In this document: one piece after another, positions 1 through 64,000 of the stretch
How the letters are laid out: each line of letters begins with the position of its first letter
Position numbering within the stretch: position 1 is the stretch's first letter
Assembly: GCF_010501095.1 (NCBI RefSeq)
Contig: NZ_QVMP01000005.1
Coordinates: forward strand, 62,001-126,000
DNA from: Dysgonomonas sp. 520
Lineage (GTDB): Bacteria; Bacteroidota; Bacteroidia; Bacteroidales; Dysgonomonadaceae
Reading direction: 5' to 3'
Length of the DNA: 64,000 nucleotides
Notes under the pieces: generated by a model
What the model was told of the DNA's origin: nothing
What the model saw: only the letters and a program-made list of their open reading frames with translations
The model's database searches: none
Position numbers and translations under genes: made by a program

Positions 1-214
1 TCATAATAGCATCTTCTATATTTTCAAACCTTTCCCAATAGATAAGGTAAAATGTTTTATACTTGCTAGAGAAAGACATATTTTGATACTGATCTTTTTC
101 TTGATGCTCATATAATCTCCTTTCTAGATCATTGGTTACACCTACATATAAAACATTTCTGTTGCGATTAGTAAGGATGTAAACAAAGTAATTGTGCAAT
201 CCTAAAGGTTTCAT
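1..214 (-). CDS. GIY-YIG nuclease domain protein (3' end cut by window edge)
   Basis: The reading frame starts at an ATG at 214 and stays open to base 1, giving 71 residues. It opens with YFVYILTNRNRNVLYVGVTN, the GIY-YIG fold in its small stand-alone (UvrC-N/URI) form: YFVYIL stands for the GIY strand, VLYVGVT for the YIG strand, followed by LERRLYEH with the conserved Arg and His. Stand-alone proteins of this family are about 80-100 residues, so little is missing. Whether they cut DNA in the cell is not known for most members. The gene is followed upstream by a repeat element and is not obviously in an operon with ftsK. Confidence 0.85.
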   Translation of the reverse strand, partial: MKPLGLHNYFVYILTNRNRNVLYVGVTNDLERRLYEHQEKDQYQNMSFSSKYKTFYLIYWERFENIEDAIM

Positions 215-235
215 CCTTGTATTTAAATAATTTTT

Positions 236-332
236 GTCATTGAGTCGCCGTCGCTCCTCGAACGTTGTTTCTGAACATAGTGAAGAATCTGTTTGTAAGT
301 AACCAGATCCTTCGTTTCACTCAGGATGACAA
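236..332. repeat. Interspersed inverted-repeat element, family A
   Basis: Two arms, one reading GAACATAGTGAAGAATCTG and the other CAGATCCTTCGTTTCACTC then AGGATGACA, form an imperfect inverted repeat. Related copies lie at 8978-9053, 10716-10775 and 40291-40363, with half copies near 3368, 3552, 36610 and 39112. They always lie between genes, mostly near gene 3' ends, so some may act as transcription terminators. Confidence 0.7.
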
Positions 333-390
333 AATAAATTAATGTTCTATTAAAGTTAAGACATTAAAAAACGAAAAAAGTTTAATAAAA

Positions 391-2997
391 CTATAAACCT
401 TTCATCGAGTTTAGTTTTTGTTCCAAGCTATATTCATCGCCGATATAGACTTCCCTTGGCTTGCTGCCTTGCGTAGGACCCACTACTCCCGCTGCTTCCA
501 ATTGATCCATCAGGCGACCGGCACGGTTATATCCGATCGAAAATTTACGCTGAATGAGCGACGTTGAACCTTGCTGATGAATAACGATCAGGCGTGCAGC
601 TTCGTCAAACAAAGGGTCTTTGTCGTTCAGATCTACACTTCCGGCTTTGTCGTCACCTGCATCGGTCACAAATTCGGGCAGTTCGAAAGCATGAGAGTAA
701 CCTTGTTGGCTGCCGATGTATTGGGCGATGCCTTCCACTTCCGGCGTATCGACAAATGCACACTGAACACGCACCAAGTCGCTGCCTTGCGAGAATAACA
801 TGTCTCCACGACCTATAAGCTGATTTGCTCCTGCCATATCCAGAATAGTACGTGAATCTATCTGAGATGTAACACGGAAAGCCATACGGGCGGGGAAGTT
901 GGCCTTGATGGTTCCTGTGATGATATTTGTTGTCGGACGCTGTGTTGCAATAATCATGTGTATACCTACTGCTCGTGCCTTCTGGGCGATACGGGCAATA
1001 GGCAGTTCTATCTCTTTGCCTGCCGTCATTATCAAGTCTCCAAACTCGTCTATCACGACAACTATGTATGGCAGATACCTGTGACCTTTTACCGGACTTA
1101 ACCTGCGCTTTATAAACTTTTCGTTATATTCTTTTATCGTGCGCACACTTGCACCCATTAGCAGCTCGTAGCGGTCGTCCATTTCCTTGGTTAAGGAATT
1201 GAGCGTCTGAGTAACTTTTGTTACATCCGTGATAATCGCTTTTTCCGCATCGGGTAGTTTTGCCAGATAATGTTTTTCGATGGTAGAATAAATATTAAAC
1301 TCTACCATTTTAGGATCGACAAGCACCATCTTCATTTCGGCAGGATGCTTTTTATACAGAAGCGATGTTATGATGGCATTCAGTCCCACCGATTTACCCT
1401 GACCTGTTGCCCCTGCTACCAGAAGGTGAGGCATCTTGCAAAGGTCGAACATGAAAATCTCGTTCGTAATCGTTTTTCCTAAAGCGACAGGCAGATCCAG
1501 AGTAGACTCCTGAAAACGTTTCGAGGCAATTACCGATTGCATTGATACAATCTGAGGGTCTTTATTTGGCACTTCAATACCAATTGTTCCTTTACCCGGC
1601 ATCGGCGCAATGATACGGATACCCAATGCCGCAAGGCTCAGGGCGATATCATCTTCAAGATTTCTGATCTTGGAAATACGTACTCCGGCCTGAGGTACAA
1701 TTTCATACAATGTGATTGTAGGACCTACTGTTGCTTTTATGGAAGTGATTTCTATGCCATAATCTTTCAGCGTTTTGATGATCTTCTCTTTATTGGCTCG
1801 TTGTTCTTCCATGTCTACACCATGTCCTGAGGTATCGTATACTTTCAACAAGTCGAGTGACGGAGATTTGTAAGAAGATAAATCTTTTGTCGGGTCGTAA
1901 TCTTCCATCTCTACCTCTTCTTCCCAACTTTCGGGATCGGTTTGTTGCGGCTCAGGTTCTCTGTCTACCGTTGGTTGCGGAGGTGTAGTCGTCGTTGGTT
2001 GTGGTGCTATGTATGTCTCTTCTATTTGAGGTACAACAACCTCAAAATCGTCTTCTATGCTCAATGCCGGTTTGGCCGGCGCAGGTTTTGTTCTGCTTGG
2101 AGGGGGTGTTGAGGGGATGTCTATCGAAAAATCAACCACCGGAGATGGCTCTTCTGTTGCGTTGTTGAAAGGAATAACGTCATCTTCTTCCTCGTCTTCC
2201 TCTTTGCCATGCTTGATTAATGCAAAAATGCGTTGGAAGAATGATGGCTTATCTTCTTCTTCGTTCTCCTCATTTTCTTCTATCGTCTCAGGCTCATTGT
2301 CATTTTTCTTTGTTGCCAGTTGTAATGGTTTCTGGAAAATATTGCGGAAAAATTCGACAGATGCTTTTTTCGTTATGAGAATGAAAATAACAAACAGAAG
2401 GATGACGATTAGTATCATTCCCGGTTTTCCGAAAGCGCTTTCCATAGAGTTCACTATGGTTGAACCATGACTGCCTCCCCACCTGATGAAAGAGGTGTTG
2501 TCTTCCGGATTAGGATATATGGCACTTTGCAAGAATGAAAAAGTGATGGAACCCCATATCAATACAAAAGAAAAGATGAGGAATGTTCTGATAAGCGAAC
2601 ATTTCCACACACGCATAAGCCTCAAACCGATCAGGGCTATATACACAGGAATGAGCAGGGAGAATATCCCCATAAATTTATTGATAAGTTGTTCGGAAAC
2701 AAAAGCTCCTGTTGTGCCTGTCCAGTTTTTTATTCCGAGTTTGTTGCCGATAAGCTCGGTGAAAGACTTGTTTATTATTTTGCTCTGATCTTCTGCTCCT
2801 GTGAAGAAGAAAGAAATCATTCCGATGAGGATATAGATGGCAACGAAAAGAATACAAATACCTATCACAAAACTGCCAATATCACTTTTCAGAAAATTAA
2901 CAATGCTCCTGAAAAATGATTTTTTTCCTTTCTTGGTATTGGTCTTTGTGCTTCGGGTGTTGGGTTTCTTTCTCGTTGCTGGTTTCTTTTTCGCCAT
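391..2997 (-). CDS. ftsK: DNA translocase FtsK
   Basis: FtsK/SpoIIIE-type translocase of 868 residues that pumps chromosome termini across the division septum. It has a basic, Ala/Lys/Thr-rich N-terminus, four membrane segments (about residues 40-66, 103-125, 138-156 and 190-212) and an acidic, Pro-rich linker (about 230-390). The RecA-like motor carries Walker A GATGQGKS near residue 532 and Walker B VVVIDEFGDL near 650. A C-terminal winged-helix gamma domain (about 800-860) binds the orienting DNA sequences. Length and order match Bacteroidetes FtsK. Its start faces a divergent intergenic region; the neighbours suggest it is transcribed alone. Confidence 0.97.
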   Translation of the reverse strand: MAKKKPATRKKPNTRSTKTNTKKGKKSFFRSIVNFLKSDIGSFVIGICILFVAIYILIGMISFFFTGAEDQSKIINKSFTELIGNKLGIKNWTGTTGAFVSEQLINKFMGIFSLLIPVYIALIGLRLMRVWKCSLIRTFLIFSFVLIWGSITFSFLQSAIYPNPEDNTSFIRWGGSHGSTIVNSMESAFGKPGMILIVILLFVIFILITKKASVEFFRNIFQKPLQLATKKNDNEPETIEENEENEEEDKPSFFQRIFALIKHGKEEDEEEDDVIPFNNATEEPSPVVDFSIDIPSTPPPSRTKPAPAKPALSIEDDFEVVVPQIEETYIAPQPTTTTPPQPTVDREPEPQQTDPESWEEEVEMEDYDPTKDLSSYKSPSLDLLKVYDTSGHGVDMEEQRANKEKIIKTLKDYGIEITSIKATVGPTITLYEIVPQAGVRISKIRNLEDDIALSLAALGIRIIAPMPGKGTIGIEVPNKDPQIVSMQSVIASKRFQESTLDLPVALGKTITNEIFMFDLCKMPHLLVAGATGQGKSVGLNAIITSLLYKKHPAEMKMVLVDPKMVEFNIYSTIEKHYLAKLPDAEKAIITDVTKVTQTLNSLTKEMDDRYELLMGASVRTIKEYNEKFIKRRLSPVKGHRYLPYIVVVIDEFGDLIMTAGKEIELPIARIAQKARAVGIHMIIATQRPTTNIITGTIKANFPARMAFRVTSQIDSRTILDMAGANQLIGRGDMLFSQGSDLVRVQCAFVDTPEVEGIAQYIGSQQGYSHAFELPEFVTDAGDDKAGSVDLNDKDPLFDEAARLIVIHQQGSTSLIQRKFSIGYNRAGRLMDQLEAAGVVGPTQGSKPREVYIGDEYSLEQKLNSMKGL

Positions 2998-3094
2998 TTA
3001 TGTAGTGTGAATATTATACGTCAATAAGCAACAAAGGTACAAAATCTTTTATCTTTTCTTTTATTCGCAAGCGGTGAATTATAAAATATTGTAT

Positions 3095-3270
3095 ATCTTT
3101 GCAGCTTAAACGAATAAACTACTCCGATGAAAATATCTAAGTAAAAAATGATGGTTAAGACACCATCTTGTAGCTGAGAAAAATCTCAGGCATTTGGTTC
3201 AATAAATTATCAACATCCGGTGGCAGGCGCCCTATTCTACGGTCTGTTGCTGTTAACTTAGAAATCATGT
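3095..3270 (+). ncRNA. Candidate structured transcript between ftsK and the ABC-F gene
   Basis: A TATCTTTG box at about 3092-3099 matches the Bacteroidetes -7 element on the plus strand. Downstream there is no coding frame but two clean hairpins: GATGGT/ACCATC with a TAAGAC loop, then CTGAGA/TCTCAG with an AAAA loop, then a GC-rich GGTGGCAGGCGCCC stretch. A stand-alone small RNA or an antisense leader to ftsK are possible; I do not recognise a known family. Confidence 0.3.
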
Positions 3271-3367
3271 AATTAATTATTTCTTCCTCGAAAACATTTT
3301 CAGATATGTTTTTATTGTACTAAGCAGCTTTAATAGGCTGTTTAGATAGGCTTCATTTGCAGAATTG

Positions 3368-3735
3368 TCATCCTGAACGTTAGTGAAGGATCCTTGTTCT
3401 TCGGGATTTGTAACCCTGAAGCTGTTATTTCCCGGATTTAAAATCCGGATAGCAGGCAAGCATGGGATTGCAAATCCCATGCGACGGCAGGTGTGTTTGT
3501 AGGGGCAGGCCTCTGGTCTGCCCGAAAGATTTGTCTTTGACACACTTTCTTGTCATCCTGAACAGAGTGAAGGATCTGGATAAATAGTAGACAAGTAGAC
3601 AAGTAGACAAGTAGACAAGTAGACAAGTAGACAAGTAGACAAGTGGACGAGTGAAAAGACTAGTGTCTTGTACCTTGTTTACTAGATATAGACGTCCTGT
3701 TGTCAGTATGACAAAACAACTACTGATTCGCATTT
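3368..3735. repeat. Intergenic repeat mosaic (copy 1)
   Basis: Most of this non-coding stretch is repeats: family A half copies at 3368 and 3552, then three successive palindromes at 3402-3418 (GGG..TTTGTAACCC type), 3432-3448 (CCGGATTTAAAATCCGG) and 3461-3481 (ATGGGATT..AATCCCAT type). A GGGGCAGG/CTGCCC hairpin follows, and the stretch ends with AACTACTGATTCGCATT at 3718-3734. The same modules recur at 8758-8913, 31214-31278 and 47526-47723. Apparent short reading frames across it are not credible genes. Confidence 0.8.
3587..3650. repeat. 8-bp tandem repeat (GTAGACAA)n
   Basis: Seven exact head-to-tail copies of GTAGACAA fill 3587-3642, and a degenerate eighth (GTGGACGA) follows. The array sits about 110 bases upstream of the ABC-F start, inside the repeat mosaic. 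Confidence 0.95.
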
Positions 3736-3756
3736 TTAATCCATTATTATTTTATC

Positions 3757-5346
3757 ATGAGTATTACTATCAACAATATATCATACATTCATTCAGATAA
3801 AGAAACATTGTTTCAAAATATAAGTTTTTCTGTCCCGACAGCGCAAAAAGTTTCATTGATCGGGAAAAACGGTTCGGGCAAGTCAACTCTGTTGAAGATT
3901 ATAGCAGGGAAGTTATCTCCGTCGTCGGGCGAAATAATTTCGTCTGATAAACCATATTATATTCCCCAGCATTTTGGGCAATATGACAATTTAACCATAT
4001 CTCAGGCATTGGGAATTGAAGATAAGCTTAACGCATTGCATGCAATTCTGGGTGGTGATGCAAGCCAGCTGAACTTCGATTTGCTCAACGATGATTGGGA
4101 TATTGAGGAAAGAGCTTTGGCGGCTCTTGCATCGTGGGGATTGCAACATCTTGGCTTGTCCGATCAGATGGAGTTTCTGAGTGGTGGCGAAAAAACAAAG
4201 GTTTTTCTGTCAGGAATAAATATTCATTCACCCTCAGTTGTGCTTCTGGATGAACCTACCAATCATTTGGATGCAGACGCCAGGCATCAATTATACGAAC
4301 TTATTGAATCGGGACGATCTACAATTATAGTTGTTAGCCATGACAGAACATTGCTCAACCTGATCAGCCTGACTTATGAGTTGCATAAGGGTGGGGTGGA
4401 GATGTATGGCGGAAATTATGAGTTTTATAAAATCCAGAAAGAAGAGCAATTGCAGGCTTTGCAGGCTCAGTTGGAAGACAAAGAAAAGGCGTTGCGACAG
4501 GCAAAAAAAGTTGCACGAGAGGCTGCCGAGCGAAAACAACGGATGGATGCCCGTGGGCAGAAGAAGCAAATAAAGGAAGGTACTCCCCGCATTATGATGA
4601 ATACGATAAAGAACCGTGCCGAAGCGAGCGCATCGAAGTTGAAAGATGTGCATGCCGATAAAATGGGAGGAATATCGGACGATTTGAGGCAAATACGCCA
4701 GAAGTTGCCTGAAGGCAAAGAAATGAAGCTGAATTTTGAAGATGCTAACCTACATTCGGGTAAAATATTGGTGACGGCAAAAGATATTAATTTTGGTTAT
4801 TCCTCTGAAATGTTGTGGGATAGTCCTCTCAGTTTTCAAATAAAAAGTGGCGACCGAATTGCGATTAAGGGCGGAAACGGAAAGGGTAAAACTACATTAC
4901 TTAACATTATACAGGGAAAACTTGAACCCAAACAGGGTGATATAGTTCGTGCCGATTTTAGTAGTTTGTATGTTGATCAGGAATATTCAATCATTGACAA
5001 CAGTCTTACGGTTTTGGAGCAGATCCAGCATTTTAATTCGATGAATTTGTTGGAACACGAGATAAAAACCATACTTCATCGCTATCTGTTCCCATTTGAT
5101 ACGTGGAATAAAACTTGTGACAAACTGAGTGGCGGTGAAAAAATGCGACTGGTTTTCTGCTGCCTGATGGTAAGCAACAACACTCCTGATGTGTTTGTGT
5201 TGGACGAACCGACTAATAATCTTGATATTCAGAGTTTGGAGATTGTTACGAATGCCATCCGTGATTATAAAGGAACGTTGATTGTTATTTCTCACGATCA
5301 GTATTTTATTCAGGAAGTTGGAGTAAATCAGGAAATAGGAGTTTAA
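3757..5346 (+). CDS. ABC-F family ATPase
   Basis: Soluble protein of 529 residues with two ABC cassettes and no membrane segments, the hallmark of ABC-F proteins that act on the ribosome. Cassette 1 has Walker A GKNGSGKST (about 36-44), signature LSGGEKTK and Walker B LLDEPTNHLD (about 165). Cassette 2 has GGNGKGKTT (about 375), LSGGEKMRL and VLDEPTNNLD (about 480). Between them is a charged coiled-coil linker rich in Lys/Glu/Gln, the P-site tRNA interaction motif region of the family. It could be a housekeeping translation factor (Uup/EttA-like) or a weak antibiotic-protection protein; the sequence alone does not decide. It appears monocistronic. Confidence 0.93.
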   Translation: MSITINNISYIHSDKETLFQNISFSVPTAQKVSLIGKNGSGKSTLLKIIAGKLSPSSGEIISSDKPYYIPQHFGQYDNLTISQALGIEDKLNALHAILGGDASQLNFDLLNDDWDIEERALAALASWGLQHLGLSDQMEFLSGGEKTKVFLSGINIHSPSVVLLDEPTNHLDADARHQLYELIESGRSTIIVVSHDRTLLNLISLTYELHKGGVEMYGGNYEFYKIQKEEQLQALQAQLEDKEKALRQAKKVAREAAERKQRMDARGQKKQIKEGTPRIMMNTIKNRAEASASKLKDVHADKMGGISDDLRQIRQKLPEGKEMKLNFEDANLHSGKILVTAKDINFGYSSEMLWDSPLSFQIKSGDRIAIKGGNGKGKTTLLNIIQGKLEPKQGDIVRADFSSLYVDQEYSIIDNSLTVLEQIQHFNSMNLLEHEIKTILHRYLFPFDTWNKTCDKLSGGEKMRLVFCCLMVSNNTPDVFVLDEPTNNLDIQSLEIVTNAIRDYKGTLIVISHDQYFIQEVGVNQEIGV

Positions 5347-5470
5347 TGGGGTTTTTTGTCGATAGAACTGTGGCTTTTGTCGATTCCGATTGTTGAGAAG
5401 TGATTTTTAGAGGAGTTTTGTAGCGAAATATTAGTAAAAAATGGTTTAAACAAACAACAAAAATTACATT

Positions 5471-5971
5471 ATGAAAAAAATCTTTTATTTATTCTTTGCT
5501 CTTCCTCTTCTTTTTATTTCGTGCGACTCGGACGACGATGAAACTTACGAAAACATCGGGACTGTTGAGGGTGTTTGGGGTATATCTTCCGTTTCGGTAA
5601 ATATAGAAACTGGTAATACGCTGATTGATGCTACATTGAGTGCAGTCCTTTCTACATTTCAGGGATATGCCGCCGCAGCCGAACCGGATGGTTATGATTT
5701 TGATTCGGATGGTACTTTTACCTACTATTTCATCGAAGATAGTGCAATCTCTTCTCAGGGAGAGGGAACGTATAGCCTGACTACCGATTCTTTGTATCTA
5801 ACATATAATGATACACAAACGACAGAAACTTATAAAGTTGTTACAGCAAGTTCGTCAACTTTGCAGATAAGGAAAAGTTACTTGTCGGATCTGGCCAGTT
5901 GGGGTGCGGCACTTGTGGGCATTAATATTGATAGTGCAACAGCAACAATGACTTACGCGAAAAGTAATTGA
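5471..5971 (+). CDS. Lipoprotein, lipocalin-like, unknown function
   Basis: A 166-residue lipoprotein. The N-terminus has a hydrophobic signal and the lipobox LFISC, followed by DSDDDE, an acidic stretch of the kind linked to surface export of lipoproteins in Bacteroidetes. The rest alternates short strands with a G-V-W-G-I-S-S motif after the linker and repeated G-T-Y/F-T/S turns, typical of lipocalin-like beta-barrel lipoproteins. No catalytic motif is visible and the function is unknown. It lies 124 bases after the ABC-F gene, probably with its own promoter. Confidence 0.8.
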   Translation: MKKIFYLFFALPLLFISCDSDDDETYENIGTVEGVWGISSVSVNIETGNTLIDATLSAVLSTFQGYAAAAEPDGYDFDSDGTFTYYFIEDSAISSQGEGTYSLTTDSLYLTYNDTQTTETYKVVTASSSTLQIRKSYLSDLASWGAALVGINIDSATATMTYAKSN

Positions 5972-5999
5972 TAAAAGTATTTTCTTTACGAAATATTTG

Positions 6000-6240
6000 C
6001 AAGAAAATAAATTTGCGTATTCAGACTCGGCTATTGGTCTTATTCGCTACCTGCCACACAGGGCATCCTTAGCATTGGTAAAACCGGAGATAATTCTTTT
6101 TCGGCTCGTACCTCCCTCATTTTCTGGAAGATTTAAATGGCTGCTGACTGATGTGTGTGAAAATCAACTAAGCCGTAAAGGTATACATTTGGTGAAGAAA
6201 GCCTGAGAATTGTGAGTTCTCAGGCTTTCTCTATTTTTTG
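6000..6240 (+). ncRNA. Candidate small RNA ending in a strong terminator
   Basis: Between the lipoprotein and a 14-bp terminator hairpin (6196-6230, then CTATTTTTTG) lie about 200 bases with no convincing gene. A possible promoter (TTG about 20 nt before ATATTTG near 5999) precedes them. The sequence can fold with CGGCT (6028-6032) pairing AGCCG (6171-6175) around inner hairpins, an extended shape not unlike 6S RNA. It may instead be the 3' untranslated region of the lipoprotein mRNA. Confidence 0.3.
6196..6239 (+). terminator. Intrinsic terminator
   Basis: AGAAAGCCTGAGAA pairs perfectly with TTCTCAGGCTTTCT around a 7-nt loop, and a run of six T follows. The T run overlaps the last codons of the converging gene at 6231. 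Confidence 0.9.
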
Positions 6241-6452
6241 TCGAATCTGTCTTTATGAGGTGAATAACGTTTGAAAAATACATAATAGAACAAGTAGAGT
6301 AGTAAGAAGACCGCCGATACGATAAGTATCGTAACGCTTGATTTCCATACAATTGTCCACGAAATGGGTTGAACGCCCCATAGTGCGAGCACCGTCAGAG
6401 TTGCTCCTGTCAGGACAATAACCGTAGAAATGATACCTAGAAAAAATCTCAT
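6231..6452 (-). CDS. Small two-helix membrane protein
   Basis: A 73-residue protein with two hydrophobic helices (about residues 4-26 and 36-59) and a basic C-terminal tail ending in DRFDKK. It has a credible start and length for a small inner-membrane protein, and lies between kup and a terminator. I recognise no family and cannot assign a function. Confidence 0.55.
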   Translation of the reverse strand: MRFFLGIISTVIVLTGATLTVLALWGVQPISWTIVWKSSVTILIVSAVFLLLYLFYYVFFKRYSPHKDRFDKK

Positions 6453-6625
6453 AATTGCCTCTGTTTTAGATGTGAAAATATTTTAAGGTCGAAGACCTTT
6501 CTATCGTTTTGGTTGCCGAAGTAACTTCGGTGAGTGATAATTTGAAACAACGTTTACAAGAATAAAGCGTATGATTAGTTTCAACCGAAACCTTAAAAGT
6601 AATAAAATACAAGAGAAAAATGACC

Positions 6626-8599
6626 TTATTCCGCATCTTTTTCCGATTCGGAAATATCTATTAACTTTCTCAGATCGTGAGAACCCGATTTCATCGACAC
6701 CAGAGGGACGGTTTCAACCATTGCAAATGATGGATCTATGTCGTACATCTGTGTGTCGGACGTGCTAAGTTTTTTTACCAAATTATAGCACGCAAGAATA
6801 ATCCTTTGTTTTATGTTAAGGTCTACATTTCTGAAGATACGGTCAACCACAACAAATTTGAAGTCTCCCCGCATGCCTTTCATTGAAGGATAACGGGATG
6901 ACAGATCAACCACGCCTCTTCGCTCCAATTCGTTCGTTATCAGGTGAACAAACTGATCTGTATGTACTCCGACCTTAAATCCGACCAGTATATTTATCCT
7001 GAAAATCTTTTTAGGCAGAAGGGTTTTCACTGAATATTCGAAATCGTAAGGCGAATCAGTCCTTTTAATGTTGATAAACCAATAGGTGTCGGCTCTTTTT
7101 GGTTGTTTGCTGAATAAGGAATAGGTGATCTTGTTTTCGAGCGAATATGTCTTGTTGGCACGTGTAATGAACACCAGATTGGTGGCTGTTTTGGCTATCT
7201 CGGTGTCCTCGCTCACCCTGTTTATCTTGTCTATATAAGCATCATCCACAGTGTCGTATGCTGTATAATGGCTCTTTATCCGCCTGCCGTTGTACCACGA
7301 ATACATCATGAAGAATATGACTCCGGCAATTAGGATGGATGCAAAACCTCCGTGTGCAAATTTTTGCATATTGGCAAGGAAGAAACTAACCTCAATGATC
7401 GTAAAAAATATTGTCAGGCCTATTCTACCCCATCGTGGTATGCCCATCTTTTCCATGTAAAGGAACAGGAGGATAGTGGTCATCAACATACTTAAGGTGA
7501 TGGAAAGCCCGTATGCCGCTTCAAGGTTGGTCGACGATTGGAATGTGAGCACAATAATGATGCACGAAATCATCAGAAACCAGTTTACCGAGGGGATAAA
7601 CATCTGCCCTTTTATTCGTGTCGGATATTTGATTTTTACGTTTGGCCAGAGATTGAGGGAAATGGCTTCGCTGATTATTGTATACGACCCGCTAATCAAA
7701 GCTTGTGATGCTATAATTGCGGCTAATGTGGCTAATATAACTCCGGCAAAATTGAACCACGAAGGCATCATTGCAAAAAATGGATTAACACCGACATTGA
7801 TAAGTGAAGGATTGTCAATAATCCAGGCAGCTTGCCCTAAATAATTCAGAATAAGCATACTTTTAACAAAAGTCCAAGATACTCTGATGTTTTTCAATCC
7901 TGTATGCCCCAGATCGGAATAAAGAGCTTCCGCCCCTGTTGTACACAGAAATACAGCACCAAGTATGATCATCGTGTGCGGTGCTTCGATCAGGAAATGA
8001 ATAGCGTAATATGGGTTAATGGCTTTCAAAACGGAAAAGTCATGCACAAACTGATTCAGCCCTAAAACGCCCAATGTGATGAACCATACAAGCATAATAG
8101 TGCCATAGAACCGTCCTAAAGAACTAGTACCTAGTGGTTGAACAAGAAATATGCCTATTATAATTGCTATGGATATGGGAATTACAGGTATGCTTGGCAC
8201 TAAGGTGTTAAGTCCTTCCATTGCAGTCATTACGGTGATTGCGGGGGTAATAACTCCATCGGCAAGCAGTGTGGCTGCTCCTACTGCTGCAATTACGTAT
8301 GCCCAGCGATGTTTTTTTCTGATAAGAGCATAGAGAGACAAAATGCCGCCTTCGCCCTTGTTGTCGGCACGCAGGGTTATCACCACATACTTGAGGGTGG
8401 TTTGTATGGTCAAAGTCCAGAAAACACAGGAAACAGCACCCAATATATAGTCAGGTCGTGCCATGTCGCTTTGCGGTAACGCCCCGATGATGGCTTTCAT
8501 TACATATAGAGGAGATGTTCCGATATCGCCGAAAACGACTCCGATTGCTAAAACGATTCCGAAAACGCCAAAAGGGACTTTATGCTTTGTACTTCCCAT
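6626..8599 (-). CDS. kup: Potassium uptake protein, Kup family
   Basis: A 657-residue Kup/HAK/KT potassium transporter, thought to bring in K+ with protons. It begins with the family signature VFGDIGTSPLYV (about residues 23-34). Twelve hydrophobic segments run to about residue 440, with the conserved GEGGILSLYAL loop and the GVITPAITV motif. A soluble C-terminal domain follows. Length is normal for bacterial Kup (620-660). No partner gene is adjacent, and it is probably transcribed alone from the region upstream of 8599. Confidence 0.96.
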   Translation of the reverse strand: MGSTKHKVPFGVFGIVLAIGVVFGDIGTSPLYVMKAIIGALPQSDMARPDYILGAVSCVFWTLTIQTTLKYVVITLRADNKGEGGILSLYALIRKKHRWAYVIAAVGAATLLADGVITPAITVMTAMEGLNTLVPSIPVIPISIAIIIGIFLVQPLGTSSLGRFYGTIMLVWFITLGVLGLNQFVHDFSVLKAINPYYAIHFLIEAPHTMIILGAVFLCTTGAEALYSDLGHTGLKNIRVSWTFVKSMLILNYLGQAAWIIDNPSLINVGVNPFFAMMPSWFNFAGVILATLAAIIASQALISGSYTIISEAISLNLWPNVKIKYPTRIKGQMFIPSVNWFLMISCIIIVLTFQSSTNLEAAYGLSITLSMLMTTILLFLYMEKMGIPRWGRIGLTIFFTIIEVSFFLANMQKFAHGGFASILIAGVIFFMMYSWYNGRRIKSHYTAYDTVDDAYIDKINRVSEDTEIAKTATNLVFITRANKTYSLENKITYSLFSKQPKRADTYWFINIKRTDSPYDFEYSVKTLLPKKIFRINILVGFKVGVHTDQFVHLITNELERRGVVDLSSRYPSMKGMRGDFKFVVVDRIFRNVDLNIKQRIILACYNLVKKLSTSDTQMYDIDPSFAMVETVPLVSMKSGSHDLRKLIDISESEKDAE

Positions 8600-8757
8600 A
8601 GTTGTTGATAACGATTTTTTGCATACATAAAGAAAACATAACCATATCTCTTATCTGAACACCGATTTCGAATAAAGGTTCAATAGATGTTGTGTCGAAT
8701 AAAGAACTGTTTGATCTGTTTTCATTAGTTCAGCTTGTATGCTTTAGCCTAATTATT

Positions 8758-9110
8758 AATGAGAATCAGTAGTTGTTTTGTCATGCTGACGACAGGAAGC
8801 ATCTGTAGAACACATAACAGTTATCTTGTTCTTCGGGGTTTGTAACCCCGAAGTTATTATTTCCCGGATTTTAAATCCGGATAGCAGACAAGCATGGGAT
8901 TGTAAATCCCATGCGACGGCAGGTGTTCTAAAAGTAAATTTTGGTATCTTTCTGTCATTGCCTCGCCTTCGCTTCGGCGAACGTTGTTTCTGAACGAAGT
9001 GAAGGATCTGGATTGAAACACACAGATTTTTCACTTCGTTCAAAATGACAAAACGGATATAAGTATTATAACAAATGAATTAACATCAAAGTCTTAAATG
9101 CACTACGGGT
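8758..9110. repeat. Intergenic repeat mosaic (copy 2)
   Basis: The stretch starts with AATGAGAATCAGTAGTT (8758-8774). It then carries the three palindromes at 8831-8853, 8864-8880 and 8893-8913, in the same order and orientation as copy 1, and a family A inverted repeat at 8978-9053. The part from about 8999 to 9110 is closely similar to 40309-40420, including the end AAATGCACYACGGGT. No gene is present between 8600 and 9207. Confidence 0.8.
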
Positions 9111-9143
9111 TAAAGATATTTTAGTTACTTGTCCGATCTCAAT

Positions 9144-9174
9144 TTTGTCCGTAATTTTTGAATAACTATATTTG
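9144..9174 (+). promoter_or_regulatory. Bacteroidetes-type promoter of the HerA-like gene
   Basis: TTTG at 9144-9147, a 19-nt spacer and TATATTTG at 9167-9174 match the sigma-ABfr consensus (TTTG, 19-21 nt, TAnnTTTG) 33 bases before the start codon. Confidence 0.8.
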
Positions 9175-9207
9175 TGAAATCATCATCTAAACAAATGTCA
9201 GGGAAAT

Positions 9208-10707
9208 ATGTTTGACAACGAAAACAGGCTTTTTATAGCAATCAATCAAGATAGTGAAATCTGTCTGAACCCTAAAATGGCTAACCGCCATGGACTTATA
9301 ACCGGAGCTACGGGAACCGGAAAAACTGTAACTTTACAAAATTTAGCCGAAACGTTCAGTTCGATGGGTGTGCCCGTCTTTGCAGCCGACATAAAAGGAG
9401 ACTTGTCGGGCGTGGCAAACAAGGGAGGCAACAAGGAAAGTGTTACCAAGCGTGTCGATTCTTACGGGTTGACGGAAAAAGGTTTTGTTTTTCAGGGTTT
9501 TCCTGTTCAGTTGTGGGATGTGTTTAAGGAACAAGGTGTACCCATCAGGGCAACTATCGCCGATATGGGACCTTTGCTGTTGAGCCGTCTGCTTTCGTTG
9601 AACGATACACAAAGTGCCGTATTGACCATTATTTTCAAAATATCGAAAGATGAAAATCTGGAATTGATAGACTTGAAAGATTTGCAGAAAATATTGGAAT
9701 ATGTAGGAAATAACACCAACAGTTTCACTACCAATTACGGAAATATATCCGCTGCCAGCATTGGTGCAATTCAACGGGGATTGTTGCAATTGGAGCATGA
9801 TGGAGCAGATTTGTTTTTCGGAGAACCTTCCCTCAATTTGGACGACCTGATTCAAACCAGCGGAAACAAAGGAGTGATTAACATTATCGCTGCCGATAAG
9901 TTGATGAACTCGCCTAAGATATACTCGACATTCCTGCTTTGGCTGATGACAAAACTTTTCGAAACTCTGCCCGAAATAGGAGATCCCGATAAGCCGAAGT
10001 TGGTTTTCTTTTTCGATGAGGCTCACCTCTTGTTTAGCGATGCTCCAAAGGCTTTGGTCGACAAAATTGAACAAGTGGTCAGGCTGATCCGCTCGAAGGG
10101 TGTCGGTATCTATTTCATATCGCAAAGTCCGTCTGATATTCCTGATAATGTATTGGCTCAGCTGGGTAACCGTATCCAGCATGCGTTGAGGGCATACACT
10201 CCGAAAGATCAGAAAGCATTGAAAGCGGCAGCTCAAAGTTTCAGGGCAAACCCTAAATTCGACACGGAAACAGCTATCTCGGAACTGGGAACAGGTGAGG
10301 CTTTAATCTCGTTTCTGGATGAGAAAGGCGCACCTCAACCTGTTGAAAGAGCTTATGTCCTTCCTCCTGAGGGGCAAATTGGACCGATAACACCCGAAGA
10401 AAGAAAGTCATTGGTCGATGGTTCTGTCTTGAACAGATTTTATGCGCAAGATGTGGATAGGGAATCGGCATACGAGAAATTGACAGAAAAATTGAACTCG
10501 ATACAGGCTGAAAAAGATGCCGCAGAGCAGGCAAAAGCTGACGAGAAAGCTAAAAAAGAAGAGGAAAAGGCTCGTCAGGCACAGGAAAAGGCCGATCAGC
10601 AGTCGAAAAAACAACGAAACAGAATGTTAACAACATTGGCTACAACTATCTTGGTTCCTGTGGCAAAGCAATTGATAAGCTCGTTTTTCGGAAAGAAAAA
10701 GAAATAA
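9208..10707 (+). CDS. HerA/YjgR-like ATPase (DUF853 family)
   Basis: A 499-residue P-loop ATPase of the HerA-FtsK superfamily, in the helicase-HerA-like C-terminal (DUF853) group. Walker A is GATGTGKT (residues 33-40). Walker B is [11 protein letters not shown] near residue 268. A conserved sensor region [19 protein letters not shown] follows. The C-terminal 80 residues are a Lys/Glu/Ala coiled coil ending in a hydrophobic, basic tail, so the protein may associate with the membrane. The role of the family is poorly known; a DNA-related motor is likely. It has a strong promoter and a family A repeat after its stop. Confidence 0.9.
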
Positions 10708-10715
10708 TGCGCTTG

Positions 10716-10775
10716 TCATCCTGAACATAGTGAAGTATCTGGTTTCAGAAGCTTCGTTTCACTCGGCATGACAAT
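10716..10775. repeat. Family A inverted repeat downstream of the HerA-like gene
   Basis: TGTCATCCTGAACATAGTGA and TTTCACTCGGCATGACA are the two arms, directly after the stop codon. Its position suggests it also works as a terminator. Confidence 0.7.
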
Positions 10776-10817
10776 CAAAATATAAAATATTTAGATGACT
10801 TTGAAAGTATAATCTAT

Positions 10818-11387
10818 ATGTTTAAAAAATTATTAAAGGAAAATCCCGTGTTTGTCTTTGCTTTAGAAAGTGAGGCATCAGATAAGTTTAGTGACGTAAA
10901 TCCTCTCTTTATAGGAGTTGGGAAAGTGAATGCTGCTTATCATCTCACCCGAAAGATAAAAGAAAACAAACCGAGTATAATTGTAAATCTGGGGTCGGCG
11001 GGAAGCAATCACTTCGATAGAGGGTCGGTTGTTTGTTGTACGAAATTTGTGCAGAGAGACATGGATGCCACCATGATTGGTGCTAAGATGTACGAAACAC
11101 CTTTTTCGGGAGTTGGTCCGGTTTTGGAATATGGATTGAAGGTTGACGGTTTGGATGAAGGTATTTGCGGAACAGGAGACAGCTTTGAAGTGAATCATAA
11201 CACAATGGTGTATAATGTTATTGACATGGAAGCCTATCCGCTTGCTTATATCGCTCAACAAGAACAAATTCCGTTTCTTTGCCTGAAATATATATCCGAC
11301 GGAGCAGACGATAGTGCTGCCGAAGATTGGGAAACAACAGTGAAGCACGCCGCCGAAGCATTAAGGAAGACATTAGATAACTTTTAA
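10818..11387 (+). CDS. Nucleosidase of the MTA/SAH nucleosidase-phosphorylase superfamily
   Basis: A 189-residue protein of the purine phosphorylase (PNP_UDP) fold. Family motifs are IVNLGSAGS (glycine-rich phosphate or ribose site), GTGDSFE, VIDMEAYPLA (the Met-Glu that holds the ribose) and LKYISDGAD, whose Asp is the usual general acid. It is shorter than MTA/SAH nucleosidases (about 230), as in the Bacteroidetes group simply called nucleosidase. The likely reaction is hydrolysis of a nucleoside to base and sugar; the exact substrate cannot be read. The next gene starts 10 bases later, so the two are probably cotranscribed. Confidence 0.85.
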   Translation: MFKKLLKENPVFVFALESEASDKFSDVNPLFIGVGKVNAAYHLTRKIKENKPSIIVNLGSAGSNHFDRGSVVCCTKFVQRDMDATMIGAKMYETPFSGVGPVLEYGLKVDGLDEGICGTGDSFEVNHNTMVYNVIDMEAYPLAYIAQQEQIPFLCLKYISDGADDSAAEDWETTVKHAAEALRKTLDNF

Positions 11388-11397
11388 TTAACAGAAA

Positions 11398-12495
11398 ATG
11401 ATTCCATTTCTTGACCTGAAAAGAATAAACCTAAACTACCGGCAACAAATGAATGAGGCTATACAACGTGTATTAGACTCAGGTTGGTATATCAGAGGGA
11501 AAGAATGTGAAGCATTTGAGCGGGAATATGCAGCCTATTGCGGAACAAAGTATTGCGTTGGTGTTGCCAATGGTTTAGATGCCATCCGTCTGGTTTTGTT
11601 GGCATACATAGAGCAGGGAGTGATGCAGCAAGGCGATGAGGTGATTGTCCCTGCCAATACTTTTGTAGCCAGTATTCTGGCAATTTCTCAGGCGGGGCTG
11701 ACTCCTGTGCTTGTTGAACCGGATATAAATACTTACAATATAGACCCATCACTGGTTGAAGAAAAAATAACGCCCAGAACGAAAGCCATTCTTGCCGTTC
11801 ATCTGTATGGGCAAATTAGTCCGATGGACGAGTTAAGCGAAATAGCTTCTAAACATAACCTGAAACTTCTCGAAGATGCCGCACAGGCTCATGGCGCAAT
11901 TTATAGAGGACGAAAAGCAGGAAATTTGTCGGATGCGGCAACATTCAGTTTCTATCCTGCAAAAAATCTTGGTGCAATTGGCGATGCAGGGGCGGTTACA
12001 ACGAATGACTCACAACTTGCCGCTTTGGTTAAATCTATTGCCAATTATGGTTCTGATGAGAAGTATGTATTTGAACAGAAAGGCGTAAATTCCCGTCTGG
12101 ATGAATTGCAGGCAGCAGTACTTTCGGTCAAACTGAAAGGCATTGACGAGGATAGCAAACAACGGCATCGGAATGCACAATATTATCTGGATAATATTAA
12201 AAATGAGAAAATAATCTTACCCCAGGTAACGAACATGGAAGAGCATGCTTTTCATTTGTTCGTAATCAGGACAAAACAGAGAGATAAATTACAACAATAT
12301 CTATTAGATAACGGCATACAAACTCAAATTCACTATCCTATACCTCCGCATAAACAGCAGGCTTACAAGGAATTGAGCGATTTGAGTTTGCCAATAACAG
12401 AATTAATTCACAACGAAGTGTTGAGCATACCGCTATTCATTGGAATAACGGAAGCGGAGGTTCAGAAAATCGTTGAAACACTGAATAAGTGGTAA
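11398..12495 (+). CDS. DegT/DnrJ/EryC1/StrS-family sugar aminotransferase
   Basis: A PLP-dependent aminotransferase of 365 residues that transfers an amino group to a nucleotide-linked keto sugar. The internal-aldimine lysine is in [17 protein letters not shown] (Lys near residue 188), preceded by EDAAQAHGA, whose Asp holds the PLP ring. The N-terminal [15 protein letters not shown] and the C-terminal HIHYP-like segment fit the VioA/FdtB/WecE group. The product probably feeds surface polysaccharide. No other sugar-nucleotide genes are next to it: the neighbours are a nucleosidase and ispG. Start at ATG 11398. Confidence 0.92.
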
Positions 12496-12518
12496 CCCAT
12501 CAAACAAAAGATCATTTT

Positions 12519-14363
12519 ATGGATTTTTTTAATTATAAACGGCGTATATCGTCCGAAACAAAGATAGGCGATACCCCTCTCGGGGGTAATAATCCTATTC
12601 GCATACAATCAATGACCAGCACGAACACGAACGATACAAAAGCTAGTGCTGAACAATCTATCCGTATTATTGAAGCCGGAGGCGAATATGTGCGCCTCAC
12701 TGCGCAAGGGGTCAGGGAAGGTGAGAACCTCAAAAATATCAAGGAGGAGATAAGAAAGAGAGGCTATAACACACCTCTCATTGCAGATATTCATTTCAAT
12801 CCACGGGCAGCGGAAGCGGCTGCAAAATATGTGGAGAAAGTACGCATCAATCCCGGTAATTTTGTGGATGGGGTAAAACGTTTTGACGGAAAAGACCTGA
12901 CAGACGAAGAATATGCGGAAGAACTGAACAAGATAAGGACAAAACTTACATCTTTCCTCAATATCTGTAAAGAGCACGGAACTGCGGTTCGCATCGGAGT
13001 GAATCACGGATCGTTGTCAGACAGGATAATGTCTCGCTATGGCGATACACCCGAAGGTATGGTGGAATCGTGCATGGAATTTCTCAGGATATGTATAGAG
13101 CAGGATTTTCATGATATTGCCATTTCGATGAAAGCCTCCAATACAGTTGTGATGACAAAAGCCGTTCGTCTGTTGGTGCAAAAGATGGATGAAGAAGGAC
13201 TGGCTTTCCCCCTGCATCTTGGTGTTACGGAAGCTGGCGACGGAGAAGACGGACGTATCAAATCGGCTGTAGGTATCGGCGCATTGCTTTCCGACGGATT
13301 GGGCGATACGATAAGAGTGTCGCTGAGTGAAGATCCTGAGATTGAAATACCTGTTGCCGCAAAGATGGTTGATTATATCAATCGGCGGACAAATCATTCC
13401 AGAATAGAAGCAGTGGCAAATGCCGACTATTCTCAATTCTCCACACTTCGCCGAAAGACATATTCGGTTGGTAATATTGGCGGAGATCAGTTGCCAGTAG
13501 TGATTTCGGACAGAAAAACAGGTAATTTTGAGTTTGATGTTCATTTTCTTCCTGATTATATCTATGTGGGAAAAGAACTTGCATCTTCTGCGCCCAAATC
13601 GGTATCAGCAATCGTCGATTTTGAGGGATGGAAAGGAGGGCAAAATACCTATCCCTTGTTCGATAAAACGAATTATACGGAAATAAAAGGCAATAGTTCC
13701 GGATTGAAATTCTTGGAATTAAGTTACCCCGAATTGTCGGAAGATATTATTTCGTTGTTAAAAACCGATTCGTCGATAGTATTGATCGTCACAACAAATC
13801 ACGCTAATGGAGTTGGAGAGCAACGTGCGTTTGTTCATACGTTGATGAATAACGGTTGCGAGACGCCTGTTGTATTTAAACGAAATTATCAAGAAAATGA
13901 AGCCGAAGATATTCAGGTGAAGGCCGGGATTGACTTCGGCACGGTTCTTCTTGATGGTTTTGGCAATGGCATCATGATAGAAAATGAAGGAAACATTCCA
14001 CAAAAAAGGATTGATGCTTATTCTTTTGGTATCTTGCAAGCCGCCCGTGTCAGAACAAGCAAGACGGAATATATTTCCTGCCCTAGTTGCGGACGCACAT
14101 TGTTCGACCTGCAATCGACCGTGGCACGCATAAAGGAGGCCACATCGCACCTTAAACACCTGAAGATAGGGATTATGGGTTGCATAGTGAACGGTCCCGG
14201 AGAAATGGCGGATGCCGATTACGGTTATGTGGGAGCAGAGAAGGGAAAAGTGTCTTTGTATAAAAAACAAGAGTGCATAGAAAAAAATATCCCCTCAGAT
14301 TGTGCCGTGGAAAGGCTTGTACAACTCATCAAAGATAACAATGATTGGGTTGATCCGAAGTGA
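12519..14363 (+). CDS. ispG: 4-hydroxy-3-methylbut-2-en-1-yl diphosphate synthase, long form
   Basis: IspG (GcpE) makes HMBPP from MEcPP in the MEP isoprenoid pathway with a [4Fe-4S] cluster. I place the start at ATG 12519 (614 residues, MDFFNYKRR...), because the upstream in-frame start at 12489 overlaps the previous gene. The TIM-barrel half has the family opening IRIQSMTSTNTND. The cluster ligands are SCPSCGRT near residue 520 and GCIVNGPGE near 555. At about 610 residues it is the long form with a central inserted domain, known from Bacteroidetes, Chlamydiae and plants, and not the 370-residue E. coli form. Confidence 0.96.
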   Translation: MDFFNYKRRISSETKIGDTPLGGNNPIRIQSMTSTNTNDTKASAEQSIRIIEAGGEYVRLTAQGVREGENLKNIKEEIRKRGYNTPLIADIHFNPRAAEAAAKYVEKVRINPGNFVDGVKRFDGKDLTDEEYAEELNKIRTKLTSFLNICKEHGTAVRIGVNHGSLSDRIMSRYGDTPEGMVESCMEFLRICIEQDFHDIAISMKASNTVVMTKAVRLLVQKMDEEGLAFPLHLGVTEAGDGEDGRIKSAVGIGALLSDGLGDTIRVSLSEDPEIEIPVAAKMVDYINRRTNHSRIEAVANADYSQFSTLRRKTYSVGNIGGDQLPVVISDRKTGNFEFDVHFLPDYIYVGKELASSAPKSVSAIVDFEGWKGGQNTYPLFDKTNYTEIKGNSSGLKFLELSYPELSEDIISLLKTDSSIVLIVTTNHANGVGEQRAFVHTLMNNGCETPVVFKRNYQENEAEDIQVKAGIDFGTVLLDGFGNGIMIENEGNIPQKRIDAYSFGILQAARVRTSKTEYISCPSCGRTLFDLQSTVARIKEATSHLKHLKIGIMGCIVNGPGEMADADYGYVGAEKGKVSLYKKQECIEKNIPSDCAVERLVQLIKDNNDWVDPK

Positions 14364-14497
14364 AATTGTAGCTTATTGTAATATATTAATGAGACAATTA
14401 TAAGATTTTTAGCCTAAAAAGGCTGTTATTTGAAAAATTATTTATTATTTCGCAGTCGTTATTAATTCGAATTAAGTCATTTTTGACCTTTTTATCC

Positions 14498-15532
14498 ATG
14501 CAAATATCTTTTTCAGCAAAACAATTAGCTCATTTTCTAAATGGTTCGGTTGACGGAAACCCGGATGTGGAAGTCAACAACTTTTCGAAAATTGAAGAAG
14601 GCAAGCCTGGGACATTAACTTTCTTAGCCAATCCCAAATACACAAACTACATCTACGATACAAAAGCCAGTATCGTTTTGGTAAATAATGACTTTGTGGC
14701 CGAGCAACCCATCGGAGCAACATTGGTCAGGGTTCCTAACGCTTATGCAGCTTTAGCCATATTGTTAGATGTGGTTGAAAAAAGCAAGCCAAAAAAGACC
14801 GGAATCGAGCCAATGTCTTATGTTTCGGAAAAGGCACAGCTAGGACAGAATGTTTATGTGGCAGCATTTGCGTATATTGCGGATGGAGCCAAAGTAGCCG
14901 ATAATGTACAGGTTTATCCCCACTCTTATATCGGAGATGGAGCGCAGATCGGTGAAAATACGATTGTGTATGCCGGAGCGAAGATATATCCAGGGTGCAA
15001 GATCGGAAATAACTGTATCATCCATGCCGGAGCGGTAGTCGGATCGGATGGATTTGGTTTTGCTCCCGAAGAGGGCGTTTACAAGAAAATACCTCAAATG
15101 GGAATCGTTATTGTAGAAGACGATGTGGAAATAGGCGCAAATACGGCAATAGACCGTGCCGTGATGGATGCAACTATCATACGCAAGGGGGTGAAGCTGG
15201 ACAATCTTATACAAGTGGCTCATAATGTAGAAATCGGGGAGAATACGGTAATGGCTTCTCAGGTTGGCATTTCGGGTTCCACCAAGGTGGGAAAGAATTG
15301 CGTGCTGGGCGGTCAGGTAGGACTTGGCGGGCACATCACGATAGGAGACAACTCCAGCATAGGAGCTCAATCGGGGATAATAAGCAATATAAAACCCGAT
15401 TCGAAAATCATGGGAGCACCGGCTATTCCGGTGAAGGATTTCTTCAAGAGCAGCATTATATTCCCTAAGTTGCCCGATATGTATAAGCAATTGAACGAAT
15501 TGAAGAAAGAAATAGATAATCTTAAAAAATAA
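14498..15532 (+). CDS. lpxD: UDP-3-O-(3-hydroxyacyl)glucosamine N-acyltransferase
   Basis: LpxD adds the second acyl chain in lipid A synthesis. The N-terminal uridine-binding domain begins with [12 protein letters not shown] and ends near residue 100. A left-handed beta-helix of hexapeptide repeats follows, with the catalytic His in QVAHNVEIG, then a C-terminal helix. I prefer ATG 14498 (344 residues), because MQISFSAKQ matches the usual LpxD start; an in-frame start at 14483 would add five residues. It heads the lipid A block with lpxC/fabZ and lpxA. Confidence 0.95.
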
Positions 15533-15608
15533 CAATATAGAAAGTGTAACAAAAAGACATGTGCTTTTTTTGATACACTTTCGTCTGTTTGAAAGAAAAA
15601 AACACTAG

Positions 15609-16994
15609 ATGGAAAAACAAACAACTCTAAAAGAAAGTTTCTCACTCGAAGGAAAAGGTTTACACACCGGATTACAATTGAAAGTAACATTTCATCCTGC
15701 ACCGGAAGATCATGGATATAAAATTAAAAGAACTGATCTGGAAAATCAGCCTGTAATAGATGCTCTTGCCGAAAATGTGGGAGCAACCCAACGAGGCACA
15801 GTCTTGATTAAAGGAGAAGTGCAAATAAGCACAGTAGAACATGCAATGGCGGCATTGTATGCCTTGAGTGTTGACAACTGTTTGATAGAAGTTGACGGAC
15901 CCGAATTTCCGATTTTGGACGGAAGTGCAATTGAATATGTAAAAGAGATAAAACGTGTAGGAATTGTAGAGCAAGAGGTAGAGAAAGACTATTATGTTGT
16001 GCGTCGTAAGATGGAAGTGCGTGACGAAGAAACAGGCTCGAAGCTAATTCTTCTTCCGGACGATCATTTTTGCATAAATTCGTTTATCGAGTTCGAATCG
16101 AAATATATACCAAATCAGTCTGCATCGTTGGATGACATGGCCGATTTTGAAAAAGACATAGCCAGCAGCCGTACTTTCGTGTTTGTTCGTGAAGTGCAAA
16201 AACTTCATGAGGCAGGATTGATAAAAGGCGGAGATTTGGATAATGCTATTGTGATATATGAACGTCAAATATCACAAGATGAATTGAATAAACTAGCCGA
16301 TCTTATCGGAGCACCTCACAAGGATGCTACCGAATTGGGGTATTTGAATAATAAATCTATTATATATCCTAACGAGCCGGCTCGTCATAAGCTGCTCGAT
16401 ATAATTGGAGACATGGCTCTTATCGGAAAGCCGATAAAAGGTCGCGTGATAGCAACACGTCCGGGGCATAAGATCAATAATCAGTTGGCTAGGGCAATAC
16501 GCAAGCAAATCAGGCTGAACGAAGTACAACCTCCGGTGTATGATCCGAATAAAGAACCTATATTCGATATCAATCAGGTTAGAAACCTGTTACCTCACAG
16601 ATACCCGTTCCTGATGGTTGATAAAATTATCGAAATCGGTCAGAAACACATTGTTGGAGTGAAAAATATATCTGTGAATGAACCATTCTTTCAAGGTCAC
16701 TTCCCTCAAGAACCGGTGATGCCGGGTGTGCTTCAGGTAGAAGCAATGGCTCAAATTGGCGGTTTACTGGTGCTTTCGAATGTGGAAGAAGCAGAAAGAT
16801 ATTCTACTTATTTCCTTAAAATAGATAATGTGAAGTTCCGCCAGAAAGTAGTTCCGGGCGATACGCTTATTTTCCGTCTCGATATGATGTCTGAAATCAG
16901 AAGAGGAATTGCAAATATGAAAGGTTTTGCCTTCATCGGAGATAAGATTGTTTCGGAGGCTGAGTTTACAGCACAGATCGTTAAAAATAAATAA
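15609..16994 (+). CDS. lpxC/fabZ: Bifunctional LpxC deacetylase / FabZ dehydratase
   Basis: A 461-residue fusion joining lipid A and fatty-acid synthesis. Residues 1 to about 305 are the zinc-dependent UDP-3-O-acyl-GlcNAc deacetylase LpxC, with zinc-site segments STVEHAMAAL and RHKLLDIIGD. Residues from about 315 are the (3R)-hydroxyacyl-ACP dehydratase FabZ, with HRYPFLMVDK and the catalytic GHFPQEPVMPGVLQVEAMAQ segment. This fusion is normal for Bacteroidetes and ties use of hydroxyacyl-ACP by LpxA/LpxD to the enzyme that competes for it. The gene starts 76 bases after lpxD; lpxA follows 18 bases on, so it is an operon. Confidence 0.97.
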   Translation: MEKQTTLKESFSLEGKGLHTGLQLKVTFHPAPEDHGYKIKRTDLENQPVIDALAENVGATQRGTVLIKGEVQISTVEHAMAALYALSVDNCLIEVDGPEFPILDGSAIEYVKEIKRVGIVEQEVEKDYYVVRRKMEVRDEETGSKLILLPDDHFCINSFIEFESKYIPNQSASLDDMADFEKDIASSRTFVFVREVQKLHEAGLIKGGDLDNAIVIYERQISQDELNKLADLIGAPHKDATELGYLNNKSIIYPNEPARHKLLDIIGDMALIGKPIKGRVIATRPGHKINNQLARAIRKQIRLNEVQPPVYDPNKEPIFDINQVRNLLPHRYPFLMVDKIIEIGQKHIVGVKNISVNEPFFQGHFPQEPVMPGVLQVEAMAQIGGLLVLSNVEEAERYSTYFLKIDNVKFRQKVVPGDTLIFRLDMMSEIRRGIANMKGFAFIGDKIVSEAEFTAQIVKNK

Positions 16995-17012
16995 CCTTAA
17001 CCAGAAGAATAT

Positions 17013-17795
17013 ATGTCAAATATTTCTAATCTTGCATACATACATCCGGATGCTAAAATAGGAGCCAATGTAATTATAGAGCCTTTTGCCTATGTAGAAA
17101 GTAATGTAGAGATTGGTGACGGAGCTCATATCATGTCTAATGCAAATATACGGTTTGGTTCCAGAATTGGAAAAAATTGCCGGATATTTCCGGGTGCTGT
17201 AATCGGAGGAATACCTCAAGATTTGAAATTCAAGGGAGAAGAGACACTTGCTGTTATAGGAGACAACACTACGGTGAGGGAATGTTGTACGGTGAACAGA
17301 GGTACTGCAGCCAAAGGGCAAACCGTGGTTGGTAGTAACTGTTTACTGATGGCTTATTCTCATATAGCACATGATTGTATATTGAAAGATTATATTATAA
17401 TTGGCAATGCTACTCAGTTGGCCGGAGAGGTAGAGGTTTTTGAACATGCTATCCTTAGTGGAGGCACGCTCGTACACCAATTTACAAGAGTTGGGCGCAA
17501 TGTGATGATTCAAGGAGGAACACGCCTGGGTAAAGATATACCACCTTACACCATTGCCGGACGTGAGCCTGTTTCGTATGCCGGAATCAATTCAGTAGGA
17601 TTGCGCAGATCGGGATTTTCGAACGATACGATAAACCAGATTCAGGAAATTTATCGTGTGATATACAATTCGGGAATGAATTTTAGCGATGCCGTGAAGA
17701 AGATTGAAGAAGATTTCCAGAAAACTCCGGAGATGATTAACATAGTTAATTTCATAAAGGAATCGCCAAGAGGCATTGTGAGAGGATACGTATAA
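17013..17795 (+). CDS. lpxA: UDP-N-acetylglucosamine acyltransferase
   Basis: LpxA catalyses the first step of lipid A synthesis, moving a 3-hydroxyacyl chain from ACP to UDP-GlcNAc in the cytoplasm. The 260 residues start with hexapeptide repeats (YIHPDAKIGANVIIEPFAYV). They include the catalytic-His segment LLMAYSHIAHDC, and end in the helical domain with NTINQIQEIYRVIYNSG. Length matches the family (255-262). It is the last gene of the lpxD-lpxC/fabZ-lpxA operon, with a terminator directly after it. Confidence 0.97.
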   Translation: MSNISNLAYIHPDAKIGANVIIEPFAYVESNVEIGDGAHIMSNANIRFGSRIGKNCRIFPGAVIGGIPQDLKFKGEETLAVIGDNTTVRECCTVNRGTAAKGQTVVGSNCLLMAYSHIAHDCILKDYIIIGNATQLAGEVEVFEHAILSGGTLVHQFTRVGRNVMIQGGTRLGKDIPPYTIAGREPVSYAGINSVGLRRSGFSNDTINQIQEIYRVIYNSGMNFSDAVKKIEEDFQKTPEMINIVNFIKESPRGIVRGYV

Positions 17796-17818
17796 AACAA
17801 ACATTATATTCCACAGAG

Positions 17819-17855
17819 AAAGCCTTGTACATTCGTTGTATGAGGCTTTTTATTT
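17819..17855. terminator. Bidirectional terminator between lpxA and comEC
   Basis: AAAGCCT pairs with AGGCTTT around an inner imperfect stem, and TTTTTATTT follows on the plus strand. It sits where the two genes converge and overlaps the comEC stop codon. Confidence 0.8.
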
Positions 17856-19811
17856 GGATGCTATACAGAATGCACCATGCTCCCTTACATCGTAGAAATT
17901 TATGTTCAGCCTGGCGCACTCTTTTGCCAGCTTCCTGCTTGTCTTAGGCGATAGTGTCGCATCCAGAATGACAGACCTGAAAGATATGATTTCGGACAGG
18001 GAAGACAACGTGAAATTTTCGTTTCCGCATAAATGCAAGTAATCTACATGAAATTTCTCTTCCGAGTGTTTATCTATCCAAGGTGTCATTGACGATACAG
18101 ATAATATCCTTTTTCCCTCGAATGAAATAAGTTTTTGACAATTGATCGAATCAGGAGAGTATTGGCTTTCAATTCGGGCATAATTCCACCTGATTTCAGG
18201 CATTTCTTTCCTGTTTAGCACCCACAGCTCATTCTCTTTGCTTTTTAGCCTTAAAAAGAGAGGAATCAATATTAATAGAGCGATTGAGGAAAGCGATACT
18301 ATGAGAGCAGATGCTTTTTTCTTCCGAAGAAAAATGGCAGCAGAAAAAATCAGTATAATGAACAAGAATACGCTGGCAAGCGGAATAGCCGGATTGTCAA
18401 GTTTTGCCAGAGGAAGATTCTCAAAGAACTGTATTAAGGTCGTTAATATCAGTATTATGAATTTTAAAGGTATTATAAGCAAATTCATGACAAAGGGGAG
18501 CATGCTTGCAAAAAAGATTGCTATTGTCAGATAAATAATCGCTCCGGCTAGTATGGGAACAAAAAGATTTGTTACGAAAAAGTAGGTAGGAAAGTAACCG
18601 AAATAATAGAGGCAAAGAGCAAAAGTGCCAATCTGCGCAGCCATTGACAAGGTGAATAGTTGCCAGACATATCGCCCGTATTTATTTTCAATCTCCCATA
18701 GTTTAGAAAGTTTTGGTTGCAGATAGCAAATCGAGATAACAGCCATGAAACTTAGCTGAAATCCGATGTCGAATAAACTGAACGGGTTGAAAATAAGCAT
18801 AAGGAAGGCGGCTGCAAAAATGGTATTGAAAGAGAATCCTTTTCTGTTGAATATTTCGGCAAAGCAATAGATAGTTAGCATTATACATGCCCTGACAATG
18901 GATGGTGACAATCCGGCAAGAAAAGCATACATCCATAAAAATAGGATTATGAAAACGAACTTCAATTTGTAGTACCCGGATTTTCTGTGGAGAAATCCGA
19001 AAAGGAACATGATCATACTGAAAATAATACCAACGTGTAATCCGCTGGTTGCCAAAACATGAGCTGTGCCTGTGGTTCTGAACGATTCCTTTATGTCGTC
19101 CGGCATTTCGTCTTTATAACCAAGTGTCAAAGCCGATATGATGGAAAACTGAGTATCATTCAGATTGAGGGAGCGGTAGAAATCTAATACCTCAGCCTTG
19201 CATTTTGACGCATAAGTTTGTACGGTATGTTTTGTCTTTAGAGTTGGTTCCCACCTGTTTGCAGGCAGATATACATATCCTGAAAAACCTTTGTTGTACA
19301 TGTAGGCTGCATAATCAAACTCATCGGGGTTGCCCGTATTTTTGAACGGTTCTATTTCTCCGTACAGTCGGATTTCATCGCCGGGTTGCAATCCTCTGCT
19401 TGTTGTATTCGGATGAATGTAACAAACAATCTTCTTTGATGTGGAGCGGGATGAGGATAGTAAAACTTCAATGGCAATTGATTTTGGCTTTTCTTTCGGA
19501 GTATCTAAAACAACACCGATGTAAGATTGTTCTCCTTTTCGGAAATCGAAACCTGCATCCCGTTGTCGGAGTTGTGTAGAGAAAGTTCCGGCGGCAATAA
19601 GGAGAAGTGATGATCCCGCACCGAAAAGCCATCTGTAATTATATTCTTTACCTGGCGGGAGAAAAAAAGAAAAAAGCATAACCCCTATGCCTAAAGCGAA
19701 AAGAATTATGCTTAAATATTTTATGTCTAAATGATATTGTAAAATGATTCCCGCCAACAGAGGCAAAAGCAGCCTGAAGAAGGGCGATTTTACAATGTTG
19801 CTTTCGGGCAT
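17850..19811 (-). CDS. comEC: ComEC/Rec2-type DNA uptake channel protein
   Basis: A 653-residue multi-spanning membrane protein of the ComEC/Rec2 family, which carries transforming DNA across the inner membrane. It has N-terminal membrane segments and a DUF4131-like soluble domain (about 60-200). The competence domain follows from about residue 230, opening with GTAHVLATSGLHVGIIF. The C-terminal soluble part (about 540-653) is short: no full metallo-beta-lactamase domain is visible, as in the shorter Bacteroidetes forms. It begins 8 bases after rpe, so the two are probably cotranscribed. Confidence 0.92.
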   Translation of the reverse strand: MPESNIVKSPFFRLLLPLLAGIILQYHLDIKYLSIILFALGIGVMLFSFFLPPGKEYNYRWLFGAGSSLLLIAAGTFSTQLRQRDAGFDFRKGEQSYIGVVLDTPKEKPKSIAIEVLLSSSRSTSKKIVCYIHPNTTSRGLQPGDEIRLYGEIEPFKNTGNPDEFDYAAYMYNKGFSGYVYLPANRWEPTLKTKHTVQTYASKCKAEVLDFYRSLNLNDTQFSIISALTLGYKDEMPDDIKESFRTTGTAHVLATSGLHVGIIFSMIMFLFGFLHRKSGYYKLKFVFIILFLWMYAFLAGLSPSIVRACIMLTIYCFAEIFNRKGFSFNTIFAAAFLMLIFNPFSLFDIGFQLSFMAVISICYLQPKLSKLWEIENKYGRYVWQLFTLSMAAQIGTFALCLYYFGYFPTYFFVTNLFVPILAGAIIYLTIAIFFASMLPFVMNLLIIPLKFIILILTTLIQFFENLPLAKLDNPAIPLASVFLFIILIFSAAIFLRKKKASALIVSLSSIALLILIPLFLRLKSKENELWVLNRKEMPEIRWNYARIESQYSPDSINCQKLISFEGKRILSVSSMTPWIDKHSEEKFHVDYLHLCGNENFTLSSLSEIISFRSVILDATLSPKTSRKLAKECARLNINFYDVREHGAFCIASK

Positions 19812-19819
19812 ATCACGAA

Positions 19820-20473
19820 TTACACAATAGATTTCAGTTTGTGGATTGTTTCTACCGGATTGTCGGAAGCAAAAACAAAATTTCCGGCCACCAATACATC
19901 TGCGCCGGCATCTACCAATTGTTTTCCTGTTTCCATATTTACTCCGCCATCAACTTCTATCAATGTTTTCAGATTACGGCTGTCGATCATTTCACGCAAC
20001 TTGCGGACTTTAGTCAGTGAGTGTCCGATAAATTTCTGACCTCCAAAACCCGGATTAACAGTCATCAGCAACACCATGTCGATATCTTGTAATATATCTT
20101 CCAATACAGAGACGGGCGTATGCGGATTGAGTGTAACGCCGGCTTTCATCCCTGCCTCGCGAATGGCAGATATTGTTCTGTGCAGATGAGGGCAGGTTTC
20201 GTAGTGAACATTCATCATATAAGCACCGGCATCTTTTACGGCTTCAATGTACGGATTGGGGTCGGCTATCATCAGATGCACATCCAATGGCTTTTTTGCA
20301 ATCTTGCTCACTTGTTTTATGATAGGAAACCCGAACGAAATATTAGGAACGAAAACTCCGTCCATCACATCGCAGTGAATCCAGTCGGCTTCGCTGCGGT
20401 TTATCATTTCTATGTCTGATTGCAGATTCAGGAAATCTGCCGAAAGAATTGAAGGGGCTATTTTATGACTCAT
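19820..20473 (-). CDS. rpe: Ribulose-phosphate 3-epimerase
   Basis: Rpe interconverts ribulose-5-phosphate and xylulose-5-phosphate in the pentose phosphate pathway. The 217-residue TIM barrel shows IAPSILSADFLNL (residues 5-17), the metal-binding HCDVMDGVFVPN, DVHLMI, the flexible phosphate loop MTVNPGFGGQKFI and EVDGGV. Length is standard. The start at 20473 is the only good ATG before the first motif. The next gene on this strand is comEC, 8 bases on. Confidence 0.97.
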   Translation of the reverse strand: MSHKIAPSILSADFLNLQSDIEMINRSEADWIHCDVMDGVFVPNISFGFPIIKQVSKIAKKPLDVHLMIADPNPYIEAVKDAGAYMMNVHYETCPHLHRTISAIREAGMKAGVTLNPHTPVSVLEDILQDIDMVLLMTVNPGFGGQKFIGHSLTKVRKLREMIDSRNLKTLIEVDGGVNMETGKQLVDAGADVLVAGNFVFASDNPVETIHKLKSIV

Positions 20474-20541
20474 GATACATTTGTTTTTTATCCGAACAAA
20501 TGTACATGTTTATTCTTAATTATTAAAGCTGATTAGCAATA

Positions 20542-20970
20542 TCACAAAGACATATAAACAATTGGGTAGGGTTTTCCCTCTTGATCTATCTCGGAATAGC
20601 CTATCTGTTTAAAACCGATAAGTTTATAAAAATTCAAGGCCTGAATGTTCTGTTCGTTAACATCCACTTTGCTGAGTTTCAACTCGTCTATAGCAAAATT
20701 AATTAAGGTTTTGCCAATGCCTTGTCTTCTGAAATCGTTATGAACAAAGAGCATTTCTATTTTATCGGCCGCTACACCAAGAAAACCTTTTATTTCTCCT
20801 CCCTCTTCTTCTTTGAAAGTATAGAGTTTCACATACTTAAAGTATAGAGTCAATTGCGACTTGTAATACTCATAGTCTTCTTTTTCAAGGAAATCGTGTG
20901 TCGAAGAAACGGCACTTTCCCATATTCGAGACAGTTGTTGATAGTCTGTCTGTGTTGCTTCCTGAATCAT
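20542..20970 (-). CDS. GNAT-family N-acetyltransferase
   Basis: A 142-residue acetyltransferase with the GNAT fold. The acetyl-CoA pyrophosphate loop is DFRRQGIGKTLINFAI (motif A), followed by the motif B strand-helix VDVNEQNIQALNFYKLIGFK. Proteins like this, often called YjdJ/YhbS-like, modify amino groups of small molecules or protein ends; the substrate cannot be inferred. It is encoded upstream of rpe on the same strand but 68 bases away. Confidence 0.88.
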   Translation of the reverse strand: MIQEATQTDYQQLSRIWESAVSSTHDFLEKEDYEYYKSQLTLYFKYVKLYTFKEEEGGEIKGFLGVAADKIEMLFVHNDFRRQGIGKTLINFAIDELKLSKVDVNEQNIQALNFYKLIGFKQIGYSEIDQEGKPYPIVYMSL

Positions 20971-21051
20971 AGTACAAATATATCCGGATAGTCAATAACT
21001 TGTATGCTACATGCAAATTATTATTGGATCATCCGGATTTTTTTTGCAAAT

Positions 21052-22707
21052 TTATTTCTTCTTGCTCAGAGCCTCGTGATAGGCTTCTTCATAATATTTG
21101 AAGAAATGCTGCCAGTCGGCAATTTCGGCTTTTTTTCTGGCTAGCTGTCTCGATTTTTCCAAATCTTCACGCCCCATTGCTGAGAGTTCGCAAATGGCTT
21201 CGCTAATTTTCCTCGAAACATGCTCGAAATTATCATCATCACGGGTTATTACCCTTATGCTGTTCACCAGTTTTGTGCAATCGCCAACAGTTTTTGCCCA
21301 AACACCAAACCCGGCAAGGGATGTGGTCAGAGTTGGTACGGAGAAAGCAATGCTTTCGTGTGGCGTATATCCCCAAGGTTCGTAGTAAGAAGGGAATATT
21401 GTAGCATCAAGCCCTATCAGCAAATCGTAATATGTCAGGTCGAATATTCCATCCGTTCCGTTCAGGTAAGAAGGAATGAAGACAACTTTCACATTGTCTT
21501 GCCCGTTGCATAACTGCAAATATCGCATTTGGCTTGTGGCAGGATCATTGTTTATGTCGTGGAGATTGTGCGTGATGAACGGATTGTGCAGCGGCGTAGT
21601 GAAGTCCTGAGCCGACAGCAAGCGTTCTTTCAGGTCTTCTCTAGCCGTATCTACCCACGCCGGAACCATAATGAAAGCTACGACTTCTTTTTTCAGGTCT
21701 TGTGCATATCTTACCCTGTTCAGGGCGTCAATGAAAACGTCTAAGCCCTTGTTCCTGTACTCGTAGCGCCCGCTTGTGCCAATCAGTACGGCATTTTTGT
21801 TTATTTTGGTTCCTGTCAGTTTTTCCGTTACGTTTATCAGAGCCTGGCGTGCTTTGTCTCTTTTGGTTGTGTACGATTTGCCCTTCGGTACAAAATCTTT
21901 CTCAAAACCATTGGGGGTAACCATCGGCTTACACTCAAGCAGTTGAGTTGCTTCCCATTGAGTGACACCGCTTACGGAGGTGAAGCAGTCTGATTGTTGT
22001 GCGGCTTTCTTTTCTATCGAATGTTTCGATACGACATTCAATTCGTGTGCCATTTGATCACCATTGTATGCATGCATCTGGCTATACAGAGGTTTGTTGT
22101 TCGATGCTATCGACCGTCCTACGGTTGTGGCATGAGTGGTGAAAACAGTAGCAACTTTAGGCAGTTTGTCCTTTACGTATAAAAGTCCCATACCTAGCAT
22201 CCATTCGTTGAAATGGGCGATGACTTTTTTTCGTCCCATTTTGTGGAATTTATAGTAGCTTTCTATAACCACACCTGTGGCATAGGCAAACATGCACGAC
22301 TCGTCATAGTCTCCGTATGCGGGCATCGAATCTACGCCGAATTTCTCCCACATTTGAGCATATATTTTATCCTTTTGTTCAAAAAATTGAGTAAAATCGA
22401 CCAATACGGTTTTAGGCTGTCCGGGTACATCCCATCTTCCGATTTTTATTTTCAGCCCGTCTTTCTTCCGGGCATGTTCTACCCATTCGGGCAGTAGATT
22501 TTTGTCTTCTCTAAACCACGGACTTTTTGTATTGTCCCAGATATCGGGACCTATAAATAATACATTTTCGTTGTATATGGTTTGCATGGTTTTTGCTTTC
22601 GACGACAAAACCGTATATATTCCTCCTACTTTGTTGCATACCTCCCAGCTGGTTTCGAATACAAAATCGGGAGAAAGTGATTCTTTGATAGTTTGTTTTT
22701 TAGCCAT
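21052..22707 (-). CDS. Glycogen synthase, GT3 (eukaryote-like) family
   Basis: A 551-residue glycosyltransferase of family GT3, the animal and fungal type of glycogen synthase, which in Bacteroidetes replaces bacterial GlgA. The N-terminal ETSWEVCNKVGGIYTVLSSK is the GT3 nucleotide-sugar entry motif. The C-terminal FPSYYEPWGYTPHESIAFSV carries the E-x7-E pair of retaining GT-B enzymes. It lacks the long regulatory tails of mammalian GYS, so control by phosphorylation is not expected. No branching or debranching gene is adjacent. Confidence 0.93.
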   Translation of the reverse strand: MAKKQTIKESLSPDFVFETSWEVCNKVGGIYTVLSSKAKTMQTIYNENVLFIGPDIWDNTKSPWFREDKNLLPEWVEHARKKDGLKIKIGRWDVPGQPKTVLVDFTQFFEQKDKIYAQMWEKFGVDSMPAYGDYDESCMFAYATGVVIESYYKFHKMGRKKVIAHFNEWMLGMGLLYVKDKLPKVATVFTTHATTVGRSIASNNKPLYSQMHAYNGDQMAHELNVVSKHSIEKKAAQQSDCFTSVSGVTQWEATQLLECKPMVTPNGFEKDFVPKGKSYTTKRDKARQALINVTEKLTGTKINKNAVLIGTSGRYEYRNKGLDVFIDALNRVRYAQDLKKEVVAFIMVPAWVDTAREDLKERLLSAQDFTTPLHNPFITHNLHDINNDPATSQMRYLQLCNGQDNVKVVFIPSYLNGTDGIFDLTYYDLLIGLDATIFPSYYEPWGYTPHESIAFSVPTLTTSLAGFGVWAKTVGDCTKLVNSIRVITRDDDNFEHVSRKISEAICELSAMGREDLEKSRQLARKKAEIADWQHFFKYYEEAYHEALSKKK

Positions 22708-22892
22708 TATCTTTTTTTGTGTTGTTTATTAAGCAATTACATCGAATTAACGATATCTGTCCTTAAGTTATTTTTTTGCCGGGGTCATTTTTATTTGCCC
22801 AGGCAACAAAAAGGCCTACCGCCTTAAGGGGTTCAAAGTTAATATTATAAATTAAAAAATGGAGCATCGGGAAAGACCATGCATCTTTTTTA

Positions 22893-22900
22893 TATCTTTG
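22893..22900 (+). promoter_or_regulatory. Promoter -7 box upstream of the 92-residue gene
   Basis: TATCTTTG fits the TAnnTTTG element 56 bases before the start codon. No clear TTTG is seen at -33. Confidence 0.55.
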
Positions 22901-22955
22901 TAGCATAAATTTATCTTTCTTTCAGGAAAGAAGTATCTAATAATTAACGAGAATT

Positions 22956-23234
22956 ATGAGCAGTAAACGATCACTAAAAAAAGAAATACACGAATCGATG
23001 GTTGCGCTTTATACCGAATGTTTTTTCTATAAAACATTTGTGATTGATGCAGACACGGCAAAAGCTGACGAGTTGATAAACGAGATAGAAGGTGTGCACA
23101 TGCAGCTGTCTGACAAGATGAATGCAGGGAGGAAAAACGCCGGAGAAAATCCTAAGAAATATTATGCCGGGGTGAGAACAGATCTCAAACAAGCCGTAAA
23201 TGAGCTGGGCGGGAAGTTAAGTAAACTTGCATAA
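22956..23234 (+). CDS. Conserved hypothetical protein, helical
   Basis: A 92-residue soluble protein, predicted mostly helical, with many charged residues (MSSKRSLKKEIHESMVALYTE...). It has a Bacteroidetes-type promoter and ends 8 bases before the acyltransferase gene, so the two form an operon. No motif, signal or membrane segment is visible and I do not recognise the family. Confidence 0.75.
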   Translation: MSSKRSLKKEIHESMVALYTECFFYKTFVIDADTAKADELINEIEGVHMQLSDKMNAGRKNAGENPKKYYAGVRTDLKQAVNELGGKLSKLA

Positions 23235-23242
23235 GAAAAAGG

Positions 23243-23785
23243 ATGAGAAAAATTTATAGTTTCATTCTTAAATTTTTAGGTTGGAAAATTGTTGAGGAAG
23301 TAAAATCTCCCTCGAAGTGCATTATATGCGTGGCTCCTCATACCAGCAACTGGGACCTGATTGTAGGCAAGATGATATACGGAGCTATGGGAAAGAAGGC
23401 GAACTTCTTGATGAAGAAAAGCTGGTTCTTTTTTCCTCTGAACCTGTTGTTTAGGGCAATGGGAGGCATACCCGTAGACAGGAGTAAGAAAAACTCCCTT
23501 ACGGAGCAGTTGGCAGAAGAATTTGCCAAACGAGACGAGTTTCGTATTGCCATAACTCCCGAAGGCACACGAAAATATAATGCGGATTGGAAAAAAGGAT
23601 TCTACTATATTGCTTTGGGTGCGAAAGTCCCTATTCTGATCGCTGTTCTTGATTACGGCGATAAGACGGTTTATTTTAAAGACGTCCTGACCCCAAGTGG
23701 AGATATTGAAACGGACATGCCAAAGATAAAAGCATATTACAAAGGGGCGAAAGGAAAGATTCCCCATCTGTTTTCGGAAAAATAA
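23243..23785 (+). CDS. PlsC-like acyltransferase
   Basis: A 180-residue 1-acyl-glycerol-3-phosphate acyltransferase-like protein of inner-membrane lipid metabolism. Motif I is APHTSNWD, the catalytic H-x4-D (about residues 31-38). Motif II is GGIPVDRSKKN and motif III is ITPEGTRK. It is shorter than E. coli PlsC (245) and matches the short Bacteroidetes group often annotated as glycerol acyltransferase. The acceptor lipid is uncertain. It is cotranscribed with the 92-residue gene. Confidence 0.88.
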   Translation: MRKIYSFILKFLGWKIVEEVKSPSKCIICVAPHTSNWDLIVGKMIYGAMGKKANFLMKKSWFFFPLNLLFRAMGGIPVDRSKKNSLTEQLAEEFAKRDEFRIAITPEGTRKYNADWKKGFYYIALGAKVPILIAVLDYGDKTVYFKDVLTPSGDIETDMPKIKAYYKGAKGKIPHLFSEK

Positions 23786-23808
23786 AGAAGAAGGAGGTTG
23801 ACACGAAG

Positions 23809-24831
23809 TTAATCTCCTTTTTTTATGGAAGATTCTCTTATGGTTAGAAGCGCAGGAATGGTTATATGTTTGGGCTTTTCGTTTCCTCTGATATGTCTTA
23901 ACAGCAACTTGCATGATTCTTCTCCCATCTTATAGGTCTGATGTGTCATAGAAGTTAATGCAGGGTCTACGTAGTTGGAATGAAGTTCGTCGGTGTAGCC
24001 GATCAGAGACACATCTTCGGGAATTCTCAGGTTGTGTTTCTTTATCGCTTTCATTGCGCCAAAGGCCAGGCTATCGTTCATTGCCAGTATGGCATCGGGC
24101 GGCTGAGGTAGTGACAGTAGCTTGCATGCGCCTTCGTATCCGTAGTCGAAACCTATCTTTTTGCAAAAGACAAGTTCTTTTTCTATCGGAATGTTTTTTT
24201 CTCTAAGAGCTTGCAAATAGCCATGTTTACGTTGTTTTACAATTTCGAGGTGATTCCCTCCACCGATGAAAGCTACCCGTTTCGAGCCTGTTTCGAGCAG
24301 GTGTTGCGTGGCTTTTTGCGCCGATTCGGCATTGTCTGTTATTACGGACGAAAACTTGTCGGTGAGGCAAATCCTGTCGAAAAAAACCGTAGGGATATTC
24401 TGGTTGACAAGTTCTTCGAAGTGGCTGTAGTCGGTGGTTTCCTGAGCAAGGCAAGCTATAATGCCTTCCACCCGAAGGTTTATGAAATCCTCGAGGCTTT
24501 GCTTTTCCAATTCGTATTGTTCGTAAGATGAACTTATTATTACCGAGTAGTTGTTTGCCCGTGCAATATCGGTTATCCCACTGATTATCGAGGCATAGAA
24601 GTGAGTGACGATGTCGGGTACCAGAATGCCAATAATCCGGGGCGAGTTTTTCAACAGACTCATAGCGAATGGATTAGGACGATAGTTTCTTTCTTTTGCC
24701 AGCTTTTTGATGCGTTTTTTCAATTCCGCTCCTATTTCGGGACTATTTTTCAATGCGCGGGAAACTGTGGAAATGGAAACGCCCAATTCTTTTGCCAGAT
24801 CTTTGAGAGATACAGGTCTGTTTTTTTCCAT
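23809..24831 (-). CDS. LacI-family transcriptional regulator
   Basis: A 340-residue repressor. Residues 1-60 are the LacI DNA-binding domain, with SLKDLAKELGVSISTVSRAL and the hinge helix region ERNYRPNPFAMSL. Residues 65-335 are the periplasmic-binding-protein-like sensor (IIGILVPDIVTHFYASII, DAILAMNDSLAFGAMKAI). Such regulators control sugar use. No sugar gene is adjacent, so its target is unknown. The gene converges on the acyltransferase gene with 23 bases between their ends. Confidence 0.94.
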   Translation of the reverse strand: MEKNRPVSLKDLAKELGVSISTVSRALKNSPEIGAELKKRIKKLAKERNYRPNPFAMSLLKNSPRIIGILVPDIVTHFYASIISGITDIARANNYSVIISSSYEQYELEKQSLEDFINLRVEGIIACLAQETTDYSHFEELVNQNIPTVFFDRICLTDKFSSVITDNAESAQKATQHLLETGSKRVAFIGGGNHLEIVKQRKHGYLQALREKNIPIEKELVFCKKIGFDYGYEGACKLLSLPQPPDAILAMNDSLAFGAMKAIKKHNLRIPEDVSLIGYTDELHSNYVDPALTSMTHQTYKMGEESCKLLLRHIRGNEKPKHITIPALLTIRESSIKKGD

Positions 24832-24895
24832 AGTTTAAAGATGTTTTAGAGATAAGGTTCTGACTCGGAATACATAAATTGAAAAACAAAAGAAC

Positions 24896-24930
24896 AAAGG
24901 CTATCTTCACTATTGCAGAGATAGCCTTTT
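24896..24930 (-). terminator. Intrinsic terminator of the secreted repeat protein
   Basis: AAAGGCTATCT pairs with AGATAGCCTTT over 11 bp. Read on the minus strand it is followed by a T-rich stretch (GTTCTTTTGTTTTT). Confidence 0.8.
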
Positions 24931-24961
24931 GATGAAATTTAGAATATTTTAAACTTTTATC

Positions 24962-26941
24962 TTATTCCAATATTCTTTTCGCTGTTTCTATCGAACCATC
25001 TTCGTAGGTTGTTTTTACGATAACAAGTCCTTTAGCATCTTCTGCTACTTCAACACCCGTAACTGTATAGTATTTCACGGATACAACAGCTTTAGATGAG
25101 GTTGTGTTGTCTATTCCGGTTGTTATGTCAAATTCAGCACCAACAGTTTTAGGTCCATCCATCAATAGTTGACTAGTTGTGTTGCTAGAACTTTCGGAAG
25201 CAGCATGTCCTGTCCAGTTTTTTAGGTAGTAATCCGTACTAGGTGTTGCTGTTAGGGTGATTGTAGCATTAAGAGGATACATTGATACCGTTTCGCTAAC
25301 TACAACTTTTGTATCTTTATCTACATCTTCGTCAAGGTAGTAGTGACATACTTCGCCGTTTTTAACAGCTTGTCCATCACACTCAACTGTTAGAGAAACT
25401 GCAGGGATAACTTTAAGTTCTTTGATAAAGGCACTACTATTAATTCCAACACTAATTAACTGCTCAGTAGCTGTGCCATCATAATAATACACAAATGTTG
25501 TTTCTTCTGTACCAAAGACATGTTCTACTTTTTGAACATTATCTTCGTAAAATCTAAATTTTCTGGAGTCACCAGCACCTACAACTGTGGCATAAACGAA
25601 AAAAGCGCCATCTAGTTTTACGGAAACCCGTGTATCAGATCCACTAATTCTTATTCCATCTTTGCTAATTTTTACAGTCTTGTTATTAACATCTATCTTC
25701 ATTGTATAGTTGTCTGTTGAATAGACTGTTGTGTTACCGGAGTAATCAGCAAGAACAAAATCTGCAGATGTCCATGATTTAGAAACTAAATCGGATGCTT
25801 TTATGGCAATAAATGTATCGGCTGCAGTAACTTCTCCCTCACAAGCTACAGTAATTGGAGTTGTTACGCCAACATTGGTGCCGGAAATAGTAATATCACC
25901 ATTATATGTTCCTACAGCTTCATCAACAAGTTTTACATAAACAAGAGTTGCAGCTAACGAACCGTTAGTAGCTGAAATAGTTGCAGTTGATCCAAAATTC
26001 TCATCATCTGTGGAAACCTCAAATCCAGTTGGTGCTGTAATTGTGATTGTGCCTGCTGTCAGTGCAACACCTGAAAGACTAAATGTTTGAGATGCAGAAG
26101 GTCCTTTACCTTCTTCGTATTCAAATCCTGAAAGGCTAGACTCAGTTGCCGAAAGTGATGGTGTTGTTATTTCAGTGAAGTTTGCTACAACCTCTTTGTT
26201 TCCATCCATAGTTATTGTATACACTCCATCTGTATTAACAACATCTGCAGCATCAGTTCCAGTCCAGTTAACAAACTCGTAGCCTTCTTTAGGAGTAGGA
26301 GTGAGAGTTACTACATCAGTTGCGGAATATAATGTTTTTTCAGGATCAACAGTAACTGTTCCTGCATTTTCAGGATAAACACTTGTTGTCAGGCTATTTG
26401 TACCAGTTGCGGCGGGAACAATGAATTTGATAGCATATATCATCATATCTCCTGACGCATAAGGCTTCAATATATATTTTTTAGAAGCATCAAGACCAGT
26501 AACACTGAAAGAAGCACCAGCCACTTTTGCTGAAGCGACAGAATTTGAAAGAGTTACGCTTCCATCACTCGGGATAAGGTCTGCTGTGAGAGTCCTGTTT
26601 GATGTAGATGAAGATTGGTAATAGATAACTACGCGTTCCACACCTGTTATATAGAACCAAGCACTTCTAGTATCTACGCTTTTCACATATATACCATCTA
26701 ATTTTGTAGAACTGGTATATGCTAAATCTGTTTCTGGGTTCAGATTAGTAACATCTTGGCTTTTTCTTTCAGTATATGACTTTCCTTCAACCCAATCAGA
26801 TTCGGCTGCAATATTTGCTATTGTAGTATAAATAACTTCATTAGTTGTAAACAGCTTGTAATCTTGCCCATTCACTCCTAAAACACCCATCAGCATAAAG
26901 CTGACGAATAATAATCTTAATTGTGTAATTTTTTTTCTCAT
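24962..26941 (-). CDS. Secreted protein with InlB-type repeat and probable type IX sorting tail
   Basis: A 659-residue exported protein. It has a signal peptide (residues 1-25, ending VNGQ), then a region resembling a carbohydrate-binding or pectin-associated beta domain. An InlB/bacterial-repeat module follows (TLTPTPKEGYEFVNWTGTDA...VVANFT, about 205-255), then a DUF-like beta domain (about 262-370). A second beta domain and a second partial TATPSTDYYLKNWTG repeat (about 565) come next. The C-terminus (VSVKYYTVTGVEV...KGLVIVKTTYEDGSIETAKRI) looks like a type IX secretion sorting domain. It may be an adhesin or a carbohydrate-active surface protein; no catalytic residues are evident. Confidence 0.78.
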   Translation of the reverse strand: MRKKITQLRLLFVSFMLMGVLGVNGQDYKLFTTNEVIYTTIANIAAESDWVEGKSYTERKSQDVTNLNPETDLAYTSSTKLDGIYVKSVDTRSAWFYITGVERVVIYYQSSSTSNRTLTADLIPSDGSVTLSNSVASAKVAGASFSVTGLDASKKYILKPYASGDMMIYAIKFIVPAATGTNSLTTSVYPENAGTVTVDPEKTLYSATDVVTLTPTPKEGYEFVNWTGTDAADVVNTDGVYTITMDGNKEVVANFTEITTPSLSATESSLSGFEYEEGKGPSASQTFSLSGVALTAGTITITAPTGFEVSTDDENFGSTATISATNGSLAATLVYVKLVDEAVGTYNGDITISGTNVGVTTPITVACEGEVTAADTFIAIKASDLVSKSWTSADFVLADYSGNTTVYSTDNYTMKIDVNNKTVKISKDGIRISGSDTRVSVKLDGAFFVYATVVGAGDSRKFRFYEDNVQKVEHVFGTEETTFVYYYDGTATEQLISVGINSSAFIKELKVIPAVSLTVECDGQAVKNGEVCHYYLDEDVDKDTKVVVSETVSMYPLNATITLTATPSTDYYLKNWTGHAASESSSNTTSQLLMDGPKTVGAEFDITTGIDNTTSSKAVVSVKYYTVTGVEVAEDAKGLVIVKTTYEDGSIETAKRILE

Positions 26942-27121
26942 AGGTATAATGATTTAAATTTAAATAGAATGTCCCGCCTGGATGATATTAGATAACACAA
27001 AAATAGAAACCGAAAGATGGCTAAGGGGGTACAAATGATTTTAAAAAGGGTGACATTTTGGTTTCTCATTATTTTTCTGCACTTTATCGGAACAGGATAC
27101 CAAAAACACTCACTTTATTAA

Positions 27122-27129
27122 TATCTTTG
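27122..27129 (+). promoter_or_regulatory. Promoter -7 box that fixes the methyltransferase start
   Basis: TATCTTTG would start transcription at about 27135. An upstream GTG at 27129 therefore lies outside the mRNA, and the ATG at 27159 is the likely start of the following gene. Confidence 0.65.
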
Positions 27130-27158
27130 TGCTGTTAAATTTCATATATCAGCTATTT

Positions 27159-28052
27159 ATGCATCTTCTCGAACCTAAACATTGGACAGATTATAAACTT
27201 ATAGATTCCGGTAATTACGAAAAACTGGAACGTTTTGGCAAATTCATAGTCTCACGCCCCGAACCTCAGGCAGTTTGGACGAAATCACTGTCGGAAGAAG
27301 AGTGGCAACAAATGGCAAATGCAACTTTCACCCGCGAAAAAGGAAAATCGTCGCAAGACGGAAATGAAAGAGGCGAGTGGAAACAGAAAAAAAGTATGCC
27401 CGACCAATGGTTTGTGAAATATGATTACAAAGACATGCACTTGAAATTTCGTTTAGGTTTGACTTCCTTCAAGCATGTCGGGATATTTCCGGAACAAGCT
27501 GAAAACTGGAACTTTATATATGATACGATAAAGAATTTTAATGCTCCTGAACCCAAAGTGTTGAATCTTTTTGCATATACAGGAGGAGCTTCTATTGCTG
27601 CGAAAAGCGCAGGGGCTGACGTGACTCATGTCGATTCGGTGAAGCAAGTTATCACGTGGTCGCGCGAAAACATGGAGGCTTCCGGTTTGGATGGAATCCG
27701 GTGGATTGTGGAAGACGCATTGAAGTTTTGCCGACGAGAGGTTAAAAGGGGTAAAAGATATAATGGAATCATTCTCGACCCTCCCGCCTATGGAAGAGGT
27801 CCTGATGGAGAAAGATGGATTCTGGAGGATAATATTGCCGAATTGATGTCCTTGTGCGGAGAATTGCTCGAAAAGAAAAACTCTTTCCTTATCCTTAACC
27901 TCTATTCGATGGGTTTTTCGGCTGTGATAGCGGCAAACCTGATAAAAGACTACTTTCCTGATGTAAAAAAATGCGAATATGGAGAGTTAATTATACCGGA
28001 AGATTCAGGAAAATTCCTACCTTTGAGTATCTTTGCGAGATTTGTAAGATAA
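27159..28052 (+). CDS. Class I SAM-dependent RNA methyltransferase (RlmI/RlmK-like)
   Basis: A 297-residue protein with a Rossmann SAM-binding domain: VLNLFAYTGGASIAAKSAGA (motif I), VTHVDSVKQVITWSREN (motif post-I) and IILDPPAYGRGPDGERW (motif IV, DPPAYG). These match 23S rRNA cytosine-C5 or m7G2069 methyltransferases of the RlmI/RlmK type. It lacks the N-terminal PUA domain of E. coli RlmI. RNA methylation is the best guess for the reaction; the site is not predictable. Start chosen at ATG 27159 from the promoter position. Confidence 0.85.
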   Translation: MHLLEPKHWTDYKLIDSGNYEKLERFGKFIVSRPEPQAVWTKSLSEEEWQQMANATFTREKGKSSQDGNERGEWKQKKSMPDQWFVKYDYKDMHLKFRLGLTSFKHVGIFPEQAENWNFIYDTIKNFNAPEPKVLNLFAYTGGASIAAKSAGADVTHVDSVKQVITWSRENMEASGLDGIRWIVEDALKFCRREVKRGKRYNGIILDPPAYGRGPDGERWILEDNIAELMSLCGELLEKKNSFLILNLYSMGFSAVIAANLIKDYFPDVKKCEYGELIIPEDSGKFLPLSIFARFVR

Positions 28053-28117
28053 AAAGGTTGTTTCCTGTCTTATTTAGCGTAATTAGGGTAAAATAGTAAC
28101 AAAAATTATATAAGCAA

Positions 28118-29179
28118 ATGGAATTAGAGTCAATTTTGTTGCCCGGAATGGATGCGAAACGCCCATTCCTGATAGCAGGTCCATGTAGTGCCGAAACAGA
28201 AGAGCAGGTAATGAAAACTACAAAAGAACTTGCAGCCAACGGAGTAAAAATACTAAGAGCCGGTATCTGGAAACCTCGTACCAAACCGGGAGGTTTTGAA
28301 GGTGTAGGCAGTGAGGGATTGCAATGGCTGAAAAAGGTTAAGCAAGAAACAGGCATGTATGTTTCCACGGAAGTGGCAACCGAAAAACATGTATACGAGG
28401 CTTTGAAATATGGTGTAGACCTGCTTTGGGTGGGTGCACGCACAACAGCTAACCCTTTTGCCGTACAGGAAATTGCAGACGCATTGAAAGGTGTTGATAT
28501 TCCCGTGCTTGTAAAAAATCCGGTTAATCCCGATCTTGAATTGTGGATTGGAGCTTTGGAAAGATTAAGCAATGCAGGATTGAAAAAACTGGGAGCAATA
28601 CATCGTGGATTCAGTTCTTACGACAAAAAAATATACCGCAACTTGCCTCAATGGCACATCCCGATCGAATTGAAACGCAGATATCCTAACCTGCCCATAA
28701 TATGCGACCCTAGCCACATCGGCGGGAAGCGGGATTTGGTATTGCCATTGTCTCAACAAGCAATGGATTTGAATTTCGACGGACTTATCATCGAAACGCA
28801 TTGTAATCCGGATGAGGCTTGGAGCGATGCTTCTCAACAAGTTACGCCAGCCAAATTGAAGGAGATAATGGATTCGTTGGTTATCAGAGACAGCAAGCAA
28901 ACAACGGAAGACTTGTCGGCGTTGAGAAAACAGATTGACGAATTGGACGATCAGTTGTTGGAGTTGTTGGCAAAGCGTATGCGTGTATCTCAGGAAATAG
29001 GTACTTTCAAGAAAGAACATAATATGACGATTGTTCAAACCAACCGTTACGATGAAATCCTTACGAAGCGTATCAATCAGGCTTCGGAGATGGGTATGAA
29101 TCCTGAGTTTATGCGTGTTGTGCTGGAGGCAATTCACGAAGAATCGGTAAGACAACAGGTTGACATTATGAATAAGTAA
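28118..29179 (+). CDS. aroF: Bifunctional DAHP synthase / chorismate mutase
   Basis: A 353-residue fusion for aromatic amino acid synthesis. Residues 1 to about 260 are a type I-beta (KDO8P-like) 3-deoxy-7-phosphoheptulonate synthase: PFLIAGPCSAET, GIWKPRTKPGGFEGVG, LVKNPVNPDL, CDPSHIGGKRD and IIETHCNPDEAWSDA. Residues from about 268 are an AroQ-type chorismate mutase: LRKQIDELDDQLLELLAKRM...IGTFKKEHN. Linked mutase domains usually give feedback control by prephenate or chorismate. This fused form is common in Bacteroidetes. A strong terminator follows the stop. Confidence 0.95.
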   Translation: MELESILLPGMDAKRPFLIAGPCSAETEEQVMKTTKELAANGVKILRAGIWKPRTKPGGFEGVGSEGLQWLKKVKQETGMYVSTEVATEKHVYEALKYGVDLLWVGARTTANPFAVQEIADALKGVDIPVLVKNPVNPDLELWIGALERLSNAGLKKLGAIHRGFSSYDKKIYRNLPQWHIPIELKRRYPNLPIICDPSHIGGKRDLVLPLSQQAMDLNFDGLIIETHCNPDEAWSDASQQVTPAKLKEIMDSLVIRDSKQTTEDLSALRKQIDELDDQLLELLAKRMRVSQEIGTFKKEHNMTIVQTNRYDEILTKRINQASEMGMNPEFMRVVLEAIHEESVRQQVDIMNK

Positions 29180-29207
29180 TCTGTTTCTTTGAAATATGAA
29201 AAACGGG

Positions 29208-29240
29208 CGAGGCTATCTATTCGGATAGTCTCGTTTTTTT
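29208..29240 (+). terminator. Intrinsic terminator after aroF
   Basis: CGAGGCTATC pairs with GATAGTCTCG (one G-U pair) around a short loop, and seven T follow. Confidence 0.92.
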
Positions 29241-29380
29241 GTACAATAATAAAGATGCCTCGATCTTATTTTTTTAGAAAGATATAACAATATGTTAAGT
29301 TGATTTGTTAATAAAAAGTTGTTTCTTTGTTCGTTTTTAGTTTGAAAGAATATTCAGTTTCATCATTTAGCAGATTATAT

Positions 29381-31102
29381 ATGAAAAGAAAGGCCGTTTT
29401 ATTGATAGCATTACTTTCCATTTTGTCATTCAGAGCAAATGCTCAGGAGAATGATAAAAAATATTTTGATATAAATAAATACATCGAAATTTTCAACTCC
29501 ACACTGAGGGATTTAGATATTTACTATGTCGATTCCATTGATGTAGAGAAGAATGTGAAGACTGCGATAACCGGGATGTTATCTAATCTCGATCCTTACA
29601 CCAACTTCATCATGGAAGAAGAAATGGACGATTTCAAGTTCATGACAACTGGCGAATATGCCGGTATAGGTTCGTACATTCTGGCACGGGAGCATAACGG
29701 AAAAGTGGCTGTGATGATAACAGAGCCTTACGAAAATATGCCTGCCGCAAAATCGGGACTGAAAGCCGGGGATATAATTCTTTCGATTGATGGTGAAGAT
29801 ATGGTGAAGGATGGTTCGGTTGACAAAATTGGTCGTGAGCTATCTAATAAAGTAAGTACTTCATTGAAAGGACAAGCCGGTACGGAGGTAGTGGTAAAGA
29901 TTGAACGTGTTGGCAAAAAGAAACCGATGGAGTTCAAGGTTAAGCGTGAATTAATCCACGTTGGCGCAGTGCCTTACTACGGAGTGCTATCCGACAATGT
30001 GGGATATATTTCTTTTTCAGGATTTACGGATAAAAGTGCTTCTGAAGTGAAAAACGCATTTCTCGATTTGAAAAGTCAAGGCATAACATCGCTTATTATA
30101 GACATAAGAGGCAATTCGGGCGGACTGCTGGATGATGCGATACAGATCGTAAACTTCTTTGTGCCCAAAGGCGAAGTTGTTCTTACAACCAAAGGGAAGA
30201 TGAAACAAGCCGAAAGAACATACCGGACTACTTTAGCCCCGATTGATACGGAAATTCCTATTGCCATATTGGTTGACAGAGGGTCGGCTTCTTCTTCCGA
30301 AATTCTTTCCGGATCGTTGCAGGATATGGACAGGGCTGTAATTTTAGGGCAGCGGACTTTTGGCAAGGGATTGGTGCAGATGACCAGAGAGTTGCCTTAT
30401 GGTGCAAGCCTGAAAATAACAAGTTCTAAATACTACATACCGAGCGGCAGGTGTATTCAGGCGATTGACTACACTCACCGGAACGAAGACGGTAGTGTGG
30501 GACGTATTCCCGATAGCCTGACTCATGTGTTTAAAACAGCGTCAGGGCGTGAAGTCAGGGACGGCGGTGGTATCTCGCCCGATTTTGAATTGGAGCCGGA
30601 GAAATATCCGAGCATGCTCTATTATCTTATTAATCAAAATATCGTGTTTGATTTTGCTACTATCTGGACTGAGAAGAATCCTAAAATTGCATCGGCAAAC
30701 GAGTTCAGCATTTCGGACAAAGACTATGAAGAGTTTAAAGCGTTTGTGAAAACAAAAGACTTTAAATACGATCAGACTAGCGAAAAAACGATGAGTACCC
30801 TCAAAGAAATAATGGAATTTGAAGGTTACATGAAAACTGCCGAGGATGAATTTAAAGCATTGGAAGCAAAGCTTGTCCCCGACTTGGACAGGGATTTGGA
30901 GACATTCAAAAACGACATTGTTGAATATTTGAACATGGAAATCGCAAAACGTTACTATTACAACAGGGGTGAAACGATTGTTCAATTGAGGAACGACAAT
31001 GTGGTGAAAAAGGCAATTGAAGTGCTGAACGACAAAGACCTTTATGCAAAAACATTACAGCCTAAGGCCAGCGAGGAAGCTCAAGCCAATATAATGAAAT
31101 AA
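29381..31102 (+). CDS. C-terminal processing peptidase, S41 family
   Basis: A 573-residue exported Ser/Lys protease. I place the start at ATG 29381 (MKRKAVLLIALLSILSFRANAQ), because that gives a clean signal peptide; 18 upstream codons are open but unlikely. A PDZ domain (about 95-185) follows an N-terminal cap. The catalytic Ser is in VDRGSASSSEIL (about residue 303) and the Lys in FGKGLVQM (about 327). A long helical C-terminal region completes it. CtpA-like proteases trim periplasmic proteins with exposed C-termini. A terminator follows. Confidence 0.93.
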   Translation: MKRKAVLLIALLSILSFRANAQENDKKYFDINKYIEIFNSTLRDLDIYYVDSIDVEKNVKTAITGMLSNLDPYTNFIMEEEMDDFKFMTTGEYAGIGSYILAREHNGKVAVMITEPYENMPAAKSGLKAGDIILSIDGEDMVKDGSVDKIGRELSNKVSTSLKGQAGTEVVVKIERVGKKKPMEFKVKRELIHVGAVPYYGVLSDNVGYISFSGFTDKSASEVKNAFLDLKSQGITSLIIDIRGNSGGLLDDAIQIVNFFVPKGEVVLTTKGKMKQAERTYRTTLAPIDTEIPIAILVDRGSASSSEILSGSLQDMDRAVILGQRTFGKGLVQMTRELPYGASLKITSSKYYIPSGRCIQAIDYTHRNEDGSVGRIPDSLTHVFKTASGREVRDGGGISPDFELEPEKYPSMLYYLINQNIVFDFATIWTEKNPKIASANEFSISDKDYEEFKAFVKTKDFKYDQTSEKTMSTLKEIMEFEGYMKTAEDEFKALEAKLVPDLDRDLETFKNDIVEYLNMEIAKRYYYNRGETIVQLRNDNVVKKAIEVLNDKDLYAKTLQPKASEEAQANIMK

Positions 31103-31166
31103 GTTTTTTAGAAACGGGAATAATTCAAACGGGCGTATTTCAGGAATACTGTTTTTCGATATATAA

Positions 31167-31209
31167 AAAGGAAACATCTTAATTGAAAGATGTTTCCTTT
31201 ATTTTTTTT
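31167..31209 (+). terminator. Intrinsic terminator after the S41 protease
   Basis: A perfect 14-bp stem, AAAGGAAACATCTT with AAGATGTTTCCTTT, has a 6-nt loop and is followed by ATTTTTTTT. Confidence 0.95.
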
Positions 31210-31213
31210 GTCG

Positions 31214-31278
31214 CATGGGATTTGCAATCCCATGTTTGGCTACTATCCGGATTTTTGTTCCGGGGTTACAAACCCCGG
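31214..31278. repeat. Triple-palindrome repeat (copy 3, reversed)
   Basis: The three palindromes occur in reverse order compared with copies 1 and 2: the ATGGGATT type at 31214-31234, the CCGG type from 31247, and CCGGGGTTACAAACCCCGG at 31260-31278. Confidence 0.8.
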
Positions 31279-31336
31279 AGAACAAGGAAAGATGCGATTC
31301 TCGTATCTTAAATATATTTAATGGCTGATAGATTTA

Positions 31337-32140
31337 CTAATCCTGAATTTTTATAGCTGTGATGTTGTCTTCAAGCCAAAGGCCTTGCCCTATTCTTCCA
31401 AACTCGAAAGCTGGAGCGGTAGTCAGTTTATTGACATTTCCAACTATAAATGTATATGTTTTATTCGCATTCGTAGCATTGTTAAGAACAACAGAACCAA
31501 CCGCTGTATTGTAAAGTCCATATCCTACACCTGCAACCAGCCTATTATTACCTTCAAAATCAGAAGTATAAGTGGCGGTAGTTACCGGCATTCTTGTTCC
31601 CATAGGGACGATGCCATCCGTGAATGAGGATCGAATCCAATAAGGAGAGGTCATAGGATTTGTAATTGGATATTTATGTGCTACAAGAAATGCTACTTGT
31701 ACAAGCCATCTTCCCGAAGGCAAGGTTAAGGTCGTCCCTGTACTGAGGAAGAACTGTGTGGTTGTATCTGCTATAACAAAAGTTGAATCTCCATTCCAAA
31801 CAGCATTAACTGTTTGTATTCCATGAGACCGCCATTTGGCATTACCACTTGCATCAGAAGTAAGTACCCGTCCATCGGCTTGCGATCCATCCTGCAAGCG
31901 GAAGCCACCACCTTGGGTGCTGCTTCTGATATCCACCTTTGTCTGAGGATTGTTCGTCCCAACTCCGACTCTGCCTTGAGCATCCACCACCACATCGTCT
32001 GCAACATTTGTGTTTCCGCTCGTGTTGCGTGCCGCATCAATATGAAATACTCCCTGAGGCGATTCCGTGTTCACTCCCACCTGTGCTTTGAGTGCCGTAA
32101 CGGCTAAAAAAATCAATAAAATTAAACTGCTCTTTTTCAT
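31337..32140 (-). CDS. Exported surface protein, paralog of the protein at 47925-48827
   Basis: A 267-residue exported protein. After the signal peptide (MKKSSLILLIFLAVTALKAQ) comes VGVNTESPQGVFHIDA, then two more GVGTNNPQTKVDIRSS-type repeats and GFRLQDGSQADGRVLTSDAS. This is the fibre-stalk-like pattern found in Bacteroidetes surface proteins. The C-terminal half is a beta-rich globular domain that differs completely from its paralog. Its 60-nt leader shares GTTGTTTGTTGTGTTAA with the leader of the paralog. It is divergent from an AraC gene bracketed by inverted repeats and is probably controlled by it. Function unknown; surface exposure is inferred. Confidence 0.75.
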   Translation of the reverse strand: MKKSSLILLIFLAVTALKAQVGVNTESPQGVFHIDAARNTSGNTNVADDVVVDAQGRVGVGTNNPQTKVDIRSSTQGGGFRLQDGSQADGRVLTSDASGNAKWRSHGIQTVNAVWNGDSTFVIADTTTQFFLSTGTTLTLPSGRWLVQVAFLVAHKYPITNPMTSPYWIRSSFTDGIVPMGTRMPVTTATYTSDFEGNNRLVAGVGYGLYNTAVGSVVLNNATNANKTYTFIVGNVNKLTTAPAFEFGRIGQGLWLEDNITAIKIQD

Positions 32141-32193
32141 AAGTTTCTAATGTTGTTTGTTGTGTTAAATATTTCTGTTTTAACCCTTTGCAT

Positions 32194-32217
32194 ATCTGTC
32201 ACTGGGTAAGTGACGGA
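32194..32217 (+). repeat. Left inverted repeat of AraC module 1
   Basis: 24 bp containing the palindrome GTCACTGGGTAAGTGAC. Its exact reverse complement is at 33302-33325, and 1084 bp including the AraC gene lie between. Confidence 0.95.
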
Positions 32218-32474
32218 GGAAGCTAATGCTTGGTGGGAAGTTCTTTATATTCAGAGGTTTAATTAATCGCGGAAAGGCAATAGTACAACCCGGTAAGTAA
32301 TTTGTTAAACGTGTGTTATCCGTCGAGGGGATAAAATGCTTTATTTCCCCAGTAACATACTGATGGATAATTGTTTACGTATGACTGATACGCGAATTGG
32401 AAAAACTGATAAAAATAAGGCTTGTGTGTTTTTAGTTAAACACGCTGATTTTTTAATACTTAAACAACTTTATA

Positions 32475-33320
32475 ATGATCAAAGCTGATAATGACAAACC
32501 AATTGTTTTCTTGGATTTGGAGCAAGGAAAAGAGTGGTGTTTTCCCTCAGGAGAAAACAAGATAATATTGGTCGCACAAGGAAAGGTATGTTGTAATTCT
32601 TCGGGGATTGAAATTCCCTCTTCTAAAATGGCGTTTTATTCTTTTAGAGATGAAGTCTCCCTAACGACGGAAGATGAGTCTAACATAGTTCTGATACGAT
32701 TTGCAAACCGGTCGGGACTCTGCGATATTCTTTCGCCTCTTTTTCGTAGCATAGGGACGACTGCCGACAACTACACCGTTCTGCCCGTAAAGAGCGTTGT
32801 AAATAACTTTCTGCAAACAGTCAAGGTATATCAGGACAGCAGAATTAACGATAGCTATCTGGACGATTTGAAGCTAAGGGAATTCGGGTACATACTTAGG
32901 AGTTTTTATCCTGAAACTGTATTGCAAAACTTTTTCAAGTTCTTGCCCAATCAAGACATGGTGTTCATCGAACAGGTAGGCATACATTCGCGCAACATTC
33001 GCTCCGTCAGGCAATTGGCGCAAGTAATGAATTACAGTTATTCGGGGTTCAATAAACGATTCCGAAGAGCTTTTGGAATGTCGGCATACACTTGGATGAA
33101 AGATAATAAGGCAAAACAAGTGTTCAGGGATATTTGCCTGACAAGTATGAGTTTGAAACAGATAAGCACCAGCCACAAGTTTGCCACCTTGTCTCACTTC
33201 AATGAGTTTTGCCATAGAAATCTGGGGTCTTCTCCTTCGCAGATAAGACGAAAAAACAAGGAGTTTAATCGTGTAGAATTACGCCCCTTGAAACAACAAA
33301 ATCCGTCACTTACCCAGTGA
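32475..33320 (+). CDS. AraC-family regulator inside an inverted-repeat-bounded segment (module 1)
   Basis: A 281-residue regulator. The first 150 residues are a sensor-like domain without a recognised ligand motif. The C-terminal AraC HTH domain runs from about 165, with VRQLAQVMNYSYSGFNKRFRRAFGMSAYTWM as the first helix-turn-helix and LKQISTSHKFATLSHFNEFC as the second. It is a clear paralog of the regulator at 48961-49776. The last codons (..SLTQ stop) lie inside the right inverted repeat, so the coding end would stay intact if the segment flipped. It probably regulates the adjacent exported protein. Confidence 0.9.
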   Translation: MIKADNDKPIVFLDLEQGKEWCFPSGENKIILVAQGKVCCNSSGIEIPSSKMAFYSFRDEVSLTTEDESNIVLIRFANRSGLCDILSPLFRSIGTTADNYTVLPVKSVVNNFLQTVKVYQDSRINDSYLDDLKLREFGYILRSFYPETVLQNFFKFLPNQDMVFIEQVGIHSRNIRSVRQLAQVMNYSYSGFNKRFRRAFGMSAYTWMKDNKAKQVFRDICLTSMSLKQISTSHKFATLSHFNEFCHRNLGSSPSQIRRKNKEFNRVELRPLKQQNPSLTQ

Positions 33321-33325
33321 CAGAT
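33302..33325 (-). repeat. Right inverted repeat of AraC module 1
   Basis: Exact inverted copy of 32194-32217. It contains the AraC stop codon (33318-33320). Confidence 0.95.
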
Positions 33326-33409
33326 TTTAGTTAACTCCTTTATTTTATGATACAAAGGTACTCAAATATTTTACTTGTACAACTCTTTCAAAAATATTTT
33401 CAACACCCT

Positions 33410-34357
33410 TTAATCAAATATCTTTCTGTAAACATGGCAGTATGGTGTGGTGCCTTTGTGCAGGTAATATTGCTGGTGGTAATCCTCAGCTTTCCAAAAT
33501 GTTGATGCCGCAACCAGTTTTGTTGCCACCTTGTAACCTTTTGATTGCAGAATGTCGATATATTTTTGTGCTATCGCTTTCTCATTTTCATCCGAATAAA
33601 AGATGCAGGACAAATATTGAGGTCCTATATCCGGACCTTGCCCATCGGTTTGCGTGAAATCGTGAGTCTCGAAAAAGAGTTTAACCAAATCTTCGTAACT
33701 CGTTTTTGTTGTGTCATACTCCACCTCCGTAGTTTCCAGATGACCGGTTTTCTTTCCGCTCACTTCCTTGTAACTGGGATTGTCGACATGCCCGCCCATA
33801 AATCCGACGGCAGTGTGTTTCACTCCATTCGCCTTCATGAAGTAATATTCAGTACCCCAGAAACAACCCGACGCAAAATATGCCTTCCTGATTGTCTTGC
33901 TTTTTTCGGGAATAAATTTCATTGAGATTGAATTAACACAATGACGTGTATTTTTATCGGTAAATCCTTCTCCCAGAAAAACATGTCCGAGGTGTGCCCC
34001 ACAATTTGCACATATTATTTCAGTCCGTCTTCCGTCCTTGTCGGGAACACGCTTCACGGCTCCCGCAATTTCATCGTCAAACGATGGCCATCCGCAATGC
34101 GAATCGAACTTGTCGGACGATTTATACAATGGTGTGTCGCAGCGTTTGCACACATACGTGCCTTCCTTTTTATTGTCAAGATACTCACCGCTATAAGGTC
34201 GTTCCGTACCTTTACGCAATATAACATCTTCCTCTTCCGGTGTCAGTTTATTGTATTTCATATTGTTCTTGTCTGATGATCCGTTATTATTCTGAGTGCA
34301 TGATACCCCAATGCCAAAATAAAAAACGAAAAGTATAATCAATTTAAATCGAAACAT
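33410..34357 (-). CDS. msrBA: MsrB-MsrA fusion lipoprotein, methionine sulfoxide reductase
   Basis: A 315-residue protein that repairs oxidised methionine. The signal ends in GVSC, a lipobox, so it is probably an envelope lipoprotein. Residues about 36-155 are MsrB: two CxxC zinc pairs (CKRC, CANC), the HCGWPSF segment and the catalytic Cys in NTRHCVNSISM. Residues from about 165 are MsrA with the catalytic Cys in ASGCFWGTE. Together the domains reduce both R and S sulfoxides. The order B-A is the reverse of the PilB-type A-B order. It is cotranscribed with the 55-residue gene 3 bases upstream. Confidence 0.94.
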   Translation of the reverse strand: MFRFKLIILFVFYFGIGVSCTQNNNGSSDKNNMKYNKLTPEEEDVILRKGTERPYSGEYLDNKKEGTYVCKRCDTPLYKSSDKFDSHCGWPSFDDEIAGAVKRVPDKDGRRTEIICANCGAHLGHVFLGEGFTDKNTRHCVNSISMKFIPEKSKTIRKAYFASGCFWGTEYYFMKANGVKHTAVGFMGGHVDNPSYKEVSGKKTGHLETTEVEYDTTKTSYEDLVKLFFETHDFTQTDGQGPDIGPQYLSCIFYSDENEKAIAQKYIDILQSKGYKVATKLVAASTFWKAEDYHQQYYLHKGTTPYCHVYRKIFD

Positions 34358-34360
34358 ACA

Positions 34361-34528
34361 TCAAAATTCGTTTTCATCATCGTCGTACAGATTATTCAAT
34401 TCAAAATCGAGACTGTCCAGTTCCTTTTGCCACAACTCCATGACATGCTTGGGGGTATCAATAGGAGCATCTGCAATTCTTTTCTGAACAATTCTAATTT
34501 CTTTTTCCAATTCTTCACGTCTGCTCAT
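34361..34528 (-). CDS. Small acidic protein upstream of msrBA
   Basis: A 55-residue frame, MSRREELEKEIRIVQKR... ending in YDDDENEF, with helical N-terminal and acidic C-terminal halves. It ends 3 bases before the msrBA start and shares its strand, which supports translation as the first gene of that operon. No family is recognised. Confidence 0.55.
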   Translation of the reverse strand: MSRREELEKEIRIVQKRIADAPIDTPKHVMELWQKELDSLDFELNNLYDDDENEF

Positions 34529-34607
34529 TGTTTTTAACTTTAAAAGTTTCTACTATCTTTATAAACAAGTTGAATCAAACGAAAGTTTTATAACTAACCT
34601 TAAAACA

Positions 34608-34883
34608 ATGAAAATGGAACAGACTTATTGCCAAAGTTGCGGGATGCCAATGTCACCCGAGTTTTACAGTACAAACGCAGATCAATCCGTAAATACCGAA
34701 TATTGCAGCTATTGCTACAAAGACGGAATCTTTGCCCAAGATGTAACAATGGACGAAATGATTGATCATAGCCTCGTATATCTGGAAGAATTTAATAAAG
34801 ATTCTGAGAATAAATTTACAAAGGAGGAAGCGCGCGCTGGTATGAAACAATTTTTCCCGACATTGAAACGCTGGAAAAAATAA
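34608..34883 (+). CDS. Zinc-ribbon protein, small
   Basis: A 91-residue protein of the putative zinc-ribbon family seen in many anaerobes. The first zinc pair is in YCQSCGMPM and the second in EYCSYCYKDG, giving a C4 zinc site over residues 8-38. A short helical domain follows, with FTKEEARAGMKQFFPTLKRWKK at the end. Starts at 34608 or 34614 are both possible (MKMEQ). Members are thought to bind nucleic acid or protein, but no function is established. Confidence 0.8.
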   Translation: MKMEQTYCQSCGMPMSPEFYSTNADQSVNTEYCSYCYKDGIFAQDVTMDEMIDHSLVYLEEFNKDSENKFTKEEARAGMKQFFPTLKRWKK

Positions 34884-35052
34884 GTAATTTATTCAATATT
34901 TTCCGGGTAGGGGTAGAATGTTATTTTTACTCCACCCGGAAGATGTCGAATAAATGAATGAAATAACGCTTTATCCGGTATAATATCAGACATAAACAAT
35001 TCTGATCGCAAACTTATTTCAAATACAGATTCGCTTATATGAGAGAATTTAG

Positions 35053-35060
35053 TACTTTTG
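35053..35060 (+). promoter_or_regulatory. Promoter -7 box of the DUF4199 gene
   Basis: TACTTTTG fits the Bacteroidetes -7 element. Transcription from about 35067 leaves ATG 35079 as the first usable start. Confidence 0.6.
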
Positions 35061-35078
35061 CACAAATTTTCTCAACTG

Positions 35079-35627
35079 ATGGTGAATTCGAAAAAGCTAA
35101 AGTACTCTTTTAAAAACATCCTGACTTATGCCATGCAATATGGTGTTGTTCTTGGTGTCTTTTGGCTTTTCAAATATATATTCATGATTGTTTGGGATGT
35201 ATACGACCATCTTTGGTATGTGTATAATGTGCTCAATATCGGAACCCCTCTCATATATTATGTTTTGGTAAACAGATATAGGGAAAGGGCTTTAGGCGGC
35301 ATTATGTCGTATAAAAGATGTCTGGCATTTTCCACTATGCTCTTCTTTTTCGCATCTCTCATCGAGTGCATAATCATATATATCCATATCGGGTTCATCA
35401 ACCCCGATTTCCTTTCGAAGCAGGGGCGGATTGGCATACTCATTCTAGAACAGCTACTGAGGATATTCAGTGAGCCGACGCAATCGGTAAATGTGGCAAA
35501 ACCTTTCCATCTGGCAAGCAATGCCGAATACATCATCAATAATATATATGTAAGCACCCTGTACGGATTCGTATTGTCATTATTTTATGGTATATTTGTA
35601 AGAAGAAAAAGACCGGATTTAAACTAA
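35079..35627 (+). CDS. DUF4199 membrane protein
   Basis: A 182-residue membrane protein with four hydrophobic segments (about residues 17-36, 48-66, 83-104 and 152-174), matching the DUF4199 family of Bacteroidetes. In this phylum the family is typically encoded right before a dolichol-phosphate-mannose-like glycosyltransferase, as here, where the next gene starts 14 bases on. A role in lipid-linked sugar handling is inferred from this pairing only. The start at 35079 follows from the promoter position. Confidence 0.8.
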   Translation: MVNSKKLKYSFKNILTYAMQYGVVLGVFWLFKYIFMIVWDVYDHLWYVYNVLNIGTPLIYYVLVNRYRERALGGIMSYKRCLAFSTMLFFFASLIECIIIYIHIGFINPDFLSKQGRIGILILEQLLRIFSEPTQSVNVAKPFHLASNAEYIINNIYVSTLYGFVLSLFYGIFVRRKRPDLN

Positions 35628-35641
35628 TTTTGAAACAAAAG

Positions 35642-36589
35642 ATGGATATATCTGTTGTTGTGCCATTGTATAACGAAGAAGAATCGCTCCCGGAACTATT
35701 TGAATGGATAGAAAAGGTAATGAACGAAAACAAGTTCAGTTACGAAGTCATCTTTGTTGACGATGGAAGCACAGACCATTCGTGGGAGGTTATAAATAAA
35801 CTGAAAAGCAGGTCGGAACATGTTAAAGCCATAAAATTCCGTAGAAATTACGGAAAATCGCCGGCTCTGCATTGTGGTTTTGCCAAAGCCGAAGGTGATG
35901 TTGTGATAACAATGGATGCCGATCTTCAAGATAGTCCCGACGAAATTCCCGAACTATACAGAATGATTAAAGAAGATGGTTACGATCTGGTTTCGGGATG
36001 GAAAAAGAAAAGGTACGATCCACTTTCAAAAACAATACCTACCAAGCTGTTCAACTATACCCTGCGAAAAGTATCGGGCATAAAACTACACGACTTCAAT
36101 TGCGGATTGAAAGCCTATCGTAAGGCCGTTGTGAAAAATATAGAGGTGTATAACGATATGCACCGTAATATTCCTTATCTGGCAAAAATAGCAGGCTTCA
36201 AGAAAATAACAGAGAAAGAAGTGCAGCACAGAGCCAGAAAATACGGGTCGAGCAAGTTTGGCTTAAGCCGTTTTGTGAATGGCTATTTAGACCTGCTCAC
36301 GCTCTGGTTTCTGTCTAAATTCGGGCGCAAACCGATGCATTTTTTCGGACTGCTCGGCAGTTTGATGTTCTTCATTGGTTTGGTTGCCGTTATTGTTGTA
36401 GGTGCAATGAAGTTGTATGCAATGAACAACGGGATGCCATTCAGATTAGTGACAGATTCTCCTTATTTCTATATTTCCCTGACAATGATGATACTGGGGA
36501 CACAGCTTTTTCTTGCCGGTTTTCTGGGCGAAATCATATCCCGCAATTCGTCTGAAAGAAATAATTATAAAATAGAAGAAGAAATATAG
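35642..36589 (+). CDS. GT2 glycosyltransferase with C-terminal membrane helices
   Basis: A 315-residue enzyme of the DPMS/GtrB type that moves a sugar from a nucleotide to a polyprenyl phosphate. The N-terminal GT-A domain has VPLYNEEESLPEL, the DDGSTD motif and the metal-binding DADLQD. Two membrane helices (about 232-258 and 270-295) anchor it. An in-frame TTG at 35630 exists, but ATG 35642 gives the usual MDISVVVPLYNE start. It is cotranscribed with the DUF4199 gene. The sugar is unknown. Confidence 0.93.
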   Translation: MDISVVVPLYNEEESLPELFEWIEKVMNENKFSYEVIFVDDGSTDHSWEVINKLKSRSEHVKAIKFRRNYGKSPALHCGFAKAEGDVVITMDADLQDSPDEIPELYRMIKEDGYDLVSGWKKKRYDPLSKTIPTKLFNYTLRKVSGIKLHDFNCGLKAYRKAVVKNIEVYNDMHRNIPYLAKIAGFKKITEKEVQHRARKYGSSKFGLSRFVNGYLDLLTLWFLSKFGRKPMHFFGLLGSLMFFIGLVAVIVVGAMKLYAMNNGMPFRLVTDSPYFYISLTMMILGTQLFLAGFLGEIISRNSSERNNYKIEEEI

Positions 36590-36599
36590 ATTGCGCTAA

Positions 36600-36753
36600 T
36601 CATCTTGCCTGGTCAGGATGACAAAAAGAAGTGATATGAAAAAGCGGGGATCACTTTAATGTTAATTACATTATGAAATAGTGATATCTATTGTTATTTT
36701 TTCAAGAAAACATATCTTTGTATCTGAAAAAACATAAACTTCTTTAAATTAAG
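36600..36753. other. Intergenic region with a family A half repeat
   Basis: CAGGATGACAAAAAG near 36615-36629 is one arm of a family A repeat. The remainder is AT-rich and probably holds the promoter of the L,D-transpeptidase gene. Confidence 0.5.
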
Positions 36754-38436
36754 ATGAAACACTGGGCAACTCTATTACTATTTTTAACACTAGGCATATC
36801 TATTTCTAAAGCTACGGAAACAACGGGCAACAACGGAGAAATAAATTTAGCTATACTAAACGATTCTTTGGCGAAATATATATCCACAGACAACAGGCTG
36901 AAACATCTGTATCAAGAAAATAGCAACCAACACTTGTGGATAGGTCAATCGTTTGATAAAGAAAAGTTTAAACCTTTGATCGAAATACTTTCCAATAGTA
37001 AACAGCATGGACTGCCGTCCGACTTGTTCAATAAAACCCGAATAGAGCAAATCGTTGATTCTCTGTCCGAAAACAAATATCCGAAAGAAAAATACTATGA
37101 AGCTCTGGCTCAGTTAGAATTTCTTTCCACAAAGGCATCCATCGACTATGTTAAAGCCTTGAAGTTTGGATATACCAATCCTAAAAAAATAATGCCGAAC
37201 GACTATTTCATTGATGTAGTTCAACCCGATTCGTTGTATTTTTCATACATAAACAAACTGGTATTGGCATGTCCGATAAAAGCGATGATGAAATCGGAAC
37301 CGAAAGGCGAAATGTATGTGAAAATGCAAAATAAACTGATTGCCATCGACAGTTTAAGCAGCGTTAAGTTGGAAACGATTGTACCCAAAGCTGGTGATGC
37401 AAGCTACAAACTGAACGATGAAAACGTAAACATCGGGAGGATAGTAGACCGTTTGGTGCTCACGGGAAATTACACATATACAGGAACAGACTCGTTGAAG
37501 AATATTCTTACAAAAGATCTGCTAGACGCTGTAAACAAGTTTCGTAGAGAAAATTCATATCATGAAGATGACGAAATCGGGAAAACCACAATCGAGGTGC
37601 TGAACCGCCCCCTTAGTTATTATATGAAAAAGCTGCAAGCCAACTTGGAGCGTCAACGCTGGAGGAGAAAAAAAGTACGTTCCGACAGAAGGGTGGAGGT
37701 AAATGTGGCTCCGTTCCGTTTGTTTGCTTACGACAAAAATGAAGTTGCCCTGCAAATGATAGTTTGTGTAGGCACCGTTGCTAACCGCACGCCATTGATG
37801 GAAAGCGATATAAACATCGTCAACATGAATCCCGTTTGGAATGTGCCTCGCAGTATCACTCAGAAAGAATTATATCATTCCATAAAAAAAGACCCGAACT
37901 ATCTGAAACGAAGAAATATGACCATGAGCCAGGGCGGAAAAGCAGTAGATCCGGCCAGTATAGACTGGTCTAAGACCTCTTCCAGCACATTCAACTACTC
38001 CATCAGTCAGGGTGCGGGTAGCGGAAACTCATTAGGGCGGGTGAAGTTCTTATTCCCCAACAGATTCTCCGTCTATTTGCATGATACACCTTCTCAATCA
38101 GCATTTTTACGTAAGAACAGGGCAGTAAGCCACGGATGCGTGCGGTTGGAAAAACCGATTGATTTTACGCAATACTGTATGTCGAAACTAGACGATAAGC
38201 TATATAAAGACCAAATACTATATACGATAGAAAGAAGCCCCGAATCGGAAGAAGGCAAACGGAAAATGAAAGACGGAAGCCTTAAAAAACTTCCGAATGT
38301 CATTAACCTGTCCAAAACAATACCTGTTACATTAGATTATCATACAGTTTTTGCCATGCCCGCTCAGAGCAGCCTGTATTTCGCCGATGACGTTTACGGG
38401 CACGACAATACGATATTGAGGTCTATAAGTCTTTAA
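36754..38436 (+). CDS. L,D-transpeptidase, YcbB/LdtD-like
   Basis: A 560-residue exported enzyme that makes 3-3 cross-links in peptidoglycan or attaches proteins to it. A signal peptide (1-20) is followed by an N-terminal helical scaffold and a peptidoglycan-binding-like region (about 200-270). The catalytic YkuD domain is at about 300-480, with NVPRSITQKE and the active-site SHGCVRLEKP (Cys near residue 461). The family organisation and length match E. coli YcbB (615). It appears to be transcribed alone. Confidence 0.93.
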   Translation: MKHWATLLLFLTLGISISKATETTGNNGEINLAILNDSLAKYISTDNRLKHLYQENSNQHLWIGQSFDKEKFKPLIEILSNSKQHGLPSDLFNKTRIEQIVDSLSENKYPKEKYYEALAQLEFLSTKASIDYVKALKFGYTNPKKIMPNDYFIDVVQPDSLYFSYINKLVLACPIKAMMKSEPKGEMYVKMQNKLIAIDSLSSVKLETIVPKAGDASYKLNDENVNIGRIVDRLVLTGNYTYTGTDSLKNILTKDLLDAVNKFRRENSYHEDDEIGKTTIEVLNRPLSYYMKKLQANLERQRWRRKKVRSDRRVEVNVAPFRLFAYDKNEVALQMIVCVGTVANRTPLMESDINIVNMNPVWNVPRSITQKELYHSIKKDPNYLKRRNMTMSQGGKAVDPASIDWSKTSSSTFNYSISQGAGSGNSLGRVKFLFPNRFSVYLHDTPSQSAFLRKNRAVSHGCVRLEKPIDFTQYCMSKLDDKLYKDQILYTIERSPESEEGKRKMKDGSLKKLPNVINLSKTIPVTLDYHTVFAMPAQSSLYFADDVYGHDNTILRSISL

Positions 38437-38444
38437 TGATAACT

Positions 38445-38924
38445 CTATAACATAGATTGCTTTGAAAAGCTAAGGGGTAAGATTTCTTTGATGGAACTTA
38501 CCTCATATACTTTGTCTTTACTACACATCAAGATGGTGACGGGGGTATCGAACCGATTTTCAACTTCCACAAAAACCTGTCGGCACGATCCGCAGGGAGA
38601 GCAGACATCCGGCGTGAAGTTTCCTTTGTTGAAAGCTGCAATCGCAACCATACTCACCGCAACATCAGGATATTGGGCATTTGCATAAAACAATGCCGTT
38701 CTTTCGGCGCACAAACCTGATGGATAGGCTGCGTTTTCCTGATTGCTGCCTGTTATTATCTCTCCATTTTTCAGCAATACAGCCGCACCAACACTATAAT
38801 TAGAATACGGAGCGTATGCCGATTGGGTAGCTTGTCGTGCTTTTTCTATCAATTTTTTCTTCTCGCCTGTGCACGACTCTATACTATAAACTTTTATCTT
38901 TGTAATAATTTCAAGACTTTCCAT
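38445..38924 (-). CDS. cdd: Cytidine deaminase
   Basis: A 159-residue homotetrameric-type cytidine deaminase for pyrimidine salvage. The zinc site is CAERTALF (Cys-Ala-Glu, with the Glu as proton shuttle) and PCGSCRQV. The substrate region YSNYSVGAAVLLKNGEIITGSNQENAAYPSG is typical. It is longer than the 130-residue bacterial forms because of an N-terminal extension of about 25 residues, common in Bacteroidetes. The gene converges on the L,D-transpeptidase gene with only 8 bases between their ends. Confidence 0.95.
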   Translation of the reverse strand: MESLEIITKIKVYSIESCTGEKKKLIEKARQATQSAYAPYSNYSVGAAVLLKNGEIITGSNQENAAYPSGLCAERTALFYANAQYPDVAVSMVAIAAFNKGNFTPDVCSPCGSCRQVFVEVENRFDTPVTILMCSKDKVYEVSSIKEILPLSFSKQSML

Positions 38925-38999
38925 GTTATATTATAATATTAAGTGATTGAAAGTTTTTAATAATATATTTTTTAATAGTTATATCAATCAAAATCAGTA

Positions 39000-39243
39000 T
39001 TTGGATTTACTATAACTAGAATGTTGGTTTAGATAAAGTAAACCGCAAGGATGCAAAGAGTGCAATACATTTCTTGTTGGGCGTGTGTCAAAAGTAAATT
39101 TTGGTATCTTTTGTCATCCTGAACAACTACTGATTCGCATTGCTTGCAAGTTACTTGCGCATCACAAAATTTGCAACTTGTTTGCCCGCAACATTAAACA
39201 TATTTATTGTTGTACGTGTTTTATTCAAAGATACAAAAATGAT
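39000..39243. other. Intergenic region with repeat fragments
   Basis: The region contains the stretch AAAGTAAATTTTGGTATCTT (shared with 8928-8953), a family A half copy and AACTACTGATTCGCATT at 39125-39141. An open frame from 39085 crosses these repeats and joins the next gene, but I do not treat it as coding. Confidence 0.6.
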
Positions 39244-40194
39244 ATGAAAGAAAATATTTTAAGATTCAAGAACCATTCTTTATTGATATTATTTTTACTA
39301 TGCGTTGTAACGCCCAATCTGTCGGCTCAGAAAAGAGTAAAAATATACGAAGACTACATTAAACTGTATAAGGATGTCAGTATAGAACACATGGGTAAAT
39401 ATAAAATCCCTGCCAGTATAACATTGGCTCAGGGGTTGTTGGAGTCGGGTGCGGGGACAAGTAGCCTGGCAAAAAAAGCCAACAACCACTTTGGTATAAA
39501 ATGCCACTCAGACTGGACGGGTAAAAAATATTACATGAAAGATGACGGTCCGAAAGATTGTTTCCGGCACTATAATAGTGTAGCCGATTCTTACAACGAC
39601 CATGCAGTGTTTCTTACCAAGTATGCCCGATACAGTCCTCTTTTCAAACTGGATATCACCGATTATAAAGGATGGGCTAAAGGTTTGCAAACAAGTGGTT
39701 ATGCCACGGATAAAGGTTATGCCAATAAGTTGATAGGAATGATAGAAACCTACGAACTTTATGAGTATGACAAGTCAGACGGCAAAAAAGAATCGAAAAA
39801 AGACAAAAAGGAGAAAGAAAAAAATAAGAAATCGGAATCAACACCAAGAGTCTATACGCATACTCCGTACAAAACAGGAGGATTAGTTTATATCTTTGCT
39901 TTGGATGGCGATACCTATGAAGATATTGCCGACGAATTCGGATTTAAGGTGAAAGATTTGTGCAAGTATAATGAGGTTCCCGAAGATTTCCCTCTTCGCA
40001 AAGGAGACAAAATATATTTTCAAAAGAAAAAGAATAAGGCTGACAAGCCATATTACGACCACGTGGTACAAGTGGGAGAATCTATGCACAGCATATCGCA
40101 ACACTATGGCGTGAAAGTTAAAAACCTATACAAAATCAACAAGTTGGATGAGGAATATGTCCCCACCGAAGGAGATGTTCTCAAATTGAGATAA
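39244..40194 (+). CDS. Secreted glucosaminidase with LysM domains
   Basis: A 316-residue peptidoglycan hydrolase. The start is placed at ATG 39244, directly before a signal sequence (MKENILRF...LLCVVTPNLSAQ). The glucosaminidase/FlgJ-like domain (about 35-180) has the catalytic Glu in LAQGLLESGAGTSSLAKKAN, followed by NNHFGIKC. A Lys/Glu linker (about 182-205) leads to two LysM cell-wall-binding domains (about 216-262 and 275-316). It probably cuts GlcNAc-MurNAc bonds during growth or division. Confidence 0.92.
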   Translation: MKENILRFKNHSLLILFLLCVVTPNLSAQKRVKIYEDYIKLYKDVSIEHMGKYKIPASITLAQGLLESGAGTSSLAKKANNHFGIKCHSDWTGKKYYMKDDGPKDCFRHYNSVADSYNDHAVFLTKYARYSPLFKLDITDYKGWAKGLQTSGYATDKGYANKLIGMIETYELYEYDKSDGKKESKKDKKEKEKNKKSESTPRVYTHTPYKTGGLVYIFALDGDTYEDIADEFGFKVKDLCKYNEVPEDFPLRKGDKIYFQKKKNKADKPYYDHVVQVGESMHSISQHYGVKVKNLYKINKLDEEYVPTEGDVLKLR

Positions 40195-40234
40195 GGTTTC
40201 AGTCCTATTTATTGCTTTTGTAAACATAACAGCA

Positions 40235-40416
40235 CGTGGTGCATTTAGATAATGAAAGATAACAGGCTGAAATATAATACATATTTATATTGTCATCCTG
40301 AGTAAAACGAAGGATCTGGATTGAAAATACACAGATTTTTCACTTCGTTCAAAATGACAAAACCGATATGAATCTTATAATAAATGAGTTTATATCAAAG
40401 TCCTAAATGCACCACG
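40235..40416. mobile_element. MITE-like element with 14-bp terminal inverted repeats
   Basis: CGTGGTGCATTTAG at 40235-40248 is the exact inverse of CTAAATGCACCACG at 40403-40416. The 182-bp interior has no gene and contains a family A repeat (40291-40363). Its right half is closely similar to 8999-9110. A small non-autonomous element is the simplest explanation, but no target duplication is evident. Confidence 0.5.
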
Positions 40417-40493
40417 GGTACATAATAGCAAAAGACATTTATTCTTTGAGGAGTAATCTTTAAAGAATATCTGTTACTTAAAATATAAAAAAA

Positions 40494-41255
40494 ATGAGAA
40501 AAATAGCATTGATTACCGGAGCAACCTCCGGCATTGGAAAAGAGACTGCGAAAAGATTGGCGAAGGATGGTTTCGACCTGATCGTAACAGGACGCAGAAA
40601 AGAAAGACTGGGCGAACTGAAAGACGAAATAATTAAGGATAATCTCCATACAGACGTTCTGACGCTAAGTTTCGATATCAGGATATATTCGGAAGTGGAG
40701 GCTAACCTCAAAGGACTGTCAGGCAAATGGAAAAACGTTGATGTTTTGATCAACAACGCAGGTTTAGCCGTTGGACTGAACCCGATACACGAAGGGGTTC
40801 GTGAAGATTGGGAGCGAATGATAGATACCAATATCAAAGGGTTGCTTTACGTTACCCGTCTTATTTCGCCTCAGATGGTTGAGCGAAAATCGGGGCACAT
40901 TATCAATATAGCCTCCATTGCCGGAAAGGAAGTTTATCCTAACGGAAATGTATACTGCGCAACCAAACATGCGGTAGATGCCATCAGCAAAGGCACTAGG
41001 ATGGATTTGATCAATTACGGGATAAAAGTGACACAGATATGTCCGGGTTTTGCCGAGACAGAATTTTCCCTTGTCAGGTTTAAGGGAGACAAGGACAGGG
41101 CAGATAAAGTTTATGACGGCTTTGTGCCCTTGCTGGCCGAAGATATTGCCGACGCCATTGCTTATGCTGTCAATGCGCCCGATCACGTCGACATTCAGGA
41201 TATGCTCATCATGCCCAAGGCACAGGCTTCGGCAACAATATTTCATAAAGAATAG
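40494..41255 (+). CDS. Short-chain dehydrogenase/reductase
   Basis: A 253-residue classical SDR. The cofactor loop is TGATSGIGKE (residues 8-17) followed by TGRRKERL, which favours NADP. NNAG holds the coenzyme, and the catalytic Ser-Tyr-Lys set is IASIAG with YCATKHAVD. It is closest in pattern to YdfG-type enzymes, which oxidise serine, L-allo-threonine or 3-hydroxy acids. The substrate is not certain. It stands alone between a repeat region and the sulfatase-fold gene. Confidence 0.92.
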   Translation: MRKIALITGATSGIGKETAKRLAKDGFDLIVTGRRKERLGELKDEIIKDNLHTDVLTLSFDIRIYSEVEANLKGLSGKWKNVDVLINNAGLAVGLNPIHEGVREDWERMIDTNIKGLLYVTRLISPQMVERKSGHIINIASIAGKEVYPNGNVYCATKHAVDAISKGTRMDLINYGIKVTQICPGFAETEFSLVRFKGDKDRADKVYDGFVPLLAEDIADAIAYAVNAPDHVDIQDMLIMPKAQASATIFHKE

Positions 41256-41323
41256 AAAACACTTTTTCATTGTCATGCCTCGCATTATTCAGTGTGACAA
41301 AAATAATTATCTGACTTACTATC

Positions 41324-43162
41324 ATGAATAGACAAATATTGAACACCCGTATAGCATTGTTCATAAAAACATACCTGATTTTTGTTCTGCTTTTCGTCAT
41401 CCAAAAGGTTGTGTTTCTTGTGTTTCACTGGCAACAATCTTCCTTGACAGGTGCAGGTGATTGGTTTAGTGTAATGTGGAAAGGTTTGCCTATGGACTTC
41501 TCCACCGGAGGTTATCTGGTGCTGATACCACTCATAATACTTGTAATTTCCCTTTTCACGGTGAAGCATTTGAAACAAATACTCAATGTGTATTTTATGA
41601 TCGTAAGTGCTTTGGTTTCAATTATCTTCTTGTCCGACGTAGTCTTATATTCCTACTGGGGATTCAGGATAGACTCCACCGTGTTTGCTTATATAACATC
41701 TCCGGCAGAAGTGGTGGCAAGCATTTCCATTATCGAGACAATCGGTATATTGCTGATCATGATTCTTTTAAGTTTTGGTCAGTATTTTATCCTTCGTAAA
41801 CTGATAGTTGATAGATTTCCGGACGAACCTTCAAAATCGAAAGTCGTTCAGTCGGTAGTTTTTGTCATCATTATGGCATTGATGATAATTCCCATCAGAG
41901 GAGGTATATCCACTGCGACAATGAGTCCCGGTTCGGTCTATTTCAGTAACAATATGTTCCTCAATCATGCAGCTATAAACCCTGTGTTCAACATCTTCTA
42001 TTCGTTGAAACTGAGTACGGATTTCAGTAAGCAATATCGTTTTATGGACGACAAGGAGGCTCACGACGTGTTTGCCGATCTGATGCACTATGAGCCGAGC
42101 GATACGATTCCTCAACTACTGAACACCGACCGTCCGAATATAGTATTCATTGTTCTGGAAAGTTTCGGAGCAAAAATACTTGAGCCACTAGGCGGAGAGA
42201 AAGGTGTTGCGCCAAATCTTAATAAATTGACGGAAGAAGGTGTGTTTTTCAGGAAGATGTATGCCAATAGTTTCAGAACGGACAGAGGTCTGGTTTCGGT
42301 TGTGGGTGGATACCCGGCTCAACCCACAATGTCTATCCTGAAATATTTTAATAAGATGCAGACATTAAGCTCCATACCCGGATCTTTGGTCGAGAACGGT
42401 TATAATGGTTCATTCCTGTATGGAGGTGATTTGGATTTTGCTCAGATGCAATCGTTTATTATTGCTCAGAAAGTAACTGATATTACGAAAGATAAAGATT
42501 TCCCTGTGAGTGAGAGGTTAACAAAATGGGGTGTGCCCGATGCTCTTACTTTCGAAAGGCTTGCCAATGATATTCAAAAAGAGGATGAAGAGCCTTACTT
42601 GAAAATGTTTTTGACATTAAGCAGTCATGAGCCTTTCGATGTCCCTACCAAGAGATTTGAGGATGATTATCTCAATTCGGTGTATTATACGGACAGTTGT
42701 CTCGGTATTTTTATGGATAACCTGAAAAAAAGTCCGAAATGGGATAACACTTTAGTGATATTGATACCCGATCATGATATGCGTTACCCGAAAACATTAG
42801 ACCATTCGTCGCCCGACCGTCACGATGTATTTATGCTATGGTTGGGGGGAGCGGTAAAGCAGCCAATGATAGTTGATAAGGCATGTTCTCAGGTCGATCT
42901 TGCGGCTACGTTGCTGAGCCAGATGAAACTTGACTATAAAGACTTTACTTTCAGCAAAGATATAATGAATCCGACGAGCAAAAGTTTTGCGTTCTATGCT
43001 TTCCCTAACGGGTTTGGAATGATGTCCGACACTGCTAAAGTCGTTTTCGATTGCGAGAAAGGGCAATCAATAATGAAAGAAGGCTCCGGAGCTGATCTCC
43101 TCGAAAAACAGGGGAAAGCATACTTGCAATGCTTGTATGATGATATTGCGAAAAGGAAATGA
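41324..43162 (+). CDS. LTA synthase-like membrane sulfatase-fold enzyme
   Basis: A 612-residue protein with five N-terminal membrane helices (about residues 10-170) and an extracytoplasmic alkaline-phosphatase-superfamily domain (about 260-570). Active-site elements are NIVFIVLESFGAKI (metal-binding Glu), the nucleophile Thr in NSFRTDRGLVSV, and IPDHD. In Gram-positive bacteria LtaS builds lipoteichoic acid. In Bacteroidetes, enzymes of this shape more likely move phosphoglycerol or phosphoethanolamine onto envelope glycans, which is inference. It is transcribed alone, with a shared terminator downstream. Confidence 0.9.
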   Translation: MNRQILNTRIALFIKTYLIFVLLFVIQKVVFLVFHWQQSSLTGAGDWFSVMWKGLPMDFSTGGYLVLIPLIILVISLFTVKHLKQILNVYFMIVSALVSIIFLSDVVLYSYWGFRIDSTVFAYITSPAEVVASISIIETIGILLIMILLSFGQYFILRKLIVDRFPDEPSKSKVVQSVVFVIIMALMIIPIRGGISTATMSPGSVYFSNNMFLNHAAINPVFNIFYSLKLSTDFSKQYRFMDDKEAHDVFADLMHYEPSDTIPQLLNTDRPNIVFIVLESFGAKILEPLGGEKGVAPNLNKLTEEGVFFRKMYANSFRTDRGLVSVVGGYPAQPTMSILKYFNKMQTLSSIPGSLVENGYNGSFLYGGDLDFAQMQSFIIAQKVTDITKDKDFPVSERLTKWGVPDALTFERLANDIQKEDEEPYLKMFLTLSSHEPFDVPTKRFEDDYLNSVYYTDSCLGIFMDNLKKSPKWDNTLVILIPDHDMRYPKTLDHSSPDRHDVFMLWLGGAVKQPMIVDKACSQVDLAATLLSQMKLDYKDFTFSKDIMNPTSKSFAFYAFPNGFGMMSDTAKVVFDCEKGQSIMKEGSGADLLEKQGKAYLQCLYDDIAKRK

Positions 43163-43242
43163 CCTGTGCCGGCATACATGCGGCAATGCAATTGTAGTAT
43201 GTGATTCCGTCGTTTCACTCTATATTATATAATGAAAATATA

Positions 43243-43273
43243 AAAGCCTGCCCTTTAAACAAGAGCAGGCTTT
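43243..43273. terminator. Bidirectional terminator
   Basis: AAAGCCTGC pairs with GCAGGCTTT around a 13-nt loop, with T-rich or A-rich flanks on both sides. It lies between the converging LTA-synthase-like gene and sdhB. Confidence 0.88.
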
Positions 43274-43292
43274 ATAAATATGTCAAGATATT

Positions 43293-44048
43293 TTAATCTT
43301 TAAATTTCGCTTTCAAGAACTCACGGTTCAATCGTGCGATATTACTGATAGAAACATTCTTAGGGCACTCCACTTCGCAAGCACCTGTGTTGGTACAGTT
43401 ACCGAAGCCTAGTTCGTCCATTTGCGCAACCATCGCTTTAGCACGTTTGGCAGCTTCGATACGTCCTTGAGGAAGAAGTGCCAATTGGCTTACTTTAGCC
43501 GATACGAACAACATTGCCGACCCGTTCTTACATGCTGCAACGCAAGCTCCACAACCGATACAAGAAGCCGAGTCCATAGCCTCGTCTGCATCTTCTTTCG
43601 AAATAGGAATAGCATTAGCATCTTGTGCACCGCCTACATTGATAGATGTATAACCTCCTGCCTGCATAATTTTGTCGAACGCAGTACGGTCTACCATCAA
43701 GTCGCGAATAACAGGAAAACCAGCCGAACGCCAAGGCTCGATAGTAATAGTTTCGCCATCTTTAAACTTACGCATGTGCAACTGGCAAGTTGTTACATCC
43801 TCGTCCGGCCCGTGTGGGTGTCCGTTGATGTAGAGGCTGCACATTCCGCAAATACCTTCACGGCAATCGTGGTCGAATACGATAGGTTCTTTGCCTTCGT
43901 TTATCAGTTTTTCATTCAGGATGTCGAGCATCTCAAGAAAAGATGTATCCGTAGAAATCTTTTCCAAACTATATGTTTCGAAAGCTCCTTTTTCTTTCGG
44001 ACCTCTCTGACGCCATACTTTTAGCGATATATTTATTGTTTTTTCCAT
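43293..44048 (-). CDS. sdhB: Succinate dehydrogenase/fumarate reductase iron-sulfur subunit
   Basis: A 251-residue subunit that passes electrons between flavoprotein and membrane subunit. The plant-type [2Fe-2S] ligands are in [16 protein letters not shown]. The two cubane clusters are held by [14 protein letters not shown] and [14 protein letters not shown]. This B-type enzyme with a single cytochrome b subunit is used as fumarate reductase and/or succinate dehydrogenase in Bacteroidetes. It lies downstream of sdhA but is separated from it by 515 bases that hold an inserted gene. Confidence 0.97.
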
Positions 44049-44057
44049 TGGACAAAT

Positions 44058-44086
44058 AGTTACAAGTTACGAGTTACGAGTTACAA
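44058..44086 (+). repeat. GTTACAAG/GTTACGAG repeat array, left of the four-helix gene
   Basis: Four short units of the form AGTTAC-(A/G)-AG lie in a row. The same units occur inverted at 44533-44560, so the four-helix-bundle gene is bracketed by related inverted arrays. Confidence 0.85.
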
Positions 44087-44117
44087 GAACCAACCGGTAA
44101 CATGGTTATTAATGAAA

Positions 44118-44486
44118 TTATTTTGTTTCGTTACGAGTTTTTAAAGACTTAATCAGCGATGTTGTCATTTTTATTATCTCATTTACAGACTCATTCAATA
44201 CGGCTACATCTTCTTTCTTTAAAAAATTAAGTTCGCCTGAAATTATAATCTGTGTTTCCAACTCAGTTGCAGAGCCCAAAGCTATATAAAGAAATTGTAT
44301 CAATTCTTTATCCGAGTTTCTACCACATCCTTCAGCTATGTTGGATGGGATTGAAACTGCGCTTCTCCTGATTTGAGAAGTCAGACCAAACTGCTCGGAC
44401 GATGGGAAACCGGCAGTCATATCATATACAACTTTCACCAGGTTTATTCCCTTTTTCCAAACAATCAGATCTTTATGAGTCATCAC
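44118..44486 (-). CDS. Four-helix-bundle protein (S23/IVP family), inserted in the sdh operon
   Basis: A 122-residue protein of the S23 or 23S-rRNA-intervening-sequence family: MTHKDLIVWKKGINLVKVVYDMT, then FPSSEQFGLTSQIRRSAVSIPSNIAEGCGR (the family signature) and FLYIALGSATELETQIIIS. Members form pentamers of four-helix bundles and were first found within intervening sequences of 23S rRNA. Here it stands between sdhA and sdhB on the same strand, bracketed by inverted TTACGAG arrays, as an apparent insertion that leaves both sdh genes whole. Function unknown. Confidence 0.93.
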   Translation of the reverse strand: MMTHKDLIVWKKGINLVKVVYDMTAGFPSSEQFGLTSQIRRSAVSIPSNIAEGCGRNSDKELIQFLYIALGSATELETQIIISGELNFLKKEDVAVLNESVNEIIKMTTSLIKSLKTRNETK

Positions 44487-44532
44487 TTATTGCTTTTTAG
44501 GTTACGAATAGTCCGGAATACTCTTATTCTGG

Positions 44533-44560
44533 CAACTCGTAACTGGTAACTCGTAACTAG
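44533..44560 (-). repeat. TAACTCGTAACT repeat array, right of the four-helix gene
   Basis: CAACTCGTAACTGGTAACT and further units are the inverse of the array at 44058-44086. They abut the end of sdhA. Confidence 0.85.
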
Positions 44561-44563
44561 AAA

Positions 44564-46522
44564 TTACGATTTATAGTTACGTTGTTGTCTAACTACGAAC
44601 TCGTAGTCGAGAGGTTCTTTTACCAATTCCGGATCTTGGTCTTCGCCGTTGTATTTCCAGCAAGCTACATACGAGAAGTTTTCATCGTCACGAAGAGCCT
44701 CACCATCCGGTGTTTGATATTCTTCACGGAAATGGCCTCCACAAGATTCGTTTCTGTTTAAACCGTCGCGAGCCATAAGTTCACCTATTTCAAGGAAATC
44801 GGCAAGACGCAATGCTTTTTCCAATTCCACATTCAGGTCGGCAGCCTCTCCGGGTATGCGAAGATCTGTCCAGAATTCTTTTTTCAATGCTTTGATGTCT
44901 TCAAGGGCTTTTTCCAAAGATTCTTTTGTACGTGCCATTCCAACAAAATCCCACATAATCAAACCAAGTTTCTTATGAATCGAATCAACGGAATGTTTTC
45001 CTTTGATATTCATCAATTTGTCGATTTTCTTTTTCAGTTCCGACTCAGCTTGTTCAAACTCAGGAAGATCTGTACTGAAACGTGGCACTGTAATCTGATC
45101 TGCCAGATAGTTTTGGATGGTGTAAGGAAGAACGAAATATCCGTCAGCCAAACCTTGCATCAAAGCAGATGCCCCAAGACGGTTAGCTCCGTGATCTGAG
45201 AAGTTTGCTTCGCCGATACAGAACAATCCCGGTATTGAGGTTTGCAATTCATAGTCTACCCAGATACCGCCCATTGTGTAGTGGATGGCAGGGAAAATCA
45301 TCATCGGAGTTTCGTATGGATTGTCATCAACAATTTTTTCATACATCTGGAAAAGGTTTCCGTATCTTGCTTCAACTACATCTCGTCCAAGACGCTCTAT
45401 TGCAGAAGAAAAATCAAGGTATACGGCCAAACCTGTTGAATTAACACCAAATCCGGCGTCACATCTTTCTTTTGCCGCACGCGATGCAACGTCACGAGGC
45501 ACAAGGTTTCCGAAAGCAGGGTAACGTCTTTCGAGATAGTAGTCCCTGTCTTCTTCTTTTATTTGAGTAGGTTTCAGTTTTCCTGCACGGATTGCTTCTG
45601 CATCTTCTTTCTTTTTAGGAACCCAGATACGTCCGTCGTTACGAAGCGATTCTGACATCAAAGTCAGTTTCGATTGAAATTCTCCGTGAACAGGAATACA
45701 AGTCGGGTGAATCTGAGCGAAACAAGGATTAGCAAAATATGCTCCTTTTTTGTATGCCTGAATTGCAGCCGAACCGTTCGATCCCATTGCGTTAGTTGAT
45801 AAGAAGAATGTATTACCGTAACCGCCTGTACCGATAACCACTGCATGAGCCGAGAAGCGCTCAACCTTACCTGTTACCAGGTTGCGGGCAATGATACCAC
45901 GGGCACGTCCGTCTATGATAACCACATCGAGCATTTCGTAACGGGTATACAGTTTCACAGTTCCTTTTTTTACCTGACGGCTCAATGACGAGTATGCGCC
46001 AAGAAGAAGCTGCTGCCCTGTTTGTCCTTTAGCGTAGAATGTACGTGATACCTGCGCTCCACCAAATGAACGGTTGTCGAGAAGACCTCCGTATTCGCGA
46101 GCGAAGGGAACACCTTGAGCCACACATTGGTCGATGATGTTGTTTGCTACTTCGGCCATACGGTGAACGTTTGCCTCACGAGCACGATAGTCGCCTCCTT
46201 TTATTGTATCATAGAATAGACGGTATACAGAGTCGCCGTCGTTCTGATAGTTTTTCGCTGCATTGATACCTCCTTGTGCTGCAATAGAGTGCGCACGGCG
46301 AGGAGAATCCTGAATGCAGAAGTTCAATACATTGAAGCCCATCTCGCCAAGAGACGCGGCAGCAGAGCCACCCGCAAGACCTGTTCCCACAACAATCACG
46401 TCCAAACGGCGTTTGTTGGCAGGGTTCACAAGTTTTTGGTGGTCTTTATAGTTTGTCCATTTATCAGCCAAAGGGCCTTCCGGAATTTTAGAATCTTTTT
46501 TAGGATCTAGAATAGTAGTCAT
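44564..46522 (-). CDS. sdhA: Succinate dehydrogenase/fumarate reductase flavoprotein subunit
   Basis: A 652-residue flavoprotein subunit that oxidises succinate or reduces fumarate. The FAD-binding loop is [19 protein letters not shown] (about residues 45-63). The covalent-FAD region is [20 protein letters not shown], with the His that links the flavin. The active site includes HPTCIPVHG and the Arg-rich [17 protein letters not shown]. Length matches the B-type Bacteroidetes and epsilonproteobacterial enzymes. It follows sdhC by 25 bases. Confidence 0.97.
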
Positions 46523-46547
46523 ATCTATTATTTCTTTTAGTCAATTT

Positions 46548-47246
46548 TTATAAAATACCAAGTCCCAGACTTCTCAAATAGAATATAATAGGCACGATTG
46601 CAAAACCAAGACAAATTAATGTCGCCACAATAGTACCGATAACTTTCAAGCGGGGCAACCATGTTCTGCCATTGAAACCCGACGATTGGAACATACTCCA
46701 AACCCCATGAGACAGGTGAAACCACAATGCCGCGATGCCAATCAGGTAAAGAACCACTTTGATTGGGTTTCCGAACAGCATATTCATGTGACCGCCTACT
46801 TCGGCGGGCAAAACAACAATGCTGTGCAACGCATGAATTTTGCCTGCGAACAATTCGGCAAACATCATCTTGAACCAAAAATCATAAAGGTGTAATAACA
46901 AGAATGCCAGTACAACCAATCCTAGAACGAACATGTTTTTAGATGACCATGCAACATCCGTCAGGTTAGACGATCCATACTTATCGCCACCACGCGCTCT
47001 TCTGTTTTGCAATGTCAGGAACAGAGCATACAAAATGTGAATAAGGATTAACCCCACCAATGCGACGGTAGCAGCAACCGCATACCAGTTTGTTCCTAAA
47101 AATTCACAAATCATGATATATCCGTCCATCGAAATGAATGAGACAAGATTCATGCACATGTGGAAAATGAGAAACAAAACCAGAGCACAACCCGAAAGAG
47201 CCATGATGAATTTGCGGCCAATAGAAGAATTTAGTAACCAACTCAT
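46548..47246 (-). CDS. sdhC: Succinate dehydrogenase/fumarate reductase cytochrome b subunit
   Basis: A 232-residue inner-membrane subunit with five helices that holds two b hemes and the quinone site (B-type, like Wolinella FrdC). Conserved histidines are in FLIFHMCMN, LILIHILY, LLLHLYDF and LWFHLSHGVWS, which supply the heme ligands. It is the first gene of the sdhC-sdhA-(insert)-sdhB operon. A TATTTTTG -7 box lies about 100 bases upstream on this strand. Confidence 0.95.
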   Translation of the reverse strand: MSWLLNSSIGRKFIMALSGCALVLFLIFHMCMNLVSFISMDGYIMICEFLGTNWYAVAATVALVGLILIHILYALFLTLQNRRARGGDKYGSSNLTDVAWSSKNMFVLGLVVLAFLLLHLYDFWFKMMFAELFAGKIHALHSIVVLPAEVGGHMNMLFGNPIKVVLYLIGIAALWFHLSHGVWSMFQSSGFNGRTWLPRLKVIGTIVATLICLGFAIVPIIFYLRSLGLGIL

Positions 47247-47454
47247 AAAATAATAGTTTTTAGTTATATTGAATAGTTAATTTTTTCTCAAAAAAAAGTC
47301 TATTAAAAGTGAATTTTATAATATATAATTCCCATTTACATATTTGCATCGCAAAAATAAGGGAATATATCCAATTAAAGAAAATAAAAAGTCACTTTTT
47401 TACCTGTTTTTGAGGGAAGAAGGAAGAATTTGAGGATCGGTTGATTTAAAAGGT

Positions 47455-47488
47455 AAAAACCCGCTACTTTTGACAGTAACGGGTCGTT
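47455..47488 (-). terminator. Intrinsic terminator downstream of the exported-protein module 2
   Basis: ACCCGTTACTG and AGTAGCGGGT (minus strand) form the stem, with TTTTTACC after it. It ends transcripts coming from 48827. Confidence 0.7.
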
Positions 47489-47525
47489 TTGCACATGAGT
47501 GGCTGTATAGCTTTATGCTTTCTAT

Positions 47526-47723
47526 TAATGCGAATCAGTAGTTAAAACAGGTTGGTTTAAATTGTACAATATTTTCGCCCCTACTTTCGGGCAGAGCAGA
47601 GCCCTGCCCCTACAAAATGCACCCTTCCACCCTGTCGTTATATGGGATTTGCAATCCCATGCTTGGGTGCTATCCGGATTTTGAATCCGGAAAATAATAA
47701 CTCTGGGGTTACAAACCCCAGAG
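47526..47723. repeat. Intergenic repeat mosaic (copy 4)
   Basis: It starts with AATGCGAATCAGTAGTT (47526-47542), then a GGGCAG/CTGCCCC hairpin. The three palindromes follow at 47642-47660, 47674-47690 and 47701-47723, in the reversed order seen in copy 3. Nothing credible is encoded from 47500 to 47924. Confidence 0.8.
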
Positions 47724-47924
47724 GACAAAAATGGTTCGGCTATGCTCAAACAGCTTTTTGTTCTTGTCGCTTATCTGCGCTGTGTGGGCACCCCGTCAAT
47801 CAGCCAAATGTCACGTTTACACCCGTTAGGCGAAACGGCATCTGCTTCGTAGGCGCGGCAGCAAAGAATATCGAATAAAAACCAACGTCTTTATTATAGA
47901 AAATCCAAATACTGATTGGCATTA

Positions 47925-48827
47925 TTAATTAATTTTCACGAAAGAGCCACCTGTACACTGTATACAGATATCATTCCCATCACCGATTTCGAATGTGAGA
48001 TAATTGTCGTTTCCAGCCGGGAAAGTGCTCCCACTTTTAGTCAAAATGTAAATTGCTAAATACCCTTCCAGCCCTGTGGATGCATCTACCGTTATATTTT
48101 GACTGAAGTAGAACCTGAAATTGCCATAGTAGGGTCTTGGATCTGTTCCTCCGTTCGTAGCATAAACCTCATACGCTCCTTTAAATCGGGTTGCAGCACC
48201 CCATAGGTCAATATCGTTACCCGGTAATAGTTGAATACAAGCTCTTTCTATTATGTTTCTGATTGAGCTCACTGCACTGACCCTTACGCCTAATGTCACA
48301 GAATACGTTCCGTATGCAGGAAAAGTTATTTTATGTCCGGTCATAAAGGTCGCACTTGTTTCCTCTGCCGGAAGAGGGCCTATCTTTGTATTTCTAAAAA
48401 ATGGGATTTGCGTAAACTCACTGAATCCGGGTTGCTCCCAGGTTGCAATTCCATTGGCATTGGATGTTAGTACTTTCCCCGAAGCTTGATTTCCGTCTAC
48501 CAATCTGAAACCTTTGGTTGGAGAAGAGGAAGTTCCTCCCGTTCTGATATCAAGTTTATATGCCGGAGACGAGTTTCCTATGCCAACATAACCGCTTGTG
48601 TATGAATTTCCTGCCACATGCAACTTTTGAGAGGGGCTATTTGTGCCTATCCCGACATTTCCCTGAGAGTTAACTATCACATCATCGCTCACGTTCGTGT
48701 TACCACTCGTATTCTTTTGAGCATCAACATGAAACACTCCCTGTGGGGTTTCCGTATTCACTCCTACCTGGGCTATCAGCGCCGATGGCATAAAAAACAT
48801 TAATAAAATTAAAAAATCCTTTTTCAT
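47925..48827 (-). CDS. Exported surface protein, paralog of the protein at 31337-32140
   Basis: A 300-residue exported protein with signal MKKDFLILLMFFMPSALIAQ, then VGVNTETPQGVFHVDA and a chain of G-N-V-G-I-G-T-N-S-P-type repeats (QGNVGIGTNSPSQKLHV, YVGIGNSSPAYKLDI). GFRLVDGNQASGKVLTSNA follows, and then a beta-rich C-terminal domain unrelated to that of the paralog. The stalk-like N-terminus shared by the pair with different ends suggests interchangeable surface tips. It lies directly downstream of, and on the same strand as, its AraC gene. Function unknown. Confidence 0.75.
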   Translation of the reverse strand: MKKDFLILLMFFMPSALIAQVGVNTETPQGVFHVDAQKNTSGNTNVSDDVIVNSQGNVGIGTNSPSQKLHVAGNSYTSGYVGIGNSSPAYKLDIRTGGTSSSPTKGFRLVDGNQASGKVLTSNANGIATWEQPGFSEFTQIPFFRNTKIGPLPAEETSATFMTGHKITFPAYGTYSVTLGVRVSAVSSIRNIIERACIQLLPGNDIDLWGAATRFKGAYEVYATNGGTDPRPYYGNFRFYFSQNITVDASTGLEGYLAIYILTKSGSTFPAGNDNYLTFEIGDGNDICIQCTGGSFVKIN

Positions 48828-48922
48828 CTTCTTTTTGTTGTTTGTTGTGTTAATATTTTCTTCACTTGCTTTTCCTTCAAATTTTTCAAAAATATGTAAA
48901 TCACTTGTTTTTAGATATATAT

Positions 48923-48945
48923 CCCTCTGTCACTTGGTAAGTGAC
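48923..48945 (+). repeat. Left inverted repeat of AraC module 2
   Basis: 23 bp containing GTCACTTGGTAAGTGAC, exactly inverted at 50011-50033. Here the palindrome extends to 29 bp (48923-48951). It sits 95 bases upstream of the exported gene's start. Confidence 0.95.
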
Positions 48946-48960
48946 AGAGGGGTTTGTTTT

Positions 48961-49776
48961 TCAGGAACTTTGCTCCATATATCTTTGCTTTCTGATCTGG
49001 CGTGGCGACCCACCCAATACCTTATGACAAAATTCATTAAAATGAGACAAAGTCATGAATTTGTTATCCGCAGAAATTTGCTTTAAACTCTTATTGGTTT
49101 CATAAATTTCGTGATAAACTATCCTTGCCCGTTGCTGTTTCATCCATTTGTATGCAGACATACCAAATACTCTCCTGAACCGCTTATTGAAACCTGAATA
49201 GCTGTAATTCATCCTCTCGGACAATTGCCGCACGGTCCGTATTTCTGCCGAATATTTCCTCACTTGTTCCGAAAACAACAAGTCGTTAGTTTGATATAGC
49301 CTGAAAAAATCATGAAGTTCCTGCTTTGTGTAACAGACATTCATAATGCAGCCTAATTCCTTTATTTTCAACTGCATCAAATTGCAATCCCTGTATCCTT
49401 TCTGCAAATAGAGTTCTATGGAATAGACATAACTACCCAACATATCTTTCACATCCAGAAAAGATATTCCATCATCCACATCTTGCGACAGTTGATTGTT
49501 ACCGACCGCAATCGCCCTGCACCAATCATATTCTTCCGTTATGTTAAAGAAAATGACAGCAGCATCTTCCATTGCCATCGCCCTAAAACCATATCCGGAT
49601 GGAACGAAAAGCATTTTACCGCAATCCATCTCAACATTATTGTACATGGAAAAGGAGAATTCAATTGATCCTTTCGTCACCAATACTATTTTACTATTGT
49701 CCTTGTCCGTTGTGTACAATTTGCCTCTGTCTAAAGCAATTGCTTCCACAATGCCGTTATCTGTAAAATTCATCAT
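48961..49776 (-). CDS. AraC-family regulator inside an inverted-repeat-bounded segment (module 2)
   Basis: A 271-residue paralog of the regulator at 32475-33320. The C-terminal HTH domain has VRQLSERMNYSYSGFNKRFRRVFGMSAYKWM and LKQISADNKFMTLSHFNEFC, nearly identical to module 1. The sensor half is more divergent. The start context ACTTAAACAA is shared with module 1. Unlike in module 1, the gene reads towards its exported partner. Its stop lies 15 bases from the left repeat. It is likely to control the adjacent exported protein. Confidence 0.9.
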   Translation of the reverse strand: MMNFTDNGIVEAIALDRGKLYTTDKDNSKIVLVTKGSIEFSFSMYNNVEMDCGKMLFVPSGYGFRAMAMEDAAVIFFNITEEYDWCRAIAVGNNQLSQDVDDGISFLDVKDMLGSYVYSIELYLQKGYRDCNLMQLKIKELGCIMNVCYTKQELHDFFRLYQTNDLLFSEQVRKYSAEIRTVRQLSERMNYSYSGFNKRFRRVFGMSAYKWMKQQRARIVYHEIYETNKSLKQISADNKFMTLSHFNEFCHKVLGGSPRQIRKQRYMEQSS

Positions 49777-50010
49777 TTTGTATTGTTTAAGTCTCTGTAT
49801 AATAGCTTGTTTAACGTATGTTTTACATCATTTTCCTAGTCGTGTTTCATCATTAACCAGAATATCAACACCTTATCACATTTCAATAGAAATCATTTTA
49901 TCATAAATCTCTCAAAAGTTGCACAAATGTTTATCAATGCCTTATAGCGCAATAGATAGGCTATTAAACCATTAATAATAAACACAATACAAACCTTAAA
50001 ATATAGTTCC

Positions 50011-50033
50011 GTCACTTACCAAGTGACAGAGGG
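50011..50033 (-). repeat. Right inverted repeat of AraC module 2
   Basis: Exact inverse of 48923-48945, 1065 bp away, upstream of the AraC start. Confidence 0.95.
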
Positions 50034-50161
50034 GTGTAATCATTCATAATTAAAGTACAGATATACACAAATTTATTTTCCTGCAAATATTTCGTGAAGA
50101 AAATACTTTTTTTAGTTGAGAACCACCACTGGATTGAACTAATTAACCGCTTAAAAAGTAT

Positions 50162-50169
50162 TACTTTTG
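50162..50169 (+). promoter_or_regulatory. Promoter -7 box of the acetyltransferase leader
   Basis: TACTTTTG fits the -7 consensus. It would give a leader of about 165 bases. Confidence 0.55.
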
Positions 50170-50206
50170 TAATTTAAACTCAAAGAAGAATCAATTCACG
50201 AACCCT

Positions 50207-50230
50207 ATGAAGTGGCAGCGTTGTATATGA
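50207..50230 (+). CDS. Possible leader peptide, 7 codons (MKWQRCI)
   Basis: A short frame in the leader of the acetyltransferase gene, ATG to TGA, followed about 15 bases later by the hairpin GGAATG/CATTCC (50251-50272). The layout resembles attenuation leaders of ribosome-targeting resistance genes, but translation is not proven. Confidence 0.35.
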   Translation: MKWQRCI

Positions 50231-50338
50231 GCTTTTTGTAAATAGATTAGGAATGGCAGTATTGTCATTCCCAATTTACTGTGCCTTTATTCGGCATGGT
50301 TAAATTCATATTCTTATTAACAAATAAGCTGATTTACA

Positions 50339-50965
50339 ATGAATAAAAAAATATATCCGAGGGTAAACGACTCTCAAACCATCTATCTGAATACGGTGGT
50401 CAACAACCCCAACATTATTGTTGGAGACTATACCATCTTCAACGATTTCGTTGGCGACCCAACCCTGTTCGAGAAGAATAATGTGTTATATCATTATCCG
50501 ATTAATAACGATCGCCTGATTATCGGAAAGTTCTGTTCCATTGCCTGTGGCGCTAAGTTTATCTTCAACAGTGCAAACCACACCTTGAGGTCACTATCCA
50601 ATTATACTTTCCCATTGTTTTATGACGAATGGGATTTGGATAAGGCTAGTGTGACGGACGCTTGGGACAACAAAGGCGATATTGTTATCGGTAACGATGT
50701 GTGGATTGGTTATGATGCCATAATCATGGCCGGGGTTCATATCGGCGACGGAGCCATTATCGGAACACGGGCAGTTGTTACGAAAAACGTTCCTCCTTAT
50801 ACAATCGTAGGGGGAGTTCCGGCAAAAGAGATACGGAAACGCTTTGACGAAGATGCCATCTCGAAATTGCAGAAACTGCAATGGTGGGATTGGTCAACCG
50901 ATAAGATCAGAGAGGCAATACCTTATATCGTCAATGGAAATATCCAAAAATTGACAGAAATATAA
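50339..50965 (+). CDS. Xenobiotic O-acetyltransferase, Vat/CatB-like hexapeptide family
   Basis: A 208-residue left-handed beta-helix acetyltransferase. [16 protein letters not shown] opens the helix. [17 protein letters not shown] carries the catalytic His of the xenobiotic acetyltransferase group, and the repeats [11 protein letters not shown]-type and [13 protein letters not shown] end the coil. This group includes streptogramin A acetyltransferases (Vat) and type B chloramphenicol acetyltransferases. Which drug, if any, is acetylated cannot be read. The long leader with a possible peptide and hairpin hints at induction. Confidence 0.85.
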
Positions 50966-51051
50966 TTTAAACCATATTGAAGCGGCTGATTGATGATTAT
51001 TCAACCATGTAGTTGAGACTTACACAAAATATGGGATAGTACCAACCATTT

Positions 51052-51576
51052 TTATTCAGCTAAAATATTCTCATATATTCTATAATTCTCATCATCGAAG
51101 CAGACAAATATAACTTCTTCTATATTTTTATTATTATTATCAATAAACTCCTTTACTATATCAATAGCAATCTGTGCTGCTTCTGTTTTAGGAAAATGAT
51201 AAACTCCTGTACTGATGTTTGGGAAAGCAATAGATTTTACAAGTAAAGAATCCGCTATTTCTAAAGATTTTCTATAACAGGAGGCTAACAGTTCGGTTTC
51301 TTTATTCTTGCCCATCATCCATATAGGTCCTACTGTATGTATCACATATTTAGCAGGCAACAATCCGGCAGAAGTATAAACTGCATCTCCGGTTTTGCAT
51401 TTTCCCTGTCGGTTACGAATAACTTTGCATTCTTCCAATATCTGAGGGCCACCTTTGCGATGAATAGCACCATCCACACCTCCGCCTCCAAGTAAAGAAG
51501 AATTCGCTGCATTAACAATGGCATCTACAGTCATTGTTGTTATATCTCCCTTTATCAGTTTTATTTCTGTTTTCAT
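51052..51576 (-). CDS. Macro-domain protein, ADP-ribose binding or hydrolase
   Basis: A 174-residue single macro domain of the YmdB/MacroD type, which removes or binds ADP-ribose or O-acetyl-ADP-ribose. The ligand-binding motifs are [20 protein letters not shown] (residues 17-36, with AIH after it) and the loop [13 protein letters not shown]. It overlaps the preceding gene by 4 bases (ATGA type), so translation is coupled. With the ADP-ribosylglycohydrolase upstream it forms an ADP-ribose processing group next to the RNA-repair operon. Confidence 0.93.
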
Positions 51577-51986
51577 CTGTCTAAATATTTTAATACATAT
51601 TGGGTTGCAGCATCGTTGACTGATGTTACAAAGCTCTCCCCTGCAAAAACTTTTACTATTTCTATCTGTCCGATAATCTTACTATTAAATTCATTCAAAT
51701 CTTCAGCCGGAACCCACAATTCATTATGGATAAAACCTCCGACATTGTGAACTTCATATTTTTGTAGGTAACTTGCAGGCAGATCAAACTTGGTTACAAT
51801 ACCACAGTAGCCTGAGAATTCATCCTTCGTATTCCATTTCTCAGCTATCTGTTCTGCATATTCCTGATTGAGTACAGGATAAAATATCGGCTGCCACTCC
51901 AATCGAGGAGGAAAAGCTTTAAAATCCGAATCAATTATTAATTGTAGTTCTTTCAGACCTATTGGCCTGTATAGTGTTGTTTTCAT
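51573..51986 (-). CDS. Small protein of an ADP-ribosylation-associated family
   Basis: A 137-residue soluble protein: [24 protein letters not shown], then [18 protein letters not shown], a [15 protein letters not shown] strand and [20 protein letters not shown]. Proteins of this pattern are often named ADP-ribosylation/crystallin J1 in databases, although they lack the glycohydrolase fold; I recall this naming but cannot check it. It overlaps both neighbours by 4 bases, between the macro-domain gene and the ADP-ribosylglycohydrolase, so a role in the same pathway is likely. Confidence 0.75.
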
Positions 51987-52864
51987 TCTTTCCAGTTCTT
52001 TACAATTTCAGAAACCATATCTGTAATTTTTAGTTCATCAAACCGATACATTAAGTCATCCGATATTATTTTTGTTCCATATAATGAACCTACAATTTGC
52101 CCGAACATAGAACATACAGTATCTGTATCTCCTCCCAATTTAATCAGTTCAGTAAGAATCGTAGCATAATCAAGCTTGTTTATCTTCTGAGCGGCAAATA
52201 CAGCCATAGGTACGGAATCAACCACGTATCCGCTCGATTTATATTGCTTACCTATTTCGGATATAGATAACCTCTGCAAAGGAATTAACTCAATGAATCT
52301 ATCCCTCACTCTTGTATCAGGAATTTTTGCGATTATATAATCTATCAAACCGTTATCTCCTTTCCAAATTCCATCTATGGCCGCCTTTATAGAATAATAA
52401 ATTGCCAGTGCACCGGAATAAGCTTCGTCATTACGATGTGTAATCGTGCATATATCCCTGATGGTTAGTTTTGTGATATACTTTTTAAAAGCCAATGGTG
52501 CTATGCGCATAGCCGCTCCGTTCCCTGCCGCATATTCTCCTGATCTACCAACCAAAGCCCAATGTCCTCCGACCTGCAACTCTCTCAATGCTTTCAAGGT
52601 ACTTGCTCCCAAACCAATCAGTTTCTTATGACTGTACCAATATAAAAACCTTTCAGAAACTTTTTCAGGTTTTACTTCGATTGAGTTGTAGATGGCCTCG
52701 CAGGTTGCCAATGTTAATTGGGTATCATCAGATATTACCCAGTCGAAATTGAAAGTTATATCCTGATTATTTTCAGCACCTTCGTATTTAAAACCAATAG
52801 CATCGCCTATTGCTCCGGCAATTAAGCACCCCTTTAGCCTTTCCTTGATATCAATCGAAGTCAT
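51983..52864 (-). CDS. ADP-ribosylglycohydrolase
   Basis: A 293-residue dinuclear-Mg ADP-ribosyl-acceptor hydrolase (DraG/ARH family) that strips ADP-ribose from protein, or possibly nucleic acid. The N-terminal LIAGAIGDAIGFKYEG and WVISDDTQLTLATCEAI supply the first metal ligands (the Asp-Asp-Thr). The C-terminal LGGDTDTVCSMFGQIVGSLYG supplies the second set. Length is normal. It overlaps the next gene by 4 bases and follows a truncated relative by 16 bases. Confidence 0.94.
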   Translation of the reverse strand: MTSIDIKERLKGCLIAGAIGDAIGFKYEGAENNQDITFNFDWVISDDTQLTLATCEAIYNSIEVKPEKVSERFLYWYSHKKLIGLGASTLKALRELQVGGHWALVGRSGEYAAGNGAAMRIAPLAFKKYITKLTIRDICTITHRNDEAYSGALAIYYSIKAAIDGIWKGDNGLIDYIIAKIPDTRVRDRFIELIPLQRLSISEIGKQYKSSGYVVDSVPMAVFAAQKINKLDYATILTELIKLGGDTDTVCSMFGQIVGSLYGTKIISDDLMYRFDELKITDMVSEIVKNWKE

Positions 52865-52880
52865 AAACTATACATCTATA

Positions 52881-52964
52881 TCATTTTCTAAATTCCACAG
52901 GAACGCCTAAAGCGTCACCCACGGCAACACCGAATAAGGCGCTATGTATTATTCCTCCTCTCAT
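52881..52964 (-). pseudogene. Remnant N-terminus of a second ADP-ribosylglycohydrolase
   Basis: The start codon at 52964 overlaps the stop of the NrtR gene (TAATG). It opens a 27-codon frame encoding MRGGIIHSALFGVAVGDALG and then VPVEFRK before a stop. This is the conserved N-terminus of bacterial ADP-ribosylglycohydrolases, different from the intact gene that follows 16 bases on. It is best read as the truncated relic of an original NrtR-glycohydrolase pair. Confidence 0.8.
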
Positions 52965-53665
52965 TATAATTCAAAATAAAATCCTGTCTTTGTCAATTCT
53001 TCGTATCTGTCTTTATCGAAACTGTATAGCTTAGGTGCTCTGTTACGCGCTCCACGTTGCATTTCACCTGTATCAATCAATAGACCATAACTTAATATCT
53101 TTTTGCGGAAGTTTCGGTCGTCCAGATCGGTTTGTAATACGGTTTTATATAAATGGAACAGGTCAGGCAAGGAGAACTTCTCTGGAAGCAATTCAAAGCC
53201 TATGGGTTGATATTTTATTTTTCCTTTCAGCCTTTCTTTAGCTACCTCTAATATTTTCGCATGGTCGAACGCCAGTTCAGGAGCATCAGAAATTGAAAAC
53301 CATTTGATATTTGTTGCATCCATGCCAGCTTGTGCATTGTAATCCGATAGCTTTACCAATGCATAATAACCTATGCTGATAACCCGGAAACGGGGATCTC
53401 GTTTTATATCGGAGAATGTATAAAGTTGTTCCATAAAGATATTATCGAGACAAGTCTCTTTCTGCAAAATACGCTTAGCACATTCTTCTGCTGTTTCTTC
53501 TTCGCCGACAAATCCTCCGGGCAGAGCCCATTGTCCTATGAATGGCTCAATAGATCTTTCTATCAACAATACTTTTAATTCGCCTTCGTCAAAACCAAAT
53601 ATAACACAGTCTGTAGTGACCGCCGGACGGGGATATTCGTATGTATGTTTTCCTTGTTGTTCCAT
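52964..53665 (-). CDS. NrtR-type Nudix-winged-helix regulator
   Basis: A 233-residue regulator with an N-terminal Nudix domain (about 10-145) and a C-terminal winged helix (about 150-230, ending DRYEELTKTGFYFEL). NrtR proteins sense ADP-ribose and repress NAD-related genes. The Nudix box is degenerate: after GGFVGEEETAEECAK the expected RE-U-x-EE-x-GU reads RILQKETCL, so key catalytic Glu residues are missing, as expected for a sensor. It heads the ADP-ribose operon (relic, glycohydrolase, small protein, macro domain). Confidence 0.88.
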   Translation of the reverse strand: MEQQGKHTYEYPRPAVTTDCVIFGFDEGELKVLLIERSIEPFIGQWALPGGFVGEEETAEECAKRILQKETCLDNIFMEQLYTFSDIKRDPRFRVISIGYYALVKLSDYNAQAGMDATNIKWFSISDAPELAFDHAKILEVAKERLKGKIKYQPIGFELLPEKFSLPDLFHLYKTVLQTDLDDRNFRKKILSYGLLIDTGEMQRGARNRAPKLYSFDKDRYEELTKTGFYFEL

Positions 53666-53724
53666 ATTTTTCCTTGTTTATGTATTTTTGACGAAAACAA
53701 AGGAAGTTATTATTTTTGGAATGA

Positions 53725-53754
53725 CAAAAATAGTTAGCGTATTTTTTACGTATA
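53725..53754 (-). promoter_or_regulatory. NrtR promoter and candidate operator
   Basis: On the minus strand TATTTTTG (53725-53732) is a good -7 box. Next to it, 53734-53754, is an imperfect palindrome built on CGTA-N5-TACG. A repressor bound here would block the -33 region, consistent with autoregulation by NrtR. Confidence 0.5.
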
Positions 53755-53838
53755 AATATCGTGGTAAAAAATAAGACAGAATATGATTTACATTCTATCT
53801 TATTTCATTATTGGTTAAACAAGTATTATTACCGATCT

Positions 53839-54756
53839 CTAAAAACTACCATAGTTTACTTGGAAACAAGACAATTTCAATTCTTTACGCCAAAGATCAA
53901 CTACCTGATCCCTATCATCTAACACAAATTCAACAAAATATTTATCCTTAATTTCAGCCTCATAGATTTCGCTCTTGATGACGGAGTCTTTCCGAAAGTC
54001 TTTTGATTGACGCATCCAAAGTTGATGATAGGGAATGTTATGCTTATGCAAAAATCTGACTGTCGGTTCTCGAAAACGATCTTCCCTGCCTGAAACTAAG
54101 AGAATTTCATATCCTTCTTTGGCAAAAACTTTCAACGTGTTGGCAACAGGCACATTCAAGTCATCTTCATCACTTGTACTGGCATCAAAGGGATTGCGGT
54201 GATTCATCAAAGCTAATGTGCCGTCCAGATCGCAAATGATTGCTTTGCGTAGAGAAGCATCCTGTTCGATTGTTGTTACACGATTGTCTAGTAAAGGGCG
54301 GGTTGAAAAATCAAAAGTTTTTTTCAATTCTTCCAGCTCTTTCATATAACGCTTCTGCACATTGGCCGGAATATATTTTCCGGTTTCCTTATTCCGCTTT
54401 TCACAACGTTCAGCAATCGTTTTTGCATCGGCTTCAAATATTTTAAATGATATATCTGCCAGATGGTTGAATTTTTCTATATAATGGTTCAGATATTCAG
54501 CCTTACAGTGAGTTGCGTCAAGTAATACATTACACCGTCTGCGAAGCAACGTCTCTATGGATGAGTCTATCATTTCTGTAATCATACCTTCTTCATGTAA
54601 TGGAAGGTTTGAGTAGGTGAAATGCATAGTACGGAAATCATCACGACAGAGACGCATCCAGTTTTCTTCGGTACGGATAAAGTATTTGGCGAAAGTGCTT
54701 TTTCCTGATCCAGGAGCACCTATTAATATCAATAATTGTGGATTTTTTCTTTTCAT
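53839..54756 (-). CDS. T4-type polynucleotide kinase-phosphatase (RNA end healing)
   Basis: A 305-residue two-domain enzyme that prepares broken RNA ends for ligation. The N-terminal kinase has P-loop GAPGSGKST (residues 13-21), RDDFR and LLDATHC. It adds a 5' phosphate. The C-terminal HAD-type phosphatase has CDLDGTLAL (about 172), the SGRED motif and FVLDDRDQVVDLW. It removes 3' or 2',3'-cyclic phosphate. The order and length match phage T4 Pnkp (301). It is the last gene of the operon, directly after the HEPN-like gene. Confidence 0.93.
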   Translation of the reverse strand: MKRKNPQLLILIGAPGSGKSTFAKYFIRTEENWMRLCRDDFRTMHFTYSNLPLHEEGMITEMIDSSIETLLRRRCNVLLDATHCKAEYLNHYIEKFNHLADISFKIFEADAKTIAERCEKRNKETGKYIPANVQKRYMKELEELKKTFDFSTRPLLDNRVTTIEQDASLRKAIICDLDGTLALMNHRNPFDASTSDEDDLNVPVANTLKVFAKEGYEILLVSGREDRFREPTVRFLHKHNIPYHQLWMRQSKDFRKDSVIKSEIYEAEIKDKYFVEFVLDDRDQVVDLWRKELKLSCFQVNYGSF

Positions 54757-55644
54757 CTATTTCTCACTTTTATTTCTATACTTATCATATGCAGTATCAT
54801 CGAAGACTCTACCCTTGTATTTATTTTCAAGATGTTTAATCTCTTTAATTCCGCGAAGATTATCTATAAAGAATTTATATTCTTCTTTTGGCAATTTTAA
54901 AAAAGTAACACATTCAAATGCCATCTGAGTGCAGTAAGTTAATACGTCACTTAAAAATCTCAGGTAATGTCCAATATTAGCTTTGTTCTGTTCTTCTTCT
55001 GAACGACTATTTCTTTCTCGAATAATTAAAACACCAGTTTCATCTCCATGACTAATATGACTTGCTGTCCGATAACTATATGATAATAAATCAAATGTTG
55101 GCATAGGAGAACCATTATAACTTTTTGATAACGAATTTAATATTTCAGAAAAAGACCATTTCTGTTCTAGCTTTTGGCGCTCCTTTTTAGGCCATTTCTC
55201 CCTTAATAATCTTTCCTTTTCTTCAGTCAGGACTATAGGCGAAAAAGCTATTTGATGAACTTCACTATCAGGGGCAGTACGTAAATTCTTCTTAGCTTGT
55301 TCCGATTCCTTTAACTCTAGTATTTCGGACAGAAGATTCCAATACTCATTTAAGCGGAGTTCTTTTTCTTTCTGAGTAGCTGCTGAAGTTATGAAGGCTA
55401 ATTTCACATATGCTTCCATTGCTGAACGTAGAACTATCTCTGCATCCCATAACCTCCAATTAGTTGTAAGAAACATTACACACTCCAGTCTCTCAAGAAT
55501 AAATTCTACTAAAGGGTAGATAGGTTCCAGCCTATCCGAATGATCTTTTATAATCTCAAATAATTTTAAATTGTTTCTGTTTATCGCACCAATATAACTC
55601 TCTGTGATTGGCCTTTGGTCATTATTCCATGAATCCATATTCAT
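54757..55644 (-). CDS. HEPN-like protein (DUF5677-like) in the RNA-repair operon
   Basis: A 295-residue, mostly helical protein with no signal or membrane segment. It resembles the DUF5677 group: an early LRSAMEAYVKLAFI helix, a long charged middle and YRTASHISHGDETG. The Arg and second His of that motif are spaced R-x6-H, close to the R-x4-6-H of HEPN ribonucleases. That makes an RNase or RNA-binding role possible, but the assignment is inference. It starts 8 bases after the ligase gene, and its stop abuts the kinase-phosphatase start. Confidence 0.6.
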   Translation of the reverse strand: MNMDSWNNDQRPITESYIGAINRNNLKLFEIIKDHSDRLEPIYPLVEFILERLECVMFLTTNWRLWDAEIVLRSAMEAYVKLAFITSAATQKEKELRLNEYWNLLSEILELKESEQAKKNLRTAPDSEVHQIAFSPIVLTEEKERLLREKWPKKERQKLEQKWSFSEILNSLSKSYNGSPMPTFDLLSYSYRTASHISHGDETGVLIIRERNSRSEEEQNKANIGHYLRFLSDVLTYCTQMAFECVTFLKLPKEEYKFFIDNLRGIKEIKHLENKYKGRVFDDTAYDKYRNKSEK

Positions 55645-55652
55645 CGTATTTT

Positions 55653-56837
55653 TTATAATCTTTTATCTAGTCCAGCCTCAGCGGTTTCACCCATAATACG
55701 GTCAAAAACCAGATTTTTCAGGAAATAGTTTTCTTTATTTATCTCGTAATAGGGGACTTTCAATAGTTCCCAGTTGAGCATCCAGTCGTTGATGGAACAC
55801 TTCAATTTACGTCCTATACTTCGTTTCTGGACATAATAATCATATTGATCGTAAAAATTAACACCATAAATCATCGTCAAATATTGGTTATTCCTCACTT
55901 TGAATGCCGGTGGCATATCTTTAATAAATGCCTGACGAGGTTTGATTACTATTCCTTCTTCGTTATCCTGCTCAAGGGCAAAGAACCATGTGTATACTCT
56001 TTCTATTGCGCTATCCAGTTCTGTTTCATTATTAATTGTCAGATGAAGAAATTCGTCGTCGTTGACATCTTTATAACTAAGATTATCATTTACGAATTCC
56101 TCCGATCCATCGTCAAGTACTTTTTTCAGGATATTGAAAGGCTTAAAATAGATATCTCCCTGTTGCCCGAAATGATTAATCTGAGTCTGGTAAATATCAA
56201 TACTTTGCTTGTAAACATCTAAATCCAATACTTTAAATTCTGACAGTGATTCATACTGACGAAGAATGTGATGCGGATATTTTGCCCTGAACTCTTTTGA
56301 AGACAACATATTTTTATCTTCAATGAATTGCTTATAGATTTCTGTATTTTTTACTTCTCCAATTTTCTTATACAAGTCTGTATTAGCCAGATGTTCGCAA
56401 TGATTTTGATGTGCATTAATATATCCTCCAAATTCATTTTCGATCAATCCTTTGCCCAACGCACTCCACGGCATTAGTTCGGATTGAATGATAACAAGGT
56501 TTAATCCATCCCAGTTGAAACGGGCATGTAATTCGCGGTAGGCTTCTATCGCTGAATCCAAATCTATATGGTCTATCTTGTGCCCGTTGCGGCTTACAAA
56601 ATAAGTATCTTCCAAATTCTTACTCAGATAGATATCACAATAAGACCCCATATATTTTTTTTCGACAACAATCTCTTTCACACCACTATCGTAAAAATAA
56701 CGGATAGCTTTGTCAATACTTTCTATTTCTCCTTTTTCAGGAGATTTTGGTGCCGGAGAGATAGTTGGAGAGAAGGCATTAACCTTATTCTCGCAAAACC
56801 AGTCTATTCTATTTTTTAATCTTCTTAGGTCTTCCAT
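55653..56837 (-). CDS. RNA ligase, bacterial Pnkp ligase-domain type
   Basis: A 394-residue ATP-dependent RNA ligase. Motif I is VVEKKYMGSY: the nucleophile Lys is followed by YMG, as in the ligase domain of Clostridium-type Pnkp (K-x-MGS-R) and not the usual KxDG. Motif III-like VSRNG, IIQSELMPWSALG, motif IV EEGIVIKP and motif V PAFKVRN follow, then a long C-terminal domain. In classic bacterial Pnkp this module is fused to kinase and phosphatase; here it stands alone. I prefer ATG 56837, because the upstream ATG at 56864 overlaps hen1 by 25 bases. Confidence 0.88.
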   Translation of the reverse strand: MEDLRRLKNRIDWFCENKVNAFSPTISPAPKSPEKGEIESIDKAIRYFYDSGVKEIVVEKKYMGSYCDIYLSKNLEDTYFVSRNGHKIDHIDLDSAIEAYRELHARFNWDGLNLVIIQSELMPWSALGKGLIENEFGGYINAHQNHCEHLANTDLYKKIGEVKNTEIYKQFIEDKNMLSSKEFRAKYPHHILRQYESLSEFKVLDLDVYKQSIDIYQTQINHFGQQGDIYFKPFNILKKVLDDGSEEFVNDNLSYKDVNDDEFLHLTINNETELDSAIERVYTWFFALEQDNEEGIVIKPRQAFIKDMPPAFKVRNNQYLTMIYGVNFYDQYDYYVQKRSIGRKLKCSINDWMLNWELLKVPYYEINKENYFLKNLVFDRIMGETAEAGLDKRL

Positions 56838-56839
56838 AA

Positions 56840-58141
56840 TCAATTCTTTCTTGTTATTACACACCCTTGAGTCGGCTGTATTCCGTTCAAACTATCTCCC
56901 AATTGGAAAAATTCAATATTCATATCTTTGCCTTCGGTACATTCTGTAATCAGATCAAGAAACTCTTGTCGAGTTGGCTCAAAGTCATGATCATCATGCC
57001 TCATTTCACTATCCATATTATAGAACTGATTAAATTCTGCATTTGGTGTTGTGATAATCATCTTGTTGAAATTGAGGAACAATGCTTTCCGTATCAGTTC
57101 TTTCGCTACATCTATCGGGTTGTGTTCGATAACCTCCGTTAACAAGATATTTACACGATCTTTAGAATCGAATTGTTCCAATGAATTCATAAATATGAGA
57201 TTATCCTCATCATATCTTCGTGAGATATTATCAGCCAGTCGCTCAAATTTCTCATCATGGTCTACAGCATAATATACAGATGAAAACTTCTTATTCATCA
57301 TCTTTTTATAATATGTAAACTCGCCACAGCCAATATCGAGGATCGGAATATCCTTTTCCAGCAGATTGGTAATGAAATGTATCCTCTGTAAGTACGTTCC
57401 CTGTAAAACCAGATTCGCATCCAAACCGCATTTAGCCAGATAGTTTTCAAAAATTGGCTTCAACTCATTAAACTGGCGTTCCGATTTCACGGCTTTCATA
57501 ATAAACAGGTAGAAAACAAAATAAGGAACGCTGTCAATATTAGTCAATATGCGCCCGTACTTTTGAGCAAGGCTATCATCGATATAGGTAAACATTCCGT
57601 AATCGTTAGTCACATGTGAGAATAGCGACACTAAAGCCAGCAAATTGAACGCTTCGAATATACTCTTTGCTGAGATAATCAGTTTGAAAATACGGTTCGA
57701 TTGCTGTACAACCTCTACCTCATCGAAATATTTAGAAGGAAGGAATCTCCCGTTCCTATACCAGTTAGAATCAATATAGAATGATGGTATTTCTATTGTA
57801 CAACTTTCAGTATCAGCTTCTCCCTGAGTAATGCCAAGCCATTGGATATCTTTTGACGCGAACTCTTCCTTGCTTTTGAATATATGTCCGAACAGTTCGT
57901 TGCAGATATGTAATACCGCCAAAGGTGTGCAATAGCTCTGGTAGTCTATCTGATTAGCTTCCTCAGGCATATAGCTATATTTCGTGTCTTGAAATACTAC
58001 CTCGTAATAATTCTTATTGACTACATTTCCAACAATCTGTCCGTTCTTCAATGGCTTAAAATATAGTCCATTGTCAGTATTCGGATTCTTGTATAGAATG
58101 TCAAGCAGTCGGTCGTTATCGCTTTTTATTTTTAAAATCAT
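56840..58141 (-). CDS. hen1: RNA 3'-terminal 2'-O-methyltransferase Hen1
   Basis: A 433-residue bacterial Hen1. The N-terminal half (about 1-230) is the ligase-activating domain. The C-terminal methyltransferase has the SAM motif PILDIGCGEFTYYKK (about 256) and the metal-binding set LTEVIEHN and TTPNAEFNQFY, with MRHDDHDFEPTRQEF. Hen1 methylates the 2'-OH at the 3' end of a cut tRNA before Pnkp seals it, so the repaired bond cannot be cut again. It is the first gene of a four-gene operon with ligase, HEPN-like and kinase-phosphatase genes. Confidence 0.93.
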   Translation of the reverse strand: MILKIKSDNDRLLDILYKNPNTDNGLYFKPLKNGQIVGNVVNKNYYEVVFQDTKYSYMPEEANQIDYQSYCTPLAVLHICNELFGHIFKSKEEFASKDIQWLGITQGEADTESCTIEIPSFYIDSNWYRNGRFLPSKYFDEVEVVQQSNRIFKLIISAKSIFEAFNLLALVSLFSHVTNDYGMFTYIDDSLAQKYGRILTNIDSVPYFVFYLFIMKAVKSERQFNELKPIFENYLAKCGLDANLVLQGTYLQRIHFITNLLEKDIPILDIGCGEFTYYKKMMNKKFSSVYYAVDHDEKFERLADNISRRYDEDNLIFMNSLEQFDSKDRVNILLTEVIEHNPIDVAKELIRKALFLNFNKMIITTPNAEFNQFYNMDSEMRHDDHDFEPTRQEFLDLITECTEGKDMNIEFFQLGDSLNGIQPTQGCVITRKN

Positions 58142-58167
58142 AATCTTGTTGTTATTGATTTATGATG

Positions 58168-58203
58168 CAAAGAAAAACAGGAAGTGCGCAGTCTTTTTGC
58201 GCA
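58168..58203 (-). promoter_or_regulatory. Promoter and operator of the hen1 operon
   Basis: The palindrome TGCGCA-N7-TGCGCA (58185-58203) is followed, 9 bases further along the minus strand, by TTTCTTTG (58168-58175), a near -7 box with T for A at position 2. The arrangement and much of the sequence match 60924-60959. The weak -7 box together with a palindrome just upstream suggests an activator site. Confidence 0.7.
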
Positions 58204-58213
58204 GATTGATAAA

Positions 58214-58855
58214 TTATATATTCTCCCATATTAATATCTTTGCAAGATTCTCAAATCCCATTTCTTCTTTATCATTAATGTCATTTAGCTTTACAGCAAA
58301 TTGATCTAATTCTTTCATAAGATTATCTACAGCTATTTCTAATGAAGCTCGATCAATCTCAAATTTTTCGATTAACGGAGTAGGTACAAAATGTTCATCA
58401 AATTCATCAACAGTGAGATCAAACAATATTTTATTCCTTTCTACTTCAAAAATGGGACATGGATGACCTTGCCAGAATAGTGTGGAATCACCTTTTGATA
58501 ACTCAATCCAACTTCCGATATCTCCCAAATCACCGCAACATTGGGGGTACAATAGATCCTCACCATCAACATTAAGTATATATCCGCCATCAAAAGGACA
58601 TATTTGATCTGAGTCCCTGTCTTCAGTTCTATATTTTATTTGTAGCAAGAGATTGTTCCCATTTATTTTTGATACTTCATAAAAACTAGAGCCTTTTGAA
58701 TAAGATTCTATTTCTGAAAAACCGTTTGTAGCAAGACATTGACGATTATAATCTTCCCATTCATCAGCATATTCCCAATAAGGCCCTTTCTTCGGCATTT
58801 CTACTTTATCTGAAATACGGAACAATTCTATTACCGGTATTAATTTTATATTCAT
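58214..58855 (-). CDS. Hypothetical protein encoded with the RlaP genes
   Basis: A 213-residue soluble acidic protein (MNIKLIPVIELFRISDKVEM... GPYWEYADEWEDYNRQC). It has a CPFDGGYILNVDGEDLLYPQCCGDLGD stretch with four Cys that might bind a metal, and a C-terminal helix. I do not recognise the family. A TTG at 58864 is an alternative start, but ATG 58855 is preferred. It starts 11 bases after rlaP copy 2 and is the last gene of that operon. Confidence 0.6.
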   Translation of the reverse strand: MNIKLIPVIELFRISDKVEMPKKGPYWEYADEWEDYNRQCLATNGFSEIESYSKGSSFYEVSKINGNNLLLQIKYRTEDRDSDQICPFDGGYILNVDGEDLLYPQCCGDLGDIGSWIELSKGDSTLFWQGHPCPIFEVERNKILFDLTVDEFDEHFVPTPLIEKFEIDRASLEIAVDNLMKELDQFAVKLNDINDKEEMGFENLAKILIWENI

Positions 58856-58866
58856 AGTTATCAACT

Positions 58867-59925
58867 TTACTTATACAACTCCTCCCTCATCTCCACTAAT
58901 ATTCTTTCTGTTTTCTGCTTATCTGGAGTATCTGGTAATGTAGATATCATGTAATATGACTCTATATTTTCCATCAACTTATCAGCTATAGCTAATAAAT
59001 CATCGTAATCCATGTTTCCTGCTTTTATATCCAGTAATTCTCTTCGGTTAGGTCGTTTTACGTTTAGTTTTCCATCCCGCAATATCTCTTCCGCAACCTG
59101 TAAAAGGCGTATCGTATGCATCATGTTCTTAGAGTCGTAATTCTTACCATGATTCAGATTTGTCTGATAACGATTGTCGTTGCGTTCTTCCACCCAATCC
59201 CAATATTCTTTGTATTCTTTGCAATAGAGCGAATAGGCTTCCATATTCCAGAACAGGTAGGCAACTGCTTGCTCTCCTTTTGGTATAGATGATAAAGATA
59301 CCTCGTTAGCAGTTTCTTTCACGGCTATACCATGATAACCGTATTTATTATCTGCATCATAGAATAAAGCATACACCCCTTTGGCATGAGAGATTGAACT
59401 CAATCCGCAGAACTCTTGACTTAATCCGTTCTTATCGAGCCATTCTTTTACAAGAACAGACTGGTAATTATCCATTACATAGCAAAAATCTAATACAGTT
59501 CTGCGTTCCTTTTCTATCGGGTTTACTACCTTCTTTTTGTATCCTCTGGCTTTCCGTATCTGTGTCAGAGCATATCCGGCAAAAGTGTCTTTGCAGAGCT
59601 TGGATAAGAACATATTTATATCTAGCCTCTCCATTAGCGGATGTTTGTACAGTATGCATTCATTGGGCGAAGCCAATAATTCCAATATATTCGGATTGTT
59701 TTTACAGAGCAGTTCAACAAAACGCCCCAATTCATAATAAACCTCATCATTGGTTTCATTACTTACCTGAGGAATATACTCTAATCCATAAAATTGTTCT
59801 TTTGGTAGATAGAATACCCCTTTCAGATCGGTATCTGATTGAGGTGTATTCAATCCGTATGCCTTACTACCGCTTATACATTCGAAAAGCAGCAATCCTT
59901 TATCCTTTATTTCTTGTATAGTCAT
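58867..59925 (-). CDS. RlaP-family nucleotidyltransferase, copy 2
   Basis: A 352-residue predicted nucleotidyltransferase of the polymerase-beta fold, RlaP family (RNA-repair-associated). The N-terminal motif GSKAYGLNTPQSDTDLKG gives the GS pair and the two metal-binding Asp. A helical C-terminal region follows (KRPNRRELLDIKAGNMDYDDLL). The predicted reaction is addition of nucleotides to an RNA end, but no substrate is established. It overlaps the first copy by 4 bases (ATGA), so translation is coupled. Confidence 0.82.
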   Translation of the reverse strand: MTIQEIKDKGLLLFECISGSKAYGLNTPQSDTDLKGVFYLPKEQFYGLEYIPQVSNETNDEVYYELGRFVELLCKNNPNILELLASPNECILYKHPLMERLDINMFLSKLCKDTFAGYALTQIRKARGYKKKVVNPIEKERRTVLDFCYVMDNYQSVLVKEWLDKNGLSQEFCGLSSISHAKGVYALFYDADNKYGYHGIAVKETANEVSLSSIPKGEQAVAYLFWNMEAYSLYCKEYKEYWDWVEERNDNRYQTNLNHGKNYDSKNMMHTIRLLQVAEEILRDGKLNVKRPNRRELLDIKAGNMDYDDLLAIADKLMENIESYYMISTLPDTPDKQKTERILVEMREELYK

Positions 59926-60671
59926 TTCAATATTATTTTTCTAAAAAATATATCAGCTTCTTCTTTATCAAAAGATTTTCGTTCCATCTTTGCAGAGGCT
60001 TCCATACAATAATCAAAAGTTATATCTATCCACTTCCTTAAGCCTGCATCTATCTTTGTCAAATAACTTTCAGAAGCTGTTGATTTCAAATCTATCAAAG
60101 ATAAAACCTTTTTTTGTAAATCGTCCGACAACAAATCCATTAATAGATAGATGCTCATTGGAGCTATTGTGTTCTTTTTTGCACACCATAGAGCCGCAAG
60201 TAAAGGACGAAGTACATAAAACAGTTTCTTTATTTTTATATCTTCACCTTGTATCGTTTCCAATGCCCCCTTTGCTATACCCAGATAGTGATGTATATTA
60301 CTTCTTGGACAAAAATAGTTTTGACAGAATTGCCATAAATCATCCTTAAACCTTTTATCTTCCCTGTATATGACAGGCGATTGTAACCACTCGAAAGGAG
60401 TAGTGTTCGACTTGGTTATCAGTTGCAATACTTTCGATATATCCCAACCATATATATCAAGCTCATGATTTACTGGAAAAGACAAATGACCTTTTTTTGT
60501 CTGTATGCTTAGGTAATCCTCAAGCTTTTTTATATATATGAAACGTACATCGTAATCGCTATCAGGTGAAGGAAATCCCCACGCCCGACTACCTGATTCA
60601 CAAGAATAAAGTATTTTTATTCCATGATCTTTCTCTATTTCAGTTAGTTTATCTTGTATTATTGTTTTCAT
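59922..60671 (-). CDS. RlaP-family nucleotidyltransferase, copy 1
   Basis: A 249-residue RlaP-family protein. The motif SGSRAWGFPSPDSDYDVRFIY (residues 22-42, GS and DxD) defines the active site. The rest is helical with ELDIYGWDISKVLQLITKSN, typical of the family. It is shorter and clearly different from copy 2, so the two may act on different RNAs. Its start lies 18 bases after the tRNA-like RNA, which therefore forms its leader. Confidence 0.82.
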   Translation of the reverse strand: MKTIIQDKLTEIEKDHGIKILYSCESGSRAWGFPSPDSDYDVRFIYIKKLEDYLSIQTKKGHLSFPVNHELDIYGWDISKVLQLITKSNTTPFEWLQSPVIYREDKRFKDDLWQFCQNYFCPRSNIHHYLGIAKGALETIQGEDIKIKKLFYVLRPLLAALWCAKKNTIAPMSIYLLMDLLSDDLQKKVLSLIDLKSTASESYLTKIDAGLRKWIDITFDYCMEASAKMERKSFDKEEADIFFRKIILK

Positions 60672-60689
60672 AATCGTTTTTCTTTTTAG

Positions 60690-60892
60690 TACCCCCGATG
60701 AGATTCGAACTCACATTCTCCTTTTGGGAGCAGTACGGCTCTAAATGCGCTTCCCTACTCATAAAATGAATACTTTCGGTGCATCTGCAAAGTCTACCCG
60801 CAACAACGCGCAGTCAAGAAACGGGGATGTCCGCACACTCTACGGCCAGTCTAATCTTTTTCCGCAGGCTTTTCCTTTTAAGCTACAAGGGC
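60690..60892 (-). ncRNA. tRNA-like RNA with a 123-nt anticodon loop
   Basis: Read on the minus strand, the ends fold exactly as a class II tRNA. Acceptor: GCCCTTG (60892-60886) with CGGGGGT (60697-60691), 7 bp with three G-U pairs. Then U8 A9, D-arm GCTT/AAGC with an AAAAGGAA loop (GG present), nucleotide 26 C, anticodon stem TGCGG/CCGTA (60866-60862 with 60738-60734). A long variable arm CTCC/GGAG, T-arm GTGAG/CTCAT with loop TTCGAAT, and discriminator A (60690) complete it. CCA is not encoded. The normal 7-nt anticodon loop is replaced by 123 nt (60861-60739) with its own hairpins. It could be a tRNA mimic, a Y-RNA-like RNA or an interrupted tRNA. Confidence 0.75.
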
Positions 60893-60923
60893 ATAATGTT
60901 AATGATCTCTTTGTTTGATGATA

Positions 60924-60959
60924 CAAAGAAAGATGGGTGGTACGCAGCTTTTTTGCGTA
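60924..60959. promoter_or_regulatory. Shared operator and minus-strand promoter of the tRNA-like RNA/rlaP operon
   Basis: Palindrome TACGCA-N7-TGCGTA (60941-60959), and 9 bases on along the minus strand TTTCTTTG (60924-60931). Same geometry as 58168-58203. The palindrome lies between two divergent operons. Confidence 0.7.
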
Positions 60960-60984
60960 ATCGAAATTATTTTTAGTATTTTTG
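60951..60984 (+). promoter_or_regulatory. Plus-strand promoter of the nitroreductase-WYL operon
   Basis: TATTTTTG at 60977-60984 is a perfect -7 box. A TTTTG at 60951-60955 serves as -33 and overlaps the right half of the palindrome, so a protein bound there would affect both directions. Confidence 0.65.
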
Positions 60985-61022
60985 AAAAATAATATAAGAT
61001 TGACTAAAAAGAAAGATTAGAA

Positions 61023-61883
61023 ATGATAACAATAGATATTGACAGGGAGACCTGTATAAAGTGTGGTAAATGCGTAAAAGTTTGTCCGGCGTATATTCTT
61101 GCACAAGAAGCTCCGAAAGATGAAATAGGGCTGAGAAATGTTCAAACATGTATAGCCTGCGGACATTGTGTTGCAGTGTGTCCTTCCGATTCGGTTATTC
61201 ACTCAGAATTTCCTGCATATAAAGTACATACTTTGAAGAGAGATATACTTCCTACACCAGAACAAGTGATGGAGCTATGCAGAGCAAGACGTTCCAACAG
61301 GGCTTTCCTATCATCAGCAGTTCCGGAAGAATACCTTCGTCAGATTGTCGATGCGGCTCACCTTGCACCTACAGCCAGTAATGGACAGGAGGTGGGTTTT
61401 ACCTTAATCACAAATCCTGATTTATTGAAACAAATAGCAGATATTACAATAAATACATTTGAAGCGACCGTAAAAAAGATAACAAATCCGTTTATCAACC
61501 CTTTTATTAATCTGATAGTTCCGGGAGCAAAAGAAGCTGTTCCGACATTAAACGCTGTTATAACAAAACATAAAAGCGGAATTGACGCTATATTAAGGGG
61601 AGCAAAAGCCGTTTTACTTATCCATACACCTAACTCCAGCAACTTTGGCAGACAGGATGCGAATCTGGCCTATCAGAATGCCTCATTGATGGCCGAAAGT
61701 TTGGGAGTGTCACAGTTTTACACCGGATATGTATGCATTGCTATTGACTTGGATAAGAAAAGGAGATTAGCAAAACTATTGAATATTGAAGGTAATATAC
61801 ATGCGGGAATGGCTTTATCTATGCCGGCTTTTAAGTTTCCTAAATATACAGATCGCAAAGAACTAAACCTTACAGTATTTTGA
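61023..61883 (+). CDS. Ferredoxin-nitroreductase fusion
   Basis: A 286-residue fusion. Residues 1-60 are a 2[4Fe-4S] ferredoxin domain with CIKCGKCVKVCPA and CIACGHCVAVCPS. From about 80 onwards is an FMN nitroreductase domain (CRARRSNRAFLSSAVPEEYL, LAPTASNGQEVGFTLI). Such proteins, common in anaerobes, pass ferredoxin electrons to FMN and reduce an unknown substrate. It is divergent from the RNA-repair operon and 23 bases upstream of the WYL regulator, so it is in its operon. Confidence 0.92.
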   Translation: MITIDIDRETCIKCGKCVKVCPAYILAQEAPKDEIGLRNVQTCIACGHCVAVCPSDSVIHSEFPAYKVHTLKRDILPTPEQVMELCRARRSNRAFLSSAVPEEYLRQIVDAAHLAPTASNGQEVGFTLITNPDLLKQIADITINTFEATVKKITNPFINPFINLIVPGAKEAVPTLNAVITKHKSGIDAILRGAKAVLLIHTPNSSNFGRQDANLAYQNASLMAESLGVSQFYTGYVCIAIDLDKKRRLAKLLNIEGNIHAGMALSMPAFKFPKYTDRKELNLTVF

Positions 61884-61906
61884 AACCTTAGATATACAAA
61901 AACACT

Positions 61907-62926
61907 ATGCCTGTAAACCGCAACGCCTTAATACGCTATAAAACAATAGATATTTGTTTGCGTAACAAGTACAGACAATGGACACTCGAAGATCTGATAG
62001 ATGCCTGTTCTGATGCTCTATATGAATATGAGGGTATAGATAAAGGTATCAGTAAACGTACGGTTCAAATGGATATCCAGATGATGCGTAGCGAAAAATT
62101 AGGTTATAATGCACCTATCGTTGTCTATGATAATAAGTACTATAAATACGAAGATGAAGACTATAGTATAACCAATACACCGTTGTCGGAACAAGACCTG
62201 AAAACAATGTCTGAAGCTGTTGAGGTATTACGTCAGTTCAAAGGATTTTCTTACTTCTCAGGCATGGGCGATATTGTCAGTCGTTTGGAAGATCATGTGA
62301 CTTCAGCAAAACAAAAGACCATACCTGTTATTGATTTTGAAAAGAATGAAAGTCTGAAAGGGTTGGATTACCTAGATACGATATATCATGCCATTGTCAA
62401 CAAACAAGTCTTAAACCTAAAATACCGCTCTTTTAAAGCCCGTTCTGCCAGTACTTTCTTATTCTACCCCTATCTGCTGAAAGAATACCGCAATCGTTGG
62501 TTCGTATTCGGACGAAGAAAAGGGAATTTAATTAATTTGGCTTTAGATAGGATACATAATATCGAAATTGCCGAGAAAGAAAGATTTGTAGAAAATGACT
62601 TGTTCGATCCTGAAACTTTCTTTGAAGATATGGTTGGAGTTACAAAAAATGTAGGAATGAAAACCGAAACTGTACGTTTCTGGGTAGATAAGCAAAATGC
62701 ACCTTATGTACAGACCAAGCCTTTCCATAAAAGCCAGAAAGTAGTAGCGGAACGCGAGGATGGCTCTAAAGTATTCGAGATAAATGTAGTTGTCAATCAA
62801 GAACTGCAACGCGAATTTTTCGGATATGCAGATACCATAAAAATACTTTCGCCTAAATCGTTAGTTGATTTTATGGGATGGAAATTCAGGCTGGCAAAGG
62901 AAATGTATAATGAGAATACAGAGTGA
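61907..62926 (+). CDS. WYL-domain transcriptional regulator
   Basis: A 339-residue regulator. The N-terminal winged HTH (about 1-80) includes LEDLIDACSDALYEYEGI and ISKRTVQMDIQMMRSEKLGY. The WYL sensor domain (about 150-230) contains RNRWFVFGRRKGNLINLALDRI, where WFV stands in place of WYL. A WCX C-terminal extension follows. WYL domains are thought to bind nucleotide or nucleic-acid ligands and often control defence and repair genes. Its position beside the RNA-repair operons and the shared palindromes make it the likely controller of both. Confidence 0.92.
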   Translation: MPVNRNALIRYKTIDICLRNKYRQWTLEDLIDACSDALYEYEGIDKGISKRTVQMDIQMMRSEKLGYNAPIVVYDNKYYKYEDEDYSITNTPLSEQDLKTMSEAVEVLRQFKGFSYFSGMGDIVSRLEDHVTSAKQKTIPVIDFEKNESLKGLDYLDTIYHAIVNKQVLNLKYRSFKARSASTFLFYPYLLKEYRNRWFVFGRRKGNLINLALDRIHNIEIAEKERFVENDLFDPETFFEDMVGVTKNVGMKTETVRFWVDKQNAPYVQTKPFHKSQKVVAEREDGSKVFEINVVVNQELQREFFGYADTIKILSPKSLVDFMGWKFRLAKEMYNENTE

Positions 62927-62963
62927 TAAGTATTTATTATAAATGGAATTTTATTACTTAATA

Positions 62964-62994
62964 TTTGTGAATTAACGAATTTTATATACTTTTG
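62964..62994 (+). promoter_or_regulatory. Promoter of the Rnl2-type ligase gene
   Basis: TTTG (62964-62967), 19 nt and TACTTTTG (62987-62994): a textbook Bacteroidetes promoter. Confidence 0.8.
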
Positions 62995-62999
62995 CGTCC

Positions 63000-63220
63000 G
63001 AAAAGTTTGAAAAGCTGTAACCCTGGCTGACGAATTGAACTGACTTACCACCATTCTTTTCATATTACATCCCATTCAAACAAACTTAGATTGATGCGAG
63101 ATTTTTATCAGTGATGCATGATAGAATTTTCGTAGAAACCGCATTTGCCTTTCTTGCGGGACACCTTGCTGTGTATCCGGGTTTAAAATAATGTATAACC
63201 ATTTTAAAGCATAAGTGATT
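63000..63220 (+). other. Long untranslated leader of the Rnl2-type ligase
   Basis: About 220 bases lie between the promoter and the ligase ATG, without a gene. A hairpin CCGCA/TGCGG is at 63139-63159, and ACAC/GTGT can pair just after it. It may be a regulatory leader or a second small RNA; I recognise no family. Confidence 0.4.
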
Positions 63221-64000
63221 ATGTTAGAGTTTAAGAAGTATAATTCCATAGAGAATACCTACAATAAGGAATTCATGGACAAGATTAAAACAGAAGGATT
63301 CGATTCCTTACAATATGTGGTACAGGAGAAAGTACACGGAGCTAATTGTAGCTTTATAACAGATGGACAAACGGTACAATTTGCTAAACGAACAGGCTTA
63401 GTGGAAGCCGGAGAAAAATTCTATAATTATGAAGAACTTCTCGAAAAGTATAAAGAAAGAGTTATCGGGTTGTATCATCTGATTAAAGAAAAATATACCG
63501 ATACAGAAAGTGTATCAATATATGGAGAAATGTTTGGAGGTAAATATCCACATCCTGATATAATGAATGATACACGGATAATGTGTATTCAAAAAGGAGT
63601 ATTTTATAGCCCGAATCACGAATTTTACGGATTTGATCTATACGTTTGTGGAACAGAGAATAACAGGTATCTGCCAGTAAATGAAATGAACAGGTTCTTT
63701 GAAGAAGGAGGTTTCTTTTATGCGAAAACATTGCTAGAAGGGTCGTTGGATGAATGTTTATTGTATCCTAATGCTTTTCAAAGCCGGATCGCCGAATGGA
63801 TGGGACTTCCTCCTATTGAAGAAAACATTTGTGAAGGTGTGGTTATACGTCCTGAAGAGACTGTTTTTTTCAGAAATGGTTCACGGTTGCTTTTGAAGAA
63901 CAAGAACAGCAAGTTCTCAGAGAAGAAATCGATAAAGAAACGACAGTCAGCATTATTCGTCGAACCGACATACAGCGAAGAACTGAATAATTTGCTTGTA
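63221..64000 (+). CDS. RNA ligase, T4 Rnl2 type (cut by window end)
   Basis: The first 260 residues of an ATP-dependent RNA ligase. Motif I is QEKVHGANCSF (nucleophile Lys followed by VHG, as in the KIHG of Rnl2). SIYGEMFGGKYPHP is motif III-like, GFDLYV is IIIa, EGVVIRP is motif IV and LLLKNKNSKFSEK is motif V. Rnl2 enzymes seal nicks in double-stranded RNA or RNA-DNA. The C-terminal domain lies beyond the window. Start at ATG 63221, after a strong promoter and a long leader. Confidence 0.9.
   Translation, partial: MLEFKKYNSIENTYNKEFMDKIKTEGFDSLQYVVQEKVHGANCSFITDGQTVQFAKRTGLVEAGEKFYNYEELLEKYKERVIGLYHLIKEKYTDTESVSIYGEMFGGKYPHPDIMNDTRIMCIQKGVFYSPNHEFYGFDLYVCGTENNRYLPVNEMNRFFEEGGFFYAKTLLEGSLDECLLYPNAFQSRIAEWMGLPPIEENICEGVVIRPEETVFFRNGSRLLLKNKNSKFSEKKSIKKRQSALFVEPTYSEELNNLLV

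Follow-up and report, generated by a model that had tools for sequence, protein, structure and literature searches.

The AraC cassettes in the window

The window, meaning the whole stretch of 64,000 nucleotides from Dysgonomonas sp. 520 that was analysed, contains two cassettes of similar build, here called modules 1 and 2, each with an AraC-family regulator gene between two inverted sites and a gene for an exported, putatively fibre-like protein beside it. The features of module 1 are as follows.

31337–32140, minus strand: exported, putatively fibre-like protein, 267 aa, with a signal peptide, a conserved stalk-like N half and a variable C half
32194–32217, plus strand: left inverted repeat, the AraC 5' site; core at 32198–32214, GTCACT-GGGTA-AGTGAC
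32475–33320, plus strand: AraC-family regulator, 281 aa, Pfam HTH_18, within the invertible segment
33302–33325, minus strand: right inverted repeat, the AraC 3' site; core at 33305–33321; contains the AraC stop codon
33297–33329, minus strand: predicted intrinsic terminator formed from the right repeat, TAAAATCTGTCACT-GGGTA-AGTGACGGATTTTG, acting on transcripts that enter from outside
33353–33360, minus strand: putative -7 box of an outside promoter (P_out), TACCTTTG, 39 bp outside the right site and directed into the module

The original prediction, made from the letters of the window alone, described perfect 24-bp inverted repeats, and the two 24-mers are indeed exact reverse complements (24/24 bp), 1084 bp apart. 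Its statement that each contains a palindrome holds for the 6-bp arms, GTCACT and AGTGAC, but not for the 5-bp centre, GGGTA, which is asymmetric, so the palindrome is interrupted rather than full. The regulator carries the C-terminal helix-turn-helix of the AraC/XylS family (PF12833, E 2.5e-14), and its gene is divergent from the exported gene, as had been noted. Because its stop codon sits within the 24 identical bases of the right copy, inversion would leave the protein unaltered, again as anticipated. The 17-base core occurs at 32198–32214 (plus) and 33305–33321 (minus), with a one-mismatch pair at 48929–48945 and 50011–50027; dinucleotide shuffles of the window gave a mean of 0.10 matches, and none of 100 shuffles reached four. 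A TTG lies at 33382–33380, 19 bp upstream of the -7 box of P_out. The terminator hairpin has a stem of 14 bp (-17.8 kcal/mol, z -6.6), followed by a T tract that falls short of those of most modules and is too weak to be scored as one. In the assembly, module 1 itself is present in one orientation only.

The one-mismatch pair bounds module 2 (48929–50027).

47925–48827, minus strand: exported, putatively fibre-like protein, 300 aa
48922–48962, plus strand: predicted terminator hairpin, CCCTCTGTCACTTGGTAAGTGACAGAGGGG followed by TTTGTTTTT (-24.2 kcal/mol, z -6.3)
48929–48945, plus strand: AraC 3' site core, GTCACTTGGTAAGTGAC, adjoining the exported gene, the reverse of the layout of module 1
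48961–49776, minus strand: AraC-family regulator, 271 aa, co-directional with the exported gene and thus in the opposite orientation to module 1
50011–50027, minus strand: AraC 5' site core
50058–50065, minus strand: putative -7 box of P_out, TATATCTG, found by eye outside the AraC 5' site and reading into AraC

Relative to both flanks, the AraC gene of module 2 is turned round, and in this orientation the terminator hairpin lies outside the path of P_out. The box TATATCTG has one mismatch to TAnnTTTG; the strict match that the script returned, at 48 nt, is another box. Separately, an intergenic hairpin repeat (ATGGGATTTGCAATCCCAT ... GGGGTTACAAACCCC) occurs in at least two places in the window, 31212–31285 and 47640–47720, downstream of exported or other genes.

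The exported proteins are conserved in one half only: across 26 of them, median identity is 61% in the N half and 14% in the C half. A fold model of the module 1 protein has a jelly-roll C domain at residues 105–267 that resembles TNF/C1q-like heads, phage fibre heads and TNF-like lectins, with a middling overall confidence (pLDDT 70) and a best Z of 9.6, little above the noise guide of the comparison tool. Pfam returned no family for either exported protein of the window, and NCBIfam none for that of module 1; PHROGs gave weak tail-fibre matches. A fibre-like adhesin is a reasonable guess from the model. In other Dysgonomonas, the corresponding operons include a FISUMP-domain protein (L122) and a below-cut-off match to Mfa1-type fimbriae (L223).

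A genome-wide family of modules

A genome search for the repeat core, which the original prediction had proposed as a check, shows that these cassettes belong to a large family. In the whole genome (3.91 Mb, 68 contigs) there are 75 exact GTCACT-N5-AGTGAC sites against 0 for a reversed control pattern; a tolerance of one mismatch raises these counts to 85 and 3. There are likewise 45 AraC paralogues at E up to 1e-12, mostly near full length and divergent from one another (30% identity in the sensor half). We catalogued 38 intact AraC modules plus one site pair without AraC, so that 38 of 39 site pairs enclose an AraC gene. The count is a minimum: a probable 39th with a one-mismatch 5' site (L051) stands outside it, as do L204, which has one clear site, L035 and L046, which are cut by contig ends, and L205 and L206, whose AraC genes are broken. 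The consensus site is TCY-GTCACT-N5-AGTGAC-RGA, and modules measure about 1.05–1.2 kb.

The two ends of a module match. An identical core is found at both ends in 36 of 38 modules, compared with a mean of 3.3 and a maximum of 10 in 2000 shuffled pairings, even though 16 different N5 centres are in use; some modules share both their centre and a near-identical length, among them four with the centre TTAGC. The modules with unequal ends are L027 and the first module of L044, which adjoins a tandem copy bearing the other centre. At this locus (L044:3152-8069, G000:C22), where a module and its exported genes occur twice in tandem, the first copy has the centres TGTAG and TGGTA, as though one end had recombined with the neighbour.

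The position of the exported gene is also nearly constant. In 34 of 38 modules it adjoins the AraC 5' side and is directed away from the module; in two, L027 and module 2, it is on the 3' side (two were not called). L027 and module 2 are also the modules reversed relative to both conserved flanks. The sites of L027 differ between ends and from the consensus, so this module could be locked. The L027 module and its exported genes lie between near-identical small ORFs in direct orientation, 5.4 kb apart (L119:3766-4224 and 9226-9684, G000:C6). Elsewhere, at L204:3157-5256 (G000:C5), an AraC gene is co-directional with the exported gene and has a single clear site beside it; this may be a module that has decayed and become locked in the orientation of module 2. 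The site pair without AraC, L049:3698-4108 (G000:C54), bounds a 394-bp element with an outside promoter, an inward terminator and an exported gene beyond; it is perhaps a minimal switch.

A putative outside promoter and terminator

A strict TAnnTTTG box, which we take to be the Bacteroidetes-type -7 consensus, lies outside the AraC 3' site and points inward in 35 of 38 modules, and outside the 5' site in two. The latter are exactly the two modules whose exported gene is on the 3' side: box and exported gene change sides together, indicating that the flanks are constant and the cassette turns. Spacing is similarly fixed, with 38–40 nt between box and site in 36 of the 37 modules that have a strict box on either side; only 14 of the 37 have a TTG 17–22 nt upstream of the box. 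At the other element of the arrangement, a T tract follows just inside the 3' site in 34 of 38 modules, as against 4 of 38 at the 5' site, and three 3'-site hairpins fold at -17.8 to -24.2 kcal/mol (z -6.3 to -6.9). To judge from sequence, hairpin and T tract likely form a terminator for transcripts from P_out, with the repeat itself as the stem.

Relatives and evidence for inversion

Among 61 genomes searched for exact sites, only this genome has many, and G019 has one pair. With one mismatch allowed, 101 genomes of the family yielded 43 sites in G066 (7 for the control), 8 in G067 (0 for the control) and single pairs in G019, G061, G065 and G068. The module of G019 adjoins a 429-aa tyrosine recombinase. 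Scanning a species-genome collection with this enzyme and its homologue in our genome as queries returned 79 recombinase loci, of which eight have AraC relatives above 40 bits; in each of these eight, one AraC relative sits between inverted palindromic repeats, directly past the recombinase. In Dysgonomonas, Butyricimonas and Parabacteroides the order is recombinase, site, AraC, site, exported operon; in Alistipes (L130) the exported operon is less clear.

Together with the loci of G061, G065, G068 and G066, these eight make a set of 12 modules in relatives. Their centres are identical in 12 of 12; eleven have the orientation of module 1 (hereafter A) and one, L215, that of module 2 (B), in the same genome as two A modules, L122 and L126. 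Nine of the 12 have a strict P_out and one an inward T tract, and the terminator logic is thus mostly particular to the Dysgonomonas sp. 520 genome.

The most direct evidence comes from G067, where a 384-bp site-to-site stretch is exactly reverse-complemented between contigs C5 and C7, in both cases with an identical 37-bp flank on one and the same side. Copies of this flank are confined to C5:15-51, C5:436-472 and C7:42318-42354. The element has no AraC gene and carries a promoter-like box inside; we read its assembly in both directions as both orientations among the reads, a duplicated locus being less likely. The overlaps between contig ends of our own genome consist only of repeats at exported-gene starts and end-of-contig overlaps, and hold no orientation evidence. 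As a separate observation, at L221:52-2355 (G067:C5) the recombinase gene itself has a 367-bp invertible element upstream that contains a promoter-like box, and this recombinase may switch its own expression.

Taken together, the matched ends (36/38), the two reversed modules of 38, the opposite module among the 12 of relatives, the element assembled both ways and the recombinase adjoining relatives' modules support the original prediction that the segment is invertible. A single orientation in all relatives would have spoken against it, and for the module family both orientations are found. That the modules are invertible segments is well supported, and inversion itself is all but certain. 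Not part of the original prediction were the scale of about forty modules, the putative outside promoter, the inward terminator and the opposite orientation of module 2 to module 1.

A candidate invertase

The original prediction proposed a search for a nearby recombinase. A tyrosine recombinase does stand beside relatives' modules, but in our genome the corresponding enzyme, P0001, has no module directly beside it; it lies 6 kb from module L027. P0001 is a 423-aa tyrosine recombinase encoded by one gene (G000:C6:55264-56535) next to what is by appearance thyA, with arm-binding, SAM-like and catalytic domains (PF00589 Phage_integrase, PF13102 and PF17293; the NCBIfam Xer matches are all below cut-off). 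Recombinase matches in the genome number 28 of the tyrosine and 11 of the serine type. Within this genome P0001 is the only close relative of the module-adjacent enzyme of G019, at 45% identity over the full length (next best about 30%).

Across Bacteroidales, P0001-related enzymes also adjoin palindromic site pairs of two other arm types, TCTCTT/AAGAGA and TCTTCT/AGAAGA. In a tree of 44 of 70 enzymes, with distant ones thinned and site labels assigned by hand, a branch supported at 100/99 separates 16 GTCAC-site rows, P0001 and three unlabelled enzymes from 15 TCTCTT, five TCTTCT and four unlabelled ones. By this tree the site arms follow the recombinase clade, and P0001 falls in the GTCAC-site clade; it is the probable invertase acting in trans on the modules.

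Two other candidates were set aside. Short tyrosine recombinases of 195 aa (L064, near module L054; L057 and L061) were dropped because the G019 module adjoins a 429-aa enzyme instead and the 195-aa copies of relatives stand in contexts that resemble mobile elements. One of them is a stand-alone gene (L064:1453-2040, G000:C68) of a family found otherwise beside element-like genes, with a 75% identical copy in G056, a genome of another family. The recombinase beside module L030 is by resemblance XerD, and its adjacency is probably coincidence.

The proposed switch and its alternatives

We consider it likely that each module is a site-specific DNA-inversion switch with P0001 as its invertase, in which P_out is terminated in orientation A and reads AraC and the exported gene in orientation B. 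Two inverted sites bound the AraC gene, between P_out and the gene for the fibre-like surface protein, and a P0001-family tyrosine recombinase would invert this cassette in trans, the N5 centre probably being the strand-exchange overlap that has to match. Orientation A is that of module 1 and 35 others: AraC is antisense to P_out, the promoter-side site and its internal T tract would form a terminator, and transcription from P_out would end about 40 nt on. Orientation B is that of module 2 and L027: the terminator faces away from P_out, whose single transcript could take in AraC followed by the exported gene. B would then be the ON state and A silent or AraC-dependent, with P_out and the terminator presumed functional from sequence, and inversion would probably turn the adjoining surface protein on or off. 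Both B modules of our genome are imperfect: L027 has mismatched sites and module 2 a mismatched -7 box. The broader reading, that one trans-acting recombinase runs about 40 independent switches, each flipping a regulator and a polar terminator with the site as stem, that the varied N5 centres serve as an address code confining recombination to one module and that few of about 40 fibre proteins, alike in their stalks but not in their tips, are displayed at once, is to our minds an even bet.

A possible but distinctly less probable alternative is that the cassettes invert with the logic reversed: A would be the working state, in which AraC binds operators within the module and so activates the divergent exported gene, B would part operator from gene, and the terminator would shield AraC from antisense transcription. 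AAACA-N-AAACA direct repeats, which resemble AraC operators, occur inside the 5' end of 23 of 38 modules (shuffle mean 0.3), where orientation A puts them beside the exported gene, and so A could be an AraC-dependent ON state; the divergent layout, in 34 of 38, is classical for AraC, and A is the commoner state. However, this leaves no role for P_out at its fixed spacing of 38–40 nt, and few modules have a strict TAnnTTTG box directed at the exported gene (5/38 inside the module, 2/38 in the 80 nt outside), although AraC-dependent promoters may need no good box.

It is very improbable, and largely refuted, that the repeats are bidirectional terminators or AraC operators kept alike by co-evolution with the regulator, with no recombination at all. 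The 3' site is a good terminator and AraC lies between the sites in all pairs but one, as that would have it, but the same sites bound AraC-less elements (394 bp at L049, 343–493 bp in G066 and G067), two modules stand the other way round between their flanks, one element is assembled both ways, the arms track the recombinase clade and the 5' site has no T tract in 34 of 38 modules. Still less credible, and disfavoured, is a transposable element that multiplied by copying, with the sites as its terminal inverted repeats and AraC carried along as a passenger: the many copies with conserved ends, some of equal centre and near-identical length, would fit, but the AraC paralogues are divergent, each module is fixed between P_out and the exported gene, no transposase lies inside the modules, and whole-locus duplication, as in the tandem copy at L044, explains the copies more easily.

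Comparison with known systems

The inversion switch that we favour resembles, in its transcriptional layout, cwpV of Clostridioides difficile. According to the available part of that report (PMC2784873), the promoter lies outside the segment inverted by RecV, and an intrinsic terminator arises at the promoter-side repeat when the segment is in the OFF orientation; the recombinase is a tyrosine recombinase, the cargo a surface protein, the DNA mostly in the OFF orientation, and the segment is described as having neither promoter nor ORF. The modules share the outside promoter and, at the sequence level, a promoter-side-repeat terminator in one orientation only (P_out in 35 and a 3'-site T tract in 34 of the 38), as well as a probable tyrosine recombinase and surface cargo. 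Unlike cwpV, they enclose a complete AraC gene, use the recombination site as the terminator stem and number about 40; an ORF-free segment is seen only in the 394-bp element at L049.

In Bacteroides fragilis, Tsr19/BF2766 and Tsr0667 (tyrosine) and Mpi (serine) are master invertases that act on distant loci with cell-surface cargo, 13 regions being given for Mpi and 12 for Tsr0667, where it is mostly a promoter that is inverted (available parts of PMC4747536 and PMC12632263). One probable master invertase acting on distant loci, surface cargo, a Bacteroidales host, inverted repeats and a local copy beside the recombinase are likenesses. By contrast, the promoter here stays outside, a strict box lying outside one site in 37 of 38 modules, and what turns round, in at least 38 modules, is a regulator gene with a terminator; a layout with the promoter inside occurs in G067. 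Also comparable are the short invertible elements beside P0001-family recombinases of Bacteroides, Prevotella and Parabacteroides, which have a homologous recombinase and, just downstream, paired palindromic sites with an asymmetric centre. Those differ in their arms (TCTCTT/AAGAGA or TCTTCT/AGAAGA), mostly about 150–300 bp apart, and their loci contain no AraC relative above 40 bits.

By the features compared, then, the modules are an inverton, but neither the usual Bacteroides promoter inverton, because the promoter is outside, nor an exact cwpV switch, because the segment carries a gene. Among literature titles and abstracts, a body from which the subscription literature is mostly missing, we found no AraC-bearing invertible segment, and the word AraC does not appear in the main texts of PMC11892184, PMC5903667 and PMC4747536. 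If our reading is true, one bacterium combines about 40 on/off switches for surface fibres with unlike tips, more than the 12–13 regions per invertase given in the available accounts of B. fragilis. The matched yet varied N5 centres would then be a natural experiment on how recombinase overlaps keep switches independent, and the use of one sequence as both recombination site and terminator stem would be a compact, testable design coupling DNA inversion to transcription.

Follow-up and report, generated by a model that had tools for sequence, protein, structure and literature searches.

A conserved tRNA-like RNA associated with a putative WYL-controlled RNA-repair regulon in Bacteroidota

To our knowledge, the Y RNAs are essentially the only non-coding RNAs linked with RNA repair in bacteria, and their own role in it is open. 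Those of the YrlA family (Rfam RF02553), known from Salmonella rsr-yrlBA-rtcBA and from Deinococcus Rsr-Y RNA-PNPase, carry tRNA-mimicking D- and T-arms in the permuted order T-arm, acceptor hairpin, D-arm, together with a long basal stem that binds Rsr/Ro60. The tRNA-like domain of YrlA has been suggested to act as a competitive inhibitor of a nuclease (PMC7790460) or as an effector of PNPase (PMC8394870). In the cyanobacterium Anabaena, ordinary tRNAs of the trn operon and the RNA ligase gene rtcB belong to one stress regulon under the RHH repressor TrcR (PMC10272220).

Here we describe a tRNA-like non-coding RNA of 203 nt, encoded on the minus strand (60892->60690; residue n corresponds to coordinate 60893-n) of a 64,000-nucleotide stretch of DNA from Dysgonomonas sp. 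520, hereafter the window. We consider it, with a probability of about 0.6, a conserved trans-acting, non-decoding tRNA mimic in a WYL-controlled RNA-repair regulon of Bacteroidota. It shares the tRNA-mimicking arms of the Y RNAs and the pairing of tRNA-type and RNA ligase genes seen in Anabaena, and differs from both in its architecture or its putative regulator. The features of the locus are collected in Table 1.

Table 1. Coordinates of the tRNA-like RNA, its putative control sites and the neighbouring genes in the window
Feature	Coordinates	Strand	Remarks
WYL-domain transcriptional regulator (WYL + WCX), putative controller of the operator	61907..62926	+	relatives 81-82% identical in G630 and G601
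Operator TACGCAAAAAAGCTGCGTA, inverted repeat, putative WYL-regulator site	60941..60959	-	RNA 48 nt downstream
TTTG of putative -7 box	60924..60927	-	13 nt past the operator, the regulon-wide spacing
Acceptor stem, 5' strand GCCCTTG	60886..60892	-	partner strand 60691-60697; 7/7 pairs compensatory in 11 members
D-arm GCTT-AAAAGGAA-AAGC	60868..60883	-	4-bp stem, 8-nt loop with GG; 100% paired in 11 members
Hairpin H1 at the anticodon-arm position: CTGCGG, 16-nt loop AAAAAGATTAGACTGG, CCGTAG	60840..60867	-	residues 26-31/48-53
Helix P4, 5' strand GTGCGG	60831..60836	-	partner 60733-60738; 100% paired, 4/6 pairs compensatory
Inner domain, 92 nt	60739..60830	-	near-invariant unpaired blocks TAGA.TTT.CAGA.GCACCGAA and AGTA.GGAAGCG.ATTTA.AG (alignment columns)
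Small variable-arm hairpin CTCC-CAAAA-GGAG	60718..60730	-	three aligned pairs, 100% paired, 2 compensatory
T-arm GTGAG-TTCGAAT-CTCAT	60698..60714	-	5-bp stem; 100% paired, 2 compensatory
Acceptor stem, 3' strand CGGGGGT, and discriminator A	60690..60697	-	rlaP1 ATG 18 nt on; CCA not encoded
rlaP1, RlaP nucleotidyltransferase (PF10127, 238 bits)	59922..60671	-	
rlaP2, second RlaP-family nucleotidyltransferase	58867..59925	-	
216-aa protein, family not found	58214..58864	-	
Second operator TGCGCAAAAAGACTGCGCA with promoter	58185..58203	-	ahead of hen1
hen1, RNA 3'-end methyltransferase (Hen1_N)	56840..58141	-	
rnl, RNA ligase (PNKP_ligase)	55653..56864	-	
DUF5677 protein	54757..55644	-	
pnkp, polynucleotide kinase-phosphatase	53839..54756	-	

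The sequence-only reading of this DNA had proposed a canonical class II tRNA fold at 60690-60892. The minus strand carries all of its tRNA-type elements, in the order acceptor 5' strand, D-arm, H1, P4 domain, small variable-arm hairpin, T-arm, acceptor 3' strand, with a TA spacer between the acceptor 5' strand and the D-stem. A strict scan of the 64-kb window (acceptor 7/7, TA, D-stem 4/4 with GG in its loop, T-stem 5/5 with TTCRANY) returned this RNA as its sole match, and 0/150 randomised 64-kb windows gave one. As in a class II tRNA, all helices of the cloverleaf (7-bp acceptor, 4-bp D, 5-bp T with a TTCRANY loop) and the elbow nucleotides are in place and a discriminator base follows. What separates the two is the loop at the anticodon position, 16 nt in the window RNA and 12-17 nt in its relatives in place of the 7 nt of a decoding loop, a variable region of about 110-125 nt across the family, and the failure of ARAGORN to call a tRNA gene at this place. 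No Rfam family matched at curated gathering cut-offs, and a relaxed Rfam search found the tRNA model alone (15 bits, E up to 5). Like tmRNA, the RNA has tRNA-like ends around a large internal domain; unlike tmRNA, it keeps a D-stem and has neither a conserved open reading frame nor a gathering-level Rfam match. A coding or tmRNA reading was rejected, as a tag-peptide frame is absent and stop codons interrupt each forward frame of all 11 family members; judged by these sequences, the family is non-coding. The folding energy of the single sequence is not unusual (z of -0.36 and -0.65) and thus uninformative, so that the proof rests on comparison with homologues.

Ten further full-length members, which make 11 with the window RNA, were found in other Bacteroidota, both Bacteroidales and Flavobacteriaceae. 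Homologues were reached through a search with the neighbouring RlaP protein and then with the RNA ligase of a related operon, the surroundings of the matches being scanned for T-arms. This protein-guided scan of loci yielded five full-length homologues in Flavobacterium-type genomes (a genus assignment that is itself uncertain), and a covariance model built from these and the window RNA returned four strong hits from a sample of 326 Bacteroidota genomes, with three new members in genomes G057, G084 and G088. A 22-base core pattern, AGTAGGGAAGCGYATTTAGAGC, hit 3 of 344 Bacteroidales genomes, all of them true members and those in G601 and G630 new, while the reversed pattern, run as a control, hit none of the 344. 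Scores of the eleven members range from 134 to 249 bits (183.5 bits for the window RNA) and their lengths from 190 to 203 nt. Weak hits of the covariance model, of 83 nt and similar, were excluded; several that were inspected (L190, L191 and L199) contained ordinary tRNA clusters. The spread of the family is modest, which tells against the trans-acting mimic proposed here. A viral or plasmid origin was considered and dropped: the core pattern was not found in viral contigs, and blastn against plasmids and phages gave zero matches to the RNA.

Compensatory change carries the case for the structure. In nine members, aligned by fitting to the covariance model, every one of the 278 cells in the six tRNA-type helices holds a standard pair, and compensatory change is seen at 16 of 31 pairs. 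This covariation exceeds 500/500 shuffles (0/500 reach it) and every slid control. In an independent MAFFT alignment of all eleven members, 337/341 cells are paired and 19/31 pairs are compensatory. Paired substitutions in homologues, on which the sequence-only reading had staked its fold beforehand, are thus present, and its idea of a tRNA mimic linked to an operon for RNA repair is supported, the mimic being conserved. At the level of sequence, the tRNA-like RNA of the window is thereby confirmed as real. It is hardly credible that the element is a degenerate tRNA, a remnant of mobile-element attachment or a chance fold; ARAGORN does miss it, and decayed copies exist (a short copy in G285 and a decayed second copy in G601, L222 9650-9855), but the strong compensatory change, the invariant loops and the linkage to an operator speak against all of these. 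The two alignments refute them, and the empty randomised windows tell against chance folding in addition.

Where the RNA departs from a tRNA, the earlier picture needs correction. An anticodon stem of residues 27-31 with 155-159, its loop alone replaced by 123 nt, had been proposed; that pairing holds in only 75% of cells, and the 5' strand pairs locally instead, closing H1 with its 16-nt loop, so that the main insertion lies in the variable region. H1 directly follows the D-stem, exactly at the anticodon-arm position, and we read H1 rather than P4 as the anticodon arm, both helices being real. The variable region spans residues 54-178 (about 125 nt) and comprises P4 (residues 57-62 with 155-160, GTGCGG with a distal CCGTAC), which encloses the large variable-region domain, an inner hairpin (96% paired, 3/5 pairs compensatory), near-invariant unpaired blocks that are fixed across the family, and then the small variable-arm hairpin. 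The A-rich loop of H1 varies in length and sequence apart from its A-run; conservation sits in the variable-region domain.

This distribution bears on the idea that the RNA is a sentinel, a deliberate substrate of tRNA-cutting toxins that would be cut in the enlarged A-rich H1 loop and whose fragments or 2',3'-cyclic phosphate ends would serve the WYL regulator as a signal or would tie up the enzymes of repair. Such a role would suit a tRNA body with an enlarged loop, the predicted binding of nucleotides or nucleic-acid fragments by WYL domains (PMC4012209) and the activation of RtcR by tRNA fragments (PMC7790460). We regard it as improbable, however, as the presumed target loop is variable outside its A-run while the variable-region domain is conserved instead, and as the known analogue YrlA is reported to be uncut (PMC7790460). 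A bolder proposal takes that domain as its starting point. The RNA would represent a new class in which a tRNA body carries a giant variable-region domain whose strictly conserved unpaired blocks form the functional core (sensor, catalytic or protein-recruiting), and would report or direct the repair of tRNA damage as the RNA subunit of the WYL-controlled response; we put this forward tentatively.

A relation to Y RNAs had also been suspected, in the form of a distant YrlA variant, with a look for a Ro60 (TROVE) gene beyond the 64 kb suggested as a check. There are likenesses: both RNAs are encoded with RNA-repair genes, and in G601 and G630 YrlA-like RNAs (35-42 bits, where the gathering score is 69) stand directly before the RNA in one putative transcript. 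In G630, G057, G1227 and G1117 a Ro60 gene is a direct or close neighbour, and G601 carries one at another place in its genome. These observations would fit a Ro60-binding Y RNA with a canonical instead of a permuted tRNA-like module. Such a variant is nevertheless quite improbable, since Ro60/TROVE (PF05731), looked for throughout the genome of the window, was not found there, nor in G084, G088, G1004 or G1210. Moreover, the order acceptor-D-H1-variable-T-acceptor is unpermuted where YrlA has T-acceptor-D, the ends form a 7-bp acceptor stem in place of the terminal Y stem, the extra domain of about 110-125 nt has no YrlA counterpart, and the Rfam gathering score is not reached. In the genome of the window the YrlA model gave sub-threshold hits only (best 25 bits against 69), as it did in most control genomes. 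Because the order of elements and the end structure differ and the genome is without a TROVE protein, the window RNA is, by the tests made here, outside the YrlA family. Separately, probable Y RNAs with the common motif CAAGTGYCGTARANAAGNGTTACTTCG, a permuted tRNA module and a terminal CTTGTT were observed in L163, L166, L167, L170, L172, L222 and L223; where tested they score below the Rfam YrlA cut-off, and Bacteroidota Y RNAs seem to be under-represented in Rfam.

Upstream of the RNA lies what appears to be a shared switch. Two operators are present in the window, one ahead of the RNA and the second ahead of hen1; only the site at 60941..60959 matches TACGCA-N7-TGCGTA exactly. Across 35 loci, most of which (with a few exceptions) were picked for carrying the WYL regulator gene, this repeat occurs at 75 exact sites against 0.05 expected, with 0 in 26 related loci without a WYL gene, and in 70/75 sites TTTG follows 13-14 nt after it. 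The sites stand ahead of rtcB, rlaP1, hen1, RNA-ligase and Ro60 genes as well as tRNA-like RNAs. An operator precedes the RNA in 10/11 members, and the eleventh lies inside a putative operon headed by one. We define the WYL-operator regulon by operator plus TTTG, and the window RNA has both. Because the operator tracks the WYL gene, we infer that the WYL protein binds the TACGCA-N7-TGCGTA repeat and is its putative controller. WYL domains are predicted to sense or bind nucleotides or nucleic-acid fragments (PMC4012209).

The genes that follow the RNA differ from locus to locus. In the window the order is rlaP1, rlaP2, the 216-aa protein gene, hen1, rnl, the DUF5677 protein gene and pnkp. We know of no RNA component described for the Pnkp1-Rnl-Hen1 complex. 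The window operon encodes a Hen1, a ligase and a kinase-phosphatase of the kind found in that complex (PMC4411300). NrtR-type Nudix regulator and ADP-ribosylglycohydrolase genes adjoin the repair operon at 51983-53665, which suggests an NAD/ADP-ribose link. In relatives the RNA stands ahead of rtcB (G057), of Ro60 (G1227 and G1117), of a SWIM zinc-finger gene (G630), of an SPFH gene 882 nt away (G088), or alone. An intrinsic-terminator-like hairpin lies directly 3' of it in L165 (G1170), and another operator within about 30 nt past it in L168, L170 and L172. In G601 the RNA is on contig C1, Ro60 and rtcB are on C21 and the WYL gene is on C6, with operators ahead of the RNA, Ro60 and rtcB; no RNA-repair homologue was found in the 18 kb surrounding the RNA.

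These arrangements weigh on the leader role proposed by the sequence-only reading. Leaders that mimic tRNA control some synthetase genes, and the fold could likewise lie in an mRNA 5' leader and there be bound by enzymes of RNA repair, or cleaved by those of tRNA processing, such that free or damaged tRNA would control translation of the operon. The 18 nt between the 3' end of the window RNA and rlaP1 count against action in trans and are compatible with a cis role, as are the promoter directly upstream and the further tRNA-like or tRNA elements in leaders of repair operons. Yet the RNA has no conserved place ahead of one gene, and the terminator-like hairpin, the intervening operators and the isolated RNA of G601 all disfavour a leader, which we hold to be unlikely. 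The lack of a fixed downstream gene is a pattern unexpected for a single-gene cis leader and fits a trans-acting member of a regulon; since the RNA is followed by a variety of genes, stands by itself, or lies on a separate contig, action in trans is most likely. We accordingly rank a decoy or scaffold in trans first, a cis leader second and a sentinel substrate third.

Several other RNA elements were observed in the RNA-repair loci. Ordinary tRNA arrays or pairs, with some odd tRNA-like units, occur directly ahead of rlaP1, SPFH or rtcB genes in G703 (L127 8662-9990), G847 (L128 13700-15020) and G719 (L132 5858-6026), preceded by an operator in G719 and G847; the same response may include entire tRNAs. 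A second type of tRNA-like RNA, with a GGGGCAGTAGCTCAG-type body and inserted repeats GGTCAA-N6-7-TTACTTC, was seen at L136 7885-8306, L137 1626-1742 and L168 4340-4460 and in L171 and L173-L176. It lies upstream of the gene for a 746-aa protein of unknown family (predicted structure at pLDDT 40, too poor for use), a homologue, at about 25%, of a 585-aa protein encoded at further repair loci. A tRNA-like RNA of about 107 nt (L067 6387, L068 9527, L069 9543) separates the gene for this 585-aa protein from an rtcB-like gene, and repeated hairpin-like units GGCAAAGRRAGTTCCTATA ... TTACTYYCCGC lie downstream of the RNA. Finally, a 53-nt minihelix in G088 (L071 3800-3850), a minimal acceptor plus T-arm (GTAGAAG ... 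ATGAG TTCGAAT CTCAT CTTCTAC), lies directly ahead of a T4 RNA ligase 2-like gene.

The same RNA, its pairs kept by paired mutations, stands beside the same switch in ten other species, and it is therefore probably a working part of the RNA-damage response of these Bacteroidota. On the family, its structure, its association with a promoter and its changing neighbours, all established computationally, we build the following proposal for its transcription, processing, partners and function as a trans-acting tRNA mimic. Because its transcription would begin just behind the WYL-type operator-promoter, the RNA would be made together with the RNA-repair enzymes, presumably upon RNA damage. It would fold as a tRNA body, with acceptor, D-arm, T-arm and TTCGAAT loop, and would probably be matured like a tRNA. 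The tRNA body may then occupy a partner in the damage response that binds tRNA, be it an anticodon nuclease, an enzyme of repair or a particle of the Ro60/PNPase type; the domain in the variable region may bind a second partner and so recruit or display something else. By analogy with what has been proposed for the tRNA-like domain of YrlA, the RNA could act as a decoy or scaffold during tRNA damage; as Ro60 is missing from this genome and the four others named above, a Ro60 scaffold cannot be general.

In the literature searched we found no description of this RNA, and an earlier one is possible in Chen 2014 or Burroughs & Aravind 2016, which lay outside that search; we regard it as previously uncatalogued and assign it to the tRNA-mimic RNAs of RNA-repair loci. 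With its strong covariation, defined promoter, putative regulator and relatives in Flavobacterium, the family adds a second, structurally distinct tRNA mimic of RNA repair beside the Y RNAs. It makes a direct test of decoy, scaffold and sentinel roles possible, and likewise of the control of RNA repair in bacteria that lack RtcR.
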